A stretch of DNA of 64,000 bases. Source: Chitinophaga pinensis (lineage in GTDB: Bacteria > Bacteroidota > Bacteroidia > NS11-12g > UBA955). Made by a program: the position numbers and the translations under genes. This document shows, one piece after another, positions 1 to 64,000 of this stretch (positions are counted from its first letter, which is position 1; the number at the start of each line of letters is the position of its first letter). A model generated the notes under the pieces. The model did not search any database. It was not told the origin of the DNA and was given only the letters and a program-made list of their open reading frames with translations. The stretch spans positions 260,936-324,935 of the forward strand of contig CAMBXL010000002.1 in NCBI GenBank assembly GCA_945871905.1. The letters are read 5' to 3'.

Positions 1-3000
1 AATTAGAAGGTTCAACTAATCCCCGTTATTTAGAATGGACTAATTATAATGCAAGCAAAAATAGACCAATTATTTATGACTTTACAAGTGGTTACAGAGT
101 TAGAGGTGAAAAATATGGCAGTGACAATGTTAGAATAATATTACCATCTGGAAATGCCTCAAATTACTACCTAACAGACAGTACTGATATTACTTTTTTG
201 ACCGCTAATCAAATTAAGCCAGGAATAAGTTATGAATCGATAGATGACAATAGTTTTGTAGTTTTCGATTCACGTCAATGGGTTAATAAAAACAAATTCC
301 TGATGATTACCAACAATTCAATTGTAGGTAAATATACAGGAGATTTTATTCAATATAAAAGAACAATAACCAATACGAGTCCTGCGGATTTAGTAACCGT
401 TCAGCAGCTATACGACCATTTCTCATACGGAGTACCACATCCATTGGCTATTCGTAATTTTCTTAGATTTTTAGCGGAGAGTGGTGACACAACCTTAAAA
501 TTTGTATTTTTAGTTGGCCGTGGTTATCAAACAGATTATATTAGACCAGCCAACAGATTAAGAGATAATATTGTTCCATCCATTGGTGTTCCTGCCTCAG
601 ATAATATGTTTGCCACCTCTATACTTGGTTCAAATTTATCACCATATTTTGCAATAGGTAGATTAACGATAGACCGAGCCGTACAATTGGGGATTTATTT
701 AAACAAAGTCAAAGATTTTGATGCTAATTCAAATGAAATATGGAAAAAGCATAATTTGCATCTTGCGGGAGGAGAAGACGGATCACAAGCACTTAATTTT
801 ACAAACCGTTTAAACAGTCACGCCAATTTTGTGAAAGCTCAACCCTTTGGTGGATGGGTGACCACTTATACCAAGTCAAGTGTTGGAATAAGTGAGCCAT
901 TTTTAAAGCAAAAAGCAATAGATGTTGTATGTAAGCCCGAAGGTAATGGCGTTCAATTTGTAACGTTCTTAGGGCATGGTAGTGCGAATGTTGCCGATGT
1001 GGATATTGGTGACACATTAGAGTATTATAACAAAAACAAATATCCTATTTTTTACTTCAATGGTTGTAGCATAGGTAATCCATGTATTGGACCACCCAAC
1101 AAGAATGTTAGATTATCAGGCGAGCGGTTTATAAACGCTAAAGACAAGGGAGCAATTGCTTTTATTGGACAAACTGCCTTATCAGAATTAAATCACGTAG
1201 ACAGGCAAAATCGAGAATTATACCGATTGATATATTCGAGTAAATACAATGGAAATTATACGATTGGGGAAGCCATCAAAGACATGTTGGGTGTAACTGG
1301 AATAATCTCAAATGAGTTAAACAGTATTCAATCAAGAATATTATTTTTACAGGGGGATCCTTCATTAAGACTTTATCAACCTTCAATCCCTGATTATGAA
1401 ATTTCCGACAAATCTGTTTTTCTATATCCTGAGGATTACAGCGCTGTTGCAGATTCGTTTGCGGTAGCTGTTCCAATAACCAATAAGGGGAAATATGTTT
1501 CAGACTCAATTTCTATAAGAATAGACAGAAGTTATCCAAATAATTTTATAGAAAAAACATACTTTTTCAAAGTTAAGAGTATAGCGAATACAGATACTGT
1601 TTATTTGTATATTAAATCAAAAGATGCAGCGAGTGCGGGAATTAATAAGTTTACCATAACTATAAATGACGATTTCGCTATTACCGAAAACAACTATACC
1701 AATAACAGGGCAATCATTTATCCGTTTATTCCAGGTAATGGGGTCAATTTGATATACCCAAAACGTTATGACATAGTTTCAAGACTGAATAATGACAGTG
1801 TAACATTAGTGGCTCAGGCATTAAATATTTTTGAGCAAAACTATCAGTTTGTCTTTGAGATAGACACATCACATTTATTCAATAGTCCATGGAAAAAAGC
1901 GGACAGTTCTTCTTCAATCATTGGTCACTTAAGAAATTGGAAAGTCAAGCTAATGGGCAATAGAGACAGTATTGTTTATTATTGGAGAGGGAGAATAAAT
2001 ACAGGAAGTATTCAAGGTGGGTTATGGACAGAGCGTAGTTTTATCCATATTTTGGACAACGAAGCAGGTTGGTCACAGTCACACTTTCCTCAATTTTATC
2101 CAACGAGTTCATTGTTCAGGGTAGCTTTAAATCAAGACCTAAGGAAGTTTGAATTTTCGCATACATCAGAAAAGGTTTTTGTTACAACTGCTCTTCCAAA
2201 ATTCCCAAACTTCGGTATTAAAAAAGGTGGTTATGCCTCTAGGTCGCTCAATCCTGGGACTAATGCTGGGATATTAATTGTATTATTTGAAAAAAATAGC
2301 TTAGAACATATCAGGCTGAATAAAATTTTCAATGTAAACAAATATTATTACGATGGAATAAATTACGATTATTATGAAAAGTTAGTAAAAGCCTACAATT
2401 TTTTTGATGGAGATCCTAATCAAATGAATATGTTTAATGAGTTTATTGATTCTATTCCTGATGAAACCTATGTTGCAATTTGTAATGTAGAGAGAACAAA
2501 TAGAAAAACCTGGACTGAAGCTACTAAAGCTTCATTTCGAAAAATAGGATCTAAAATAGTTGATAGCTTTTATTCTAATAATACTTCTTACGCAATGATT
2601 GGTAAAAAAGGAGCTCCTCCAGGATGGGCAACGGAAGATACAGGCCACTACTATAGTTATGATAATGATCTAAGTCTTATCGAAATAGAGAAGGAAATGA
2701 TCGGTAAAAGAAACAAAGGGAGTCTCTCTAGCGAATTAATTGGACCAACTTCTGAATGGGGCGCCCTCCACTTCTGGACAAAAAATGAAGAATCCATTTC
2801 TCAAGATTTATTCAATATAGAAATTCATGGCATCAGTAACTCAAATAATGATACCATCTTGTTTTCTAATGTAACAAGTAGTCCGTTTGACCTCAGTTCT
2901 ATTGATGCTAGCCAATTTCCTTCAATATACCTCAAAGCCAATTTTGAAGATACAAAAAACTATACGCCACCTCAATTAATGCATTGGCGAGTAACCAATA

Positions 3001-4130
3001 AGGAGGTGCCCGAAGGAACGCTTAACCCAACCTTAACTAGTAATGTTTGGAGAGATACTCTTAATCAAGGTGAAGCATTCAATTATGAAATTGCGTTCCA
3101 AAATATCTCTAAACTGCCATTTAATAAAAACCTACAATATGAGGTAACTATTTTTAATATTGATAGCAAAGATACTGTTTTCAATTCTGTAAGATTATAT
3201 AATGACAGCCTAAAGCCTAATCAATTCTTTAAAATTGGGGCATCCCTTAATACTAAGAAATTGAAAGGTAGATACGCCTATGCAGTTAAAGTTAATTTTG
3301 ATATTTTAAATAAACCTATTCAATCGGAATTAACCATGACTAATAACTCTGCGGTTAGATATTTTTATGTTGAAGAAGACAGAATTAATCCACTTCTTGA
3401 TGTGACTTTCGACGGAAGACATATCGCGAATGGTGAAATAGTTTCAGCTAACCCTATTATTACTATTTCAAGTAAAGATGAAAATAAACTAAATTGGCAA
3501 ACAGATACAGCCGGTATTATTATTTGGATGAAAAGACCAAATGAAACTGACTTTAAACTGATTGATTTTGACAGTTTTGGGGTTAAATATTTCCCTGCAA
3601 CTTCTGCATACAATCAAGCCAAAGCAATCTTTTCGCCGCAAAATCTAGAAGATGGCATTTACACGCTAAAAATACAATCTAGAGATGCCAACGGAACTGC
3701 TGCAGGTACCAGCGAATACCTTATCAACTTTGTGGTAATTAATCAAGCTAGTACAACTAATTTTTACCCTTATCCTAATCCATTTACAACCCAAATGAAG
3801 TTTGTTTTCACGCTAACTGGAAAGGAAATTCCTGATTACATAAATATTAAAATCATGACCATTCAAGGAAAAGTTATTAAAGAACTTAATAAGGACGATT
3901 TGGGTGACATTAGAATTGGTAACAATATTACTGATGTTGTTTGGGATGGAACCGATACTTATGGCGACAGGCTCTCTAACGGTGTTTATTTGTATACTGT
4001 AACTATTAAAACTAATGGTGAAGAATTGTCTCAATTGGAAAACGATAATTTGAGTAATCAATTAAATGCAGACAAAGCAAACAATAAATTATTTAAACAT
4101 TCCGTTGGTAAAATAGTCTTACTGAGATAA
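1..4130 (+). CDS. C25 (gingipain-like) cysteine peptidase with ILEI/FAM3-like domain and T9SS sorting domain, PorU2-like; 5' truncated
   Basis: The frame is open from base 3, so the true start lies left of the window; the first start-like codon (TTG 198) is internal. About 1,375 residues are visible. The C25 caspase-like domain covers roughly bases 350-1390, with catalytic His in FLGHGS (codon 975-977), Cys in FNGCS (codon 1065-1067) and the family's closing GDPSLRLY (1353-1376). Ig/CARDB-like beta-rich sequence follows. Bases about 2260-2640 resemble the ILEI/PANDER (FAM3) fold, with an IPDETYV segment and IGKKGAPPG. The end (3750-4130) is a FlgD-like/T9SS type A C-terminal domain with PYPNPF, WDGTD and SNGVYLY motifs and terminal GKIVLLR. 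By family it should be exported through the outer membrane by the T9SS, probably as a surface peptidase or accessory sortase (PorU2 type) rather than PorU itself. The lytic transglycosylase gene begins 12 bases downstream. Confidence 0.88.
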   Translation, partial: LEGSTNPRYLEWTNYNASKNRPIIYDFTSGYRVRGEKYGSDNVRIILPSGNASNYYLTDSTDITFLTANQIKPGISYESIDDNSFVVFDSRQWVNKNKFLMITNNSIVGKYTGDFIQYKRTITNTSPADLVTVQQLYDHFSYGVPHPLAIRNFLRFLAESGDTTLKFVFLVGRGYQTDYIRPANRLRDNIVPSIGVPASDNMFATSILGSNLSPYFAIGRLTIDRAVQLGIYLNKVKDFDANSNEIWKKHNLHLAGGEDGSQALNFTNRLNSHANFVKAQPFGGWVTTYTKSSVGISEPFLKQKAIDVVCKPEGNGVQFVTFLGHGSANVADVDIGDTLEYYNKNKYPIFYFNGCSIGNPCIGPPNKNVRLSGERFINAKDKGAIAFIGQTALSELNHVDRQNRELYRLIYSSKYNGNYTIGEAIKDMLGVTGIISNELNSIQSRILFLQGDPSLRLYQPSIPDYEISDKSVFLYPEDYSAVADSFAVAVPITNKGKYVSDSISIRIDRSYPNNFIEKTYFFKVKSIANTDTVYLYIKSKDAASAGINKFTITINDDFAITENNYTNNRAIIYPFIPGNGVNLIYPKRYDIVSRLNNDSVTLVAQALNIFEQNYQFVFEIDTSHLFNSPWKKADSSSSIIGHLRNWKVKLMGNRDSIVYYWRGRINTGSIQGGLWTERSFIHILDNEAGWSQSHFPQFYPTSSLFRVALNQDLRKFEFSHTSEKVFVTTALPKFPNFGIKKGGYASRSLNPGTNAGILIVLFEKNSLEHIRLNKIFNVNKYYYDGINYDYYEKLVKAYNFFDGDPNQMNMFNEFIDSIPDETYVAICNVERTNRKTWTEATKASFRKIGSKIVDSFYSNNTSYAMIGKKGAPPGWATEDTGHYYSYDNDLSLIEIEKEMIGKRNKGSLSSELIGPTSEWGALHFWTKNEESISQDLFNIEIHGISNSNNDTILFSNVTSSPFDLSSIDASQFPSIYLKANFEDTKNYTPPQLMHWRVTNKEVPEGTLNPTLTSNVWRDTLNQGEAFNYEIAFQNISKLPFNKNLQYEVTIFNIDSKDTVFNSVRLYNDSLKPNQFFKIGASLNTKKLKGRYAYAVKVNFDILNKPIQSELTMTNNSAVRYFYVEEDRINPLLDVTFDGRHIANGEIVSANPIITISSKDENKLNWQTDTAGIIIWMKRPNETDFKLIDFDSFGVKYFPATSAYNQAKAIFSPQNLEDGIYTLKIQSRDANGTAAGTSEYLINFVVINQASTTNFYPYPNPFTTQMKFVFTLTGKEIPDYINIKIMTIQGKVIKELNKDDLGDIRIGNNITDVVWDGTDTYGDRLSNGVYLYTVTIKTNGEELSQLENDNLSNQLNADKANNKLFKHSVGKIVLLR

Positions 4131-4142
4131 TTACAACAATTT

Positions 4143-5042
4143 ATGAAATTCACTTCTCCTTTATTCCTTTTGGCTTTTTTATTAATGGGATTTAATAATC
4201 CTAATATTACCAACGCAACTTATAAAAGCTCAGTTGATTACATGTATGAACTACAATTAAATCAACTACCTCAAGTTATCTTTTGGAGAAAAATTATGAA
4301 TCTTCATCACGACAGTTGTCTTGTTAATATTCATAAAGAGAGAAAAATCTTAACCACCGCTTCTTACCTTAATTGGACTTCTTTACCTATTGATATTAAA
4401 GCACAAGTTTTGGATAGTTTCCGTAGATTAAACGGTTATTTAGATTCTCCCAAAATTGTTGGTACACAAGGGAAAAAGTTTTTTTATGCCTTTGAAAAAA
4501 TTGCGCCTAAAGTGCCCGACGGAATGAAACAATTTGAATTAAATGGGGTTGATCCTTGGTATGCTAAAGCCATCCTTTTAATTGAAAGTCCTAACCAATT
4601 ACAAAAATCAACTGCAGGTGCTTATGGCCCTTTCCAATTAATGCCTTATGTTGCTCGTCAATATGGACTTAAAGTTAATAAATATACAGACGAACGTGCC
4701 AATTTCAACCGCTCTGCTTATGCCGCTAGTCAGTTAATCAAAAATATTTGTATCCCTTATGCCAAATCAATGCTCTTGGAAATTGGCGTTGAATCAATAG
4801 ATGAGGATGATTTATGGTTTAAACTTTTTGTTATGCATGTTTATAATGCTGGAGCAGGAACTTTAAAAACGGCACTCAAATCTATCCCAGAGCCTAAAAA
4901 AGAAATGGAGCTTATAACCCAATTGTGGCAAACTAATGCAGGAAGATTTCAATCTTCTTCGCAAAATTACAGCCAACTTATTTTAGCTGCTTTTTTTGAG
5001 TACGACGACAGAATTGAACGCTTAAATACTAGCAGTAATTAA
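4143..5042 (+). CDS. Lytic transglycosylase, SLT family 1
   Basis: A 299-residue exported enzyme expected to cleave the MurNAc-GlcNAc bond of peptidoglycan, leaving 1,6-anhydro ends. The N-terminus is a signal peptide (MKFTSPLFLLAFLL, probable cleavage near residue 25). The SLT core is in the second half: catalytic Glu in LLIESPNQ (codon 4584-4586, about residue 148), the GAYGPFQLMP motif, and VYNAGAG near residue 240. The gene starts 12 bases after the C25 peptidase stop and is probably co-transcribed with it. Its TAA shares the palindrome TTAA with the stop of the convergent phosphatase gene. No LysM or other wall-binding domain is seen. Confidence 0.9.
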   Translation: MKFTSPLFLLAFLLMGFNNPNITNATYKSSVDYMYELQLNQLPQVIFWRKIMNLHHDSCLVNIHKERKILTTASYLNWTSLPIDIKAQVLDSFRRLNGYLDSPKIVGTQGKKFFYAFEKIAPKVPDGMKQFELNGVDPWYAKAILLIESPNQLQKSTAGAYGPFQLMPYVARQYGLKVNKYTDERANFNRSAYAASQLIKNICIPYAKSMLLEIGVESIDEDDLWFKLFVMHVYNAGAGTLKTALKSIPEPKKEMELITQLWQTNAGRFQSSSQNYSQLILAAFFEYDDRIERLNTSSN

Positions 5043-6103
5043 AGTTTTAATAAATACTTAATGTTTTTATAAACTTGAGTGTTTTCCATGGTTCCTCTAA
5101 ATAAATGTGAACCCGGACCAAAGGCATAGACAGGAACCATTATTCCTGTGTGATGACCTGTAGAATAGTGTGGTTTTATCTCTTTGTTTTTTTCAGAGCC
5201 ATCTATCAATGACAATCCTCCAGTTTCATGGTCGGCAGTTACTATCACTAAAGTATTTTTATTTGATTGGGCATAGTCATATGCTATTTTAACTGCTTTA
5301 TCAAAATCTATTAATTCTGAAACAGTGTAATTTAAGTCATTATTATGACCGCCCCAGTCTATCTGACTGCCTTCTATCATTAAAAAAAAACCATTTTTCT
5401 TTTGGTCAAAATATTGAATTGCTTTATTAGTAACATGTGCCAACCAATTCGATCTAAGTTGTGCTACAGGAGGATGAATACTGTCATTGTAAAACCAAAT
5501 GTATTTTTTTTGTGGGTCAAGTGTTACGGATTCGGGACCATTTAAAATGGAATACTGATTACTAAGTAATTTTTCGATATTAAAATAGGGTTTTCCTGTT
5601 CCCGCCAAAAAATCTATCCCTTTATCATAAAAATCATTGGCTATTAGTCTGTGCATTTCTCTGTTTTTTTGATGTGCATAAAAAGAAGCAGGTGTCGCAT
5701 GGGTGACACTACATATTGCTATTAATCCTGTTGCTATATTTTTTTCTTCAGCCAACTCAACAATTGTTTTTAATGGAAGGGTGTCCACTCCAACTCCCAC
5801 AGCACCATTGTATGTTTTTTCTCCAGTACTAAAAGCAGTAGCTCCAGCCGCACTGTCTGTGATGTAATCATTAGCTGAAGCTGTTTTTAAAAATCCAATG
5901 TCATTGAAAATATCTAAAGTTAATCCTCCATTTATAACAGATGCAGCACAAATTTGAGCAAGTCCCATTCCATCACCAATTAGTAGAATAATATTTATTG
6001 GAAATTTAATCTCCGATTTTTCTACTTTTCTTAAACTATTACAGTTGATAATAAGAAAACAACACGCCAAAAATAAAATTGATGTTTTTAATGTAAATTT
6101 CAT
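5039..6103 (-). CDS. Alkaline phosphatase (PhoA family), exported
   Basis: A 354-residue phosphomonoesterase. Visible family motifs are LLIGDGMG (metal-binding Asp), TDSAAGATAFSTG (nucleophilic Ser), SVTHATPASF, the IDWGGHNND metal motif, TADHETGG, and STGHHTG near the C-terminus. The N-terminus is a hydrophobic export signal ending IINC; this could be an atypical lipobox, so it may be a lipoprotein or a cleaved periplasmic enzyme. A near-consensus -7 box (GATATTTG, 6108-6115 on the minus strand) lies 4 bases before the ATG. Its role is presumably phosphate scavenging, but no Pho-type regulators or transporters are adjacent. Confidence 0.92.
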   Translation of the reverse strand: MKFTLKTSILFLACCFLIINCNSLRKVEKSEIKFPINIILLIGDGMGLAQICAASVINGGLTLDIFNDIGFLKTASANDYITDSAAGATAFSTGEKTYNGAVGVGVDTLPLKTIVELAEEKNIATGLIAICSVTHATPASFYAHQKNREMHRLIANDFYDKGIDFLAGTGKPYFNIEKLLSNQYSILNGPESVTLDPQKKYIWFYNDSIHPPVAQLRSNWLAHVTNKAIQYFDQKKNGFFLMIEGSQIDWGGHNNDLNYTVSELIDFDKAVKIAYDYAQSNKNTLVIVTADHETGGLSLIDGSEKNKEIKPHYSTGHHTGIMVPVYAFGPGSHLFRGTMENTQVYKNIKYLLKL

Positions 6104-6107
6104 GTTG

Positions 6108-6115
6108 CAAATATC
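6108..6115 (-). promoter_or_regulatory. Near-consensus -7 box of the alkaline phosphatase gene
   Basis: On the minus strand this reads GATATTTG, 7 of 8 matches to TAnnTTTG, ending 4 bases before the ATG. That spacing would give a leaderless or nearly leaderless message. No convincing -33 TTG was found. Confidence 0.35.
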
Positions 6116-6216
6116 ATTCTTTATTAAAATAACACAATAATGTTAATTAAATAAAATATTCGTACACAAACGTACCATTTTTGCCCTGTTAGCAACCAAC
6201 TTATTTGTTTTAATTA

Positions 6217-6224
6217 TACATTTG
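6217..6224 (+). promoter_or_regulatory. -7 box (TACATTTG) upstream of the zinc-ribbon protein gene
   Basis: An exact match to the Bacteroidota -7 consensus TAnnTTTG, ending 17 bases before the ATG at 6242. The -33 element is not evident at the usual spacing. Confidence 0.45.
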
Positions 6225-6241
6225 TTTGAAATAACTACAAA

Positions 6242-6610
6242 ATGAAACCTTTAAATTATTGTAATGAATGTAATAAACTATTAAATGGAAGGAGTGATAA
6301 GAGATTTTGTGACGAAGGTTGCAGAAATAATCACAACAACAGATTGAATAGTGTTGCATATAAAAATGTAAAAAATATCAATAAAATCCTTCGAATAAAT
6401 AGAAATGTTTTAAATTCTCTTTTGCCAAATGACGACAAAACCACAGTAAGTCAAAAAACACTTTTAATACTTGGTTTTAACTTTGAATACTACACCCATA
6501 CTTATCAAACAAAAGCTGGGAATCTGTATTATTTTGTTTACGAATATGGCTACTTAAAACTTGAAAACAATAGGGTTATGATTGTTAAAAACAAGTCGAT
6601 TTCTCAATAA
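6242..6610 (+). CDS. Small conserved protein with N-terminal zinc ribbon
   Basis: A 122-residue soluble protein of unknown role. The first 30 residues hold a four-cysteine arrangement (CNEC near residue 8, then FCDEGCRNNHNNR) typical of treble-clef or zinc-ribbon binding sites, in a GRSDKRFC context common in short Bacteroidota hypotheticals. The remainder is basic, with a predicted helix (residues about 35-60) and a beta-rich C-terminus. There is no signal peptide. The stop codon abuts the stop of the convergent pabA gene with no spacer. Nucleic-acid binding is plausible from the ribbon and basic charge but is inference. Confidence 0.75.
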   Translation: MKPLNYCNECNKLLNGRSDKRFCDEGCRNNHNNRLNSVAYKNVKNINKILRINRNVLNSLLPNDDKTTVSQKTLLILGFNFEYYTHTYQTKAGNLYYFVYEYGYLKLENNRVMIVKNKSISQ

Positions 6611-7192
6611 TTATCTTATTAAATGTGGTTGGATAATATCCAACCAATTTTTCAAAACTTGAAGCCCATTTTCTGTCAAAATAGCTTCTGGATGGAACTG
6701 TATTCCATGTATTGGCAAAGACTGATGTTCAAAACTCATACATTCTAACTCATTGGTTTGTGCCGTTGTTGATAAATTTGTTTTCTGTAGCTCTTTTAAA
6801 ACTAAACTATGATAGCGACAAACTTTAAATGTTGAAGGTATATCCTTATAAATCCCTTTTGACTCACAATGTATTTCTGAAACTTTACCATGCATAGGTT
6901 TAATTGCATGAGTTAGTTGTGCTCCAAAAAACTCTCCCAATGCCTGATGACCTAAACAGACTCCCAATATTGGATAATGTTTATATAGTACCTCTATTAA
7001 AGCCATTAAATTACCTGACTCATTAGGTGTATTAGGACCCGGCGAGATAAGTACTTTATTGAAATTATAATTTTGTAATGTTTGTGGCGTTACTTCATCA
7101 TTTTTCACAACTATTACTGTTTCATTCAACTGTTCTAAATAATCCTTTAGATTATAAGTAAATGAATCGTAATTATCTATCAAAAGAAGCAT
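6611..7192 (-). CDS. pabA: Glutamine amidotransferase subunit of aminodeoxychorismate/anthranilate synthase
   Basis: A 193-residue class I glutamine amidotransferase that supplies ammonia to chorismate-converting synthases (PabB or TrpE). The N-terminal motif is LLIDNYDSFTYNL; the oxyanion/turn motif is SPGPNTPNESG; the nucleophile Cys is in GVCLGHQALGE and the His-Glu pair in FHPEAIL near the C-terminus. Length is normal. No trp genes are nearby and it follows purF by only 12 bases, so a folate (PabA) or dual-function subunit is more likely than a dedicated TrpG. Sequence alone does not separate the two. Confidence 0.88.
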   Translation of the reverse strand: MLLLIDNYDSFTYNLKDYLEQLNETVIVVKNDEVTPQTLQNYNFNKVLISPGPNTPNESGNLMALIEVLYKHYPILGVCLGHQALGEFFGAQLTHAIKPMHGKVSEIHCESKGIYKDIPSTFKVCRYHSLVLKELQKTNLSTTAQTNELECMSFEHQSLPIHGIQFHPEAILTENGLQVLKNWLDIIQPHLIR

Positions 7193-7204
7193 AGGCTTTC
7201 TTTA

Positions 7205-9094
7205 TTAATAGGCTCTTGCGTTGTTTTTTTCCATAAAATATATGAATGACCTGTTTGCAATCTTATTGCCTCCAGGAGTTGGAAAATTACCTGTGAAATA
7301 CCAATCACCTTTGTGATTTGGGCATGCTATGTGTAAGTTTTCTACACTTTGGAAAATTATCTCAACTTGTGGTTTGAAATTTTCTGGCGTTACTATTTCA
7401 GCAATTTTTTGAGAAATTTGTTCTGGTGTAAATTGCTTGTACAAATTAATAACTTTATTTTCTATCTCCTCCAAAGGTTTTTGCATCTCATCTAAGCACA
7501 TTTGATATGTTTCATCCAATAAATGCATTTGTTGATTTTCCTTTAATAAATCTAACAAAGCTCGGAAAGCAACAAAATCTTTCAAACGACTCATGTCTAT
7601 TCCATAACAGTCTGGAAATAAAATTTGAGGAGAACTTGAAACTACTATTATTTTCTTAGGATTTAAACGACCTAATATCTTCAAAATACTTGTTTTTAAT
7701 GTTGTTCCCCTAACAATTGAATCATCAATAATAACTAAAGTATCTTCAGGTTTAATAATGCCATAAGTGACATCATAAGCATGCCCTACTAAGTCTTCCC
7801 TGTCATTGTCATTGGTAATAAAAGTTCTCATTTTAGCATCTTTTACTAAAATTTTTTCTCTTCTAATACGGTATGTAAGAATTTCTTTGATTCTATCACT
7901 TGTTAAATGGTCTTTTTCCAACATTAACTGTTCTGCTCTTCGGATTTTTAACCAATCATTTACACCATCTATCATCCCATAAAAAGAGGTTGCAGCCGTA
8001 TTGGGAATGTAAGAAAACACAGTATTATCGATGTCGTTATTCAAAGCTTCAAGAACTTTTGGCGCTATTAGCTTCCCTAAATTTTTTCTTTCATTATAGA
8101 TATCTGAGTCATTTCCTCTCGAAAAATAAATGCGTTCAAATGAACATGATAACTTTTCTTTTTGTTCTAGAATTTGTTTTTCACCATAAGAACCATCTTT
8201 GTTTATTATTAAAGCACAACCAGGCGTTAATTCTTTTACATCTTCAAAATTGATATTGAAGGTTGTTGTAATTGCAGGCCTTTCACTGGCAACCACCAAA
8301 AGTTCATCATTGGCATACCAAAATGATGGACGAATTCCATTAGGGTCTCTCATTACAAAACTAGCTCCATGCCCTATCATTCCAACCATATTGTATCCAC
8401 CATCTGTTCTCTTAAATGCGTTCTTTAAAATGTTTTCTACAGATAGATTCTCTTTAATTTTTTCTGTTATTTCAAAGTTTGAACAACCTTCTTGTTTGAA
8501 TATCTTGAATAGTCTTTCATTTTCTATATCTAAAAAATGTCCGATTTTTTCAAGCATCGTAACATTGTCACTTTTTTCTTTGGGTTGTTGGCCCAATTCA
8601 ATCAGCTGATCAAATAAATCATCGACATTGGTAAGATTATAATTGCCTGCCAAAACCAAATTTCTGCACATCCAATTGTTTTGTCTTAAAAATGGATGTA
8701 AGTTTTCTAAACTATTTCCACCATGAGTTCCATACCTTAAATGACCAAGCAACAATTCGCCTGCGTATGGAAAATGTTCTTTTAAATACAAGGCATTATT
8801 GACGTTTGATTCATCTAATTCTTTCAAAGAATGATTAACTTCTTCGAAAATATCTGCAACAGGATTGTTCGAATTTGACCTTTTTCTTGCAATATAACGA
8901 CTTCCAAACTGAGGATCTAATTTAATAACACCAATACCAGCACCATCTTGACCTCTATTAATTTGCTTTGCCATTAATAGTTGTAGTTTTTTCAACCCAT
9001 ACATAGGAGAACCATATTTTTCGGTAAAGTGTTCGAGAGGCTTAAGGAGTCTTATGAATGCTACACCACATTCATGCTTTATTGAATCACTCAT
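7205..9094 (-). CDS. purF: Amidophosphoribosyltransferase
   Basis: The first committed step of purine synthesis: PRPP plus glutamine gives 5-phosphoribosylamine. The catalytic Cys is residue 9 (HECGVAF), exposed after removal of a short propeptide. The N-terminal Ntn glutaminase domain occupies roughly the first 290 residues; the phosphoribosyltransferase domain carries the PRPP loop VIIDDSIVRGTTLK near residue 440. At 629 residues it is the long Bacteroidota form with a C-terminal extension, about 120 residues longer than the E. coli type. A TAAATTTG -7 box lies 19 bases upstream of the ATG. It is probably transcribed with pabA. Confidence 0.95.
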   Translation of the reverse strand: MSDSIKHECGVAFIRLLKPLEHFTEKYGSPMYGLKKLQLLMAKQINRGQDGAGIGVIKLDPQFGSRYIARKRSNSNNPVADIFEEVNHSLKELDESNVNNALYLKEHFPYAGELLLGHLRYGTHGGNSLENLHPFLRQNNWMCRNLVLAGNYNLTNVDDLFDQLIELGQQPKEKSDNVTMLEKIGHFLDIENERLFKIFKQEGCSNFEITEKIKENLSVENILKNAFKRTDGGYNMVGMIGHGASFVMRDPNGIRPSFWYANDELLVVASERPAITTTFNINFEDVKELTPGCALIINKDGSYGEKQILEQKEKLSCSFERIYFSRGNDSDIYNERKNLGKLIAPKVLEALNNDIDNTVFSYIPNTAATSFYGMIDGVNDWLKIRRAEQLMLEKDHLTSDRIKEILTYRIRREKILVKDAKMRTFITNDNDREDLVGHAYDVTYGIIKPEDTLVIIDDSIVRGTTLKTSILKILGRLNPKKIIVVSSSPQILFPDCYGIDMSRLKDFVAFRALLDLLKENQQMHLLDETYQMCLDEMQKPLEEIENKVINLYKQFTPEQISQKIAEIVTPENFKPQVEIIFQSVENLHIACPNHKGDWYFTGNFPTPGGNKIANRSFIYFMEKNNARAY

Positions 9095-9113
9095 TTAATC
9101 ATTATTTTGACTG

Positions 9114-9121
9114 CAAATTTA
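9114..9121 (-). promoter_or_regulatory. -7 box (TAAATTTG) of purF
   Basis: An exact TAnnTTTG match on the minus strand, ending 19 bases before the purF ATG at 9094. No -33 TTG sits at 17-23 bases, so the call rests on the -7 element and its position. No purine riboswitch fold was recognised in the short leader. Confidence 0.45.
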
Positions 9122-9199
9122 CCTAATATTATTGGTTTAGTGAATTCTTTTTTTGATAAAATAACGTTAATGTCTTAGTTATAATGACTTTCATTATAT

Positions 9200-9800
9200 T
9201 CAAAAACTTCCCGTTAATCCCACTTGAATTATTCCTTTTGAAATACCAATTTCTGTGTATGCACCAACATTCGGTGTCAACATTAACCTTGTGCCAAAGG
9301 TCAATTCGTCCCCTAAAGGAAAAAATCTTGTAACATTAAAATCCTGCTCCAAGAAATCATTACCCCCCCTTGTTGTCTTCATAATACCAACTTGCCTTTC
9401 TGTATCCCAACCCTAAACCGATGTATGAATCCACAACTTCACTCTTATTCAAATGAAAATTAAATCTAAATAGTATACTTTGAGTCCTTTTTCCAACTTT
9501 TGTGTTGAGTAAGCATGTATTTGTTTACTGAGTTTAAGTTATTTCATCATTCAGGTATGCATAGTTTAGCCCAAATCCTGTAACATCTGATAAACCAAAT
9601 TCATACTTAAAATAAAACGGCCCTGAGCTTCGGTGCTTAATATCTGTTCTATTGCTCGCACTTACTAAATCCTTAAAGACAACTGAAAAAAAATTTCCAG
9701 TTCCTATTCAAGCACTAATGTATGATTGACCTTGCTGAAAAGCCTGTCCATTTGCATTGAATGCAAGTAAAATTAATAGGGTAAAACTTACTTTTTTCAT
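9200..9800 (-). pseudogene. Broken outer-membrane beta-barrel protein gene
   Basis: From ATG 9800 the minus strand encodes a clear signal peptide (MKKVSFTLLILLAFNANGQA), then barrel-like segments (GPFYFKYEFGLSDVTGFG, VVDSYIGLGLGYRKASWYY) and, in a second frame, LTFGTRLMLTPNVGAYTEIG ending GLTGSF. The frame is interrupted by three in-frame stops (TGA after SYISA; then TAA and TAA after YLNDEIT). It then shifts inside a G7 run at 9363-9369. Removing one G rejoins the last 55 or so residues, giving an original product of about 199 residues resembling porin-type Bacteroidota barrels. Several independent lesions make a decayed gene more likely than phase variation or one sequencing error. Confidence 0.7.
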
Positions 9801-9845
9801 CGGTTTATAATTAATAGTGATACAATACTATCAATTATAAACGAA

Positions 9846-11222
9846 TTATTTTCTGATATAAATCATAGAACGTGAACTTCCCGAAACAAATTCCTTATAA
9901 AAATCATATTGGGTGGTATCTGGTTTAAAGGAATCAAAATTGCCAGGCTGACAATATATCTGATATTTATACGAGGCAATAAACATTAAGTCTGAATGGA
10001 AATTAAACTTTTTTACATAACCAACTCTTGAATCAATAGAAGCTTGTTTTAAAGGGAAACTGAATGAAAACGTATCACTGCTATACTTGCCTGAGTTGAT
10101 ATAATTAAATAACATTTGGTTTGATTTAATGTGATCTTTAAAACTTAAATTAACATCTGAAAATTTCTTGTAATCATTCATGTAATTTAGTTGAATTATA
10201 AATACCCCTATTATCAAAAGATAAGGCAAAAACTTATTTATCTTCACAAACCTATAAATGGATGTAGCAAATAAAATACTTACAACAGGCATTAATACAA
10301 TGAAATAACGTTCCAAACAGTGAGCTATTGATGAAAACAACACAAAACCAAAAGTAAAAATAAGCAGCAATAAAATCGACTTCTCTTTAAAGTCCCACTT
10401 AATTCTCTTAAAATAAACTACGGTGCTCAATAAAAGTAAGATTGTTAAAATAAAACGTCCTTGATTTACAAAAGAAAACTCAATTGAATAATCCCATGTT
10501 TTTTGAAGAATGCTATTGATTGTTAGTTTAGTTGCATTAAGATTATAAGGGTTTAAATACCACCCGTAGGCTGATTTTTGTGCCAAAAGAAATGCAGTAA
10601 ATACAGCTAATGGCAATAAAGAAATTGCTATTTTAAACCCTAATTTTTCCTTGTTTTTATTTAACACATAATCGAACAAAGGGAATACTAAAAATGCTAA
10701 AGCAATAACCAAACCTGTTTCCTTTGTTAATACCGCCATACTTGCAAAAATGGATGCTAATAGATATCTTCCTTTTAAATAAAACAACAACCCATAAACA
10801 ATATTAAAAGTTAAAAACACCTCAAGTAATACCAATGTAGATTGGGCATAAAATACTGGTTGGAACAATAAAATAACCATTGAAATAAAGGCTATAGCAT
10901 TGTTTTTACTTATAAATTGTGCTAGTAAAAAAGTGCCGAATGCTAATAAAAGACTAATCAATAAAATACAGGTGTGCATTAATGAAATTGAATATCCAAA
11001 TAGTTCATTTACAACAGACAGTAAAAATGGAAGTAACAAAGGATGTCCGAAACTGATTTCGGGAGGTACAGAAGATGGTAATAATGAAATATTATGGTCC
11101 ATCATATAAAGCACTGCATTGGAATATGCAGCCATTTCATCCCAAAAATAAGGCAAAAATAAATCTTGGTATTTAAATGCTGAAAAAATTAGCAAACATA
11201 AAATGCTCAATACTTTAAACAT
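9846..11222 (-). CDS. GT39/ArnT-like integral membrane glycosyltransferase
   Basis: A polytopic protein (about 458 residues, 10 or more hydrophobic segments) with the architecture of the dolichyl/undecaprenyl-phosphate sugar transferase superfamily. The family's acidic motif in the first external loop is present as YFWDEMAAY (residues 25-33), followed by GHPLLLPF near residue 55. The C-terminal 80 residues are hydrophilic and probably periplasmic. I prefer ATG 11222 (MFKVLSIL) to the GTG at 11246 because it begins directly with the first membrane segment. Substrate is unknown; transfer of a lipid-linked sugar to a surface glycan, lipid or protein is inferred. A second, distinct GT39-like protein lies at 20484. 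Confidence 0.78.
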   Translation of the reverse strand: MFKVLSILCLLIFSAFKYQDLFLPYFWDEMAAYSNAVLYMMDHNISLLPSSVPPEISFGHPLLLPFLLSVVNELFGYSISLMHTCILLISLLLAFGTFLLAQFISKNNAIAFISMVILLFQPVFYAQSTLVLLEVFLTFNIVYGLLFYLKGRYLLASIFASMAVLTKETGLVIALAFLVFPLFDYVLNKNKEKLGFKIAISLLPLAVFTAFLLAQKSAYGWYLNPYNLNATKLTINSILQKTWDYSIEFSFVNQGRFILTILLLLSTVVYFKRIKWDFKEKSILLLLIFTFGFVLFSSIAHCLERYFIVLMPVVSILFATSIYRFVKINKFLPYLLIIGVFIIQLNYMNDYKKFSDVNLSFKDHIKSNQMLFNYINSGKYSSDTFSFSFPLKQASIDSRVGYVKKFNFHSDLMFIASYKYQIYCQPGNFDSFKPDTTQYDFYKEFVSGSSRSMIYIRK

Positions 11223-11417
11223 ATCCTTTCTTAAACCTTGATTCACGTTACAAACCTAAATATAAAAACAAGGATATGAAAGTATTATCTGTGATTAAAT
11301 GATTAATTAAATAATACCTTAGATCTATTTTATGCCATTAAGACGCAAATTTATTAATCTAGTTTTATCATTTATTAGAAATATAGTTTGAGTTTTGCAG
11401 CTGTTATTCAAGTAATT

Positions 11418-12137
11418 ATGCCAAATACTTTCATTCACAAATCAAACTCAAGAGGTAAAGCCAATCACGGTTGGTTAAACAGCTTCCACACTTTTAGTTT
11501 TGCCAATTACCACCATCCTGAAAGAATGCATTTTGGTGTTCTTCGTGTTTTAAATGACGATACTGTTGCTGCGGGAATGGGATTTGGCAAACACCCTCAT
11601 GACAATATGGAAATTATTAGTATTCCATTGGAAGGCGAATTGCTTCACCAAGATACTATGGGTAACACTGCTATCATTAAAAAAGGTGACATTCAGGTGA
11701 TGAGTGCAGGAACAGGCATTTATCACAGTGAACAAAACAATAGCAAAAACGACACAGTCAAATTTTTACAAATCTGGATTTACCCAAACAAAAAAAATGT
11801 AGAACCAAGATATGACCAAATTGACTTAGCAAACCTTCTAAAAACCAACGAACTTGTTCAGATACTTTCGCCTAATCCTAACGATCAAGGGGTTTGGATT
11901 CATCAAAATGCTTGGTTTCACATGGGAAAACTAGAACCTAACCAAACTGTAAAATACACCCTTAAAGACCCTCAAAATGGCGTGTATTGTTTTGTATTAG
12001 AAGGCCAAGCTATGGTTGATTCTATTCAACTAAATGAAAGAGATGGAATGGGTATCTGGGAAATTAATTCATTTTCAATAGAATCTTTGTCAGAAAATTT
12101 GGAAATTCTATTGATGGAAGTACCTTTGAAATTGTAA
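11418..12137 (+). CDS. Pirin family cupin protein
   Basis: A 239-residue bicupin. Pirin signatures: GKANHGWLNSFHTFSFANY at the N-terminus and FGKHPHDNMEIIS with the metal-binding His residues and Glu, followed by HQDTMG and GTGIYHSE. Family members are Fe(II)-binding; some are quercetinases, many are uncharacterised. I chose ATG 11418 (MPNTFIHKS) over the in-frame TTG at 11388, because homologues start close to this point. A 9-bp perfect inverted repeat spans its stop codon, and dgkA follows 15 bases later. Confidence 0.9.
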   Translation: MPNTFIHKSNSRGKANHGWLNSFHTFSFANYHHPERMHFGVLRVLNDDTVAAGMGFGKHPHDNMEIISIPLEGELLHQDTMGNTAIIKKGDIQVMSAGTGIYHSEQNNSKNDTVKFLQIWIYPNKKNVEPRYDQIDLANLLKTNELVQILSPNPNDQGVWIHQNAWFHMGKLEPNQTVKYTLKDPQNGVYCFVLEGQAMVDSIQLNERDGMGIWEINSFSIESLSENLEILLMEVPLKL

Positions 12138-12151
12138 TTTTCTACAATTTC
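12128..12151 (+). repeat. Perfect 9-bp inverted repeat spanning the pirin stop codon
   Basis: GAAATTGTA (12128-12136) and TACAATTTC (12143-12151) flank a 6-base loop, overlapping the pirin TAA and ending 1 base before the dgkA ATG. There is no T-run after it, so it is not a typical terminator. A translational-coupling or RNA-processing hairpin is possible. Confidence 0.45.
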
Positions 12152-12152
12152 A

Positions 12153-12515
12153 ATGAAATCAAAAAGTAGGTTGAGCAGTTTCAGGTTTGCAATTAATGGT
12201 ATTAAACACTTTGTAAAAACTGAAAAAAACGCCAAAATCCATTTTCTTTTAGCTTTAATTGCATTGGCTTTGGGCTATGGTTTCAATATTTCCAATATTG
12301 AATGGATTTTAATATTAGTAAGCATTGGAGGCGTTATTTCATTGGAAATCATTAACACAAGTATTGAAAATATGGCTGATTTTATTCACGAAGGAATCCA
12401 TCCACAAATTAAAATTATTAAAGATTTGTCTGCAGGGGCAGTTCTTGTTTTTTCACTTGTTGCTTTTTTAATAGGTATAATCATCTTTATTCCTAAAATT
12501 TACACTTACTTTTAA
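12153..12515 (+). CDS. dgkA: Diacylglycerol kinase / undecaprenol kinase (DgkA family)
   Basis: A 120-residue integral membrane kinase with three transmembrane helices after an amphipathic N-terminal helix. The family motif ISLEIINTSIENMADF (about residues 64-79) contains the conserved Glu and Asn catalytic residues. In non-enterobacterial lineages this family often phosphorylates undecaprenol, feeding the lipid carrier for cell-wall and glycan synthesis, consistent with uppP elsewhere in the window; the substrate here is not decided by sequence. The gene begins 15 bases after the pirin gene. Confidence 0.9.
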   Translation: MKSKSRLSSFRFAINGIKHFVKTEKNAKIHFLLALIALALGYGFNISNIEWILILVSIGGVISLEIINTSIENMADFIHEGIHPQIKIIKDLSAGAVLVFSLVAFLIGIIIFIPKIYTYF

Positions 12516-12586
12516 CAAAAAGGTTATAAGTTATTGTCTTTCATCAATTTTTTGTTTTATTTTCGCAACCTAATAAAACGAATAAA

Positions 12587-12838
12587 ATGCAGTTTTTAGT
12601 AAAAATAGAAATAATGCCTCGCAAAGAGCTTTTGGATCCTCAAGGAAAAGCAGTAACAAATGGTTTGAACAATATAGGCTGTACTCAAATTAATGATGTA
12701 AGAGTTGGCAAATGCATTACTTATACCACTGTTGCTGACAGTGAAACTGCTGCTTTTGCTGAAGCTGAGCATGCTACTACAAAATTGTTAGCCAATCTGA
12801 TAATGGAAAGCTATAATATCTCTATTACAGCTTTATAA
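12587..12838 (+). CDS. purS: Phosphoribosylformylglycinamidine synthase subunit PurS
   Basis: An 83-residue small subunit of the three-part FGAM synthase (PurSQL) in purine synthesis. It has the standard layout: a beta strand MQFLVKIEIMPR, the LLDPQGKAV loop, GCTQINDVRVGK, and a C-terminal helix with KLLANLIMESY. Length is typical. purQ and purL are not in this window, so the complex is encoded at more than one place or the organism keeps PurS beside a longer PurL; this cannot be told here. The flavoprotein gene follows after 15 bases. Confidence 0.92.
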   Translation: MQFLVKIEIMPRKELLDPQGKAVTNGLNNIGCTQINDVRVGKCITYTTVADSETAAFAEAEHATTKLLANLIMESYNISITAL

Positions 12839-12853
12839 GTTTAATTAGTATTA

Positions 12854-14092
12854 ATGCTTGATGTTGCCATTATAGGTGGAGGTGCTGCAGGTTTTTTTGC
12901 AGCCATCAATATCAAATACCAACATCCCAACCTAAAAGTCGCCATTTTTGAAAAATCAAAAACTGTACTTGGTAAAGTAAGTATAAGTGGCGGTGGTAGA
13001 TGCAATGTAACACATTCTTGTTTTGATAATTCACAATTAATTTCCTACTACCCTCGAGGAAACAAAGAATTATTGACCGTATTCAATCGTTTCAATCCCC
13101 AAAATACAATTGAATGGTTCAAACAAAGAAATATTAACTTAAAAACAGAATCTGATGGAAGAATGTTTCCTGAAAGCAACCAATCTGAAACCATCATTAA
13201 TTGCTTTCTTTCGGAATGTAAGCAACTTCATATTCCTATTTATATTCAAAAACCTCTGCTTGATTTCCATTCCAAAGAGGACATGTCGTTTACTTTATTC
13301 TTTGAAAATGAAACCGTAAACTGCCATAAACTGGTTTTCACTTCAGGGAGCAGTGAATTTATGTGGAACATGCTCAAAAAGAAAGGCATTCCAATAATAG
13401 AACCCGTGCCTTCTCTGTTTACTTTTAACATCAAGCACCCTCTTATTAATGGCCTTCAAGGTTTATCAGTGAAACATGCAACTGTTTCTTGTACCTTTGA
13501 TAAAGACTTGTTAAAGAAACATCAACTAAAAAAAGACCAATTGTCCCAATCGGGACCTCTGTTAATTACACATTGGGGATTAAGCGGACCTGCTGTTTTA
13601 AAACTTTCTTCAATAGGTGCAAGAATTTTTAATGACCAAAGTTATCAATTCTCCATTCAAGTCAATTGGATTAATGATTCGCTTGACAATACCATATTAC
13701 AACTCAAAAAACTAAAAGAATCTAACTCCAAAAAGAAAACTACTAATACACCTTTTACCAATTTGCCAAGTCGATTATGGGAATCTATGTGTGCTTTACT
13801 CAAAATAGAAACGAAAAACTGGGGGGATTTAAGTCAAAATGAAATCAATAAATTAGCCATTTTTTTGACAGAGAGTCCTTTTGATGTGAATGGTAAAAGT
13901 ACTTTTAAAGAAGAGTTTGTGACCGCAGGAGGGATAGATTTGAAAGCTGTAGATTTTAAATCTATGCAATCAAAACAAATCAAAAATTTATTTTTTGCTG
14001 GTGAAGTGTTAAATATCGATGCGCTGACCGGTGGTTTTAATTTTCAAGCAGCCTGGAGTGAAGCATGGATTATTAGCCAAAACATTGCTTAA
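12854..14092 (+). CDS. NAD(P)/FAD-dependent oxidoreductase, HI0933/YhiN (BaiN-like) family
   Basis: A 412-residue flavoprotein. The N-terminal dinucleotide fold has IIGGGAAGFFAAIN, followed by the family's GKVSISGGGRCNVTH motif at residues about 37-52 and a C-terminal FAD-contact segment (FFAGEVLNIDALTGGFNFQAAWSEA). HI0933 members are widespread and mostly uncharacterised; one clostridial relative reduces bile-acid intermediates, which should not be assumed here. The stop shares TTAA with the convergent rodA stop. Confidence 0.9.
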   Translation: MLDVAIIGGGAAGFFAAINIKYQHPNLKVAIFEKSKTVLGKVSISGGGRCNVTHSCFDNSQLISYYPRGNKELLTVFNRFNPQNTIEWFKQRNINLKTESDGRMFPESNQSETIINCFLSECKQLHIPIYIQKPLLDFHSKEDMSFTLFFENETVNCHKLVFTSGSSEFMWNMLKKKGIPIIEPVPSLFTFNIKHPLINGLQGLSVKHATVSCTFDKDLLKKHQLKKDQLSQSGPLLITHWGLSGPAVLKLSSIGARIFNDQSYQFSIQVNWINDSLDNTILQLKKLKESNSKKKTTNTPFTNLPSRLWESMCALLKIETKNWGDLSQNEINKLAIFLTESPFDVNGKSTFKEEFVTAGGIDLKAVDFKSMQSKQIKNLFFAGEVLNIDALTGGFNFQAAWSEAWIISQNIA

Positions 14093-15426
14093 CTGAATCT
14101 ACTCAATTCATTCACCCTGTTTGCATCAAGTTTTAAAAATGTAAACAACATCAAACTAAAACTTATAAGTGAAGAACCTCCATAACTCATAAACGGCAAA
14201 GGAATACCTATTACAGGCAATAATCCCATGGCCATGCCAATGTTGATGAAAAAGTGAAACAAAATAATAGAACCAGTGGAATAGCCAAACACTCTACTAA
14301 ATGTATTCTTTTGTCTTTCGGCCAAATAAAAAATGCGTCCAATAAAAAACAAATACAGTCCGATAAATAGAACTGAACCTATAAATCCATACTCTTCACC
14401 TACGGTACAAAAAATAAAATCGGTGTGTTGTTCAGGCACTAATTTAGCCTTCGTTTGAGTGCCATTATTAAAGCCATTACCAATCCATTGTCCTGCACCT
14501 ATACTAATTTTGGACTGACGGACATTGTAACTGTAATCTCGTTTTGATTTCATTTTGTCTTCCTTTTTAGGTAATTCAACTTTGAAGAAAGAAAAGCCAT
14601 TTGTTTTATTGGCATAATACTCCTCAACATCTTGATTTAATGTTACCAATATTCTCTGCTGTTGATGAGGCTTAAGTATTGATGTGAATACAAAATCTAA
14701 ACTCAAAATAAAACCAACCGATAAGGTAACTACCAAAATGGAGGCAACTATCAACTGTTTATGCTTTTTGTACATAAAGATTATAAAAGTCAAAATCAAT
14801 AATAATCCTATGATAATATACAAAGAAGGGTATAAAATAGTTAAGACAAAAATTAGTACTAAGTAAAAACCCAATATAAGCCACCAACCTGACAGTCCTT
14901 CACGAAAAAGAACCAATATAAAACTCAAAAACACCAATGCTGATCCAGTATCATTTTGTGCAAGAGTTAATAGCATTGGAAAAAAGATAATTGCAAAACA
15001 AATACCCATATTTCTTTTTCCCTCAAACTTGATGACATATGTTCCCAAAAACTTAGCCAATGCCAAGCCAGTGGCATATTTAGCAAACTCACTAGGTTGT
15101 AATTTAAATGCACCTATTTTAAACCAAGCTTGTGCACCTTTGTTAAAAGACCCTGTTGCTAATAAAACAATTAACAACAATATAACAACCACATAAATAC
15201 CGTATGCTGAATAGTTAAAAAACTTGAAATCAGTCAGTAATACCAAAAAAACAATAAGCGCACTCGCAGACATCCAAATTATTTGTTTCCCATATTCCAT
15301 TTTAAAATCAAATAGAAAATGATGTTCTAAAGTATTATTGGCTGAATAAATATTTACTGCACCAAACATCACAATAATGATATACAGGCCAACGGTTAGC
15401 CAATCTATATGTAATTTTTCTTCCAT
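14089..15426 (-). CDS. rodA: Rod-shape determining protein RodA (SEDS glycosyltransferase)
   Basis: A 445-residue SEDS-family peptidoglycan polymerase with about ten membrane segments. It is the partner of PBP2 in the elongasome. Visible motifs are AWFKIGAFKLQPSEFAK in the first half, the GNGFNNGTQTKAKLVPEQHTDFIF loop region containing the PEQHTDFI signature, and MPFMSYGGSSLISF at the C-terminus. A hydrophilic insertion of about 60 residues between the middle helices (around residues 255-305) makes it longer than the E. coli protein, as is usual in Bacteroidota. It starts 1 base after the pbp2 stop and ends the mre operon. Confidence 0.95.
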   Translation of the reverse strand: MEEKLHIDWLTVGLYIIIVMFGAVNIYSANNTLEHHFLFDFKMEYGKQIIWMSASALIVFLVLLTDFKFFNYSAYGIYVVVILLLIVLLATGSFNKGAQAWFKIGAFKLQPSEFAKYATGLALAKFLGTYVIKFEGKRNMGICFAIIFFPMLLTLAQNDTGSALVFLSFILVLFREGLSGWWLILGFYLVLIFVLTILYPSLYIIIGLLLILTFIIFMYKKHKQLIVASILVVTLSVGFILSLDFVFTSILKPHQQQRILVTLNQDVEEYYANKTNGFSFFKVELPKKEDKMKSKRDYSYNVRQSKISIGAGQWIGNGFNNGTQTKAKLVPEQHTDFIFCTVGEEYGFIGSVLFIGLYLFFIGRIFYLAERQKNTFSRVFGYSTGSIILFHFFINIGMAMGLLPVIGIPLPFMSYGGSSLISFSLMLFTFLKLDANRVNELSRFS

Positions 15427-15427
15427 A

Positions 15428-17266
15428 TTATTTGGGATTGTAAACAGAGTTTTCCAATAATGATGTTGTTATCATTCGATTGTACAAATCGAGACGTGTT
15501 GAAGGTGCTTTTTTATCTTTTACCAAATAATGTTCTATCATCAAATTGGCTATTGGTGCTGCAAAGGTTGCTCCAAATCCACCATTTTCAACCATTACAC
15601 AAATTGCAATTTGGGGATTTTCGCGTGGAGCAAAAGCAATGTAAATGGAATGGTCTTTACCATGTGGATTTTGAGCAGTTCCGGTTTTTGCGCAAATATC
15701 AATCCCTTCTATTCCTGTCCTTCCTGCTGTCCCCCCCGGTTTGGTTACCATAGACATACCGCTTATGATTGTATCAAAATGTTTTGCATCAATCATTGTG
15801 TATCTTTTTTCTTTAAATTCAGTTGGAACAAAATAAGAATCACCAATTGATTTTACAACATGCGGTGTTATAAACCAACCTTTATTGGCAATAATAGCTG
15901 CTACATTAGCCATTTGCAATGGCGTTAAACCAACTTCTCCCTGACCAATTGACATAGACACAACATTTGCTGAACGCCAATTTTTTCCAAAAACTTTTAC
16001 AAAATAATCGTTGTGTTTTATTATCCCTTTTGACTCTTCAGGTAAATCTATTCCTGTTTTTACACCTATTCCAAAACTCAACAAGTATTCTGTCCATTTT
16101 TTATAAGCCACTTGCACCGAACCGTATTTAGGATTGTCTAAAATAGCACGATAAACATGACAATAATAAGCATTACAACTGTTTTTAATACTATTCTCTA
16201 AGTCAAGTGGCGAGGCATGAGCATGGCAACCAACAGTTAAACTTCCCATCCTATAACCTCCTGCACATGGAAAAGTTGTGGAGGGTTCTATTATCCCTTC
16301 TTGCAATCCAATCAATGCCTGAACTAATTTAAAAGTTGAGCCTGGAGGATAAGGCGCTTTTAATGCTCTGTTAAAAAGGGGTTTACTTGGGTCAATTAAT
16401 AATCGGGCGAAATTTTTGTTTCTCTCTTGACCTACCAATAAGTTGGGATCATAATTTGGGCTATTGACAATACTCAATATTTCACCTGTTTTAGGTTCTA
16501 TTGCAACAATAGAACCTATTTTATTCCCTAATAATTGTTCTCCAAATCTTTGTAAATCTATGTCTACCGATGAAAAGATATTTTGCCCTGGAATAGGAAC
16601 ACTGTCAAATTTACCGCCTGCGAAACTGCCTTGTTGTCGGCTGAATTTATCAACCAAAACGACTCTTCTTCCCTTTTTTCCTCTTAAGTAAAATTCATAA
16701 GACTTTTCCATTCCAGAAATACCCAATATATCTCCTGGCTTGTAATAAGGCTGCTCTACTACTATTTTTTCAGAAGCTTCACCCAAATAACCTAACAAAT
16801 GTGCAGCCCCCTGAATATTATAACGTCTGTCAATTTTTGATTCGATGTAAAAAGCAGGAAATTGATGTATAATTTCTTGCAAACTCGTCAACATTTCGAA
16901 TGGCAAATTTTTGTAAAAAATAGAGGCTTGTCTAGAATTGTATCTTGCTGCTTTTTTTAATCTTTTATCAAAATTGATGGTATCAATGTTTAAAAACTTA
17001 CTAAGGGTATATTTATCCGTCTCTAGTGTTTTATCTGGAACAACCATTAAATCGTAAAGAGCATCATTATAAACCATTAAGTTCCCGAATCTATCCAAAA
17101 TAGTCCCTCTTGGTGGGTTTAATGTTATCTCATTAGAACCGTATGCCTGTGCTTTGTAGTAGTTAGAAGAGTCAACAATTTGTAGGAAATACAAGCGAAT
17201 GCTGAAAATAATACCAATTCCAATTAGAAAAATAATAATCAGCAAAAATTTATTACTCTTTTCCAT
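15428..17266 (-). CDS. mrdA: Penicillin-binding protein 2 (elongation transpeptidase)
   Basis: A 612-residue class B PBP that cross-links peptidoglycan during lateral growth. It has one N-terminal membrane anchor (residues about 7-27), a dimerisation domain with RGTILDRFGN, then the transpeptidase domain: PPGSTFKL with nucleophile Ser near residue 309, the SCN triad in IKNSCNAYYCH, and KTGTAQNPHG near residue 527. It lies between mreD (6 bases) and rodA (1 base), which fixes it as the RodA partner rather than the divisome FtsI. Confidence 0.95.
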   Translation of the reverse strand: MEKSNKFLLIIIFLIGIGIIFSIRLYFLQIVDSSNYYKAQAYGSNEITLNPPRGTILDRFGNLMVYNDALYDLMVVPDKTLETDKYTLSKFLNIDTINFDKRLKKAARYNSRQASIFYKNLPFEMLTSLQEIIHQFPAFYIESKIDRRYNIQGAAHLLGYLGEASEKIVVEQPYYKPGDILGISGMEKSYEFYLRGKKGRRVVLVDKFSRQQGSFAGGKFDSVPIPGQNIFSSVDIDLQRFGEQLLGNKIGSIVAIEPKTGEILSIVNSPNYDPNLLVGQERNKNFARLLIDPSKPLFNRALKAPYPPGSTFKLVQALIGLQEGIIEPSTTFPCAGGYRMGSLTVGCHAHASPLDLENSIKNSCNAYYCHVYRAILDNPKYGSVQVAYKKWTEYLLSFGIGVKTGIDLPEESKGIIKHNDYFVKVFGKNWRSANVVSMSIGQGEVGLTPLQMANVAAIIANKGWFITPHVVKSIGDSYFVPTEFKEKRYTMIDAKHFDTIISGMSMVTKPGGTAGRTGIEGIDICAKTGTAQNPHGKDHSIYIAFAPRENPQIAICVMVENGGFGATFAAPIANLMIEHYLVKDKKAPSTRLDLYNRMITTSLLENSVYNPK

Positions 17267-17272
17267 TAACTA

Positions 17273-17800
17273 TTAATTTCTTGAAGGTTTATATAATAAA
17301 TTCTCTAATATTAATATCAATAAAAACGTAAATAAACTACTGACTATAACAGATGGCAAAACGTAAGAGAAGAAATTACGACCTAAGGATTCGATTAAAA
17401 TAAAAAAGAAGTGATAAATGGTCGTAAAACCAAGAAAATAGAACCATTTCCATGTTTTACTTTTTTTGGATGTCCATGCTTTATTATCCTCATCGCGACC
17501 AGAAATAGCACTGTCAACATCTAGTACTACATAATATCTAAAAAAACCTATTAGTGTTGAAACTGCAGCATGAATTCCCCATGAATTAAAAAAGAAATCG
17601 ACCAATAAACCTGAGAAAAAAGCGAGTAAAATTTGCTGAACATGCGTGTAGCTTACAGGTAACAATAGCAGGAAAAAAACTATTATTTGAGGTTGAAATA
17701 AATAGCCAAAATTAAACCCTAAAATAAGATTATTAAGTATAAATAGTTGAATGAATATCAACAACAAAAACACTGCAATTTGTTTTAATAAGTTAATCAT
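17273..17800 (-). CDS. mreD: Rod-shape determining protein MreD
   Basis: A 175-residue inner-membrane protein with five or six hydrophobic helices, the size and hydropathy expected of MreD. Sequence conservation in this family is weak; the call rests mainly on its place between mreC and pbp2 with spacers of 2 and 6 bases. A hydrophilic loop (about residues 100-118, rich in D, K and W) faces the cytoplasm. It is expected to link MreC to PBP2/RodA in the elongasome. Confidence 0.88.
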   Translation of the reverse strand: MINLLKQIAVFLLLIFIQLFILNNLILGFNFGYLFQPQIIVFFLLLLPVSYTHVQQILLAFFSGLLVDFFFNSWGIHAAVSTLIGFFRYYVVLDVDSAISGRDEDNKAWTSKKSKTWKWFYFLGFTTIYHFFFILIESLGRNFFSYVLPSVIVSSLFTFLLILILENLLYKPSRN

Positions 17801-17802
17801 TC

Positions 17803-18645
17803 TTAGGGGTTACTTATGATGGTTTGTTTTTCTAATTGCTCTATTTCCGATTTGAACAAATCAATTACAATATATACATTTTGAATTTTGCCAAAATTCA
17901 CGCTAGACTTAATAGTTGCTTTAAAAAACGGGTCTGAACTACTTTGCTTAATTTCACTAACTAAACCTATTGGAATATTTTCGGGGAATATTTTGGTGTA
18001 AGGGCTAGTAACCAAATGGTTGCCTACTTTCAAAGCTTCATATTTATTGATTCCTTTGAGAGCTAAAAATAATGGATCTTTCCCGTCCCACTCTACACTC
18101 CCTTTGGTGTATGAAAGCTCTTTTATTTTAGGAACTATCTTGAATTTGTTGGTACTCAACAAAGAAACCACAATACTATAATTTTCTGAAACACGTTCCA
18201 CAATCCCTACCACACCTTCCGGACAAAACACACCCATTCCTTGTTCAATTCCTGATGCTTTTCCTCTATTAATTGTTATGTAGTTGTTAGCCCTATTGGT
18301 AGAATTTGCTATAATTTGAGCAGGCAAATATTTGTATCTTTGTTTGTAAACAGTATCATTGATTTCAAATATTTTTTTGGACTCAATGACATAGTTTGAT
18401 TTTAAATGTTGACGTAACATCAAATTTTCATTAGTCAAGGCTTCATTTTTTTGGTATAAAGCAACATAATCAAACAAGTGATTATTTACTTCATTTATTT
18501 TGGCACTTATTTTTTTGGTATTGTTAAAATAGTAGGCCGACTGGTATACGTTATTTCTAACAATTATAATTATGCAAAATAGTTCAAGTAGTAGAAACAA
18601 CAAAACATGTAGTTTTCGCTGTATGTACTTGAAAATAGAATTCAT
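17803..18645 (-). CDS. mreC: Rod-shape determining protein MreC
   Basis: A 280-residue bitopic protein: one membrane segment (residues about 12-30), a short coiled coil with NEALTNENLMLRQ, then the periplasmic double beta-barrel region with NYITINRGKASGIEQGMGV and GVVGIVERVSENYSIV motifs. MreC activates PBP2 in the elongation complex. It is 6 bases downstream of mreB and 2 bases upstream of mreD. Confidence 0.93.
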   Translation of the reverse strand: MNSIFKYIQRKLHVLLFLLLELFCIIIIVRNNVYQSAYYFNNTKKISAKINEVNNHLFDYVALYQKNEALTNENLMLRQHLKSNYVIESKKIFEINDTVYKQRYKYLPAQIIANSTNRANNYITINRGKASGIEQGMGVFCPEGVVGIVERVSENYSIVVSLLSTNKFKIVPKIKELSYTKGSVEWDGKDPLFLALKGINKYEALKVGNHLVTSPYTKIFPENIPIGLVSEIKQSSSDPFFKATIKSSVNFGKIQNVYIVIDLFKSEIEQLEKQTIISNP

Positions 18646-18651
18646 TTAGAA

Positions 18652-19677
18652 TCAAGAATTCATTAAAAATTTAAATCTACCGATGTTTTTAAGCGCAATA
18701 CCAGTTCCTCGAACCACTGCTTTAAGTGGATCTTCAGGAATGTGAACAGGTAATTTTGTTTTGGCTGATAAACGTTTATCCAAGCCTCTTAATAACGCTC
18801 CTCCTCCAGTTAAATAAATACCAGTTTGATAAATATCCGCAGCCAATTCTGGTGGGGTATTTTCTAAAGCTTTCAGAATAGCTTCTTCTAGTTTTACAAT
18901 CGATTTATCGAGTGCTAGTGCGATTTCAGAATACGAAACAAAGACTTGTTTTGGAATGCCAGTCATTAAATCTCTTCCGTATACCGCATAATCTTCAGGC
19001 GGATTGTCTAGTTCTGTTAAAGCAGAACCTACATTAATTTTAATTTTTTCAGCTGTGCGTTCTCCGGTCAATAAGTTATGTTGACGCTTCATGTACTCAG
19101 CAATATCAGTATTAAATTCATCTCCAGCAACACGGATAGATTGGTCGCAAACAATACCACCCAAGGCAATAACAGCAATTTCTGTAGTACCTCCTCCAAT
19201 ATCAATAACCATATTTCCCATCGGCTCTGTTACATCAATACCAATACCTACAGCTGCTGCCATTGGTTCGTGAATCATATAAACTTCCTTACCACCTGCT
19301 CTATCTGCACTGTCTTTAACGGCTCTTTTTTCAACTTCGGTGATACCTGATGGAATACAAATAACCATTCTTAATTGAGGTGAAAATGTTTTACCAGATT
19401 TGCTGATTTTTTTAATCATGCCTCTAATCATGTGCTCTGCTGCTTGGAAATCAGCAATAACGCCATCCTTCAAAGGTCTTATTGTTTTAATATTATCGTT
19501 TTCTTTACCATACATTTGCATGGCCTCGTGCCCAATAGCAATTACTTTTCCTGTGCTTCTTTCTATGGCAATTATTGATGGTTCGTCCACGACCACTTGA
19601 TCTTTATAAATGATTAATGTGTTGGCAGTTCCCAAATCTATCGCCAATTCCTGAGTAAAAAAATTAAACCACGCCAT
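18652..19677 (-). CDS. mreB: Actin-like shape protein MreB
   Basis: A 341-residue bacterial actin that forms membrane-bound filaments guiding the elongasome. Motifs: LAIDLGTANTLI (phosphate 1), VIDIGGGTTEIAV (phosphate 2), and YLTGGGALLRGLDKRL (adenosine region). I chose ATG 19677 (MAWFNFF, an amphipathic membrane-binding start) over the in-frame TTG at 19707, which would add a non-homologous peptide. It heads the mreB-mreC-mreD-pbp2-rodA operon and is divergent from the TetR gene, with a 119-base AT-rich spacer. Confidence 0.95.
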   Translation of the reverse strand: MAWFNFFTQELAIDLGTANTLIIYKDQVVVDEPSIIAIERSTGKVIAIGHEAMQMYGKENDNIKTIRPLKDGVIADFQAAEHMIRGMIKKISKSGKTFSPQLRMVICIPSGITEVEKRAVKDSADRAGGKEVYMIHEPMAAAVGIGIDVTEPMGNMVIDIGGGTTEIAVIALGGIVCDQSIRVAGDEFNTDIAEYMKRQHNLLTGERTAEKIKINVGSALTELDNPPEDYAVYGRDLMTGIPKQVFVSYSEIALALDKSIVKLEEAILKALENTPPELAADIYQTGIYLTGGGALLRGLDKRLSAKTKLPVHIPEDPLKAVVRGTGIALKNIGRFKFLMNS

Positions 19678-19747
19678 GCTGTTTTTTATAGACCCGCAAA
19701 GTAACAATTATTTTTGTATTTTTTTGGATATTTTTTTTTGAAAACAT

Positions 19748-19779
19748 TTGATTATACTAATGATTTGGCACTAAATTTG
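19748..19779 (+). promoter_or_regulatory. Promoter of the TetR-family gene
   Basis: A -33 TTG (19748-19750, preceded by T) and an exact -7 box TAAATTTG (19772-19779) are separated by 21 bases, matching the Bacteroidota TTG-N17-23-TAnnTTTG pattern. The ATG follows the box by 17 bases. It sits in the divergent mreB/tetR spacer. Confidence 0.65.
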
Positions 19780-19796
19780 CAGAAAGATAAAAAAGC

Positions 19797-20441
19797 ATGG
19801 AAAATAACGAACAAACGCATATATCCAAAAGAAAACCTGGAAGACCTTCAACCAACGACAGCAGAAAACAGGAGATTATTGACAAAGCAACTCAATGCTT
19901 TTTCAAATTTGGATATAATAAAACAACTTTAGACGAAATTGGTGAATCTATCGGATTCAATAAAGCTGCTTTGTATTATTACTTCAAAAATAAAGAAGAA
20001 TTATTTGTACAAGTCTTAAATAATCAAATAAAACATGGTTTAATTAATTTAAAAAACAATATTGAGGAAATTGAAAATCCTGAAAATAAGTTTTTTCAAT
20101 ATTTTTGGCATCGAACCAAAGTTATTTCAAATGTTTTAAAGCTGACAAACTTATCAAATGAAAATATTTTAGATTTACATAGTACTTTTGAAACTATTTA
20201 TTCTCCATTTAAAAAATCTGAGAAAGATTTTTTAGCTAAAATACTAACTACAATAGTACCTCATAAATCAAAAACTGAAATCGAAAATTTCGTTTCTCTT
20301 TGCTTCGATGTGGTAAATTCATTGTCATTATCTGCTTTAATGTTGCATAATATATTGAGTAAAGATTCAACTTTTGAGGAATATAACAAGAAAAAAGACA
20401 TAGTTTTACAACATTTGTTGACTTCATTCAAATTAAAATAA
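19797..20441 (+). CDS. TetR/AcrR-family transcriptional regulator
   Basis: A 214-residue repressor-type protein. After a basic tail (KRKPGRPSTND) the HTH covers residues about 25-70, with FFKFGYNKTTLDEIGESIGF and the signature ALYYYFKNKEELF. The helical C-terminal ligand/dimer domain is variable and gives no clue to the inducer. It is divergent from mreB and 42 bases upstream of a GT39-like membrane protein on the same strand, so that gene is the simplest candidate target after autoregulation. No obvious palindromic operator was identified in the spacer. Confidence 0.9.
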   Translation: MENNEQTHISKRKPGRPSTNDSRKQEIIDKATQCFFKFGYNKTTLDEIGESIGFNKAALYYYFKNKEELFVQVLNNQIKHGLINLKNNIEEIENPENKFFQYFWHRTKVISNVLKLTNLSNENILDLHSTFETIYSPFKKSEKDFLAKILTTIVPHKSKTEIENFVSLCFDVVNSLSLSALMLHNILSKDSTFEEYNKKKDIVLQHLLTSFKLK

Positions 20442-20483
20442 TTTTTTAATTTACACTTTTCTCTTACTTTTGGTTTTATTTTA

Positions 20484-22103
20484 ATGGATAAAATCAAACT
20501 TACGTATCCAAAACCAATTTTTATGGTTTGGGCACTATGGCTTTTTCTCTCTTTCATCAATTTGAACAAGGCAGTTCACATGGATGATACTTTCCATATT
20601 GAAGCCGCTCAAGAAATTTTAAAAAACCCAACTAAACCTATGAGTGGTAAAGTTAATTGGGGCTCAAATCCTAATTATTTACACTCCTTTAACCAAGCAC
20701 CCCTCTTTTTTTATGTCATTGCTTATTGGGGTTCTTTCTTTGGTTTCAATGAAATTTCTCTTCATCTACTCATTTCTATTTTTACTTTCCTTGCCTTGTT
20801 CTACTTTTATAAAATAAGCCGATTATTATATCCCGAAAAATCCAATTATCTACTTCTTTTGTTTGGGCTCTCCGCTCCTTTTATAGTCAACCAAAACATT
20901 CATTTAGATGTCCCTTTCCTTTCTCTTCTCTTGTTGTTTTTTTACAAAATTCTCCTTTTTTCTAAGTCTAAAAAAGGAATCCATTTGCTTTTAGCGGCTC
21001 TTGTTTTCAGTTTATCTTTACTTATTAAATATTCTGTTATCCCTTTGTTTACTGTTATGATTACCGCTCTGTTTTTTTCTAAGAAATATAAATATGCTTG
21101 GATGCTATTAGTGCCAATTGCTTTTCTAACCTTATGGTCCTATTTTAATTGGATTGAATATGGCAGCATTCACTTTTTGGACCGTCCCAAAAATGAGTTT
21201 ACTCTAAACCGAATTGGTGGTATTTTTATTATATTTACTGCCTGTATTGGCGCTTTATTCCCTTTTGGATTTATTGGTTTAAGTAACTTTTTGAAACCTA
21301 ATGTTAACCGTCTACTTGCTATTACTTTTATTTTCCTTTTTACACTATTATGTGCAGGAGTTTTAATTGGTTTTATCCCAGAAAAAATCTCATCTATTAT
21401 ACTTTATGCCGTATTCATCATTACAGGCTTAATTGTAATTTTTTCAACCATCTATATTGTATTTAAAAATTATAACTTTTTCAATATTGAAATAAAATTA
21501 CTAAGTATTGCATTGTTTAGTTTGTCGGGCTTTTTAGTTGTTTTTGCACCATTTATGGCAAGTAGACATTTGCTTTTAATTTTACCGTTTGTTCTTTGGG
21601 TACTCAACCCATTTTTCCAAAAAACATCAAAAATAATTTTAAATTTAACATTATTAATAAGTGCTTTTATTGGAATTACCTTAGGTATTTCTGATTGGTT
21701 TTACGCTGATTATTACAGAGATGCTGCACATAACATTTCAAAACAAACAAACAAACCTAATCTATATTCAAGAGGACATTGGGGTTGGCAATGGTATTCC
21801 AAAAAAGAAGGTTTGAAAGAATATGGCAAAGATTCAACGATATTACAAGTCAATGACTTAATTATTGGCCCTGTTAATGTATCAAAACAGGACTTACATC
21901 CGTCTTTAGTATTAGAAACTATTTATAAAGAAAACCCTCCATCTACATTATTTACCTTTTTCTCGGGCAATGATTATGCTTCAATGTACAATGCAAGTTC
22001 TAAAAGAACATCATGGAAATTAAGCAAACAACCTATAGATACCATCGTAATTATGAGGGTAAAAGCAATTAAGCCTTTAACCCAAGTTAAGCATTATAAT
22101 TGA
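20484..22103 (+). CDS. GT39/ArnT-like integral membrane glycosyltransferase
   Basis: A 539-residue polytopic protein with about 11-12 hydrophobic segments and a soluble C-terminal part (from about residue 420). The first external loop has the acidic pair MDDTFHIEA (residues 33-41) and LHSFNQAPLFFY, matching the ArnT/PMT-type architecture in which the acidic residues are catalytic. A later external-loop FAPFMASRHLLLILPF motif is typical of the family. It follows the TetR gene by 42 bases. Donor and acceptor are unknown. It shares little obvious sequence with the GT39-like protein at 9846-11222. Confidence 0.78.
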   Translation: MDKIKLTYPKPIFMVWALWLFLSFINLNKAVHMDDTFHIEAAQEILKNPTKPMSGKVNWGSNPNYLHSFNQAPLFFYVIAYWGSFFGFNEISLHLLISIFTFLALFYFYKISRLLYPEKSNYLLLLFGLSAPFIVNQNIHLDVPFLSLLLLFFYKILLFSKSKKGIHLLLAALVFSLSLLIKYSVIPLFTVMITALFFSKKYKYAWMLLVPIAFLTLWSYFNWIEYGSIHFLDRPKNEFTLNRIGGIFIIFTACIGALFPFGFIGLSNFLKPNVNRLLAITFIFLFTLLCAGVLIGFIPEKISSIILYAVFIITGLIVIFSTIYIVFKNYNFFNIEIKLLSIALFSLSGFLVVFAPFMASRHLLLILPFVLWVLNPFFQKTSKIILNLTLLISAFIGITLGISDWFYADYYRDAAHNISKQTNKPNLYSRGHWGWQWYSKKEGLKEYGKDSTILQVNDLIIGPVNVSKQDLHPSLVLETIYKENPPSTLFTFFSGNDYASMYNASSKRTSWKLSKQPIDTIVIMRVKAIKPLTQVKHYN

Positions 22104-22164
22104 AAATCACTGAACGCTAATTTGTGAAGTAGGATCTATTACGAGCTAAATCTCTTTAAATCAA

Positions 22165-23271
22165 CTAATTTGGGTTTAACACAACTGAGTCAATAAAACT
22201 CAATATTCGTTCAGTACTTTTACCATCCCACATTGGAGGTATGGTTCCTTTTTTGTATGTTTGAGATTCGATTTCAGCTATCAATTTATTGATAGATTCT
22301 ATATTAAACGGCACTAGTGTATTAGTTCCCAAAGTAATTGTAATTGGTCTTTCCGTATTATTTCTTAGTGTAAGGCAAGGTACTTTTCTAAAAGTAGATT
22401 CTTCCTGAATACCCCCACTGTCGGTAAGTATAAATGCCGCTTTTGTAATTAATTTTTGGAATGAAAAATAATCCAAAGGATCTGTAAAAATAAGTTTTTC
22501 CGAAGACACCAATTCATCCCAAAGATTAAATGCTTTCAGTTTGGCAACCGTTCTTGGGTGAATGGGGAAAACCAAATGATACTTATTGGTAACCGATTTT
22601 ATCAACTCAATTAAAGTATGTAAACCCTCTATTTCATCAACATTAGAAGGTCTGTGCATCGTCATCAGAACGTATAGTTTATTTTCTAAATTAAGTTGGG
22701 TTAATACATCACTTTTCTCTATTTCAGTCTCAAAACCCACCAAGCTATCAATCATGGTATTACCTACCATTTCAATTCTATTTTGTTCAATTCCTTCTGT
22801 CAATAAATTATCTAATCCGCTTTGTTCTGTTACAAAGAAGAAATCACTTATTTTGTCAGTCAAAATTCTATTAATTTCCTCAGGCATTGTCTTGTCATAG
22901 CTCCTTAAACCACTTTCAACATGGGCTATTTTTATATTCATTTTATTGGCTGTAAGAGCAGCCGCAAAAGTACTGTTTACATCGCCTACCACTAACAATA
23001 AATCAGGCCGATAAGAAAGGCAGACAGGTTCCAAACCCAACATAATATTCGCCATTTGTGTATTGGCAGTCCCTTGCCCTATTTGTAACAGATAATCAGG
23101 TTTTAAATCAAACTGCTTGAAAAATATTTGACTCATTTTTTCATCAAAATGCTGACCGGTATGCACAAACTTAATCTCAATATGAGGAAACAATTCAGCA
23201 GCTACTTTTTTAAATCTAGTCACCTTTATAAAATTTGGGCGAGTCCCCACTACTATTAATATTTTTTTCAC
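22165..23271 (-). CDS. wecB: UDP-N-acetylglucosamine 2-epimerase (non-hydrolysing)
   Basis: A 368-residue enzyme interconverting UDP-GlcNAc and UDP-ManNAc for surface polysaccharide synthesis. Motifs: VVGTRPNFIKV at the N-terminus, VVGDVNSTFAAALTA, AHVESGLRS, the PEEINR motif, and LTDSGGIQEES near residue 285. The start is GTG 23271, 20 bases downstream of a TAATTTTG -7 box (23292-23299, minus strand). No wecC or other ManNAcA genes lie beside it, so the end product is not evident from this window. Confidence 0.93.
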   Translation of the reverse strand: MKKILIVVGTRPNFIKVTRFKKVAAELFPHIEIKFVHTGQHFDEKMSQIFFKQFDLKPDYLLQIGQGTANTQMANIMLGLEPVCLSYRPDLLLVVGDVNSTFAAALTANKMNIKIAHVESGLRSYDKTMPEEINRILTDKISDFFFVTEQSGLDNLLTEGIEQNRIEMVGNTMIDSLVGFETEIEKSDVLTQLNLENKLYVLMTMHRPSNVDEIEGLHTLIELIKSVTNKYHLVFPIHPRTVAKLKAFNLWDELVSSEKLIFTDPLDYFSFQKLITKAAFILTDSGGIQEESTFRKVPCLTLRNNTERPITITLGTNTLVPFNIESINKLIAEIESQTYKKGTIPPMWDGKSTERILSFIDSVVLNPN

Positions 23272-23291
23272 TTTGTAAAACCTATTTTCAG

Positions 23292-23299
23292 CAAAATTA
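23292..23299 (-). promoter_or_regulatory. -7 box (TAATTTTG) of wecB
   Basis: An exact TAnnTTTG match on the minus strand, 20 bases upstream of the GTG start at 23271. A matching -33 TTG at ordinary spacing was not found. Confidence 0.4.
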
Positions 23300-23343
23300 A
23301 TGGAATTGATGCTTTTATTACTAAAAAAACAAGAAAATGGTTG

Positions 23344-23351
23344 TAAATTTG
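23344..23351 (+). promoter_or_regulatory. -7 box (TAAATTTG) of adk
   Basis: An exact -7 consensus ending 27 bases before ATG 23379. It lies downstream of the alternative ATG at 23337, so transcription from here would exclude that earlier start. This decides the adk start. Confidence 0.45.
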
Positions 23352-23378
23352 TCTATTCAAAAAACAATCAACAATTAC

Positions 23379-23957
23379 ATGTTAAATATAGTATTATTTG
23401 GACCTCCGGGAGCAGGAAAAGGAACACAATCAGCCAAATTGGTTGACACATTTCAATTAGTTCATCTATCTACAGGGGATATTTTCAGATATAACATCAA
23501 AAATGAAACTGAATTAGGCAAACTTGCCAAAACTTATATTGACAAAGGTGAACTTGTTCCAGATGAGGTTACTATAAGCATGTTGGAAAAAGAAGTTGAA
23601 CAAATAAAAGAGGCTAAAGGCTTTATTTTCGACGGTTTTCCAAGAACTGTAAATCAAGCGAATGCGCTTGACGCCTTTTTGAAAAACAGAAATGCCGAAA
23701 TATCAATGATGTTAGCTTTAGATGTAGATGAAGACGAGCTTGTAAAAAGACTTTTGATTAGAGGAAAAGACAGTGGTCGTGCAGATGATTCTGATGAATC
23801 TATAATCAGAAACCGTATTAAAGTATACAATGAACAAACAGCAATAGCTGCAGAATATTACAATCAACAAGGAAAATACCATGGTATTAATGGCATAGGT
23901 TCTATTGATGAAATTTTCAATAGATTGAGCGCTATTATAGTTGAGTCAACTCGTTAA
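23379..23957 (+). CDS. adk: Adenylate kinase
   Basis: A 192-residue short-form adenylate kinase (2 ADP to ATP plus AMP). The P-loop GPPGAGKGTQSAKL starts at residue 8; LSTGDIFR and FDGFPRTVNQA bind AMP; the lid is short and lacks the zinc/cysteine insert. ATG 23379 (MLNIVLFG) is chosen because it matches homologues and lies downstream of a -7 box; the ATG at 23337 would add 14 unrelated residues. obg follows after 17 bases. Confidence 0.95.
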   Translation: MLNIVLFGPPGAGKGTQSAKLVDTFQLVHLSTGDIFRYNIKNETELGKLAKTYIDKGELVPDEVTISMLEKEVEQIKEAKGFIFDGFPRTVNQANALDAFLKNRNAEISMMLALDVDEDELVKRLLIRGKDSGRADDSDESIIRNRIKVYNEQTAIAAEYYNQQGKYHGINGIGSIDEIFNRLSAIIVESTR

Positions 23958-23974
23958 TTCCTTTGGAATAATAT

Positions 23975-24973
23975 ATGCAAGAATCAAATTTTATTGACTA
24001 TGTAAAGATTTATTTCCGAAGTGGAAAAGGAGGTAAAGGTAGCGCGCATTTTCACCGTGCAAAAGGACTTCCAAAAGGGGGACCAGATGGTGGTGATGGA
24101 GGAAAAGGAGCTGATATTAGACTAAGAGGTAATTCCCAATTATGGACTTTACTCCATTTAAAATACAGAAAACACGTTCATGGAGAAGATGGAGATCCAG
24201 GGGCTTCTGCTCTATGTACTGGAGCTTCAGGCAAAAATGAAGTTATTGAAGTTCCTCTTGGAACCGTTGCCAAAAATGCGGAAACAGGTGAAATTCTGTT
24301 TGAAATTACAAAAGATGGCGAAGAAAAAACTTTAATGCGCGGTGGAAAAGGCGGTTTAGGTAACAATCATTTCAAAACCTCCACAAAACAAGCTCCCACT
24401 TATGCCCAACCCGGTGAAGATTGCCAAGAAGGTTGGATTGTATTGGAACTTAAAGTGTTGGCAGACGTCGGTTTAGTTGGATTTCCAAATGCTGGTAAAT
24501 CTACCTTGTTAGCCGCTATTTCAGCAGCAAAACCCGAAATTGCCAATTATCCGTTCACAACTCTAGTTCCTAATTTGGGGATTGTTCAATACCGCGATTA
24601 CCGTTCATTCATTATGGCAGATATTCCCGGTATTATTGAAGGCGCACACGAAGGGAAAGGACTTGGACACCGCTTCCTTAAACATATAGAAAGAAATGCT
24701 GTACTCTTGTTCTTAATTCCTGCAGATAGCAAAGACATTAAAGCTGAATACAAAATTCTACTGAATGAATTAAAGAAATTTAATCCAGAATTACTTAAAA
24801 AGGAAAGAGTGGTTGCAATCAGCAAATGTGATATGCTCGACGACGAACTAATTTCAATGATGAAAAAGGATTTAAAATCAATTAAACCATTGTTTATCTC
24901 AGGGGTAAGCGGATTAAACTTACAACCTTTGAAAGATTTACTTTGGGATAAAATTGAAGCTTCTGTAGATTAA
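23975..24973 (+). CDS. obgE: Obg family GTPase (CgtA)
   Basis: A 332-residue ribosome-associated GTPase involved in 50S assembly and stress responses. The N-terminal Obg fold (residues 1-160) is glycine-rich ([28 protein letters not shown]). The G domain has G1 GFPNAGKS, G2 with FTTLVPN, G3 [16 protein letters not shown] and G4 SKCD. There is no long C-terminal OCT domain. It is in an apparent operon with adk. Its TAA shares TTAA with the convergent T9SS-cargo gene stop. Confidence 0.96.
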
Positions 24974-25644
24974 TTTTTGATTAATCTGTAGTTTGCCAAT
25001 TGGTTTTTGTCTTTAATCGTGATGTTGTAAACGCCAGTTGGATATTGGCTAATGTCTATTGTTTCTCCAGAAACATAATCTCTTTGATCAACCAATTGGC
25101 CTTGAGCATTAAATAACATGAATTGACCTTTTGCTATTAATTCATTTTTGATTTGGATAGAATGATTACTTGGATTAGGATACAAATCCGTCACAGTCGT
25201 TTTAACCGCTTTTACATTTACAGCTCCCCAAACATCTATTGTCATTGTTACATTTATTCCCTCAAACGGTCTTGACGCTCTGAAAAAATTAACCGCCATT
25301 TTACCTGAACCTCTTTTATTTTTTGGGTAAAAATGGAACGCTAAATAACCTGAATCACCTGCACCCATTTCGAAAGAATTTGAATTAACTTCTACACCAT
25401 GACATTGCATAATATCACAAACAGCACTTTCCCAAGCTACATCACCTAATTCATTGGTTATTCTGTTCCAAGAAATGGTATCTTTTGAATTAGACAAGTT
25501 ATACATCCATGTGCTAGCGAAAATATCAGACACAGTTGTAAAATCAGATTTATATAAAACAGTATCTTTAAAAGATATTTGAGCAGACAGTTGATTAGCA
25601 ACAATCAAAACAAAAGAAACAATGAAGGTGATTTTTTTAGACAT
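24970..25644 (-). CDS. Secreted protein with T9SS type A sorting domain
   Basis: A 224-residue exported protein. Signal peptide ([21 protein letters not shown], cut near residue 21), a beta-rich body of about 125 residues that could be a jelly-roll or carbohydrate-binding-like fold ([17 protein letters not shown]), and a C-terminal type A sorting domain starting at LYPNPSN, with FNAQGQLV and [12 protein letters not shown] and ending YRLIKN. Expected fate is the T9SS and anchoring or release at the surface. Function is unknown. A TAACTTTG box ends 4 bases before its ATG. Confidence 0.85.
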
Positions 25645-25648
25645 AATG

Positions 25649-25656
25649 CAAAGTTA
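25649..25656 (-). promoter_or_regulatory. -7 box (TAACTTTG) abutting a start codon
   Basis: An exact TAnnTTTG match on the minus strand, ending 4 bases before the ATG at 25644 of the T9SS-cargo gene. With the usual distance from this box to the transcription start, the message would be leaderless. Confidence 0.5.
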
Positions 25657-25674
25657 ACTAAAAAATAAAATGAA

Positions 25675-26535
25675 TTACAACTTTATTTTAAAACTAATGT
25701 CCATACTCTTAACAGAATGCGTTAACATTCCTAACGAAATAAACTGAACACCTGTTGCCGCATAGGCTTCAATATTGTCTATTGTTATTCCACCCGAGGA
25801 TTCTGTTTCACATCTATTATTGACCAATTCAACGGCTTGTTTGGTTAGTTCAGGACTAAAATTATCGAACATAATTCTTTGAATTGGTAGCATTGACATT
25901 GCCTCCTCTACCTCTTTTAAATTCCTAGTTTCAACCTCAATACCTAAGTTTAAATTATTTTGAACTAAATATGATTTTGCCTTTTCAATGGCCTTAATAA
26001 TTCCCCCTGCCACATCAACATGATTGTCTTTTAGCATAATCATGTCGTACAACCCTTTTCTGTGATTATAGCCACCACCAAGGGTAACAGCCCACTTTTC
26101 CAATGTTCTCATATTGGGAGTCGTTTTTCTGGTGTCCAATATTTTAGTTTTGGAATCCTTTATCTTGCGTGCTATTTGATGGGTGATACTAGCAATACCA
26201 CTCAGTCTTTGCATAATATTCAGAAGCAATCTTTCGCTCTTCAATAATGATTGGGCATTGCCATTTACCACAAATCCTATTTCTCCAATTTTAACTTCAT
26301 CACCATCATTTTTATAAAAAATAATCTCACAATTTGGGTCGTTTAATTTCAAAATTGATTCTGCAATACAAAGCCCTGCCGCTATTCCATTGTCTTTAAA
26401 AATAAGTTGTGCAGACGCCTTTCTATCTTTCTCTATACTCGCCAATGAAGAATGATCACCCTCTCCAACATCCTCTTTTAATGCAAGATTTATCATCTCG
26501 ATTACTTCATTTTCTTGACTAATATTTGTTTTCAT
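25675..26535 (-). CDS. nadC: Nicotinate-nucleotide diphosphorylase (carboxylating)
   Basis: A 286-residue enzyme that converts quinolinate and PRPP to nicotinate mononucleotide in de novo NAD synthesis. Motifs: LKEDVGEGDHSS at the N-terminus, LNIMQRLSGIAS, the KTKILDTRKTTPNMR quinolinate/PRPP site, GGGYNHRKGLYDMIMLKDNH, and SGGITIDNIEAYAATGV near the end. nadA and nadB are not adjacent. It lies downstream of the terminator that closes the neighbouring cargo gene, so it should have its own promoter. Confidence 0.95.
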   Translation of the reverse strand: MKTNISQENEVIEMINLALKEDVGEGDHSSLASIEKDRKASAQLIFKDNGIAAGLCIAESILKLNDPNCEIIFYKNDGDEVKIGEIGFVVNGNAQSLLKSERLLLNIMQRLSGIASITHQIARKIKDSKTKILDTRKTTPNMRTLEKWAVTLGGGYNHRKGLYDMIMLKDNHVDVAGGIIKAIEKAKSYLVQNNLNLGIEVETRNLKEVEEAMSMLPIQRIMFDNFSPELTKQAVELVNNRCETESSGGITIDNIEAYAATGVQFISLGMLTHSVKSMDISFKIKL

Positions 26536-26582
26536 TGTATTTTCTAATTACAGGTCGCAAATTACATGTTCCCTTTAAAACA

Positions 26583-26617
26583 AAAAAATAGTCCGAAGTT
26601 ATTTCGGACTATTTTTT
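26583..26617 (-). terminator. Rho-independent terminator
   Basis: A 15-bp perfect stem (26583-26597 with 26603-26617; core ATAGTCCGAA/TTCGGACTAT) around a 5-base loop, with U-runs on both strands. It lies 25 bases past the stop of the minus-strand T9SS cargo gene (26642) and before nadC, so it mainly terminates that cargo gene. Confidence 0.9.
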
Positions 26618-26641
26618 AAAACTTTATGTTTCGCTAAATGA

Positions 26642-27730
26642 TTAGATTTTGCTTACTTTAAATTGATGTAATTGACCGTTATCAAGTAAAGTCACATTAT
26701 AAACACCTGAAGTGATATTTTCTAATGAAATAATGCCATTATTTAACGCTTGAGTAAAAACTAATTTACCATTCATATCGTATACATGAGCTACTGCACT
26801 TGTATTTGATAATCCATTAATTTGAATGGTGCTAGAAGCTGGATTTGGGTAAAATGAGATTTGATTTGTGTTTTGTGAACTTACAGAAGTAGCTTGTAAT
26901 TCCCCTTGCATGTGTGAAATATAACTTGTTTTGGAATCCCCCTTATTGAAATTATAAGTTGCCAATGGGAATCCGTATTCACTCTTATTTGACCACCATG
27001 AGTGTTCGTAAGATGAATCTATGGTATTATCTAACTCCAAATCACTAATTTGTCGAGCCGTCAAATTATTCCATCGTCCAATAACAAATGCTGCATATGA
27101 AGGAGATGAAATTTCTTCTTTCTCAACCATAACGGCATCAACCATTACATTGTTTGATAACTTTACCTTTCCCCAGCCTAAACCTGTAAACTTATTAACC
27201 GTTTTAGAACTTACTCTAATTGAATCTATTCTTGGCGCTGGACCTTGACCATCTGGATCAAAACCTAATTCGTAAGTAAACTCAACTTGAGAGACTGAAT
27301 CTTTTAAAACCGTATTATAGGTCATTGGAAATTTCATTATTGAAGAACGAAAAGGGAAAACTTCATAACTGCCCATTCCATCGTCATCAGCAGAACCTAC
27401 TGTTTCCAAACCAGATGTTGATTTATTTAATAAAATGTACGATCCTGGTTCATTTGCAAATGTAACAACAACATTAGCACTGATAGGTAAATTTTTTAAT
27501 GCTGGAACCCAATCCCTGTTAAAAAAAAAGATAGTATCCTCTTCTTCTTTTGTTAGAGAACTAAAATCCCAAGTTTTGTTTGCTCCACCGATTTGAATTG
27601 CTATTTCTCCTGTATGATTATATTGAACGGATTTTTTACCCGTTGTAACAACCGTATAATCAAAAACGGTGATTTGTGCACTCAACTGAGAAGCACATAA
27701 AAGGCTCAATAAAAATGTAATTTTTTTCAT
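26642..27730 (-). CDS. Secreted protein with T9SS type A sorting domain
   Basis: A 362-residue exported protein. ATG 27730 gives an immediate signal peptide (MKKITFLLSLLCASQLSA); an upstream in-frame start would add 24 residues before it and is unlikely. The central 270 residues are beta-rich with no family I recognise; they contain WDFSSLTKEE and several aromatic SYEHSWWSNKSEYGF-like stretches. The C-terminal sorting domain begins SFYPNPASSTIQI and has YDMNGKLVF and SGVYNVTLLDNG. It is followed by a strong terminator. Presumed surface-exposed or secreted; function unknown. Confidence 0.85.
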   Translation of the reverse strand: MKKITFLLSLLCASQLSAQITVFDYTVVTTGKKSVQYNHTGEIAIQIGGANKTWDFSSLTKEEEDTIFFFNRDWVPALKNLPISANVVVTFANEPGSYILLNKSTSGLETVGSADDDGMGSYEVFPFRSSIMKFPMTYNTVLKDSVSQVEFTYELGFDPDGQGPAPRIDSIRVSSKTVNKFTGLGWGKVKLSNNVMVDAVMVEKEEISSPSYAAFVIGRWNNLTARQISDLELDNTIDSSYEHSWWSNKSEYGFPLATYNFNKGDSKTSYISHMQGELQATSVSSQNTNQISFYPNPASSTIQINGLSNTSAVAHVYDMNGKLVFTQALNNGIISLENITSGVYNVTLLDNGQLHQFKVSKI

Positions 27731-27782
27731 TTTGTTGTATATATTTTTTAAAATTTGTTTTGTGTTTGTTATGATTACTCGA

Positions 27783-28157
27783 TTAGGTAATTTTAAATTC
27801 ATTAATCACAAAGCCAAGTCCTGCTTTGTATTCCCCTTTGATTGTAACTCTAAACTGACCATTTTTGGTTGTCAAATTTAACACAATCATTGAATTGGTA
27901 GAACCTGAGGTTTCGTGGAGTACTACTGCATTAGTTGGCACATTTGATTTGAAAAAATTCTCAAGTATAATAATTGCTTGATTTTTTGAACTTAATCCAC
28001 TTGCTTGAGGTGTTGTTAATTCAATGCTACCATTGAACATCATAGATAACTCACTCACATTTGCATTTTTTAGAATAATTGCAATTTTATCACCTTCCTT
28101 AGCTTGAACAGAAAAAGAAGCCAAAACAAAAGACATAAAAAGTATCAGTTTACTCAT
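27783..28157 (-). CDS. DUF4783 family exported protein
   Basis: A 124-residue protein with an N-terminal signal peptide (MSKLILFMSFVLASFSVQA). The mature part has an NTF2-like alternation of helices and strands, with MMFNGSIELTTP, NQAIIILENFFK and a C-terminal AGLGFVINEFKI strand, matching DUF4783 from Bacteroidota. No catalytic residues can be named. It sits upstream of a T9SS cargo gene and nadC on the same strand, 52 bases from the former. Confidence 0.8.
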   Translation of the reverse strand: MSKLILFMSFVLASFSVQAKEGDKIAIILKNANVSELSMMFNGSIELTTPQASGLSSKNQAIIILENFFKSNVPTNAVVLHETSGSTNSMIVLNLTTKNGQFRVTIKGEYKAGLGFVINEFKIT

Positions 28158-28201
28158 AATTAATATTTACTATTCAGAAAGTGTGCCAAATTCTACTGCA
28201 A

Positions 28202-30223
28202 TTATAATCTTTTTTTTAATTCTTCTATCTGATCTCTGTATTTTGCCGCCTCCAAAAAGTCCATATCCTTTGCCGCACGCATCATTGATTTCTCTGTTTC
28301 TTTTATGGCTTTTTGAATACTGTCCTTACTCATGTAGTCAAAAACTGGGTCGGCCGCTATTGAAAGCGATTCTTTTGTTTGGTCTGCATAATTAGAGAAT
28401 TCACCTTTCTTAGCATCTGCCACACTTGTTTGATCCATTATTTGTTCTATCGATTTAACAACGGTAGTAGGTGTAATTCCATGTTCCAAGTTATATTGAA
28501 TTTGTCTTTCCCTTCTTTTTTCTGTTACTTCAATGGTTTTTCTCATGCTTTCTGTCATTCTATCAGCATACATAATTACCTTTCCACGTTGGTTTCTGGC
28601 GGCCCTTCCTATGGTTTGAATCATACTCGTTTCACTTCTCAAAAAACCCTCTTTATCAGCATCAAGTATGGCTACAAAACTCACTTCGGGCAAGTCCAAT
28701 CCTTCTCTTAATAAATTAATCCCTATCAACACATCTATTTTCCCTAATCTCAAATCCCTCAATATTTCGACCCTATCCAAAGTCTTAATTTCACTGTGAA
28801 TGTATTGGCATTTTATTCCCAAATTACTCAGGTATTTCGCCAATTCTTCACTCATTCTTTTCGTTAATGTTGTTACCAAAACACGGTCTCCCATTTTTAC
28901 CCTTTCATCTATCTCGTCTAACAAATCGTCTACTTGATTGATACATGGCCTAACCTCAATAACAGGATCTAACAATCCTGTAGGTCTTATCACTTGTTCC
29001 ACTACAACACCCTCAGATTCTCGTACTTCATAGTCCGCAGGGGTCGCGCTTACATATATGACTTGATTTGTTAATTGGTTGAACTCTTCGAACTTTAATG
29101 GTCGGTTATCTAAAGCAGAAGGCAACCTAAACCCATACTCAACTAAGTTCATTTTTCTTGACCTATCACCACCATACATCGCTCTTATCTGTGGCATGCT
29201 AACGTGACTTTCATCCACCACCAAAAGAAAATCATCAGGAAAATAATCTAACAAGCAAAAGGGTCTATCTCCAGCCTGACGCCTGTCCATGTATCGACTG
29301 TAGTTTTCTATTCCACTACAATAGCCCAATTCTCGCATCATTTCCAAATCAAAATTCACTCTTTCCTCCAGCCTTTTGGCTTCTTGATGTTTGCCATTCT
29401 CTTTAAAATAATGAATTTGTTCCACTAAATCATCTTGAATTTCATATATGGCTTGGTTTAATCTTTCCTTCGGTGAAACATAAATATTAGCAGGGTATAT
29501 TGCAATGTGGTCGTGCTCTTGAATTGTAAGTCCTGTTTCTGGTTCAAAAGATTGGATTTCTTCAATATCGTTCCCAAAAAAACTAATGCGATAAGCAAAA
29601 TCATTGTACGCCAAAAACACATCAATGGTATCCCCTTTGACTCTAAAATTTCCTCTGTTAAAGTCTGCCGTTGTTCGACTGTACAAACTATCTACTAAGC
29701 GGTGTAAAAGGGCATTTCGGCTCATTTTCTCTCCCTTACTCAATCGAATAATACTCTCTTCGTAATCGTTAGGATTACCCGCACCATAAATACAACTTAC
29801 CGAAGCTACCACCACAATATCTCTTCTACCACTTAATAAAGTTGAAATAGTTTTTAACCTCATTTTCTCAATTTCTTGATTGATAGCTAAATCTTTTTCT
29901 ATGTAGGTATTAGTCGTAGGAATGAAAGCTTCTGGTTGGTAATAATCGTAATAACTTACAAAATATTCAACATCATTGTTTGGAAAAAACTGCCTGAATT
30001 CACCATATAATTGCGCCACTAATGTTTTATTGTGACTTAAAATGAGGGTTGGTTTCTGTACTTTTTCAATAACATTGGCAATTGTAAAGGTTTTACCACT
30101 CCCTGTAACTCCCAAAAGTGTTTGGGATTTTACACCCGACTCCAACCCTTGCACTAATTGTAAAATTGCTGTAGGTTGGTCGCCATTAGGCTCAAAAGGG
30201 GCTATTAATTGAAATCTTGACAA
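28202..30223 (-). CDS. uvrB: Excinuclease ABC subunit UvrB
   Basis: The 673-residue damage-verifying helicase of nucleotide excision repair. Walker A GVTGSGKTFTIANV lies near residue 40, the damage-probing beta-hairpin region with YYDYYQPEAF near residue 92, helicase motif II VVDESHVSM, motif VI QTIGRAARN, and a C-terminal UVR coiled coil that contacts UvrC. The start is a TTG (30223), supported by alignment of FEPNGDQPTAI with UvrB N-termini and by absence of a nearby ATG. A TATCTTTG -7 box ends 7 bases before it, so the message would be almost leaderless. Confidence 0.96.
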   Translation of the reverse strand: MSRFQLIAPFEPNGDQPTAILQLVQGLESGVKSQTLLGVTGSGKTFTIANVIEKVQKPTLILSHNKTLVAQLYGEFRQFFPNNDVEYFVSYYDYYQPEAFIPTTNTYIEKDLAINQEIEKMRLKTISTLLSGRRDIVVVASVSCIYGAGNPNDYEESIIRLSKGEKMSRNALLHRLVDSLYSRTTADFNRGNFRVKGDTIDVFLAYNDFAYRISFFGNDIEEIQSFEPETGLTIQEHDHIAIYPANIYVSPKERLNQAIYEIQDDLVEQIHYFKENGKHQEAKRLEERVNFDLEMMRELGYCSGIENYSRYMDRRQAGDRPFCLLDYFPDDFLLVVDESHVSMPQIRAMYGGDRSRKMNLVEYGFRLPSALDNRPLKFEEFNQLTNQVIYVSATPADYEVRESEGVVVEQVIRPTGLLDPVIEVRPCINQVDDLLDEIDERVKMGDRVLVTTLTKRMSEELAKYLSNLGIKCQYIHSEIKTLDRVEILRDLRLGKIDVLIGINLLREGLDLPEVSFVAILDADKEGFLRSETSMIQTIGRAARNQRGKVIMYADRMTESMRKTIEVTEKRRERQIQYNLEHGITPTTVVKSIEQIMDQTSVADAKKGEFSNYADQTKESLSIAADPVFDYMSKDSIQKAIKETEKSMMRAAKDMDFLEAAKYRDQIEELKKRL

Positions 30224-30230
30224 AGTTTCG

Positions 30231-30238
30231 CAAAGATA
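30231..30238 (-). promoter_or_regulatory. -7 box (TATCTTTG) of uvrB
   Basis: An exact TAnnTTTG match on the minus strand, ending 7 bases before the TTG start at 30223. No SD-like sequence can fit in the resulting leader. Confidence 0.5.
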
Positions 30239-30289
30239 GTGTTGAATTGACTTATTTAAGAAATCTATCTGTAATTAAAAGGTAAATAT

Positions 30290-30297
30290 TATCTTTG
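30290..30297 (+). promoter_or_regulatory. -7 box (TATCTTTG) of ung
   Basis: An exact consensus ending 5 bases before the ung ATG at 30303, predicting a leaderless transcript. It lies back-to-back with the uvrB -7 box, so the two repair genes have closely paired divergent promoters. Confidence 0.5.
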
Positions 30298-30302
30298 TAA
30301 TA

Positions 30303-30971
30303 ATGAAAACCGACAGTAATTGGGATGAAATTTTAAAAGATATTTTTGAAATGCCCTTTTATAAAGAGTTAGAAGTTTTCTTAAATACAGAAATCGCAAA
30401 TAAGCAAAGTATTTACCCACCATCTAATCAAATTTTCTCTGCATTTATAGCCACCTCATTAGAATCTGTTAAAGTCGTAATATTAGGTCAAGACCCATAC
30501 CACGGCGAGGGACAAGCGCATGGTTTAGCTTTTAGTGTTAACAAAAACCACAAAATTCCACCTTCATTAAAAAACATATACAAGGAACTAGGAACGGACC
30601 TTGGCATTGAATCACCAACACATGGCAATTTAGAAACTTGGGCACACAATGGTGTACTGCTTTTAAATGCCACTTTGAGCGTAAGAGCGAATGAAGCCGG
30701 AAGCCATCAAAGGAAAGGGTGGGAAGAATTTACCGATTATGTTATCAAAAAAATTTCTGACTTGCAAAAAAACTGTGTCTTTATTTTATGGGGAAATTAT
30801 GCCAAAAGCAAAAGTGTGTTAATTGATAGACACAAGCATTTAGTTCTAGAAGCGGCACACCCTTCGCCACTTTCGGCCCATCACGGTTTCTTTGGATGTA
30901 AGCACTTTTCTAAGTGTAATTCTTATCTTGTTGATAAAGGATTGCCCCCAATCGATTGGCAAATCAATTGA
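30303..30971 (+). CDS. ung: Uracil-DNA glycosylase, family 1
   Basis: A 222-residue base-excision enzyme removing uracil from DNA. The catalytic Asp is in GQDPYHGEGQAHGLAFSV (near residue 65), the LLLNATLSV motif contains the uracil-binding Asn, and HPSPLSAHHGFFGCKHFSKCN holds the catalytic His and Leu intercalation loop. Length is typical. It is divergent from uvrB with only 79 bases between starts. Confidence 0.96.
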   Translation: MKTDSNWDEILKDIFEMPFYKELEVFLNTEIANKQSIYPPSNQIFSAFIATSLESVKVVILGQDPYHGEGQAHGLAFSVNKNHKIPPSLKNIYKELGTDLGIESPTHGNLETWAHNGVLLLNATLSVRANEAGSHQRKGWEEFTDYVIKKISDLQKNCVFILWGNYAKSKSVLIDRHKHLVLEAAHPSPLSAHHGFFGCKHFSKCNSYLVDKGLPPIDWQIN

Positions 30972-30985
30972 AAACATTAGTTTTG
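30956..30985 (+). promoter_or_regulatory. Promoter of ftsE
   Basis: A -33 TTG (30956-30958) and -7 box TAGTTTTG (30978-30985) are 19 bases apart, a full match to the Bacteroidota pattern. The -33 lies inside the last codons of ung and the ATG is at 31019, leaving a 33-base stretch after the box. Confidence 0.6.
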
Positions 30986-31018
30986 TAATTCATCAAGACC
31001 ATTACACCTTCCAAAATT

Positions 31019-31714
31019 ATGTCATACGAAACCGTTATATCTTTAGAACATGCTGATATTTTTCAGGAAAAAAATCTTGTTTTACATCAGGTTGATTTTA
31101 AGCTAAACAAAGGTGAATTTGCTTATATTATTGGAAAAACAGGAAGTGGCAAAAGCTCTTTGTTAAAAACACTTTACGGTGAATTAAAACTAGAATTAGG
31201 AAAAGGTGAAATTGCTGGTTTTGACTTAATCAAACTTAAAAGAAGACAAATTCCTAAATTGAGAAGACGATTAGGTATCATCTTTCAAGATTTTCAACTT
31301 TTAACAGACCGTAATGCCAAAGACAATTTACTTTTTGTGTTAAAAGCAACGGGATGGACCAATAAAATGGAAATGTTTAAGCGTGTGGGTGAAGTGCTTA
31401 AAATTGTGGGATTAGAAACCAAAGATTATAAAATGCCTCATCAGCTTAGCGGTGGGGAACAACAACGTTTGGTTATTGCCCGAGCTCTTTTAAACAAACC
31501 TGAAATTATATTGGCCGATGAGCCTACAGGAAATTTAGACCCTGAAATTTCTAACGATATTGTTTCTTTACTTCAACTCATTGCCAAAGAGGAAGGCACT
31601 GCTGTTCTTATGGCAACCCACGAAATGCGTCTCTTGGAAGAATTTCCTGCTAGAGTTATTAAAGTGGAGCAAAATAAAGTGTACGACGATCCTAAATATA
31701 CAAATATAGCTTAA
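31019..31714 (+). CDS. ftsE: Cell-division ABC transporter ATP-binding protein FtsE
   Basis: A 231-residue ABC ATPase. Walker A IGKTGSGKSSLLKTL (near residue 40), Q-loop IFQDFQLL, signature LSGGEQQRLVIARALL, Walker B IILADEPTGNLDPE and the H-loop in MATHEMRLL are all intact. With FtsX it regulates peptidoglycan hydrolases at the septum. The FtsX-like permease is not adjacent but lies at 45551-46429, and an EnvC-like LytM protein at 59527-60798. Identification as FtsE rather than a LolD/MacB-type ATPase rests on overall similarity and the single-domain form. Confidence 0.82.
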   Translation: MSYETVISLEHADIFQEKNLVLHQVDFKLNKGEFAYIIGKTGSGKSSLLKTLYGELKLELGKGEIAGFDLIKLKRRQIPKLRRRLGIIFQDFQLLTDRNAKDNLLFVLKATGWTNKMEMFKRVGEVLKIVGLETKDYKMPHQLSGGEQQRLVIARALLNKPEIILADEPTGNLDPEISNDIVSLLQLIAKEEGTAVLMATHEMRLLEEFPARVIKVEQNKVYDDPKYTNIA

Positions 31715-32826
31715 ATAAGCGCTAGTATTGTTTGGGTATTGTATTCATTGTCAAAAGGCCCTTGCATTAATCCCTTTTTTCTTTCTGCTATAGCATCTTC
31801 ATCAAAGATTTTATTCCATAATAAATGGATTTCTTTAATCATTTCCTCGGCATTTTGAGTAACAATACAAGCTCGTTCCAAACCCGTGTTTTCTACCATT
31901 AACTTGTTGACCAAACAGAATTTACCAACAAACAAAGCATTCAATAATTTTAACTTGATACCTGTTCCCTGAAAGGTTGGCAATACATTAATATGTGCCT
32001 CTGATACTGCATTCATTATTTCTTCATTGTCCCAATTAGAAATTAATTGAATATGTGAATAGGGTTTACATGCATTGACAAGTTCGGGAGAAGGCTTGTT
32101 CCCTGCAATAATAACTGGATAACTGATTTTTGAAAAAACCTGATTTACCAAAAACAGTGCAGCATGATTGTTTTCGCCTACAGATAAATTTCCGTGATAC
32201 AAAAGAAATGATCCCTTTCCGGGTTTGATATTAATAGAATCGTTGGCATGGAATGCTGGTACAAGAACAGAATGCTGGTAATTTTTTTGTAAATACTCGT
32301 GGTCAGATGGTGAAATTGCCAAAATCTGTTGGGCATGTTTCAATACCTTTTCGTACTGTTTCAATAGGTCAGACTCATTCCTGAAAAAGTACTTTTTAAA
32401 AAAATTAGTTTCTATTAACTCCAAACTTTTGTAATAATCGTGCTCAACATTGTGATTACGAACTATTTTTATTCGATTTTTTAATTTTTTATGCGTTAAG
32501 AAATAGGTACAATGTATGCCTTCAAAAATAATGGGAAACGAATCCTTGCAAAGATTTTCAAGCAATTCATCATTACTACGGGTAGAAACAATATAGGGAA
32601 CATTACCAATAAAAGGATTCTTATACTTAGAACGTTTGTAATAATACACTTTATCGCACCACTCATTTAAAATAGCTTGCTGCTCTCTGCCATATTGAAA
32701 GCAATGTAAGGTAATAGAGACATTCAACTTTTTAAGCCATCTTAACTTGTGAAAAATATCAATAACACCTCCATAATCGGCTGGATAAGGCACATCAAAA
32801 GCAACAATATGTAAATGTTTCTGCAT
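31711..32826 (-). CDS. Glycosyltransferase, GT4-like
   Basis: A 371-residue GT-B-fold enzyme. The N-terminal domain begins IVAFDVPYPADYGGVID, and the C-terminal domain has SFLLYHGNLSVGENN and a nucleotide-sugar region at SEAHINVLPTFQGTGIKLKLLNAL, where the family's E-x7-E is partly altered. No signal peptide. It lies 5 bases downstream of a second glycosyltransferase and should act with it at the inner membrane in glycan or glycolipid assembly. Its stop shares TTAA with ftsE. Confidence 0.82.
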   Translation of the reverse strand: MQKHLHIVAFDVPYPADYGGVIDIFHKLRWLKKLNVSITLHCFQYGREQQAILNEWCDKVYYYKRSKYKNPFIGNVPYIVSTRSNDELLENLCKDSFPIIFEGIHCTYFLTHKKLKNRIKIVRNHNVEHDYYKSLELIETNFFKKYFFRNESDLLKQYEKVLKHAQQILAISPSDHEYLQKNYQHSVLVPAFHANDSINIKPGKGSFLLYHGNLSVGENNHAALFLVNQVFSKISYPVIIAGNKPSPELVNACKPYSHIQLISNWDNEEIMNAVSEAHINVLPTFQGTGIKLKLLNALFVGKFCLVNKLMVENTGLERACIVTQNAEEMIKEIHLLWNKIFDEDAIAERKKGLMQGPFDNEYNTQTILALI

Positions 32827-32831
32827 ATACT

Positions 32832-33938
32832 TTAATTAAACGGCTCAAACAATTCTTTCAATCGAACAGACTCCTGATTCCAATTCAATTTTTCTGCGGC
32901 AAATAAAGCATTTTCTTTCAATTTATTGTAATAAAATTCATCGGAATAACATCGTAAAAGGGTTTCTACTAACGCTTCTTTGGTATTCATAATGCAAATG
33001 CCACAACCATATTCAGTATTAAGGAATTCATATTCAGGCAAATGTGAGGAAATAGATGGAATACCCGCTTGGACATAATCGAAATATTTATTACTCAATG
33101 AATAATAATAACTAAGACTTTGGGCATCCAACAAATTATAACCAACAAAACATTTTGCGCTTATTATTTTAAGTTCATTAGGACTAAGTATTCCTTTAAA
33201 TTCCACATTTGTTAATTTTAATTTTTGTGCCAATTCTCTCAAAGTTGCACTTAAATCACCCTCGCCCACTAACAATAGTTTGAATTGAGGTAATTCTTTC
33301 ATTACCTCAATTAGCAATTCCAATTCCCTTCCTTTATTCAATGCCCCTTGGTATATAATCGTAGGGCTATGGAATGGAACAACTTTTGGTTCTTGATGAT
33401 AAAAAGGCACATTTCTTATCACAGAAAATGGTTTATTATAACGTAATTCAAGTGCCTTTGCCAATGAATTAGAAACTGTTATACATAACTTAGACCTTTT
33501 AACACCGGCAAGTGTTAAGCGGTGCCAAATCCATTTTTTTATTGACTTTCCTTGCAGTTCAGGCACCTCAGTAAAATACTCGTGCGCGTCGTACACCAAT
33601 GGTTTACCCTTAAGCATACTCAAACACAGCATCGCTGCCAAAGTATCCGAATCAACCGCATAAAAAATATCTATCTTTTTGAAAAGTAGTTTGAAAAACA
33701 ACAGAACATTGAACCACAAATAAAACAAAATACCCGAAGTAAATAATGGCTTAATGGCAAGTAAATCCATGTCTTTAAGTTCAGTGTTTTTAACAATATT
33801 TCCGTACTTAACAAACGGACGGTAAACTAGCAAAACATGAAAATTCATCTCTTTTAAAACAGAAGAAATACGTTGCATCCTCTGATCGGTGTAAAAATGA
33901 CCTGTAATAGCTATTGCTATTGTTTTTTGCTGTTCCAT
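32832..33938 (-). CDS. Glycosyltransferase, GT4-like
   Basis: A 368-residue GT-B-fold enzyme. The N-terminal ITGHFYTDQRMQRISSVLKEM is typical of a Bacteroidota glycosyltransferase subgroup, DAHEYFTEVPELQ lies mid-protein, and the C-terminal domain has IYQGALNKGRELELLIE and LLVGEGDL. I chose ATG 33938 (MEQQKTIA) over the TTG at 33947. Its start overlaps the end of recQ by 22 bases and the next glycosyltransferase begins 5 bases after it, giving a recQ-GT-GT transcription unit. Sugar specificity is unknown. Confidence 0.84.
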   Translation of the reverse strand: MEQQKTIAIAITGHFYTDQRMQRISSVLKEMNFHVLLVYRPFVKYGNIVKNTELKDMDLLAIKPLFTSGILFYLWFNVLLFFKLLFKKIDIFYAVDSDTLAAMLCLSMLKGKPLVYDAHEYFTEVPELQGKSIKKWIWHRLTLAGVKRSKLCITVSNSLAKALELRYNKPFSVIRNVPFYHQEPKVVPFHSPTIIYQGALNKGRELELLIEVMKELPQFKLLLVGEGDLSATLRELAQKLKLTNVEFKGILSPNELKIISAKCFVGYNLLDAQSLSYYYSLSNKYFDYVQAGIPSISSHLPEYEFLNTEYGCGICIMNTKEALVETLLRCYSDEFYYNKLKENALFAAEKLNWNQESVRLKELFEPFN

Positions 33939-35827
33939 TGTACCCAACCTTCCTTTGTTTTAATGATATATTGATAATCTTTGAGCCAACGCAATATTAA
34001 AACATAATTATCCAAATCGGTAATATTGGCCAATTTCATTAATTCATCTTCTTTAATATTGGAATTTGTTAAGCAAATAGATTTGATGATTTCAATGGTT
34101 TTTTGTGACACAAAATGCTCATTTAAACTTCTTTTATTTCTTAAACAAACGTCACAAATGCCACAATCTTTCGATTTTTTCTCACCAAAATATTGAACAA
34201 TAATACTGGTTCTGCATTCATTATTATTGTCTATGTATTGGTTTACTGCCAATAATTTTTCCTGATATCTTTCTCTTAATTTATTTATTTTCTCACTTGA
34301 CACATGAATACTTCTCAACCTATTTTCGAGTAATACCAATTGCGGCTGAGTGGTTTGAGGTATATAATCTATCAATTCGAGATCGTTGAATTTTAGCAAT
34401 TGTTCTTTCAACCACGATTCACTTTTTTTGAGTCTACGGGCAATTTCTGATTCATAGATATTGGTATAAAAATCGAACAATCCGCCATAAGAACGCAGCA
34501 ACATTTTAAAGATTACATCAACAGCAGTATGGTTTTGCTGCCATTCATTTAAGGTCTCATAATCGCACAAAATTTTTAATCGCGAAGGCAAATAAATGGA
34601 CTCTGTGGTTTGAAAATAAGCCTCGTTTTCTAGAATTTTAATGGCATTTAAAGTAAGCTGAGTCGATAATTTATTGGATGAACAAAAATCACTAATGTCA
34701 AAATCACAACTTATAAATTGACCTGAACCAACTGCAATTTTCAAATAATTGTGAATAGCTTCATACACCTGAATAATTTCCTCGGGCTTGGGATATTTTA
34801 CTGCAATAGTGCGTGCATCCTCCAAGCGGTCCGACTCATGAAAAAGCAGTATGCAATAAGACAAATTTCCATCTCTCCCTGCCCTACCCGCCTCTTGGTA
34901 ATAAGCCTCCAAGGTATCCGGTTTTTGTTCGTGAATCACAAATCTTACATCGGGTTTGTCTATACCCATACCAAAGGCATTGGTACAAACCATAATTCTG
35001 ATGTGTCCATGTTTCCATGCTTCTTGTTTTTTATTTCTGTCCAATGCAGGTAATCCAGCATGGTAGTAGTCGGTTTTCAGACCAATTTCATTCAAGTGCC
35101 TACTTATTTCTTCAGCTTTCCGTCTCGACTTGACATACACAAGGCCAGAACCTGCTAATTTTTGAGCAATTTTAAGAATTTCTTGAAGCTTATTTTCTGT
35201 TTTTCGAATAACGTAGGACAGGTTCGACCTAACAAAACTTTGCACAAAAACTTGGGCCTGTTTCAACTCTAATTTTAAAGCTATGTCAGACACTACATCT
35301 TTGGTTGCAGAAGCTGTTAAGGCTATAACTTTTAGCTGATTGAATCGACTTATAAATTCCGAAATTTCGAGATATGGCGGTCTAAAATCGTAACCCCATT
35401 GAGATATACAATGGGCCTCATCTATTGCCAATAAAGACACTTTAATATTGACGGCATAATCTATAAAATGCTTGCTTTTGAGTCGCTCGGGTGATACATA
35501 TAAAAACTTATATTTGCCATTGATACAGTTTTCGAGTTCAAACTCTATCTCCTTCCGTTTCATTCCGCTGTAAAGTGCAACAGCTTGAATGTCTCTCTTC
35601 ATCAAATTTTCTACTTGGTCTTTCATTAGGGCGATAAGGGGTGTTACCACCACACAAACCCCTTCTAACATAAGAGCCGGAACTTGGAAACACAAGGATT
35701 TTCCTCCACCCGTTGGCAATAATGCTATCGTTGGTTTTCCATCCAAAACTGACTGAACGATGTCTTTTTGTAACGGCCTAAATTGGTCATATCCAAAATA
35801 CTGTTTCAGTGTTTGTTCGGGAGTCAT
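33917..35827 (-). CDS. recQ: RecQ-family ATP-dependent DNA helicase
   Basis: A 636-residue 3'-5' helicase. Walker A LLPTGGGKSLCFQVPA, DEAH box AIDEAHCISQWGYDFRPPY, motif VI region HEQKPDTLEAYYQEAGRAGRDG, and a RecQ zinc site with CGICDVC near residue 535. There is no recognisable HRDC domain; the protein ends soon after the winged-helix region. It is therefore the shorter RecQ type; Bacteroidota often also carry a longer HRDC form elsewhere. A full -33/-7 promoter precedes it. Confidence 0.93.
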   Translation of the reverse strand: MTPEQTLKQYFGYDQFRPLQKDIVQSVLDGKPTIALLPTGGGKSLCFQVPALMLEGVCVVVTPLIALMKDQVENLMKRDIQAVALYSGMKRKEIEFELENCINGKYKFLYVSPERLKSKHFIDYAVNIKVSLLAIDEAHCISQWGYDFRPPYLEISEFISRFNQLKVIALTASATKDVVSDIALKLELKQAQVFVQSFVRSNLSYVIRKTENKLQEILKIAQKLAGSGLVYVKSRRKAEEISRHLNEIGLKTDYYHAGLPALDRNKKQEAWKHGHIRIMVCTNAFGMGIDKPDVRFVIHEQKPDTLEAYYQEAGRAGRDGNLSYCILLFHESDRLEDARTIAVKYPKPEEIIQVYEAIHNYLKIAVGSGQFISCDFDISDFCSSNKLSTQLTLNAIKILENEAYFQTTESIYLPSRLKILCDYETLNEWQQNHTAVDVIFKMLLRSYGGLFDFYTNIYESEIARRLKKSESWLKEQLLKFNDLELIDYIPQTTQPQLVLLENRLRSIHVSSEKINKLRERYQEKLLAVNQYIDNNNECRTSIIVQYFGEKKSKDCGICDVCLRNKRSLNEHFVSQKTIEIIKSICLTNSNIKEDELMKLANITDLDNYVLILRWLKDYQYIIKTKEGWVQWNSKKQ

Positions 35828-35840
35828 TGTAAAATTTGCT

Positions 35841-35870
35841 CAAATTTAGTTTTTTTTGCTAATCCTACAA
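35841..35870 (-). promoter_or_regulatory. Promoter of the recQ-glycosyltransferase unit
   Basis: On the minus strand a -33 TTG (35870-35868) is followed after 19 bases by TAAATTTG (35848-35841), a full match to the Bacteroidota promoter pattern. The recQ ATG (35827) lies 13 bases beyond, so the leader would be only a few bases long. Confidence 0.65.
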
Positions 35871-35956
35871 CACCGATAAATACGAATAAATGGGAGAATT
35901 GAAAATTTAATTCTTCTAAAATACAGAGTTTGAAAAATGTTGAAACTAGAACTTCC

Positions 35957-37186
35957 TTATGCCGCTTTCGTATCCAAATCAGCCAATTTGCTCACTACCA
36001 TGTCTGCGGTAATAGTTACTTCTTTGTCGCTTTTTGATGGCGCTTCATACATCACATCGAGCATTAATTTTTCGCAAATGGTTCTTAATCCTCTTGCGCC
36101 TAGTTTGAACTCAACCGCTTTGCTCACAATTAATTCAATGGCTTTTTTATCGAAATGTAATTTAATACCTTCTATTTCCATCAATTTAACGTATTGTTTA
36201 ATTAATGCGTTTTTCGGCTTAATTAAGATGTTTTTAAGTGCTTCCCTGTCTAGCGGTTGTAAGAAAGTAATCATTGGCATTCTTCCAATAATTTCGGGAA
36301 TTAATCCAAAACTTCTTAAATCAGAAGGCGCAACTTGTTCTATTAATTCGAGCGAAGCATTGGATTGTTGTGCGCTATTAAAACCTATCGCATTGGTATT
36401 TAATCTTTTTGCAATTATCTTGTCAATACCACTGAAAGCACCTCCACAAATAAAGAGAATGTTTTTAGTGTCTATTTTTACAAATTTTTGGTCAGGATGT
36501 TTACGTCCCCCTTCAGGTGCAATGTTAGCGATAGTGCCTTCTAAAAGCTTCAGTAACCCCTGCTGAACACCTTCTCCACTTACATCTCTACTGATAGAAG
36601 GATTATCTCCTTTACGCGCTATTTTATCAATTTCATCAATATATACAATCCCTCTTTGAGTCGCATCGACATCGTAATCGCTGGCTTGGTATAATCTAGA
36701 AATAACACTTTCTACATCTTCGCCCACATATCCTGCTTCTGTTAATACAGTTGCATCGGCAATACAAAAGGGAACTTTCAGTATTTTAGCTAGGGTTCTA
36801 ACCAATAATGTTTTTCCGGTACCTGTTTCACCAACCATCAAAACATTCGATTTCTCTATTTCTGTATCGTCATCCCCTTGGTAATTCAATAAACGCTTGT
36901 AATGGTTGTAGATAGATACAGAAAGTACTTTTTTGGCTTGTTCCTGACCAATTACATATTCATCCAAGTGCTTTTTGATATCAGCAGGTTTTAGTAAATT
37001 GATTTTAAAATCAGGGTCTGATTTTTTCTTTTTGTTTTGACCACCCAATTCAACCTCTACTATTTTTGAAGCTTGTTCCACACAAGCATCACAAATATTG
37101 GCCTCAATACCAGAAATCAACATGTTCGATTCCTCCTTAGGCTTGCCGCAGAAAGAACAAAAACTAGAGGTTTTTTTACTCGCCAT
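35957..37186 (-). CDS. clpX: ATP-dependent Clp protease ATP-binding subunit ClpX
   Basis: A 409-residue AAA+ unfoldase that feeds ClpP. The N-terminal zinc-binding domain has CSFCGKP and CDACVEQ; Walker A is [15 protein letters not shown], Walker B is [13 protein letters not shown], a pore-type GYVGEDVE loop follows Walker A, and sensor 2 lies in [12 protein letters not shown]. The IGF-type ClpP-docking loop is expected between Walker B and sensor 2 but was not pinned down. Its start overlaps the clpP stop by one base, giving tight translational coupling. Confidence 0.97.
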
Positions 37187-37881
37187 TATTTTTTATTGAT
37201 GTTATTTGTCAAAACTTCATCCACCATACCGTATGCTTTCGCTTCTTCTGAAGTCATCCAATAATCTCTATCACTGTCTTTTTCTACTTTCTCGAAAGGT
37301 TGACCACTATGGTGTGCAATAATGTCATACAATTCTTTTTTTAATTTAGAAATTTCGCGGTAGGTAATTTCAATTTCAGAGGCCTGCCCTTGCGCACCGC
37401 CTAGTGGTTGATGTATCATTACTCTACTGTGTTTCAAAGCAGTTCTTTTGCCATGAGCACCTGCACACATCAATACGGCACCCATACTTGCTGCCATTCC
37501 TGTACATATTGTCGCTATGTCACTTGAAATATATTGCATGGTGTCATAAATACCCAAACCAGCATACACACTTCCACCTGGGCTGTTTATGTAAATTTGA
37601 ATGTCTCTATTTGGATTAGTGCTTTCCAAAAATAACAACTGACCCATTACGATATTGGCAACTTCGTCATTGATACCTACTCCAAGGAAAATGATTCTAT
37701 CCATCATTAATCTTGAAAAAATATCCATTGCCGCAATGTTCAACGGTCTTTCTTCAATAATATTAGGGGTTAAATTAGTGATATTGTGAGGAGTAGCACT
37801 ATGTATGTAACGGTCTACCATCAAACTGTTTAAACCTAAATGTTTAGTCGCGTATTTTTGAAATTCTTTACCTTGGTCCAT
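37186..37881 (-). CDS. clpP: ATP-dependent Clp protease proteolytic subunit ClpP
   Basis: A 231-residue serine protease. The triad is Ser in CTGMAASMGAVLM, His in MIHQPLGGAQGQASE, and Asp in the DRDYWMTSEEA segment. NSPGGSVYAGLGIYDTM forms part of the substrate groove. An N-terminal stretch of about 30 residues precedes the core and includes the processed region. It lies in tig-clpP-clpX order, as in many bacteria, but a terminator separates it from tig; a TAAGTTTG -7 box precedes it by 45 bases. Confidence 0.97.
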   Translation of the reverse strand: MDQGKEFQKYATKHLGLNSLMVDRYIHSATPHNITNLTPNIIEERPLNIAAMDIFSRLMMDRIIFLGVGINDEVANIVMGQLLFLESTNPNRDIQIYINSPGGSVYAGLGIYDTMQYISSDIATICTGMAASMGAVLMCAGAHGKRTALKHSRVMIHQPLGGAQGQASEIEITYREISKLKKELYDIIAHHSGQPFEKVEKDSDRDYWMTSEEAKAYGMVDEVLTNNINKK

Positions 37882-37926
37882 AATATTATATTAAACAACA
37901 ATATTAATGCAAATTTTGTTTTATGC

Positions 37927-37934
37927 CAAACTTA
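37927..37934 (-). promoter_or_regulatory. -7 box (TAAGTTTG) of clpP-clpX
   Basis: An exact consensus on the minus strand, 45 bases upstream of the clpP ATG. It is part of the duplicated 14-mer; no -33 TTG lies at normal spacing. Confidence 0.4.
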
Positions 37935-38172
37935 CACTCTAGATATTTACGAAGTAAAAGTATAGATGTTAAATAAGCTTATCACAACCATTATTTTGTT
38001 TCAATATTTTCAGAATATTGATTTACAATATATTAGTCGCGCATTTAAATTAAAAATTATCTAAATATCCATGAAAATCTCTTGTGCTAACTTTGGTGAT
38101 ATTCATCATTTTATCGATGAACGAGTTTAGGATTATGCCAAACTTATTTGAAAATTTTTTTTCCCTGAAACA

Positions 38173-38208
38173 AAAACGAGCTGTAAATTTTCATTTACAA
38201 CTCGTTTT
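38173..38208 (-). terminator. Rho-independent terminator of tig
   Basis: AAAACGAG-C-TGTAAA (38173-38187) pairs with TTTACA-A-CTCGTTTT (38194-38208) around a 6-base loop: 14 pairs with one internal mismatch, ending in a T-run on the minus strand. It begins 23 bases after the tig stop. Confidence 0.8.
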
Positions 38209-38230
38209 AAAATTAATTTATTCCCCTAAC

Positions 38231-39604
38231 TTAGTGTTGGTGATTGTGTTCTTCTATTAATTTGTAGAATGCCTCAATAGTGATTGGTTTTTCGTTCAAC
38301 TTCACCGTGTTTCTGATGGCTACAAATACTTTACGTCTTAAGGCAATGTCATTCATTTGTTCAACAAATTCACGTTTTTTCAAACTGTCATCACTGAATT
38401 TTTTTACCAATTCGAAATCAGGATTTTGCAATCCATAGTTTCTAAACATAGACAAAGTGTATCCAATAGAAGCTTCTTCAATGTCTTGCATTTCAACTTT
38501 TACATCAAACAATTGAGCTGCTTTTTCGCGAATCAATACATCTTTTAACACTTTAGCTTCTTTACCATAACGCTCGTCAATGTTTTGTTCGTTGTAATGT
38601 TCTTCTTTACTACTTAGTAACCATCTTTTTAAAAAAGAATCTGGCAATTGGAAAGTGTGTTTTTCTTCCATCAAATGGCCTATCATGTGTTCCAAGTGGT
38701 GCTCACTCTCGCCTTTGTAATATGACTCTAAATTTTCTTTGATTTTAGTTCTGAAATCTTCTTCTGAAGTCACTACTCCCTCGCCCATTACTTTGTTAAA
38801 CAAGTCTTGGTTTACTTCAGCCGCTTTTCTTCTCGAAATTTCAGTAACCACACATTTGAACATTGGTTTAATTTCCGCAACTGCCTCTTTGTCAATGCCT
38901 AATGATGAAGATATAACAGTAACATTATCATTAAGTAATTCGAAAATATTAAGTGTTATTTCATCTCCTTTTTTTAACCCAATCAACGACGCTTTCAATG
39001 CTTCATTTTTTACCAATTCAGGCGTAAATGAAACATTTTTGTTATCTAATCCATTTTCTTTTGGTGTATTATTTTCATCTAACTCGGTCATGTCAACATA
39101 CACAATGTCTTTTTCTTCTGATACTTCTACAGGAGACATTTCGCCAAAACGCATGGTTAATGACTCTATTTCTTTGTCAACTTCAGCATCATCTACAGAA
39201 ATCACATAATAATCAACGGTGTCTTTGTCAGAAATGTTAAATTCAAAACGTGGCGCTAACCCTAAATCAAATGCAAACGTAAAGTCTTGTTTATTTTCAA
39301 TATCCACATCCGATTTTACAGAAGCACTTGGAAGCGGTTGTGCTAAAATATCAATGTTATTTTCTTTGAGGTAATCGAACAATTTTTGACTTGCAATTTT
39401 ATTAATCTCTTCAGCCAAAATACTTTTTCCATACATGCTTTTTATCATTCCCATAGGTGCATGTCCGGGTCTAAAACCTTTGATAGACATTTGTTTTTGG
39501 GATTTCTTTAATTGTTTTTCAACGGCATCATTATAATCTTCTTTGCCTAATGCAACAGTTAATGTGGCATGTAAATCGTCTGTTTTATTGAAATTTAATT
39601 CCAT
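38231..39604 (-). CDS. tig: Trigger factor chaperone
   Basis: A 457-residue ribosome-associated chaperone. The N-terminal ribosome-docking signature is MSIKGFRPGHAPMGMI (near residues 38-53). The middle region corresponds to the FKBP-type domain but is divergent, as usual in Bacteroidota, and may lack isomerase activity. The helical C-terminal arm runs from about residue 265 to a His-rich tail (HNHQH). It precedes clpP-clpX but has its own terminator. Confidence 0.93.
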   Translation of the reverse strand: MELNFNKTDDLHATLTVALGKEDYNDAVEKQLKKSQKQMSIKGFRPGHAPMGMIKSMYGKSILAEEINKIASQKLFDYLKENNIDILAQPLPSASVKSDVDIENKQDFTFAFDLGLAPRFEFNISDKDTVDYYVISVDDAEVDKEIESLTMRFGEMSPVEVSEEKDIVYVDMTELDENNTPKENGLDNKNVSFTPELVKNEALKASLIGLKKGDEITLNIFELLNDNVTVISSSLGIDKEAVAEIKPMFKCVVTEISRRKAAEVNQDLFNKVMGEGVVTSEEDFRTKIKENLESYYKGESEHHLEHMIGHLMEEKHTFQLPDSFLKRWLLSSKEEHYNEQNIDERYGKEAKVLKDVLIREKAAQLFDVKVEMQDIEEASIGYTLSMFRNYGLQNPDFELVKKFSDDSLKKREFVEQMNDIALRRKVFVAIRNTVKLNEKPITIEAFYKLIEEHNHQH

Positions 39605-39740
39605 TTATTAAAAAGTATTGTTTGAAAAAATAAGTTGATTGGATAACGTGATGATTATAGAAAAACAAGCTGTTTTATGGCGGATTATCATGTTAAAAGG
39701 GCGTTATCTATTCCCAAACTCTTAAATAAAACTAATATTG

Positions 39741-39822
39741 TGCGGATGAAGGGACTCGAACCCCCACGCCTTTCGGCACCAGATCCTAAGTCTGGCACGG
39801 CTACCAATTACGCCACATCCGC
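39741..39822 (-). tRNA. tRNA-Leu (anticodon UAG)
   Basis: The minus strand folds into a class II tRNA of 82 bases: acceptor GCGGATG/CATCCGC with discriminator A, D-arm with AATTGGTAG, anticodon loop CTTAGGA (UAG), a long variable arm (TGCCGAAAGGCG) and T-arm GGGTTCGAGTCCC. CCA is not encoded. A TACCTTTG -7 box lies 37 bases upstream. Confidence 0.95.
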
Positions 39823-39859
39823 ATCAATTTTGATTTGTTTTAACTTTAAGAACGGGGTG

Positions 39860-39867
39860 CAAAGGTA
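39860..39867 (-). promoter_or_regulatory. -7 box (TACCTTTG) of tRNA-Leu
   Basis: An exact TAnnTTTG on the minus strand, 37 bases before the tRNA 5' end at 39822. No -33 TTG at normal spacing. Confidence 0.45.
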
Positions 39868-40051
39868 AAGAAAAAAATAATTGAAAAAAATAATTAATTA
39901 TCGAATCCTTCTTAAAAATGAAATGTTTTGGCCTAAACGAGCTTTTCTATGTTTTTAAATTCCCTGTTTTATTAATAAACCTATTAAACCGAAATGATGC
40001 ATTTGCCCCCTAATTTTTACTCCCAATAATAATATAAGCAAATATGGTATG

Positions 40052-40084
40052 TTGTAAAATTGATTAAAAAAAATAATACATTTG
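40052..40084 (+). promoter_or_regulatory. Promoter of the GH3-family gene
   Basis: A -33 TTG (40052-40054) and -7 box TACATTTG (40077-40084) with a 22-base spacer, within the accepted range. The ATG is at 40120. Confidence 0.55.
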
Positions 40085-40119
40085 CATACCCACGAAAATA
40101 GACCCAAATAAAAAAAAGT

Positions 40120-41631
40120 ATGTCAGTTATCGGAACCATCATGAGTTGGTATTTTAAAAAAAAGGCATCTGCAATGGATGATATAATGACAAATGCCGCA
40201 GAAATACAAGACACTGTTCTAAAAAGACTGATAGAAGATGCCCAACATACTGAGTGGGGTGTCACTCATGCATACAATACTATTTATTCGTACGCCGACT
40301 TTAAACAACGTTTTCCTATACAAGATTACGATTCACTAAAACCTTTTATTGAACGAATAATGAAAGGCGAAAGCAACGTGTTGTGGCATGGCGAAACAAC
40401 GTGGTTTGCCAAAAGCAGTGGTACCTCAAACGATAAAAGTAAATTTATCCCCGTAAGTTTTGAAACCCTTGAGGAGTGTCACTTTCAGGGTGGACGAGAT
40501 ATCCTCTCTTTTTACTGTGCCAATGTACCCGATTCAGATGTATTTGATGGAAAAGGATTGCTGATAGGTGGCAGTCATAAAATTAATTCTTTAAATGAAA
40601 ACTCATATTACGGCGACTTAAGTGCTGTACTAATGAATAATATGCCTACTTGGGCCAATTTGATGAAAACACCTGACAAATCGATTGCTTTAATGGATGA
40701 TTGGGAGCTTAAATTGGATAAAATGGCAGAACAAGTTATCAATGAAAACGTAACTTCTATATCAGGTGTTCCCACTTGGACCATGGTATTATTGGAAAAA
40801 ATAATGGCCATGACTGGCAAAAAAGATATTTCAGAAGTGTGGCCTAATTTGCAATTGTATATTCATGGTGGGGTTAGTTTTACCCCATACCGCGAACCAT
40901 TTAAACAGTTGATAAGCGGTTCTAAAATGCGCTATTTAGAAACTTACAATGCAAGTGAAGGTTTTTTTGGAATACAGAATGATTTAAGTGATGAAAACTT
41001 ATTACTAATGCCTAATTATGGCATTTTTTATGAGTTTGTCAAAGTCAGTGATTTGGAACAAGCTTACCCTCCTACTTATTTGCTTGGCGAAGTAGAAAAA
41101 GGGGTAAATTATGCCGTCATCATAAGCAACAGCAGTGGTTTGTGGCGTTACAAACTAGGCGATACAGTATGTTTTAATTCCTTACAACCCTATAAGTTGA
41201 AAATTACTGGTCGCACCCAATTATACATCAATGCCTTTGGCGAAGAGGTGGTAATAGACAATGCTGAAAAAGCCATTGCCCATGCGTGTATTGTCACCAA
41301 TAGTAAGGTAAAAGATTACACGGCTGCCCCAGTGTTTCTTGACCATAAAGAGGAAGCGGGACATGAGTGGCTGATTGAATTTGAGTCAGCACCTGACAAT
41401 ATCAATGATTTTACCTTGGCGCTCGACCAAAAACTGAAAGAACTAAACAGCGATTACGAAGCCAAAAGGCACAAAGACATAGCTTTAAAACTCCCTAAAG
41501 TTAAAGCCATGCCTCCCAACACCTTTTACAATTGGCTAAAAAATAAGGGCAAATTGGGTGGACAAAACAAAGTACCTCGCCTGTGCAATGACAGAAGAAT
41601 TGTGGATGAGATATTGGGGCAAAACATTTAA
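40120..41631 (+). CDS. GH3 auxin-responsive-promoter family acyl-adenylating enzyme
   Basis: A 503-residue member of the ANL-type GH3 family. Motifs include the phosphate-loop AKSSGTSNDKSKFIPVS near residue 100, YNASEGFFGIQ (adenine/acyl site) and LWRYKLGDTVCF. Plant GH3 enzymes join amino acids to jasmonate or auxin; bacterial members are common in Bacteroidota and their substrates are largely unknown, so only acyl-adenylate chemistry is inferred. It has its own promoter and no functional partner is adjacent. Confidence 0.9.
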   Translation: MSVIGTIMSWYFKKKASAMDDIMTNAAEIQDTVLKRLIEDAQHTEWGVTHAYNTIYSYADFKQRFPIQDYDSLKPFIERIMKGESNVLWHGETTWFAKSSGTSNDKSKFIPVSFETLEECHFQGGRDILSFYCANVPDSDVFDGKGLLIGGSHKINSLNENSYYGDLSAVLMNNMPTWANLMKTPDKSIALMDDWELKLDKMAEQVINENVTSISGVPTWTMVLLEKIMAMTGKKDISEVWPNLQLYIHGGVSFTPYREPFKQLISGSKMRYLETYNASEGFFGIQNDLSDENLLLMPNYGIFYEFVKVSDLEQAYPPTYLLGEVEKGVNYAVIISNSSGLWRYKLGDTVCFNSLQPYKLKITGRTQLYINAFGEEVVIDNAEKAIAHACIVTNSKVKDYTAAPVFLDHKEEAGHEWLIEFESAPDNINDFTLALDQKLKELNSDYEAKRHKDIALKLPKVKAMPPNTFYNWLKNKGKLGGQNKVPRLCNDRRIVDEILGQNI

Positions 41632-41762
41632 TTTCAATGATATATAAATAATATCTTATTAAAATTAATCCATGAATCTATAATTCAATGTCATTGATAG
41701 ATAAGCAATAAACATATATTTAAAAAAAATCGTTAAATTCGCGCCAAAATATTCTATAAATA

Positions 41763-43034
41763 ATGGCAATATCAATAAAAGTTCCTAGTCCAGGTGAATC
41801 TATCAATGAAGTAACGGTTTCTAAATGGTTAAAGCAAGTTGGCGATTATGTAAAACTAGACGAACCTTTGGTGGAACTCGAAAGTGAAAAAGCTACCTTT
41901 GAAGTAAATGCCGAAAAAGCAGGTATTCTTACTAAACAACTTGCCAAAGAAGGTGATGAAATAAAAGTAGGTGATATCATTGTTGAAATTGATGACACAG
42001 CAAAAGCACCTGAAGGCGCTGTTGCCCCAAAAGCGGAAACTAAAAAAGAAGTTACTGCAGCACCTGTAGCCAAAGAAGAGAAAAAAGCCGAAGCACCAAA
42101 AGAAGCGGCTCCTGTATCAATGGATAGCGATGTTCATATTGCACCATTAGCTAAGGAATTGATGTTGGAACACGGCATTAAACCTGCCCAAGTAAAAGGC
42201 AGCGGCCCAAATGGTAGAATTACAAGAACGGATGTTTTAGAAGCCATCGTTGCCAAAGGCGGAAGTGGTTCTTCTACCTCTAATAAATACAGCAATCCTT
42301 CTGGCGAACGCAACAAAAGGGTTGAAAAAATGAGCAATTTGCGCAAAACAGTTGCCAAAAGATTGGTGGCTGCCAAAAATGAAACGGCCATGTTAACTAC
42401 TTTTAACGAAGTAAACATGAAGCCTATCATGGATTTGCGAGCCAAATACAAAGCCAGTTTCCAAGAGAAACACGAAGTGGGTTTAGGGTTTATGAGTTTC
42501 TTTACCCGCGCTTGTTGTATCGCCCTGCAAGATTGGCCTGCAGTCAATGCATTTATTGACGGTGATGCCATTCAGTTCAACGATTATTGCGACATTTCAA
42601 TAGCGGTTTCTGGACCAAGAGGATTGGTTGTGCCTGTCATTAGAAATGCCGAAACCTTGTCATTAGCAGACATAGAAAAAGAAGTAAAACGATTGGCTGG
42701 AAAAGCCCGTGACAATAAATTATCTCTTGAAGAAATGAGTGGTGGTACCTTTACCATTACCAATGGTGGTGTATTTGGCAGTATGATGAGTACGCCCATT
42801 GTTAACCCACCTCAATCTGCTATTTTAGGGATGCACAACATTGTGGAAAGACCGATGGTAGAAAATGGTCAAATTGTGATTCGTCCAATTATGTATGTGG
42901 CACTAAGTTACGACCACAGAATTATTGATGGCAGAGAAAGTGTAAGTTTCTTGGTAAGAGTTAAAAATTTATTAGAAAATCCTGAAATGTTGTTTGACGG
43001 TAAAACACCGGCAGAAAAAGTTTTAGGTTTATAA
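41763..43034 (+). CDS. sucB: Dihydrolipoyl succinyltransferase, E2 of 2-oxoglutarate dehydrogenase
   Basis: A 423-residue E2. The lipoyl domain (residues 1-80) carries the modified Lys in [10 protein letters not shown]; an Ala/Lys/Glu/Pro-rich linker follows; the E1/E3-binding domain has [29 protein letters not shown]; the catalytic domain ends with [12 protein letters not shown] containing the active-site His and Asp. SucB is favoured over acetyltransferase E2 by the single lipoyl domain and [12 protein letters not shown] start. No sucA is beside it, so the E1 gene must lie elsewhere. The acyltransferase gene follows 4 bases later. Confidence 0.92.
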
Positions 43035-43038
43035 TTTG

Positions 43039-43614
43039 ATGAGCGATTTTTATCACCACCCCACTGCTATTATCGACGAGGGTTGTACCATTGGCGAAGG
43101 CAGTAAAATATGGCATTTTAGTCACATCATGCCCAATTGTGTATTAGGAAAAAATTGTAACATTGGTCAAAATGTGGTGATATCACCTGAGGTCATTTTG
43201 GGCAATAATGTGAAGGTTCAAAACAATGTCTCTATCTACACAGGTGTTACTTGTGAGGATGATGTTTTTTTGGGACCAAGCATGGTTTTTACCAATGTTA
43301 TAAATCCCCGAAGTGCTGTTAATCGCAAAAACCAATATGCGCAAACCAAAGTTGGCAAAGGGGCAAGCATCGGTGCTAATGCAACGATAGTATGTGGACA
43401 CGATATTGGCGAATTTGCTTTTATTGGTGCTGGTGCTGTGGTAACCAAACATGTGCCTGATTTTGCCTTAGTGGTTGGTAATCCAGCCCGACAAATGGGA
43501 TGGATGAGTGAATTTGGACATCAGTTGAAATTTGACGAAAACGGCAAAGCCACTTGTCCAGAAAGTGCACAAGTCTACGAATTGAAAGACGGTAAAGTAA
43601 AACGTATTTCATAA
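43039..43614 (+). CDS. Left-handed beta-helix acyltransferase (WbpD/WlbB-like)
   Basis: A 191-residue hexapeptide-repeat transferase, with repeats from about residue 15 to 130 (for example [64 protein letters not shown]) and the family end [16 protein letters not shown]. That ending is typical of UDP-3-amino-sugar N-acetyltransferases for surface glycans. ATG 43039 is preferred to the TTG immediately before it. It lies between sucB and galE with small spacers; linkage to galE fits nucleotide-sugar work, while linkage to sucB is probably transcriptional only. Confidence 0.87.
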
Positions 43615-43624
43615 ACAGAGAACA

Positions 43625-44632
43625 ATGAAAACAATATTGGTAACGGGCGGATTAGGCTATATAGGTTCACACACAGTAGTAGAACTTATAAACAGTGGTT
43701 ATGAGCCAATAATAGTTGACAATTTGAGTAACACTTCTATCGATGTACTCAATAGAATAGAGCAAATAAGTCACAAAAAATGTGTGTTTTATCAAATAGA
43801 TGTATGTGATAAAGTGGCATTGAGTTCTGTATTTGAAAAACATATCATTGACAGTATCATTCATTTTGCAGCCTTTAAAGCTGTGGGCGAATCGGTGGAA
43901 CAACCCCTTAAATATTACCAAAATAACATTGGCGGTTTAATCACTTTGCTTGAAGTGATGCAAGAAAAAGGGATTAAAAACATTGTATTTAGTTCTTCAT
44001 GTACTGTGTATGGTGAGCCCGACAGCAGTCCTGTGAATGAATTGTCGCCTATCAAAAAAGCAAGCTCACCTTATGGCAACACCAAACAAATAGGCGAAGA
44101 AATTTTAACTGATTGTGGGTTTTTAAACTGTGTAGCATTGCGTTATTTCAATCCAATTGGCGCTCATTCTACCGCATTAATTGGCGAATTACCATTAGGG
44201 GTTCCCAATAATTTAATGCCTTATATTACCCAAACTGCCATTGGCATCCGTGAGCAATTAACGGTTTTTGGCAATGATTACAACACCCCTGATGGCACTT
44301 GTATTAGAGACTACATTCATGTAGTAGATTTGGCAAATGCCCATGTTAAGGCTTTGAAATTTATAGAAACCCATCCTGATAATTTATTTGATGTGTTTAA
44401 TATTGGCACAGGTGAGGGTTATACTGTTTTAGACATTGTTAACATGTTTGAAAAAGAGAATAATATTACCTTAAAATACAAAATTGGGCCTAAACGTGCA
44501 GGCGATGTAGAAAAAGTATGGGCAGACAATAGCAAAGCCAAAACGCAACTTCAATGGCAAGCCAATCACACCTTGGTAGACATGGTAAAATCTGCTTGGA
44601 AATGGCAATTGGCTTTACAAGAATCCAAATAA
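43625..44632 (+). CDS. galE: UDP-glucose 4-epimerase
   Basis: A 335-residue extended short-chain dehydrogenase that interconverts UDP-glucose and UDP-galactose. NAD-binding VTGGLGYIGSHTVVEL at the N-terminus; FSSSCTVYG and the catalytic YGNTK motif (Tyr-x3-Lys) near residue 150; RYFNPIGAH; and the substrate loop NNLMPYI. Length is typical. It follows the acyltransferase by 10 bases. Confidence 0.95.
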   Translation: MKTILVTGGLGYIGSHTVVELINSGYEPIIVDNLSNTSIDVLNRIEQISHKKCVFYQIDVCDKVALSSVFEKHIIDSIIHFAAFKAVGESVEQPLKYYQNNIGGLITLLEVMQEKGIKNIVFSSSCTVYGEPDSSPVNELSPIKKASSPYGNTKQIGEEILTDCGFLNCVALRYFNPIGAHSTALIGELPLGVPNNLMPYITQTAIGIREQLTVFGNDYNTPDGTCIRDYIHVVDLANAHVKALKFIETHPDNLFDVFNIGTGEGYTVLDIVNMFEKENNITLKYKIGPKRAGDVEKVWADNSKAKTQLQWQANHTLVDMVKSAWKWQLALQESK

Positions 44633-44655
44633 TAGGGTTATAAGTTTAAAATATG

Positions 44656-44673
44656 TTAACGAAAACACGTTAA
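44656..44673 (+). promoter_or_regulatory. Inverted repeat TTAACG-N6-CGTTAA upstream of thyA
   Basis: Two perfect 6-base arms (44656-44661 and 44668-44673) lie 7 bases upstream of the thyA -7 box (44681). The position, over the promoter's spacer region, suits a regulator-binding site. The regulator is unknown and the site could be chance. Confidence 0.3.
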
Positions 44674-44680
44674 TTAACAA

Positions 44681-44688
44681 TATTTTTG
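44681..44688 (+). promoter_or_regulatory. -7 box (TATTTTTG) of thyA
   Basis: An exact TAnnTTTG ending 4 bases before the thyA ATG at 44693, predicting a leaderless message. No -33 TTG at the usual distance; the inverted repeat occupies that region. Confidence 0.5.
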
Positions 44689-44692
44689 TAAC

Positions 44693-45490
44693 ATGAATAA
44701 TCAGTATGAAACTTTTTTGAAGCATGTGTATGAACATGGTACACTTAAGAGCGACCGCACAGGTACGGGCACAAAAAGTGTTTTTGGTTATCAAATGCGA
44801 TTCAATTTACAGGAAGGATTTCCTTTGGTTACCACCAAAAAAGTACATTTAAAATCTATCATTCATGAGCTTTTATGGTTTTTAAAAGGTGATACCAATA
44901 TTCAATATTTAAAAGAAAATGGGGTTTCTATTTGGGATGAATGGGCCGATGAAAATGGCAATTTGGGACCAGTTTACGGCAAACAGTGGCGTAGTTGGGC
45001 CAGTCCAGATGGTGGTGTAATTGATCAAATTCAAGAATTGGTAAACACCATCAAAAACAATCCCGATAGCAGACGAATGATAGTTTCGGCTTGGAATCCT
45101 GCCGATTTGCCTAAAATGGCCTTGGCGCCTTGTCATTGTTTGTTTCAATTTTACGTAGCCGATGGCAAATTATCTTGTCAATTGTACCAACGAAGTGCTG
45201 ATATTTTCTTAGGAGTGCCTTTCAATATTGCCTCATACGCATTGCTTAACATGATGTTAGCGCAAGTTTGTGGTTTACAGAATGGAGATTTCATTCACAC
45301 CTTTGGCGATGCCCATGTTTATACCAACCATTTTGAGCAAGTTGAAACACAGTTAAGCAGAACACCCAATAACTACCCTACTATGAAAATCAATCCAGAT
45401 GTAAAGTCAATCTTTGATTTTAAATTCGAGGATTTTACTTTAGAAAACTACAACGCACATCCGCCAATTAAAGCACCGGTAGCTGTCTAA
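44693..45490 (+). CDS. thyA: Thymidylate synthase (ThyA)
   Basis: A 265-residue folate-dependent enzyme that makes dTMP from dUMP. It opens in typical fashion ([25 protein letters not shown]), has the catalytic Cys in [12 protein letters not shown] near residue 146, the [18 protein letters not shown] substrate loop, and ends APVAV as expected. folA, its common neighbour, is not adjacent. The start codon sits 4 bases from a -7 box. Confidence 0.97.
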
Positions 45491-45550
45491 TTAAGTATAT
45501 TTTTAAAGCATTAACTATTTATAAATATTGATTATCTTGCGCCTTTAAAA

Positions 45551-46429
45551 TTGACTAAAGAAGTAAAATATAAAAAAAGAACCTCCTTTTGGCCTACTAT
45601 CATCAGTATGTCCTTAGTTTTATTTATTGTAGGACTCTTAGGATTAGTATCTATCTATGCTAACCATCTTTCTTCTTTTTACCAAAAAAACTTTGAGGTA
45701 TTCGTCTTTTTTGCAGCAGATGCTGACGATGAGATTGCCTTAAATGTTCAAAAACAAATCAATGGACTTCCTTTTGTGAACAAAACTACCTTTGTGGACA
45801 GGGAAGTAGCCGCTCGCAAAGAAATTGCAAGAACAGGTGAAGATTTTATTAAAACATTAGGCTACAATCCTATTCCCCATTCTGTACAAATAAACATTAA
45901 GTCTGAATTTGCGGATGAACAAAAAATGGAAGTTGTAGAAAAACAGTTGCGCTTACTTCCTCAAGTGGATGATGTAGTGTTTGCCAAAGACGATTTGGGT
46001 AAAAACATATTGTCGCAAATCAATAAGAATTTCAATACCATTAAAACCATACTAATGGCACTATCAGGGGTTTTATTGTTTATATCACTCATCTTAATCA
46101 ACAGCACTGTAAGAATTAACATGTTTGCTCGACGCTTTATTATTAAAAGCATGCAGTATGTGGGTGCCTCAGATTGGTTTATTATCAAACCGTTTATTAA
46201 AATGTATTTGATATATGCCTTAGTATCCACGTTAATAGCCTTGGGATTGCTTTTTAGTTTGGTGTATGTAGCCGAAACCAATTTGCAATTCAACAATTGG
46301 CAACTGTTTATACAACAATACCTTTTACTAAGTTCAGTATTATTGGGATTGGCAGTTGTTATCTCATTAGTAAGTGTATATTTCTCAACCAAACGATATT
46401 TAAAATTAAAAATTGACCAACTTTATTAA
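45551..46429 (+). CDS. ftsX: Cell-division permease-like protein FtsX
   Basis: A 292-residue membrane protein: cytoplasmic basic start, first helix (residues about 15-37), a large periplasmic loop of about 120 residues (FEVFVFFAADADDE onwards), then three C-terminal helices. This is FtsX topology. With FtsE it gates wall hydrolase activators. The start appears to be TTG 45551 (MTKEVKYKKR): the frame upstream is closed by TAA at 45512 without any ATG, and the next ATG is inside the first helix. It is followed by a DUF3098 gene and uppP, a common Bacteroidota order; ftsE lies 14 kb away. Confidence 0.9.
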   Translation: MTKEVKYKKRTSFWPTIISMSLVLFIVGLLGLVSIYANHLSSFYQKNFEVFVFFAADADDEIALNVQKQINGLPFVNKTTFVDREVAARKEIARTGEDFIKTLGYNPIPHSVQINIKSEFADEQKMEVVEKQLRLLPQVDDVVFAKDDLGKNILSQINKNFNTIKTILMALSGVLLFISLILINSTVRINMFARRFIIKSMQYVGASDWFIIKPFIKMYLIYALVSTLIALGLLFSLVYVAETNLQFNNWQLFIQQYLLLSSVLLGLAVVISLVSVYFSTKRYLKLKIDQLY

Positions 46430-46431
46430 TT

Positions 46432-46704
46432 ATGGCAAAAGCAAAAACTCCGCTTAATAAAACAGCAAGCAAAAAAACAAACAATACCTTTATGGTCTTT
46501 AAGAAACAAAACTACATTTTATTGTTGTTGAGTATTCTTGTTATAGTAATTGGATTTATGATTATGGGCAGTGGCAAAGATTTACCATTCGACCATCCTA
46601 GAAAAATCACCATTGCGCCTTTAGTGGTTTTACTTGGTTTTGCACTTGGTGTTGTTTCTATCCTTTACACACCCAAAGAAAACAGTCCTAAAGAGGAAGA
46701 ATAA
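46432..46704 (+). CDS. DUF3098 family small membrane protein
   Basis: A 90-residue protein with a Lys/Thr-rich cytoplasmic start and two membrane helices (about residues 27-45 and 60-80) separated by SGKDLPFDHPRKI, a loop pattern typical of DUF3098. The function is unknown. Its constant position between ftsX and uppP in Bacteroidota suggests a role in division or wall metabolism. It starts 2 bases after ftsX and ends 8 bases before uppP. Confidence 0.88.
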   Translation: MAKAKTPLNKTASKKTNNTFMVFKKQNYILLLLSILVIVIGFMIMGSGKDLPFDHPRKITIAPLVVLLGFALGVVSILYTPKENSPKEEE

Positions 46705-46712
46705 GCACATCA

Positions 46713-47498
46713 ATGGATCTTATACAAGCCATTATTATTGCGATAATAGAGGGCATAACAGAGTTTTTGCCAGTTTCATCCACTGGTCACATGATTTTGG
46801 CCTCTTCTTTAATGGAACTTCACGAAGATGAGTTTGTTAAAACCTTTGAAATTGCCATTCAAATAGGGGCAATACTATCAGTACTAACGCTTTACTACAA
46901 ACGCTTCTTGGTAAGCTTAGACATTTACTACAAGTTATTTGTTGCATTCATTCCAACGGGAATAGTTGGTTTTTTTGCCTACAAAACTATTAAGATGTAT
47001 TTATTTAATCCTTTGGTTGTAAGTTTAATGCTTATCATTGGAGGTATTGTATTAATTATACTTGACAAATGGAGCGAAAAACCTTCTCATAAATACAAAG
47101 ACATTAACGATGTATCAATTCTGGACGCATTCAAAATAGGATGTGCACAGTGCCTTTCTATGGTTCCGGGAGTCTCTAGAGCTGCCGCAACAATATTCGG
47201 TGGCATTGGCATAGGATTTAACAGAAAACAAGCCGCAGAATTTTCATTTTTACTCGCCATACCAACGATGTTTGCCGCCACGGGGTACGACTTACTAAAA
47301 TCATCTACCGACTTTACCTCTAATCAAGTTTTTTTACTTTCAGTGGGATTGATAGTGGCCTTTGTAACAGCTCTAGTGGCTGTTAAGTTTTTCATTCTGT
47401 TATTGAGCAAATATGGTTTCAAGCATTTTGGTTACTACAGAATTGCATTAGGTATTTTGTTTTTGGTGTTGGCCAAAACAATGGGATTGGCAATGTAA
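46713..47498 (+). CDS. uppP: Undecaprenyl-diphosphate phosphatase (BacA family)
   Basis: A 261-residue polytopic enzyme that recycles undecaprenyl diphosphate to the monophosphate carrier and can confer bacitracin tolerance. The paired active-site motifs are EGITEFLPVSSTGHMIL (near residue 12) and VPGVSRAAATIFGG (near residue 150), each in a re-entrant helix. Length is normal. It is the third gene of the ftsX-DUF3098-uppP unit and complements dgkA in carrier supply. Confidence 0.95.
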   Translation: MDLIQAIIIAIIEGITEFLPVSSTGHMILASSLMELHEDEFVKTFEIAIQIGAILSVLTLYYKRFLVSLDIYYKLFVAFIPTGIVGFFAYKTIKMYLFNPLVVSLMLIIGGIVLIILDKWSEKPSHKYKDINDVSILDAFKIGCAQCLSMVPGVSRAAATIFGGIGIGFNRKQAAEFSFLLAIPTMFAATGYDLLKSSTDFTSNQVFLLSVGLIVAFVTALVAVKFFILLLSKYGFKHFGYYRIALGILFLVLAKTMGLAM

Positions 47499-47592
47499 CT
47501 ATTAATCTTTTTTAGGAAAAACAGAGGCAAAATACGTTTACAAATAAGAGTAAAGTAATACTAACTTGATAAAATATCGGATAATTTACTAA

Positions 47593-47766
47593 ATGGTATT
47601 GGTAAAATATCAATTTATAGTAAATACAAAACAAGTTCCAGAGAGTGAATTTTTATTAAACAATAATAAAGAATATTCTTTAAAAGCTCAAAAGAATGAC
47701 TCATTTTTAAACAAAGAAAAAGTCACTAAATTACTTTACCTAGCTATCTACTTTGAATGCCACTAG
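47593..47766 (+). CDS. Possible small hypothetical protein (57 residues)
   Basis: An ATG-started frame of 57 codons fills most of the 272-base spacer between uppP and the traB/gumN gene. The product is basic with a mildly hydrophobic C-terminus (LLYLAIYFECH), no signal peptide and no family I recognise. In DNA this AT-rich an open run of this length is uncommon but possible by chance. It could also be a gene remnant. Its stop lies 4 bases before the convergent gene's stop. Confidence 0.25.
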   Translation: MVLVKYQFIVNTKQVPESEFLLNNNKEYSLKAQKNDSFLNKEKVTKLLYLAIYFECH

Positions 47767-47770
47767 TATC

Positions 47771-48673
47771 TTAGTATCTTATCGGAGTAACGGTATAGCC
47801 TTGTTGTCTTAATAAATTAATTAAGCCCTTATCGCCTCCCAAGTGGCCTGCACCAACGGCTACAAAAAATGAAGTTTGCTGGAACTGTGGACTTAGGTAT
47901 TCTACCCATTTTATGTTTCTTTGGTCGAGCAATTCGTTTTGGAAGAAATTCATTTCAGGAGATACTTTTAAGGCATAATCATAAATACCTTTCCCATTTT
48001 GCTTAGCATAAATACTTAACATTTCCTTTAATTCCACTTGTGCCTTGTCAGGGTTTTGACACAAATCCATTAACCATTTGTTTTGAACACTGTCAGGTAC
48101 ACTTTTTAATAAACTGTCTTGAAATCCAATGGTCTCTAATCCCATTGACTTAATTTTATATTTTTTGGATAAGTCGGCAATAAAGAAATCTATAGGCAAT
48201 GCGTAACAACCCACAAATGATGGGCTCATCATAATGGTTGTCATCAAATTTTGAGGTGATTTATTCAATAAATTCTCAATAGAATCTTTTAATATTTGAC
48301 GACATGTTTGGTCTACAATTTCAAGCTGTTCCGCAGTCAACACCTCATTTAAAGGACGTTCTGGTTTTTCCATCGCCATTTTAAACATGGTCATTAACAC
48401 CTTAATATCATTTAAATTGAGTTCCATTGCTACCAAATCAGTTTCTTGAATTGTTTTGTTGATAGTAGGATTGTCTACTTCATCTTTGGTACAATACAAA
48501 TGAATAGTCCCAAATAAATAAGAAGATTTGGTAATCTCTTTCCCAGACACTTTCCACAGGAGGGCATCCTCTTCTTGTGTTAAATCTTGCGCAGTAGCAA
48601 TGCTAGAATTAACAAATAATAAGAAAGCAATTACTGTAAATTTAGTCAGGGTTGCTATTGTTTTCAGGTTCAT
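47771..48673 (-). CDS. TraB/GumN family protein, exported
   Basis: A protein of about 300 residues. ATG 48673 (MNLKTIATLTKFTVIAFLLF...) gives a proper signal peptide; the earlier in-frame Met codons would bury it. The N-terminal motif SSYLFGTIHLYC and C-terminal VAVGAGHLGGDKGLINLLR are the two conserved Gly-His blocks of TraB/GumN proteins, proposed to be metal-dependent proteases related to Tiki. The role here is unknown. Its start overlaps the lspA 3' end by 32 bases, so it closes the ileS-dksA-lspA unit. Confidence 0.85.
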   Translation of the reverse strand: MNLKTIATLTKFTVIAFLLFVNSSIATAQDLTQEEDALLWKVSGKEITKSSYLFGTIHLYCTKDEVDNPTINKTIQETDLVAMELNLNDIKVLMTMFKMAMEKPERPLNEVLTAEQLEIVDQTCRQILKDSIENLLNKSPQNLMTTIMMSPSFVGCYALPIDFFIADLSKKYKIKSMGLETIGFQDSLLKSVPDSVQNKWLMDLCQNPDKAQVELKEMLSIYAKQNGKGIYDYALKVSPEMNFFQNELLDQRNIKWVEYLSPQFQQTSFFVAVGAGHLGGDKGLINLLRQQGYTVTPIRY

Positions 48674-49382
48674 TGTGTGTGGTTTCATCGGGAGCAATTT
48701 CATCATTGTTAGCCATGGTGTTTTCGGTAACCGTTGGTTTGTTGTCTTGACCTTCTAGTTGTTTTTTGAAAAAGCGTTTTTGAAACACTAAAATAGAAAT
48801 AATACCGATACTGATGGCGGTGTCTGCCAAGTTAAAAACAGGACTAAAGAAAATGAATTCTTGACCAGCATTAATAGGCGACCATTCAGGGTAATGGGTA
48901 TGAATAACAGGGAAATAAAGCATATCAACAACCCTGCCTTGTAACCACAAACCTGTGTATTCATTCATTTGTTGGTATATAACACCGTAGAATACAGAAT
49001 CAATAATATTTCCGATGGCACCCCCTAAAATAAGGGCGATACAAACTAAAAACCAAAAATTAGCATTTTTCTTGATATTGGTGTACAAGAACCAAATTCC
49101 AAAAGAGGAAACTACAATTCTAAGTGTGGTAAGGATGTATTTTCCGACAACGCCAAAAAACTCCATACCAAAAGCCATACCGTTGTTTTCGGTAAAATGA
49201 AACAAGAACCAATCGCCAATAATGGAGCGTTCGGTATGTAAAATCATATTGTTTTTTACCCAATACTTTAGAACCTGATCCACAATAACCACAAAAGCCA
49301 ATAGGACAAAGGGAACAACCCATTTTCTTTTGTTTGGAATTTCTGTATCGGTGTGTACCGAAGAGAGATGCTGTTCAGTCAC
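48642..49382 (-). CDS. lspA: Lipoprotein signal peptidase (signal peptidase II)
   Basis: A 246-residue inner-membrane aspartyl protease that cuts prolipoproteins before the lipid-modified Cys. There are four membrane helices; the catalytic aspartates are in GNIIDSVFYG and FNLADTAISIG; VIVDQVLKYWVK begins the first helix. A C-terminal acidic, Asn-rich tail of about 40 residues makes it longer than E. coli LspA. It serves the several lipoproteins in this window. It is 5 bases downstream of the dksA-like gene in the ileS unit. Confidence 0.95.
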   Translation of the reverse strand: MTEQHLSSVHTDTEIPNKRKWVVPFVLLAFVVIVDQVLKYWVKNNMILHTERSIIGDWFLFHFTENNGMAFGMEFFGVVGKYILTTLRIVVSSFGIWFLYTNIKKNANFWFLVCIALILGGAIGNIIDSVFYGVIYQQMNEYTGLWLQGRVVDMLYFPVIHTHYPEWSPINAGQEFIFFSPVFNLADTAISIGIISILVFQKRFFKKQLEGQDNKPTVTENTMANNDEIAPDETTHNEPENNSNPD

Positions 49383-49387
49383 TTGTT

Positions 49388-49789
49388 TTACTTATACTGT
49401 TTTAGTTTAGCTTCCATGCTCAAAGTTGCGTGAGGCACTGCCATTAATCTTTCCTTTTGGATCAATTTTCCAGTCACTCTACATACTCCAAACGTTTTGT
49501 TTTCGATACGTATTAATGCCGCATTCAAATTATCAATAAATTTTTTCTGACGAGCAGCCAATTGATTTAAATTCTCTTTTTCAAAAGTACTAGCACCATC
49601 ATCTAAAGTAAGATACTGATTGGAAGTATTACCATCACCATTTTCATTTGGATTTTGCAATGATTTTTGCATTTTGCCAAACTCATCTTTAGCAACACCC
49701 AATTTACTCATTATCAACTGCTTGAACTCTAATAAGTCCGCATCGCTGTAACGAGTCTTTTCTTTTTCTTCTGTTTTTTTCTTAGCCAT
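49388..49789 (-). CDS. TraR/DksA family protein with degenerate zinc finger
   Basis: A 133-residue protein with an N-terminal coiled-coil hairpin and the DksA-type C-terminal segment NKTFGVCRVTGKLIQKERL, then VPHATLS. Canonical members have four zinc-binding Cys; here only one remains (CRVT replaces CxxC and the second pair is absent). This pattern is frequent in Bacteroidota relatives, so it is probably a functional zinc-free form acting on RNA polymerase, but that is inference. It overlaps the ileS 3' end by 8 bases. Confidence 0.87.
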   Translation of the reverse strand: MAKKKTEEKEKTRYSDADLLEFKQLIMSKLGVAKDEFGKMQKSLQNPNENGDGNTSNQYLTLDDGASTFEKENLNQLAARQKKFIDNLNAALIRIENKTFGVCRVTGKLIQKERLMAVPHATLSMEAKLKQYK

Positions 49790-52700
49790 TTTTTTCTAAT
49801 TTAATTAAACAAATTACACCTTCTATGTCTATTTTTTCTGCTTCTAATAAAGTTTCGGAATATACAATATTGTCTGCTAAAATTTCAGCGCAAATATAAT
49901 CTTTAAAATAAACTATTGCTGCATTAATTTCTTCGTTACAATTCACCGTCACTAGGATGCGGTCCATTACATCCAAACCACTCTCTTTTCTTAGGTTTTG
50001 AACTCTATTGATAAATTCTCTTGCCAAGCCTTCTTTCCTTAATTCTTCACTTATTTGAATATCTAAAGCCACTGTTAATTTACCATCAACTGCCACTAAC
50101 CAACCCGGCATGTCTTTGGAAAGTATCTCCACATCCTCTTTTAACAATTTAAACTGAACCGAACCTAAATCAATGGTATAGAAACCTTCTTTTTCCAATT
50201 CGTTGATTTGTGAATGACTCATATTTTGAATAGCTGCTGACAAGGCTTTCATATTGGCACCAATCTTTGGTCCTAACGCTTTAAAGTTTGGTTTTATTGC
50301 TTTTACAATCAAATCATTGTCGGCTTCTATAAACTCCAAATGCTTTACATTAACCTCTGACAAAACCAATTCTTTGATATGTTCTAACTGTTGCTTAAAG
50401 GTTGGATCCAATACCGGAACCATAATTTTTTGAAGTGGTTGTCTTACTCTGATGTTTTGTTTTTTTCTTAAACTCAATACCAAGCTGCTTAAATCTTGTG
50501 CCAACTGCATGGTAGTTTCTAGATTTTTATTGATATAGGCTTCTTGTACTTTGGGCATTTCAGTTAAATGAACCGAAGAAACAACCGTATTTAATTTCAA
50601 ACTTTTGAACAACCATTCTGAGAAAAAGGGAGCAAATGGACTTGTTAGTTCAGTCACTGTTTTAAGACAAACATACAGGGAATCGTATGCAGATTGCTTG
50701 TCGGCATTCATTACACCTTTCCAAAAACGGCGTCTTGACAATCGCACATACCAATTGCTTAAATCATCACACACAAAGGTTTCTATAGCCCTAACCGCTG
50801 GAGTAGGATCATAATCGTCCATGTGTGAACTTACGGTATTAATTAATGAGTTTAATTTGGACAATATCCATTGGTCGAGCTCGCTAAGCAAACTAAAGTC
50901 TTGGCGTTTGGACTCATCAAAAACATAGGCATCAATATTGGCATAAATTGCAAAGAAAGAGTATGTATTATACAAGGTGCCGAAAAACTTACGTTGGGTT
51001 TCACCAATTCCCTCTAAGTCAAATTTTAGATTATCCCAAGGGTCACTATTGGTTATCATATACCATCGAGTGGCATCTGCACCATATTTATCTATGGTTG
51101 TAAATGGATCAATGGCATTGCCTAAACGTTTGCTCATTTTATTGCCATTTTTGTCTAGCACCAAACCATTGGCTATTACATTTTTGTAAGCCACACTGTC
51201 GAACAACATGGCTGCGATAGCGTGTAGGGTAAAAAACCAACCACGTGTTTGATCCACCCCTTCGGCAATAAAATCGGCAGGAAAAGTTTGGTTCCAATTG
51301 TCTTTGTTTTTCAATCCCCATTGGGCAAAAGGCATAGCCCCACTGTCAAACCAAACATCAATCAAATCGCTCTCCCTTTTCATCGGTTTGCCCGATGGAG
51401 AAACCAACACTAAATCATCAACAAATGGTTTGTGTAAGTCTATATTTTCATCTTGAATGATTTGGTTTAACCCAAGTACTTGATTGGCTTTCAGAACTTC
51501 AGCTTTTAATTCATCAATAGAACCAATACAAATTTCCTCCACCGAACCATCAGTTCCATCTTCTGTTCTCCAAATAGGCAGCGGCGTTCCCCAATAGCGG
51601 CTTCTGCTCAAATTCCAATCAACTAAATTTTCGAGCCAATTACCAAAACGACCCTCGCCCGTTGACTGAGGTTTCCAATTGATGGTTTTGTTTAACTCTA
51701 CCATTCTCCCCTTAATAGCTGTGGTTTTAATAAACCAACTTTCCATAGGATAGTATAAAATAGGTTTATCTGTACGCCAGCAATGCGGGTACGTGTGAAC
51801 ATATTTTTCAACCTTAAAGGCTCTGTTTTGTTCTTTTAACCAAATGGCTAATTCCACATCAACAGATTTTTCAGGTGCTTGACCGTCGGGATAATACTCG
51901 TTTTTAACAAACTTGCCAGCAAAGTCATTGTTTACCTGATGAATAAATTTACCTTGATGATTTACCAATGGAATGGCTTTTTTATTTTCATCTAAAATAA
52001 GCATAGCAGGCACTCCATGTTGTTTGGCCACTCTAGCATCGTCTGCACCAAAAGTTGGGGCAGTGTGTACAATACCTGTTCCATCTTCGGTGGTTACAAA
52101 ATCACCATCAATTACCACAAAAGCTTTTTCGGGATTTTCGTGTGGGGTTGTCCATTTGAACAATTGTTCATATCGAGTGCCTACAAGGGCTTTGCCTTTA
52201 TATTCCGCGATTATTTGAAAAGGAATTTCTTTGGTTTCTTTGTTATAATTTTCAAAAAGGGAACTGTCACTGGTTTCTATGTATTTTTTTCCAAACTGTT
52301 TGGCTACTAAATTTTTGGCCAATATCACTTGAACGGGTTCAAACGTGTATTGATTAAAGGTTTTTACTAAAACATAATCAATTTTGGGACCCACGGTTAA
52401 AGCAGTATTGGAGGGCAAAGTCCACGGTGTAGTAGTCCAAGCCAAGAAATAAACATCGCCTTCTATTTGACTTAAAAGGGCATTCGAATCCTTGTGTGCC
52501 AAAAACTGAGCAACAACAGTGGTATCAGTAACATCCTTATACGTACCTGGCTGGTTTAACTCGTGTGAAGACAAGCCTGTTCCAGCAGCAGGACTGAAGG
52601 GTTGAATCGTGTAACCTTTGTATAAATAATCTTTCTTGTGAAGCTCTTTCAACAAATACCAAAGCGTTTCAATGTATTCATTTTCGTAAGTAATATAAGG

Positions 52701-53135
52701 ATTGTCTAAGTCGACCCAATAACCCATTTTGATGGTTAATTCGTCCCACTTGTCCTTGAAGAGCATTACATCTTTTCTACATTCGGCATTGTATTCAGCA
52801 ACACTTATTTTTTTACCAATATCTTCCTTCGTAATTCCCAAGCGTTTTTCCACTTGAAGTTCTATTGGCAAACCGTGTGTATCCCAACCGCCTTTTCTAT
52901 TGACCTGAAACCCTTGGAGTGTTTTGTATCTACAAAAAATATCTTTGATAGCACGCGCCATAACGTGGTGAATCCCCGGCATACCATTGGCACTAGGTGG
53001 CCCTTCAAAAAAAACAAATGGTGTTTTTCCTTCTCTGCTTGAAACGCTTTGTTCGAAAGTATGTTCCAATTTCCATTGCTCAAGAACTTCCGTTTCTATC
53101 TGTGGCCAATTTACTTGTTTGAGTGTACGATACAT
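49782..53135 (-). CDS. ileS: Isoleucyl-tRNA synthetase
   Basis: A 1,117-residue class I synthetase. The HIGH-type motif appears as GIHHVMARAIKD near residue 55; the editing (CP1) domain includes WTTTPWTLPSNTAL and the GTGIVHTAP site; the KMSKS motif is KMSKRLGN near residue 675; an anticodon-binding domain and C-terminal extension follow. There is no C-terminal zinc-binding Cys cluster like that of E. coli IleS, consistent with the longer clade typical of Bacteroidota. It heads ileS-dksA-lspA-traB and has a TACCTTTG -7 box 16 bases upstream. Confidence 0.97.
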   Translation of the reverse strand: MYRTLKQVNWPQIETEVLEQWKLEHTFEQSVSSREGKTPFVFFEGPPSANGMPGIHHVMARAIKDIFCRYKTLQGFQVNRKGGWDTHGLPIELQVEKRLGITKEDIGKKISVAEYNAECRKDVMLFKDKWDELTIKMGYWVDLDNPYITYENEYIETLWYLLKELHKKDYLYKGYTIQPFSPAAGTGLSSHELNQPGTYKDVTDTTVVAQFLAHKDSNALLSQIEGDVYFLAWTTTPWTLPSNTALTVGPKIDYVLVKTFNQYTFEPVQVILAKNLVAKQFGKKYIETSDSSLFENYNKETKEIPFQIIAEYKGKALVGTRYEQLFKWTTPHENPEKAFVVIDGDFVTTEDGTGIVHTAPTFGADDARVAKQHGVPAMLILDENKKAIPLVNHQGKFIHQVNNDFAGKFVKNEYYPDGQAPEKSVDVELAIWLKEQNRAFKVEKYVHTYPHCWRTDKPILYYPMESWFIKTTAIKGRMVELNKTINWKPQSTGEGRFGNWLENLVDWNLSRSRYWGTPLPIWRTEDGTDGSVEEICIGSIDELKAEVLKANQVLGLNQIIQDENIDLHKPFVDDLVLVSPSGKPMKRESDLIDVWFDSGAMPFAQWGLKNKDNWNQTFPADFIAEGVDQTRGWFFTLHAIAAMLFDSVAYKNVIANGLVLDKNGNKMSKRLGNAIDPFTTIDKYGADATRWYMITNSDPWDNLKFDLEGIGETQRKFFGTLYNTYSFFAIYANIDAYVFDESKRQDFSLLSELDQWILSKLNSLINTVSSHMDDYDPTPAVRAIETFVCDDLSNWYVRLSRRRFWKGVMNADKQSAYDSLYVCLKTVTELTSPFAPFFSEWLFKSLKLNTVVSSVHLTEMPKVQEAYINKNLETTMQLAQDLSSLVLSLRKKQNIRVRQPLQKIMVPVLDPTFKQQLEHIKELVLSEVNVKHLEFIEADNDLIVKAIKPNFKALGPKIGANMKALSAAIQNMSHSQINELEKEGFYTIDLGSVQFKLLKEDVEILSKDMPGWLVAVDGKLTVALDIQISEELRKEGLAREFINRVQNLRKESGLDVMDRILVTVNCNEEINAAIVYFKDYICAEILADNIVYSETLLEAEKIDIEGVICLIKLEKNG

Positions 53136-53151
53136 GCTTTAATAAAGTGTG

Positions 53152-53159
53152 CAAAGGTA
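53152..53159 (-). promoter_or_regulatory. -7 box (TACCTTTG) of ileS
   Basis: An exact consensus on the minus strand, 16 bases upstream of the ileS ATG at 53135. The short leader leaves no room for a T-box riboswitch. Confidence 0.5.
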
Positions 53160-53248
53160 AGAAAAAAGGTGCAATGTATTTTGATTGCAATGTCCATGCT
53201 TTTCCAAAAACAAGGAATTATTCGACTTTTTTGGATATTATTGCATTA

Positions 53249-53884
53249 ATGAAATCACTTTTAACACTTTTTTTAATAACCCTTTTATTAGGAAGTTGTA
53301 AAAAAGAAGAATTTAATACCCAAATAAATATCTCACTAAACTCAGGTATTCGAATTCTTAAAACACCGCCAACTCGGGTATTAATTACCAGTTACAGTGT
53401 AGACATGAACAAGGAGTATAAAAAAGTAATTCACACCCTTTATACCGATTCCTTTGGTCGCTATTCAAATGCCATTAAAGTAAAAAAACCGGGCAAAAAG
53501 GAGTATTACAAAATTGAATTAGAGGAAAGTATGTGGATACTCCCCAATTCAGGACCTCAAGAATTTACTGCTGGTTTTGAAAATAATATTGACTTTAGAA
53601 TTCCCCCAAAATGGTTGATACAAATCCGACTAAAAGACAGTTCGGGACTATACAAACCTGAACAGTTGTTGAGTACTCACAATTTATCTAGCAACTATGC
53701 CGGCATCTTGTATAACATCGACTCTTTTCCTGAGTTTTCTACGCAAAATTATATCGTTACAGCTCCCTCAGATTCTTATATCACAGTCACATTGTCACTA
53801 AGAAAAAGATTGAATAACCAATTGGAAACAAGACAATTTAAATACAATGCAAACAACAGCAATACCATATGGATAACTTTATAA
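53249..53884 (+). CDS. Uncharacterised lipoprotein
   Basis: A 211-residue protein. ATG 53249 gives a lipoprotein signal peptide with lipobox LLGSC (Cys near residue 17) followed by KKEE. The mature part is beta-rich: a carboxypeptidase-regulatory or Ig-like start (INISLNSGIRI, TLYTDSFGRYSNAIKVKKPG) and a second beta region. I do not recognise a family. An upstream in-frame ATG (53123) overlaps ileS and would bury the signal, so it is rejected. The next gene overlaps its end by 16 bases, which suggests coupled expression and a shared outer-membrane role. Confidence 0.78.
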   Translation: MKSLLTLFLITLLLGSCKKEEFNTQINISLNSGIRILKTPPTRVLITSYSVDMNKEYKKVIHTLYTDSFGRYSNAIKVKKPGKKEYYKIELEESMWILPNSGPQEFTAGFENNIDFRIPPKWLIQIRLKDSSGLYKPEQLLSTHNLSSNYAGILYNIDSFPEFSTQNYIVTAPSDSYITVTLSLRKRLNNQLETRQFKYNANNSNTIWITL

Positions 53885-54492
53885 AACCTCAACTGATTGT
53901 ATTGTTTTGTTTATTGCTTTCAAAATCAGCCTTGTCGGAGACGGTGGCAAGCACAAAAGATACTATTATTCGCAAAGAGAATCCTCCTTTCAAATTTCAA
54001 AGTCAATTAGAGTTTTCGGGGGGATATTCTACAAGAAGATATGCGAATTGGAACTTCAGAACAATCAATGGCGTCTCATTAGGAAAGGGCGCTTTTGCAG
54101 GAATAGGTTTTGGTTTACTGAGTTTCCGTGACCAAGCTACTTTTTTGTTTACTAACTACACTTATGTACCTGTTTTTGCTAGGGTTTCTATCAAACCACT
54201 GAAAAACGATAAGGTGTTTTTATTTTCAGACCTAGGAACACAATTTAAAGGCCCCAATAATTTGGAAAATTATCAATTAAAAAGCGACCCTACTATTTTC
54301 AAACCTCTGTTTTGGCGAATAGGAACTGGAACTGAATTAAAATCGAAACACAACACTTATTACATGGCTTTGTCATACAAATACAACAAAGCACGCTATT
54401 TTTACCGCTCGTTTCGCTATGGTGGTTACTCCATTTCTGACTGGTACCGTTCGCACACCTTTGAACTGACCGTTGGAATCAGACTAAAATAA
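53869..54492 (+). CDS. Uncharacterised outer-membrane beta-barrel protein
   Basis: A 207-residue exported protein with a signal peptide (about 23 residues ending SALS) and amphipathic strands throughout: FQSQLEFSGGYSTRRY, VSLGKGAFAGIGFGLLSF, YVPVFARVSIKPL, TYYMALSYKYNKARYFY, and a terminal HTFELTVGIRLK that resembles a barrel-closing strand. It is probably an 8-strand porin-like barrel. It overlaps the upstream lipoprotein gene by 16 bases; a small disrupted membrane gene follows 29 bases downstream. Confidence 0.75.
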   Translation: MDNFIKPQLIVLFCLLLSKSALSETVASTKDTIIRKENPPFKFQSQLEFSGGYSTRRYANWNFRTINGVSLGKGAFAGIGFGLLSFRDQATFLFTNYTYVPVFARVSIKPLKNDKVFLFSDLGTQFKGPNNLENYQLKSDPTIFKPLFWRIGTGTELKSKHNTYYMALSYKYNKARYFYRSFRYGGYSISDWYRSHTFELTVGIRLK

Positions 54493-54521
54493 AACAACAG
54501 AAATTAACAAATACTAAAAAT

Positions 54522-54730
54522 ATGAATAATAAAATCGCAAAAATCGTTTTACATCTTTTATTGATTTCCATAGGTACGCTTTTTTTTATGCACTATTTAC
54601 CTTGGCAAAACCAGTTGTTGAAATGTCAAAACTTAAGGCTTTTCTTTTGTCATTGATTTGTTCACTACTTACTGTTTTTGTAAGAAATGAACAAATTGTA
54701 AATCTGTTTAAGAAGAAAAAATCAGAATAG
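54522..54730 (+). pseudogene. Small two-helix membrane protein gene interrupted by a frameshift at a T8 run
   Basis: From ATG 54522 the frame encodes MNNKIAKIVLHLLLISIGTLFF and then runs into a stop at 54654. After a T8 run (54574-54581) a second frame continues YALFTLAKPVVEMS, a second hydrophobic helix (AFLLSLICSLLTVFV) and a basic tail ending KKKKSE at TAG 54730. Adding one T to the run joins the two into a coherent protein of about 69 residues with two membrane helices. A recent mutation, phase variation or a sequencing error in the homopolymer would each explain it. Confidence 0.5.
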
Positions 54731-54835
54731 ATTTATAGAGAAATTCCAATTCTGTTGGAACGGTTTATTCACATTAATTACTTGAATTCGAAATTCAAAG
54801 TTACTGTACGAAAGAAGAATGATTTTAATGTCGGA

Positions 54836-55417
54836 CTAAAATCCAAAAACATCCAAAAACTCTTTGTCTTCGGGTTTGGTATTCGATGAAAAGTAGTGTA
54901 ACAACTTACCTTCGGGACTGATAACGAACTTATTAAAATTCCATTTAACTTCAAAATCACCTGCACCATTCAAAGCTTGTTTGGTAAGCCAAGCGTATAA
55001 TGGATGTTGTCCACTTCCCTTAACTTCTATTTTTTCGGTCATTGGGAATGTTACGCCATAGTTCTTTTGACAAAATGCACCAATTTGTTCCGCTGTACCT
55101 GACTCTTGATTGGCAAATTGATTACATGGTGTACCTATTACTACCACATTACTGTCTTTGTATTTACTATAAAATTTTTGAAGGTTTTCATATTGATAGG
55201 TATAGCCACAAGCACTAGCTGTATTGACTACCACAACATACTTGCCTTTGAAATCAGCAAAACTGATAGCGCTTTGACCATCTAGACTTTTCAGACTGAC
55301 ATCATAAATAGATTGTGTTGGCGTTAATTCGTTTGCTTGTTCTACTTTTTTAGATTTGCCAACAAAACACGAGGTTAAGAAACTTAATAATCCCATAATA
55401 ATAATACTGTTTTTCAT
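54836..55417 (-). CDS. Glutathione peroxidase-family lipoprotein
   Basis: A 193-residue thiol peroxidase. ATG 55417 gives a lipoprotein signal with lipobox FLTSC (Cys near residue 17). The peroxidatic residue is Cys, not selenocysteine (TASACGYTYQYENLQ); the catalytic Gln follows in GTPCNQFANQESG and the Trp in VKWNFNKF. Bacterial members usually take electrons from thioredoxin rather than glutathione. It should detoxify peroxides or lipid hydroperoxides in the envelope. It is divergent from the DUF2452 gene. Confidence 0.9.
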   Translation of the reverse strand: MKNSIIIMGLLSFLTSCFVGKSKKVEQANELTPTQSIYDVSLKSLDGQSAISFADFKGKYVVVVNTASACGYTYQYENLQKFYSKYKDSNVVVIGTPCNQFANQESGTAEQIGAFCQKNYGVTFPMTEKIEVKGSGQHPLYAWLTKQALNGAGDFEVKWNFNKFVISPEGKLLHYFSSNTKPEDKEFLDVFGF

Positions 55418-55449
55418 AATGTATAAACAATTTTGCAATAATAGTGTTT

Positions 55450-55457
55450 TAAATTTG
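55450..55457 (+). promoter_or_regulatory. -7 box (TAAATTTG) of the DUF2452 gene
   Basis: An exact consensus ending 10 bases before the TTG start at 55468. A TTG at 55433-55435 gives a 14-base spacer, slightly shorter than normal. Confidence 0.4.
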
Positions 55458-55467
55458 TACTTTAATT

Positions 55468-55905
55468 TTGGAAACAACACAAAACCCCAACGACCCTTTC
55501 AAAAAGGATGCTTTATACCAAGGACAGGATAAGTTTTCTCCTATTCCTTTAACGGTTTCGTCGCCCAAAATAAACCCTATAGACAAGCGTTTGGTCAAAG
55601 CTACTGCCTTTGAAACCATGCAATATCAGGCCAATCAGCAAATTTCAATCATCAAACAGCAAGCTGAATTATTGATGGAACAAGCCAGAAAAATTGAAGA
55701 AAGAATGGAAATTTCTAGAAAGATTTATGAAGCCGACCTCAATTTTGAACCTGTCATTGGCACTACTTACCACGTTTACGAAAAAAACGGCAGAACGGTA
55801 TTATCGCTTGTTGCCCCGAATGAATGGGGTAAAAAAATGCCTTTCGACCACCATGTTTGTTCAGCTACATTGCTAGGTGACAAAAGTTGGGACTTAGTAA
55901 AATAA
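55468..55905 (+). CDS. DUF2452 family protein
   Basis: A 145-residue cytoplasmic protein. The opening PNDPFKKDAL, a central helix (FETMQYQANQQISIIKQQAELLM, residues about 49-70) and a C-terminal TYHVYEKNGRTVLSLVAPNEWG segment match DUF2452. No function is known. The start must be TTG 55468: a stop at 55450 closes the frame upstream and no ATG occurs until the middle of the protein. A -7 box 10 bases upstream supports this start. Confidence 0.85.
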   Translation: METTQNPNDPFKKDALYQGQDKFSPIPLTVSSPKINPIDKRLVKATAFETMQYQANQQISIIKQQAELLMEQARKIEERMEISRKIYEADLNFEPVIGTTYHVYEKNGRTVLSLVAPNEWGKKMPFDHHVCSATLLGDKSWDLVK

Positions 55906-55984
55906 GCCACAATTACACCCAAAAACTGACTACTATCAGTGTAAACAACTGATTTCATTACACTTCACACTTTTTTTTGTCGTT

Positions 55985-55992
55985 TACCTTTG
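55985..55992 (+). promoter_or_regulatory. -7 box (TACCTTTG) abutting the next start codon
   Basis: An exact consensus ending 4 bases before ATG 55997, predicting a leaderless transcript. A weak 7-bp inverted repeat (55938-55944 with 55958-55964) just upstream may close the DUF2452 transcript. Confidence 0.5.
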
Positions 55993-55996
55993 TATC

Positions 55997-56407
55997 ATGA
56001 AAATCGAAGTATATACCAATATGGCAATTAAAGACCTCAAAAAACAATTTCACGATTATTTTGAGTTCTTAAAGATTGAATTTTTTTCAAAAAAACATGG
56101 CTATGAGGAATCTTCAAACAAGAAGAATATATACGAAGCAAATACGCTATTAAAGTCCATTAGCAGTAAAATAAAGGACACTGTCATTGAATTTGACGAA
56201 CATACAACTGTTCAGGCTTTTGAAAAAAAATTCTATGATACATTAGGATTAAATGTTCAAGTATTCCGCAAATCGGGACAGGTTTACATTGAAACCTCTT
56301 TAACAGATGCTTGGACACTGAGCCATCAGAACAGTGAAGGAAAACTATTGTCTGAATTGGATGTCATAGAACCTACTAACGCCCTTGACAAAGATATTTG
56401 GGAATAA
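55997..56407 (+). CDS. Conserved hypothetical protein (136 residues)
   Basis: A small soluble alpha/beta protein with no signal peptide. The N-terminus is MKIEVYTNMAIKDLKKQFHD; the middle is Lys-rich; the second half has LGLNVQVFRKSGQVYIETS and TDAWTLSHQNSEG, a pattern I associate with unnamed Bacteroidota proteins. I cannot assign a function. It has its own -7 box 4 bases before the ATG and a strong terminator 33 bases after the stop, so it is probably a single-gene transcript. Confidence 0.8.
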   Translation: MKIEVYTNMAIKDLKKQFHDYFEFLKIEFFSKKHGYEESSNKKNIYEANTLLKSISSKIKDTVIEFDEHTTVQAFEKKFYDTLGLNVQVFRKSGQVYIETSLTDAWTLSHQNSEGKLLSELDVIEPTNALDKDIWE

Positions 56408-56410
56408 ACG

Positions 56411-56478
56411 CCCACAAATTCATTACTATAGAACCTAACTAAAGTCTAGTAAATATTTTACTAGACTTTTTTTGTGGG
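56411..56478 (+). terminator. Nested terminator hairpin after the 136-residue protein gene
   Basis: A 13-bp perfect inner stem (AAAGTCTAGTAAA 56441-56453, TTTACTAGACTTT 56457-56469) with a 3-base loop is followed by a T-run to 56473. An outer 8-bp repeat, CCCACAAA (56411-56418) with TTTGTGGG (56471-56478), encloses it and overlaps the T-run. Confidence 0.85.
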
Positions 56479-56551
56479 TGATTTTCTCACCATTTCCCTT
56501 TTAGTCTCTTATTCACTTTATCATTAAAAATAGCAAAACCTATAAAACAAA

Positions 56552-56580
56552 AAAAAGGCTGTCCGTGGGACAGCCTTTTT
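56552..56580 (-). terminator. Rho-independent terminator of the OmpA-family gene
   Basis: A 13-bp perfect stem (AAAAAGGCTGTCC 56552-56564 with GGACAGCCTTTTT 56568-56580) and 3-base loop; the adjoining A-run gives U's on the minus strand. It begins 19 bases past the ompA-like stop at 56600 and could work in both directions. Confidence 0.9.
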
Positions 56581-56599
56581 AGTATAAGATTAATTGAAA

Positions 56600-58138
56600 T
56601 TAGTATTTCAATTGGAAGTAAACTCTTCTGTTTTTAGCTTTACCGTCTTTGGTTTTGTTGTCTGCTATTGGTTTGGTATCGCCATAACCGTTTGCAACCA
56701 ATCTAGAAGGTTTGATACCTTTGTTGATTAAGTAAGCCATAACCGCATCAGCACGTTTTTGTGACAATTCAAGGTTTTTAGCTGGGTCACCAACATTGTC
56801 TGTATGACCTTCAATGTAAACTGAAGCTTCAGCGAATTCGTTTAATATACCTGCTAATATGTCTAAGTTAACAAATGAAGTTGCTAAAATTACATCAGAA
56901 CCAGTTTCGAAATAAATACCTTTCGCAGCTAAGGCAATTTTTTCAACTACTTCTTTTTTAATTTCTGGGCAACCTTTGTTGGTAGCAGGACCTGCAACTG
57001 CAGGACATACGTCTTTGTTATCAAACACACCATCACCATCAGTATCAGGACATCCTTCTGAATCAGCAGGACCTGCTTTACTTGGACATTTGTCTTTTCT
57101 ATCTTCAACACCGTCACCATCAGTATCTGGGCAACCGTTGAATTGTTTTAATCCTTTTTCTGTTGGACATGCATCATCCATGTCAATAACACCATCACCA
57201 TCTGAATCAGGGCAACCTTGGTTTTCGATTGGACCAGCATTTTTAGGACATTTGTCTTTAGAATCTACAATACCATCTTTGTCAGTGTCAGGGCAACCGT
57301 TGAATTTACGAGGACCGAATTGGAAAGGACAAGAATCTTGGTAATCAGGAATAGTGTCCAAATCAGAATCTTTAGGACAACCTTCGTCATTAACAGGAAG
57401 TTCCCAAGGTTGAGTTTTTGGACATTTGTCCAATTGATCAGGCACACCATCTTTGTCTTTGTCTTTTTGTTTAGACCCGCCAGTCATTGAAGACTCACCG
57501 TAAGGGATATTAAAGAATACACCTAAAGAGTGGTAAGCAAACATGTCATTGTTTTTGTTACGGGTGTGAACCATGTATCTGTATGGAGAACCATCCCAAA
57601 TATCATTAAAAGTGTAATTAAACATTGATTGCAATCTGATACCAAACGATTCCGTTGGCATAAATTGGAATCCAAACCCAGAAGCTACGTTACCTGCAGC
57701 ACCTGTATAGGCTGTAGGGTGACGACTTACTTTGGTGTGCATGTATAAACCACCTGCACCTAACATGATGTAAGGTGTAAATTTTTTGTCTTTCAAGAAT
57801 TTGAATCTGAAACCACCATTAACAGTTGCATAATTCATTCTGAATGATTGGAATTCAATTTCTGGATCAACATATTGTAATTTTGTTTGAAACCCAACAT
57901 CACCACCTGAACCAAACAAACAAATATCAATGTTTGGTGTTAAATAGTAACCTATTGAATAACCAACCCCTTGGTAGTTAGGTTTTCTAGCAAAAAACAA
58001 AGCTGAACCCAAGTCACCTTGGTATTCATTTAGTCCGCCGGAAACCTCAAATCCTAATCTGCGTTCAGCAGATTGTGAGAAACCGTATTGAAAAGACAAT
58101 ACAGTTAGAGCAATAATTAGTAATTTTTTCTTTATCAT
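56600..58138 (-). CDS. OmpA-family outer-membrane protein with thrombospondin type 3 repeats
   Basis: A 512-residue protein in three parts. After a signal peptide (MIKKKLLIIALTVLSFQYGFS) comes an N-terminal barrel of about 200 residues (GFEVSGGLNEYQGDLG onwards). Six calcium-binding TSP3-like repeats follow (roughly bases 56970-57465), each with a D-x-D-x-D-G pattern and DxCP. The C-terminal OmpA peptidoglycan-binding domain has YIEGHTDNVGDPAKNLELSQKRADAVMAYL. It should tether the outer membrane to the wall. ATG 58138 is chosen over a TTG at 58147. It has a -7 box and its own terminator, so it is monocistronic. Confidence 0.93.
   Translation of the reverse strand: MIKKKLLIIALTVLSFQYGFSQSAERRLGFEVSGGLNEYQGDLGSALFFARKPNYQGVGYSIGYYLTPNIDICLFGSGGDVGFQTKLQYVDPEIEFQSFRMNYATVNGGFRFKFLKDKKFTPYIMLGAGGLYMHTKVSRHPTAYTGAAGNVASGFGFQFMPTESFGIRLQSMFNYTFNDIWDGSPYRYMVHTRNKNNDMFAYHSLGVFFNIPYGESSMTGGSKQKDKDKDGVPDQLDKCPKTQPWELPVNDEGCPKDSDLDTIPDYQDSCPFQFGPRKFNGCPDTDKDGIVDSKDKCPKNAGPIENQGCPDSDGDGVIDMDDACPTEKGLKQFNGCPDTDGDGVEDRKDKCPSKAGPADSEGCPDTDGDGVFDNKDVCPAVAGPATNKGCPEIKKEVVEKIALAAKGIYFETGSDVILATSFVNLDILAGILNEFAEASVYIEGHTDNVGDPAKNLELSQKRADAVMAYLINKGIKPSRLVANGYGDTKPIADNKTKDGKAKNRRVYFQLKY
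56970..57465. repeat. Six TSP3-type repeats in the OmpA-family gene
   Basis: Tandem coding repeats of about 80-110 bases. The protein units share an Asp-rich calcium loop (such as DTDGDGV) and a DKCP-, DSCP-, DACP- or DVCP-type cysteine, closing with a GCP. They form a stiff linker between barrel and wall-binding domain. Confidence 0.85.
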
Positions 58139-58176
58139 AAGCTGCAATTTTTTGTTATTTGAACTGAATAACCGGA

Positions 58177-58184
58177 CAAATATA
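58177..58184 (-). promoter_or_regulatory. -7 box (TATATTTG) of the OmpA-family gene
   Basis: An exact consensus on the minus strand, 38 bases upstream of ATG 58138, within a very AT-rich spacer. No -33 TTG was found; abundant porin genes may use A/T-tract UP-like sequence, but that is inference. Confidence 0.45.
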
Positions 58185-58224
58185 TAAAAAGGTTTTGCTT
58201 TAAAAAGAATTTTTTATAAAAAAA

Positions 58225-58671
58225 TTAATTTTTTATGTTTAAAAGGTTACCATTTTGGGTAATAATGTAATGTTTTAGCCCAAAATTAGCCGGTCCACTG
58301 AAAACTTCTCCATCTGTTGAGAATCTCGAATCGCAACATTTATTAAACTTTCCATTGCTAGTTTCGCCACATCGGAACAAAAATAATGAACTATCCATCT
58401 CTATTTGTGAACATGCATTTCGTGGTTGGTAAGGACAAGTTCGTTCAAAAGCATAGTATCTGTTGTCAAAATGATGAACAACCACTACCCCTCTTAATCC
58501 TCCCGATTCGTAAACGAACTGTCCTGTTTGTAACAGTTTTTCGTACTGAGGAAGGGCTAAATTAATGGTAATATTAACCGGAACGTCATCTATTGGCTCG
58601 GGATTCGATTGATTTTTTTCACAAGCGCTGACTACAAGCAGCAAAAAAATGAAAATGATTGATTTATTCAT
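58225..58671 (-). CDS. Lipoprotein with degenerate, cysteine-rich Rieske-like domain
   Basis: A 148-residue lipoprotein (lipobox VVSAC, Cys near residue 17; ATG 58671). The rest resembles a Rieske fold: AFERTCPYQPRNAC, a second FRCG...KCCDSRF block, then TDGEVFSGPANFGLKHYII. In a true Rieske site the ligands are C-x-H and C-x2-H; here Tyr and Asp/Ser stand where His is expected and extra cysteines are present, so a normal 2Fe-2S cluster is unlikely. It may bind another metal or none. It overlaps the 3-hydroxyacyl-CoA dehydrogenase gene by 8 bases at the end of a six-gene unit. Confidence 0.72.
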   Translation of the reverse strand: MNKSIIFIFLLLVVSACEKNQSNPEPIDDVPVNITINLALPQYEKLLQTGQFVYESGGLRGVVVVHHFDNRYYAFERTCPYQPRNACSQIEMDSSLFLFRCGETSNGKFNKCCDSRFSTDGEVFSGPANFGLKHYIITQNGNLLNIKN

Positions 58672-59524
58672 ACTTATAAAAGCCTTCTTTGGTTTTTCTT
58701 CCATGTAAACCTGCATCTACTTTTTGTTTTTGAATTCTACTTGGTCTGAATCGCGGTTCATGGTTAAACAATTGGTATTGGCTCTCGGTTACCGAATAAT
58801 TGGTGTCAACACCTATTAAATCCATCAAACTAAAAGGTCCCATTTTAAAACCTGACGATGCCATTATTTTATCAATCGTTTCAAAATCCGAAACCCCCTC
58901 TTCTACCAACTTTAAGGATTCTACATAAAACAAGCGAGCAACTCTGTTTACAATAAATCCAGGTGCATCGGCTGCCAATACGCCTGTTTTTTTAAGAGAT
59001 GCCACAAATTTCTGAGCCACTTCTATTACCGAAGCCTCTGTTTTAGCCCCTTTAATAATCTCCACTAACTTCATGATTTGTGCGGGATTAAAAAAATGAA
59101 TTCCTAACACCAAATGAGGCAAACTTAATGAAGCTGCTATTTTAGTAATAGGAATTGATGAGGTATTACTGGCATATAAACAAGCTGTTCCATTTATTTC
59201 TATTAACTTTTTAAACAAATTAACTTTAGGTTCCAATTGTTCAATAATTGCTTCAACGACTAAGTCAACCTTTAAATCATTTATATCTGTTGTTGTTTTT
59301 ATTCTTGAGAGACATTGCTGAAGTTCTTCTTCATTTATTTTTCCTAAACTTACTAATTTCGTAAAAGATTGTGAAAGTTGAGCATTTGCTTTGTCTAACA
59401 CCGACTGATTTAAATCGAACAAAACAACATCGTATGCTGCTTGTGAACATACTTGCGCTATGCCAATTCCCATGGTTCCCGCACCTGCTATTCCTATTTT
59501 TCTTATTTGTATTTCTTCTTGCAT
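58664..59524 (-). CDS. 3-hydroxyacyl-CoA (3-hydroxybutyryl-CoA) dehydrogenase
   Basis: A 286-residue NAD-dependent enzyme oxidising 3-hydroxyacyl-CoA. The Rossmann motif is GIAGAGTMGIGIAQV; catalytic His in LGIHFFNPAQIMKLVEI (near residue 140) with Glu in the same segment; the C-terminal domain has PGFIVNRVARLFYVESL and GPFSLMDLIGVDTN. ATG 59524 avoids overlap with the upstream gene; the alternative at 59545 would overlap it. Stand-alone enzymes of this type act in butanoate or aromatic-CoA degradation. Its presence in an envelope operon is unexplained. Confidence 0.9.
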   Translation of the reverse strand: MQEEIQIRKIGIAGAGTMGIGIAQVCSQAAYDVVLFDLNQSVLDKANAQLSQSFTKLVSLGKINEEELQQCLSRIKTTTDINDLKVDLVVEAIIEQLEPKVNLFKKLIEINGTACLYASNTSSIPITKIAASLSLPHLVLGIHFFNPAQIMKLVEIIKGAKTEASVIEVAQKFVASLKKTGVLAADAPGFIVNRVARLFYVESLKLVEEGVSDFETIDKIMASSGFKMGPFSLMDLIGVDTNYSVTESQYQLFNHEPRFRPSRIQKQKVDAGLHGRKTKEGFYKYE

Positions 59525-59526
59525 TA

Positions 59527-60798
59527 TTATTTTCTGATTAACCATGTTTCAGGATTTTGTTTGTCTTGATTGTACCAAATCTCGAAATGTATTTCCGATG
59601 CCCCCTCTTCGCCCTCTGCAACGGTTCCTATGGCTTGTTTTAAAGCCAATTCCTGACCTTGAGTTACTTGTATGTCACGTAACTTGGAATACACTGTATA
59701 ATACTCACCATGACTAACTAAAACCGCTTTTCCCATTCCCGGAATTGTGATAATAGCCGTTACTGTGCCTTTGTGAATGCATCTTGCTATGGCATTTTCG
59801 GGCGTACGAATGTCTATTCCGTTGTTTTGTATCATCACTTGGTCCAACTTGGCGTGGGGATGTGAACCAAATCGGTCGCTTATAAATCCTTTTTCAACAG
59901 GCCAAGGTAATTTTCCGCGGTTTGAGGCAAAATGGTCTGACACTAATTTTACTTCAGGTAACACTTCGTAGGTTTTTGGCGTTGCTTCCTTTGGTGGATT
60001 TTCTTTGTTCCCTGTATTTGGTTTGGCTTTTGCAGCTGTTTGCTTGGCTTTTTCTGATGCTTTCCTTTTGGCTTCGGCTATTTCGCGGGCAATAATAGCA
60101 TTAATTTGTGCATTTAAATTTTCCTTGGCTTTTTTCTGTTTTTCTAAACTCGCTTTCAGTTCGGCCTCTTTGCCTGTTAATGCAACCACTACTTTGTTTT
60201 TTTCTTGTTTGTCTCCCTCTAGTTTTTTAACCTCAACTTGCTTGTTTTGTGCAAGGGTTTCTTTGGAGCCTTTCAATGCAAACAATTCTTTTAGTTTTAT
60301 CTCCAATGAAATTTTCTCTTCATGTATTTTGGTCAAAAACTTCTCTTGTGCATTCGACAGATATTTGTTGAAACGCAATCTTTGAAACAATTGATTAAAA
60401 CTTTTAGCCGCAAATAAATACAAAGAATTATTGTACACTTTTTTGCTTTTGTATGTTTGCACTATAGCTTTGGCGTAATTTTTTTTCTCTTTCTCTAGTT
60501 GACTGTTGACGCTATCAATTTCAATTTTTTTACTTTCTATATCACCACCTACATATATTATTTCCTGATTCAAATCGTTAATCAACTCCTCTCGCTTTTC
60601 AATCAACCTTGCAATGGCGGTTAACTCTTTGATACTTTGAGTTTTTTTACTCTTGGTTTCCTTCAGAATTTTTTGGGTTAATGCAATTTGCTGTTCGGTT
60701 TTTTTGCGTTTATTTTCTAACTCTTTTCTGCTTTGAGCTTGAATGATTAGAACACTAAAACACAATAAAAAGGCGATAATTTTACTTAACTTTTGCAT
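59527..60798 (-). CDS. EnvC-like murein hydrolase activator with degenerate LytM/M23 domain
   Basis: A 423-residue periplasmic protein: signal peptide (to about residue 22), two long coiled-coil stretches (residues about 25-120 and 150-255), a Lys/Ala/Pro linker, then an M23/LytM domain (about 290-423) with WPVEKGFISDRFGSHPHAK. The zinc ligands are damaged: H-x-G-x-D reads NNGID, and the H-x-H motif reads EIH. It therefore looks like an amidase activator (EnvC type), not an active endopeptidase, which fits the FtsE and FtsX genes in this window. It overlaps the DUF4292 gene by 17 bases. Confidence 0.85.
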   Translation of the reverse strand: MQKLSKIIAFLLCFSVLIIQAQSRKELENKRKKTEQQIALTQKILKETKSKKTQSIKELTAIARLIEKREELINDLNQEIIYVGGDIESKKIEIDSVNSQLEKEKKNYAKAIVQTYKSKKVYNNSLYLFAAKSFNQLFQRLRFNKYLSNAQEKFLTKIHEEKISLEIKLKELFALKGSKETLAQNKQVEVKKLEGDKQEKNKVVVALTGKEAELKASLEKQKKAKENLNAQINAIIAREIAEAKRKASEKAKQTAAKAKPNTGNKENPPKEATPKTYEVLPEVKLVSDHFASNRGKLPWPVEKGFISDRFGSHPHAKLDQVMIQNNGIDIRTPENAIARCIHKGTVTAIITIPGMGKAVLVSHGEYYTVYSKLRDIQVTQGQELALKQAIGTVAEGEEGASEIHFEIWYNQDKQNPETWLIRK

Positions 60799-61570
60799 AA
60801 GATTGAGGGATGTTAAATGGGAAATTCACTGGTGCATTGAATTCTGTGTCTTTAAAGTCCATCGTTACAAGCATTTCTTGCTTTTCATTTTTTGCTTTCA
60901 ACATTGTATTTAACGGAAAATTATAGCCATTTATTACAGAATAATTGGTGTAATCGGCTGTAAAAATATTGTTATTAACTTGGTCTTTAATCATTGTTTG
61001 AAGAATAGTTAATACATTACTTAAATAAAAATGCTCGGTTAGGTAAGGTGATTGCAAATTGTTTATTTTTAAGTTTTGTGTAGTTTGTTCTCCCAATTGA
61101 TACTCTTTTAAATTGAATAAAGGACGGGCCAGTATCAACCTTTGTAACTGCGCAATTTGCAAATCTACAGAGGTAATTCTTTTTAAATCTGCCATTTTAT
61201 AGACCATGTAATTGCGTTCCAATTTGTTTAAAATAACAACCGAATCTTTGTTTACCAGAATCCTAGCGCCTTCTATACCAAACAAACTAACTGACATCCA
61301 AATGATAGAATCTTTGTACATTCTAATGGCGGCATCAAACGATTTACTGTCTGATCCACTTTTATAATACATGTCTATTTTGGATGAAAAATAAGTCCAA
61401 TCAGTGACTGTTTGTTTTAAAATAGACTCTGCTGTAATCACACTCACACCAACTGTATCAATAGTTGGCTTTACCACCACTGGTGCTACTATTTTATCTT
61501 TTCTACTTTTACAAGCGACTGACAAAAGCAAAATACTGATTATAAATACACTGCTTGTTTTATTCCACAT
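60782..61570 (-). CDS. DUF4292 lipoprotein
   Basis: A 262-residue lipoprotein with lipobox LSVAC (Cys near residue 20). The mature part has a LolA/LolB-like beta pattern (KIDMYYKSGSDSKSFDAAIRMYKDSIIWMSV, then FGIEGARILVNKDSVVILNKLERNY), as expected for DUF4292. Members may act in lipid or lipoprotein handling, which is inference from the fold. It overlaps the TPR gene by 11 bases and the EnvC-like gene by 17, so translation is coupled across the three. Confidence 0.88.
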   Translation of the reverse strand: MWNKTSSVFIISILLLSVACKSRKDKIVAPVVVKPTIDTVGVSVITAESILKQTVTDWTYFSSKIDMYYKSGSDSKSFDAAIRMYKDSIIWMSVSLFGIEGARILVNKDSVVILNKLERNYMVYKMADLKRITSVDLQIAQLQRLILARPLFNLKEYQLGEQTTQNLKINNLQSPYLTEHFYLSNVLTILQTMIKDQVNNNIFTADYTNYSVINGYNFPLNTMLKAKNEKQEMLVTMDFKDTEFNAPVNFPFNIPQSYAKVK

Positions 61571-63077
61571 TCTTTTTATTCTTTACTTTTTGTTGTAACC
61601 TTACATTATTAGCGTCATTTTCTAACGCTTTTTTCCAATAACTTAAATACTCTTCATTGTTACCCATTTTGTAATACACATCGCCCAACGTTTCATTAAC
61701 CTTAGCATTATTGGGACCCAATACCAAAGCGGATTTTAGTATTTTAATGGCCTCTTCCCATTTTTGTGATTTGTAACAAGCCAAACCTAATAAATAAGAT
61801 TCTGTTATGGTATTTTCGTCCGACTTAAGGTAAAGTGTAGAACCTGTTTTTATAATATCCATTGCTTCGGGATATTGCTTATTTTGGATAGAAGCAAATG
61901 CCCACTGGTGGTGGAAATAGGGCAAACTAGGATAATATTCTATAGCCTCTTTACAAATACTTGCCATCAAAGTCCAATCCTGCAAACCCTCCGCTTGTTT
62001 AATCGCCCCTGTCCAAGCTTCGTATAAATTGGGGTTCATTTGATATGCAACTTTGTAATAATACAAAGCACTGTCCATTGATTTTACTTTGTCATAAATA
62101 TTGGCAATGGTAAAATAAAAAGCCCCTTCCTTGTTGGGAAATCTTTTGAGTGCTACAATACATTGGTTTAATTCCGACAGGAAAGCGGTGTCCTTTTCAT
62201 ACTGTTGGTATATGTAGGTGAACAGCTTTGTTTTAGTTTGAAATCCTGTTTTAGTATCCGCCACTGCATTGTTCAAAAATTTAGCCGATTTGTCCTTTTG
62301 TTTATTCTCAACCGAATACTTGTATAACTGATAATTAATTTCGAAATCGTGGGGATTAATGTCCATGGCTTTTTCGTAATTCAACATGGCATTTTTAATG
62401 TCTTTTTGTTGTTCGTACAACTTGGCATCGTCTAGGTAATATTTCACTTTTCCTGGCGAGGCTTTTTTTATTTCATCGTACAAGGCGTGGGCAGCGGTAT
62501 AATCATTTAATGCCCTGTACAATTCTATCATCCTAAGGGTATTTTTAAGTTTGTAACCCACTGCTTTTTGATGCGTTTTCCAACCCTCAATGGCTTTGGT
62601 AAACTCATTTTTTTGTTTGTATAAATCGTCTAACTCTTTAACCAATTGTTCATCATTGGGATTTTTTTCAAAACTGTTAGTCAATACTTCTATGGCCAAA
62701 TCTATGTTTCTGCTTCTTTTCAACAACCAAGCATAATTCAGACTGACATAAACATTTTGGGGGCTTAGTTGATACGCTTTAATAGCATTTTGCAAAGACA
62801 ATTCATCATTGTTCAGTTGTTGATACAATTTAGATAGTTCAAAGTAAGCTATAGCCTCTTCTTTGTTTAATTCAACACATTTCTTAAAAAGCTTAAGTGC
62901 TGTTTCGGTATTGCCAATTTCTTTTTGTGTGCACGCTTCAATAAATACTTCGCTGTAATTATTGGAAACCAAGAGCGCTTCACTTGTAGACAGTGACTTT
63001 TTTGAACTTCCACAAGCACCCAATATTACTATAATTAAATATATAAAAGGGAGCGCTATGGCAGTTCTTTGAGTCAT
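61560..63077 (-). CDS. Tetratricopeptide-repeat lipoprotein
   Basis: A 505-residue lipoprotein with lipobox ILGAC (Cys near residue 22) and about ten TPR units along its length; clear ones include EAIAYFELSKLYQQLNNDEL, VYVSLNYAWLLKRSRNIDLA and AKVNETLGDVYYKMGNNEEY near the end. TPR arrays act as protein scaffolds. The gene lies directly between the nucleotidyltransferase (no spacer) and DUF4292 genes, a conserved Bacteroidota order, so a shared outer-membrane assembly role is plausible though unproven. Confidence 0.9.
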   Translation of the reverse strand: MTQRTAIALPFIYLIIVILGACGSSKKSLSTSEALLVSNNYSEVFIEACTQKEIGNTETALKLFKKCVELNKEEAIAYFELSKLYQQLNNDELSLQNAIKAYQLSPQNVYVSLNYAWLLKRSRNIDLAIEVLTNSFEKNPNDEQLVKELDDLYKQKNEFTKAIEGWKTHQKAVGYKLKNTLRMIELYRALNDYTAAHALYDEIKKASPGKVKYYLDDAKLYEQQKDIKNAMLNYEKAMDINPHDFEINYQLYKYSVENKQKDKSAKFLNNAVADTKTGFQTKTKLFTYIYQQYEKDTAFLSELNQCIVALKRFPNKEGAFYFTIANIYDKVKSMDSALYYYKVAYQMNPNLYEAWTGAIKQAEGLQDWTLMASICKEAIEYYPSLPYFHHQWAFASIQNKQYPEAMDIIKTGSTLYLKSDENTITESYLLGLACYKSQKWEEAIKILKSALVLGPNNAKVNETLGDVYYKMGNNEEYLSYWKKALENDANNVRLQQKVKNKKNVE

Positions 63078-64000
63078 TTACGATTGTATAGTACTGTAAT
63101 CTCCGATGCTGTATGATTTAGAATTTCCATCTATTGTTACATGGTTGCCTATCATACTATTGGAGAACGAAATATTGTGTATTTGCGTATTTTCTTGGAT
63201 AATACTGTTGGAAATTTGACTGTTTATGATTTTACTTCCTTTACCTATACTCACATGAGGACCAATGGTACTGCCTTCTATTACCACATCATTGGCTATA
63301 AAACAAGGTTCTATAATCGTAGTGTTTGCATACGTATTTACTTTTTCAAACTCATTTTTCTTGATTTCCAAAATTCTTTGATTCGTGTAAACGGTAGCAT
63401 CCTTATTACCACAGTCAAGCCATTCTTCTACTTCGCCTGGTTTAAAAGCTAGGCCTTTGTTTTTCATGTTTTCCAAAGCATTGGTCAATTGGTATTCGCC
63501 TTTTTCTTTGATATCATTTTCTATCAAATACTGCAATTCGCTCAACAAATTGTCACCATCTTTAAAGTAATAAATACCAATAATAGCTAAGTCTGAAACA
63601 AATTCTGTTGGTTTTTCAATAAAATCTGTAATGACACTTTCTTCATTCATTTTTACCACACCAAACTGGCTAGGGTTTGCCACTTTGTGTACCCAAATAA
63701 TTCCATCTGCAGATTTGTCTAAATCGAATTCCGCTTTGAATAATGTATCCGCAAAAGCAACAATAACCTCGCCTGTTAAATCGGGGGTTGCGCATAAAAC
63801 TGCGTGGGCCGTTCCTAAGGCTTCCTCTTGGTAATAAATTTTACCTTCGGCTCCTATACTTTCTGCAATTTTTAGCAATTGAATTTCTACTTGCTCGCCA
63901 AAATCGCCGATAATAAACGACACTGTATTGATTTTATCGTTACACACTGCCGCTATGTCTTCCACCAATCTTTGAACGATGGGTTTGCCTGCAATAGGAA
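63078..64000 (-). CDS. Sugar-phosphate nucleotidyltransferase with beta-helix domain; 5' truncated
   Basis: About 306 residues are visible and the frame runs off the right edge (PIAGKPIVQRLVED precedes the first internal start-like codon), so the N-terminal nucleotide-binding loop is missing. Visible: YYQEEALGTAHAVLCA and VAFADTLFKAEFD (nucleotidyltransferase core), IDFIEKPTE-type VITDFIEKPTEF, WLDCGNKDAT, and C-terminal hexapeptide repeats (VVIEGSTIGPHVSIGKGSKI). This is the GlmU/RmlA-like arrangement of a glucose-1-phosphate type nucleotidyltransferase for surface sugars. It is the first visible gene of the six-gene minus-strand unit. Confidence 0.88.
   Translation of the reverse strand, partial: PIAGKPIVQRLVEDIAAVCNDKINTVSFIIGDFGEQVEIQLLKIAESIGAEGKIYYQEEALGTAHAVLCATPDLTGEVIVAFADTLFKAEFDLDKSADGIIWVHKVANPSQFGVVKMNEESVITDFIEKPTEFVSDLAIIGIYYFKDGDNLLSELQYLIENDIKEKGEYQLTNALENMKNKGLAFKPGEVEEWLDCGNKDATVYTNQRILEIKKNEFEKVNTYANTTIIEPCFIANDVVIEGSTIGPHVSIGKGSKIINSQISNSIIQENTQIHNISFSNSMIGNHVTIDGNSKSYSIGDYSTIQS

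Follow-up and report, generated by a model that had tools for sequence, protein, structure and literature searches.

A segment of a bacterial surface peptidase that resembles the FAM3/ILEI proteins raises the question of whether the resemblance is genuine, and of what such a domain would do in a protein of the type IX secretion system (T9SS). The FAM3/ILEI family is named after vertebrate cytokine-like proteins, and the FAM3 proteins are small, free and secreted. The window analysed here is a stretch of 64,000 nt from Chitinophaga pinensis (assembly GCA_945871905.1, contig CAMBXL010000002.1, positions 260,936-324,935, forward strand). An earlier note made from the letters of the window had proposed an ILEI/FAM3 domain inside a C25 peptidase, with carbohydrate binding or recognition as its possible use. 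By computation, the protein was identified as PorU2, a paralogue of the T9SS sortase PorU with a C25 peptidase domain, and a genuine FAM3/ILEI domain was shown to be a fixed part of it. Nothing in the analysis supports a host-directed or cytokine-like role.

Architecture of PorU2 and identity of its FAM3/ILEI domain

The window holds the 3' part of the PorU2 gene (Table 1). The first 334 residues are encoded upstream of it, the gene starts at L031:5937, and the N-terminus is signal-peptide-like (MRKLLFLVLFLVCTSPMFSQ). The window protein scored 598.4 bits against the NCBIfam model NF052324, 'putative type IX secretion system sortase PorU2' (cut-off 450), which bears out the earlier guess of a PorU2-type annotation; against the PorU model NF033707 it scored 176.4 bits and failed the cut-off of 420. 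Since NF052324 extends only to residue 902, the ILEI domain further along the protein is no part of its definition.

Table 1. Position of PorU2, its domains and the adjacent gene in the window
Feature	Window position	Residues	Strand	Basis
PorU2 gene, 3' part	3..4130	335-1709 of 1709	+	ORF; NCBIfam NF052324
Peptidase C25 (gingipain-like) catalytic domain	303..1373	435-791	+	Pfam PF01364, E 1.6e-48
Catalytic dyad, His	975-977	His659	+	C25 alignment
Catalytic dyad, Cys	1065-1067	Cys689	+	C25 alignment
PorU2-specific middle region with ILEI domain	1500..3374	~834-1458	+	blastp against PorU L112
Complete FAM3/ILEI (POMGnT1-stem-like) domain	2250..2730 (about)		+	Profile and predicted fold
Pfam ILEI core	2379-2615 (G000:C2:263314-263550)	1127-1205	+	PF15711
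C-terminal domain, T9SS type A sorting pattern	3756..4127		+	Weak Por_Secre_tail/FlgD_ig matches; conservation
SLT lytic transglycosylase gene	4143-5042		+	

The catalytic His659 and Cys689 are invariant in all 81 class relatives of the alignment, and both are kept in each of the 39 ILEI proteins collected from other Bacteroidota classes (40/40 with the window protein included). Foldseek on a larger predicted model (pTM 0.63), informative for the C25 part only, gave the RgpB gingipain as top match (E 4e-19). The C-terminal domain (CTD) carries the type A pattern PNPF...WDGTDTYGDRLSNGVYLY...GKIVLLR, of which the motif and the final GKIVLLR are strongly conserved among the relatives; taken alone it stays under the Pfam cut-off of 27, with 17.4 bits for Por_Secre_tail and 21.0 for FlgD_ig. 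Mean conservation across PorU2 in the class alignment was highest in the CTD (0.55), followed by C25 (0.41), and lowest in the ILEI region (0.28). The ILEI segment lies between the C25 domain and the CTD, as the earlier note had placed it, and the motifs named there (SIPDETYV, KASFRKIGSK and IGKKGAPPG) are present in the sequence. Directly downstream of PorU2 stands a gene for an SLT lytic transglycosylase. The nearest relatives, L032-L035, belong to a lineage without an upstream PorV2 gene, and all four have a homologue of the transglycosylase gene 0-8 bp after PorU2.

The identity of the domain was examined by profile and by predicted structure. Pfam ILEI (PF15711) matched the full protein with 36.5 bits against a curated cut-off of 27 (E 7e-9), and the genome search gave 40.9 bits (E 5.4e-10) as the sole ILEI match genome-wide. 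The complete domain exceeds the Pfam match, taking in the hairpin AGILIVLFE at its N-terminus and a final strand that follows KKG. The AlphaFold model of the segment, with 81 aligned relatives as input, reached a pLDDT of 84.8 and a pTM of 0.82, and the FAM3 beta-beta-alpha fold is found in this predicted structure. Foldseek against the PDB returned 21 matches at E<=0.001, every one of them the POMGnT1 stem, FAM3A/B/C or TMEM2. The POMGnT1 stem ranked first, with E 3e-7 and a TM-score of 0.81 relative to the target, and at rank 22 the E-value falls to 0.18. A plain Ig-like fold, which the earlier note had named as an outcome that would refute its reading, was not obtained. The sequence profile of the segment, searched against all PDB sequences, found no entries at E<=1 other than FAM3C, FAM3B, POMGnT1 and FAM3A; profiles were needed, as phmmer with the single sequence of the segment gave no PDB match. 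The structural matches share merely ~10-17% sequence identity. Despite this, the exclusive fold matches together with the independent profile matches make the identification, by sequence and model, secure.

Distribution of the domain and its sugar-contact residues

The survey of architectures covered 80 named PorU2 relatives from Pedobacter, Fulvivirga, Rufibacter, Pontibacter, Hymenobacter, Thermoflavifilum and many MAGs. The alignment revealed the ILEI segment in all 80, and the idea that it is a variable add-on of some PorU2 proteins was rejected. Pfam ILEI matched 55 of 81 segments at E<=0.1, the gaps being due to the sensitivity of the Pfam model. Among 395 genomes of class Bacteroidia, PorU2 scored above cut-off in 273, PorU in 361 and PorV2 in 310. 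When PorU2 was compared by blastp with PorU L112, taken from a genome lacking PorU2, only residues 20-100, 464-833 and 1459-1671 matched. The middle region of PorU2 had no counterpart there, and the ILEI profile likewise found no match in this PorU, the sole one examined. ILEI-domain proteins without C25 also occur in the class (L024:19-2040, with two ILEI stretches, L012 and L030). Tandem or paired PorU2 paralogues within one genome were seen in L081, L082, L137, G188, G229 and G278. The contig that bears one PorV2-PorU2 pair (L106) carries the label of a Verrucomicrobia MAG and is probably misbinned Bacteroidota.

The POMGnT1 stem contacts GlcNAc through Arg129, Asp179 and Arg207, and sugar binding is also known for FAM3C and FAM3A (PMC9802357). 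These three residues were mapped onto the bacterial domains by shared motifs, namely the RG before the first long strand, the D in D-E/D-G and the R in FRxSW; in FAM3B the three positions are 50 and 28 residues apart, as they are by the numbering of POMGnT1. With identity so low, the mappings of R129 and D179 are less certain than that of R207. In class Bacteroidia the equivalent of R129 is R in 3/81 segments, that of D179 is D in 4/81 and that of R207 is R in 1/81. The window domain has A, R and N at the three positions and so lacks a POMGnT1-type site.

The domains of other Bacteroidota classes gave a different result. This set comprises 39 proteins with 41 ILEI copies, mostly in ORFs of 1500-1950 aa, and ILEI matches outside the class are much stronger, reaching 85.7 bits. 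Its domain profile matched FAM3B (5.5e-23), FAM3C (2.1e-22), POMGnT1 (6.8e-21), FAM3A (1.8e-18) and TMEM2 (1.6e-15) in the PDB. Of the 41 copies, 18 retain R129, 25 retain D179 and 26 retain R207, while 15 keep all three. Five of these proteins scored between 428 and 201 bits against NF052324, all under the cut-off of 450; four were closer to the PorU2 model than to PorU and the fifth was about equal, and the group is called PorU2-like on this account. Two further arrangements were observed: a 600-aa protein from a Bacteroidota class other than Bacteroidia (L140:4749-6548), in which ILEI (E 5e-22) is fused to phosphatidylserine decarboxylase (E 1.2e-43), and a 2399-aa C25 protein carrying two ILEI copies (L122:166-7362).

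In a FastTree phylogeny of the C25 domain alone, the Bacteroidia sequences form one clade (100) beside six other-class sequences with 0-1 triad residues, and lineages with two or three triad residues fall outside Bacteroidia and this sister group. Given that human FAM3 and POMGnT1 share the triad, the simplest reading of the sequences is that the site is ancestral and disappeared in the line leading to Bacteroidia; alternatively, the FAM3-type domain may have been transferred between lineages. The carbohydrate-binding role put forward earlier thus stands in part. It is favoured by sugar binding in the POMGnT1 stem, FAM3A and FAM3C and by the contact residues kept in the other classes, and it is weakened for class Bacteroidia, where those residues are gone.

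The loss of the site allows the reading that the Bacteroidia domain is ligand-free and persists as a structural spacer separating the CTD from the catalytic part. The lowest conservation within PorU2 falls on the ILEI region, and the best-kept positions (P1153, Y1157, G1183 and K1203-G1204) resemble residues that hold the fold in the FAM3 family, both of which suit a spacer, as does the absence of POMGnT1-type residues from the class. The domain has nevertheless been retained in 80/80 relatives and never deleted, and a module recognising a variable glycan would also show low conservation. A new Cys pair argues in the same direction: the cysteines at alignment columns 79 and 173 are conserved jointly, with both present in 54 of 81 sequences, one in 3 and neither in 24, the window protein among the last. 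The pair would presumably form a disulfide. On balance a mere spacer appears somewhat unlikely.

PorV2 and the genomes without PorU and PorZ

A PorV-family gene stands directly upstream of PorU2 in ~55 of 80 loci, with a median overlap of 3 bp, and a representative of these proteins scored 458 bits against the PorV2 model NF052325 (cut-off 325). A by-eye tally of genomes (thresholds: best E <=1e-100 for PorU2 and <=1e-80 for PorV2) counted 263 with both, 18 with PorU2 only, 48 with PorV2 only and 66 with neither. PorV2 of the window organism scored 415 bits against 325 and lies on another contig (G000:C3), not adjacent to PorU2, and a conserved PorV2 operon was therefore rejected for this organism.

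The usual neighbourhood and the co-occurrence of PorV2 with PorU2 would also suit a domain that serves as a protein-protein docking surface, for PorV2 itself or for cargo. An attachment complex of PorU2 with PorV2, comparable to that of PorU with PorV, may exist. Against docking, the C25 proteins of other classes bear the domain with no adjacent PorV2 seen within ~1 kb upstream of their PorU2-like genes, and sugars are the ligands of the closest structural relatives for which a ligand is known. This explanation is considered improbable.

Four near-complete genomes (G035, G229, G278 and G381) gave only cross-matches for PorU, which is absent from them, though their PorU2 is strong. All four carry PorV2 and an ILEI-bearing PorU2 (E <=1e-29), and the PorZ profile search found no PorZ in any of the four. 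Two genomes that have PorU and belong to the family shared by three of the PorU-less ones do contain PorZ. Por_Secre_tail matches numbered 10, 48, 90 and 16, respectively. These genomes fit a role of PorU2/PorV2 as a sortase independent of PorU and PorZ and are no proof of it; the co-loss was seen in four genomes, of which three belong to a single family, and this small sample counts against the preferred explanation. PorZ was found in 125 of 139 genomes, with or without PorU2, and replacement of PorZ by PorU2 wherever it occurs was rejected. The window organism also encodes PorU and PorZ, so PorU2 would not be its sole sortase.

The same genomes bear on the possibility that PorU2 is a surface protease and not a sortase, its domain sticking to glycans of substrates or neighbouring cells. 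Family C25 includes plain proteases, the gingipains, with which the catalytic fold matches best, and 'sortase' is merely a putative name in NCBIfam. The kinship with PorU at the N-terminus, the C25 domain and the C-terminus, the pairing with a PorV-family protein, and the presence of PorU2 where PorU is missing yet T9SS cargo remains all speak against it, and a plain protease is very improbable. A false ILEI match over what is in fact an ordinary Ig-like domain, for which the low identity might be quoted, has a negligible chance in view of the score above the Pfam cut-off, the FAM3/POMGnT1/TMEM2-exclusive fold matches and a profile that finds FAM3 and POMGnT1 alone, and is refuted as far as computation goes.

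Proposed mechanism and comparison with known systems

The explanation preferred here is that PorU2 is a sortase working with PorV2, that its FAM3-type domain began as a glycan-acceptor module, and that it works without PorZ; taken jointly these parts come close to an even chance without reaching it. Counting against the explanation are also the lost sugar contacts and low conservation of the domain in the window's own class, the PorU and PorZ that the window organism encodes besides PorU2, and, in the other classes, PorU2 scores under the cut-off with no PorV2 seen in the ~1 kb upstream. PorU2 would be exported and kept at the cell surface with the PorV-like PorV2, where its His/Cys dyad would cut the sorting CTD off T9SS cargo and the enzyme would join the cargo to a surface glycan. 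In its original role, the FAM3-type domain would have kept this acceptor glycan, or the product once glycosylated, close to the catalytic domain, in the way that the stem of POMGnT1 presents sugar to the catalytic domain of that enzyme. PorZ binds A-LPS, which is then delivered to PorU (PMC8545088); a built-in glycan-acceptor module would free PorU2 from this supplier of LPS. In class Bacteroidia, including the window organism, the original contacts are lost, and the domain would either read a different, lineage-specific glycan or survive as a scaffold. Both the sortase activity and the sugar binding of PorU2 are inferred, and for the window protein's own domain a new ligand, a docking role or a structural role only may apply. 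The fuller version is speculative and rather unlikely to hold in every part: Bacteroidota would have a second T9SS sortase module in PorU2/PorV2, the place of PorZ would be taken by a FAM3/POMGnT1-type glycan-acceptor domain within the enzyme itself, and the site would be re-specialised in Bacteroidia.

If it is true, the FAM3 fold would be a glycan-acceptor module common to bacterial sortases and animal glycosyltransferases. That a bacterial sortase-like enzyme has a fixed FAM3 domain, and that its distant relatives keep the triad, suggests that the fold originally served to bind glycans, and bacterial PorU2 may offer a simple system for probing this. For secretion biology, the results suggest a second sortase module, PorU2/PorV2, which seems capable of handling T9SS cargo where PorU and PorZ are missing. 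The names PorU2 and PorV2 and the Pfam ILEI match are already in databases, hence this is not a new family. In the literature searched (subscription papers were outside its scope) no papers on PorU2 or PorV2 were found and no measured sortase activity or glycan binding for any PorU2; none tied ILEI to Bacteroidetes, the matches being ileitis and unrelated topics. The conservation of the triad, its loss, and the PorU2 genomes without PorU and PorZ appear to be new observations.

Compared with known systems, the window protein shares with PorU2 of NF052324 the length class (~1700 aa) and the C25 His/Cys, and the function of that family is putative in NCBIfam too. It is related to PorU (NF033707) in the N-terminus, the C25 domain and the C-terminal region, whereas PorU L112 is ~400 aa shorter and has no ILEI-bearing middle region. 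FAM3A/B/C (PANDER, ILEI) have the same fold and Pfam family as the window domain, but they are free small proteins while the window domain is internal to a T9SS protein of 1709 aa. The human POMGnT1 stem is its best structural match, and PorU2-like proteins of other classes often keep R129, D179 and R207; the stem is fused to a glycosyltransferase, whereas the window domain is fused to a peptidase and its class has lost the triad. PorZ (NF052228) is the carbohydrate-binding partner of the PorU sortase, and the same role is proposed for the ILEI domain of PorU2, with the difference that PorZ is a separate beta-propeller protein and the ILEI domain is built into PorU2.
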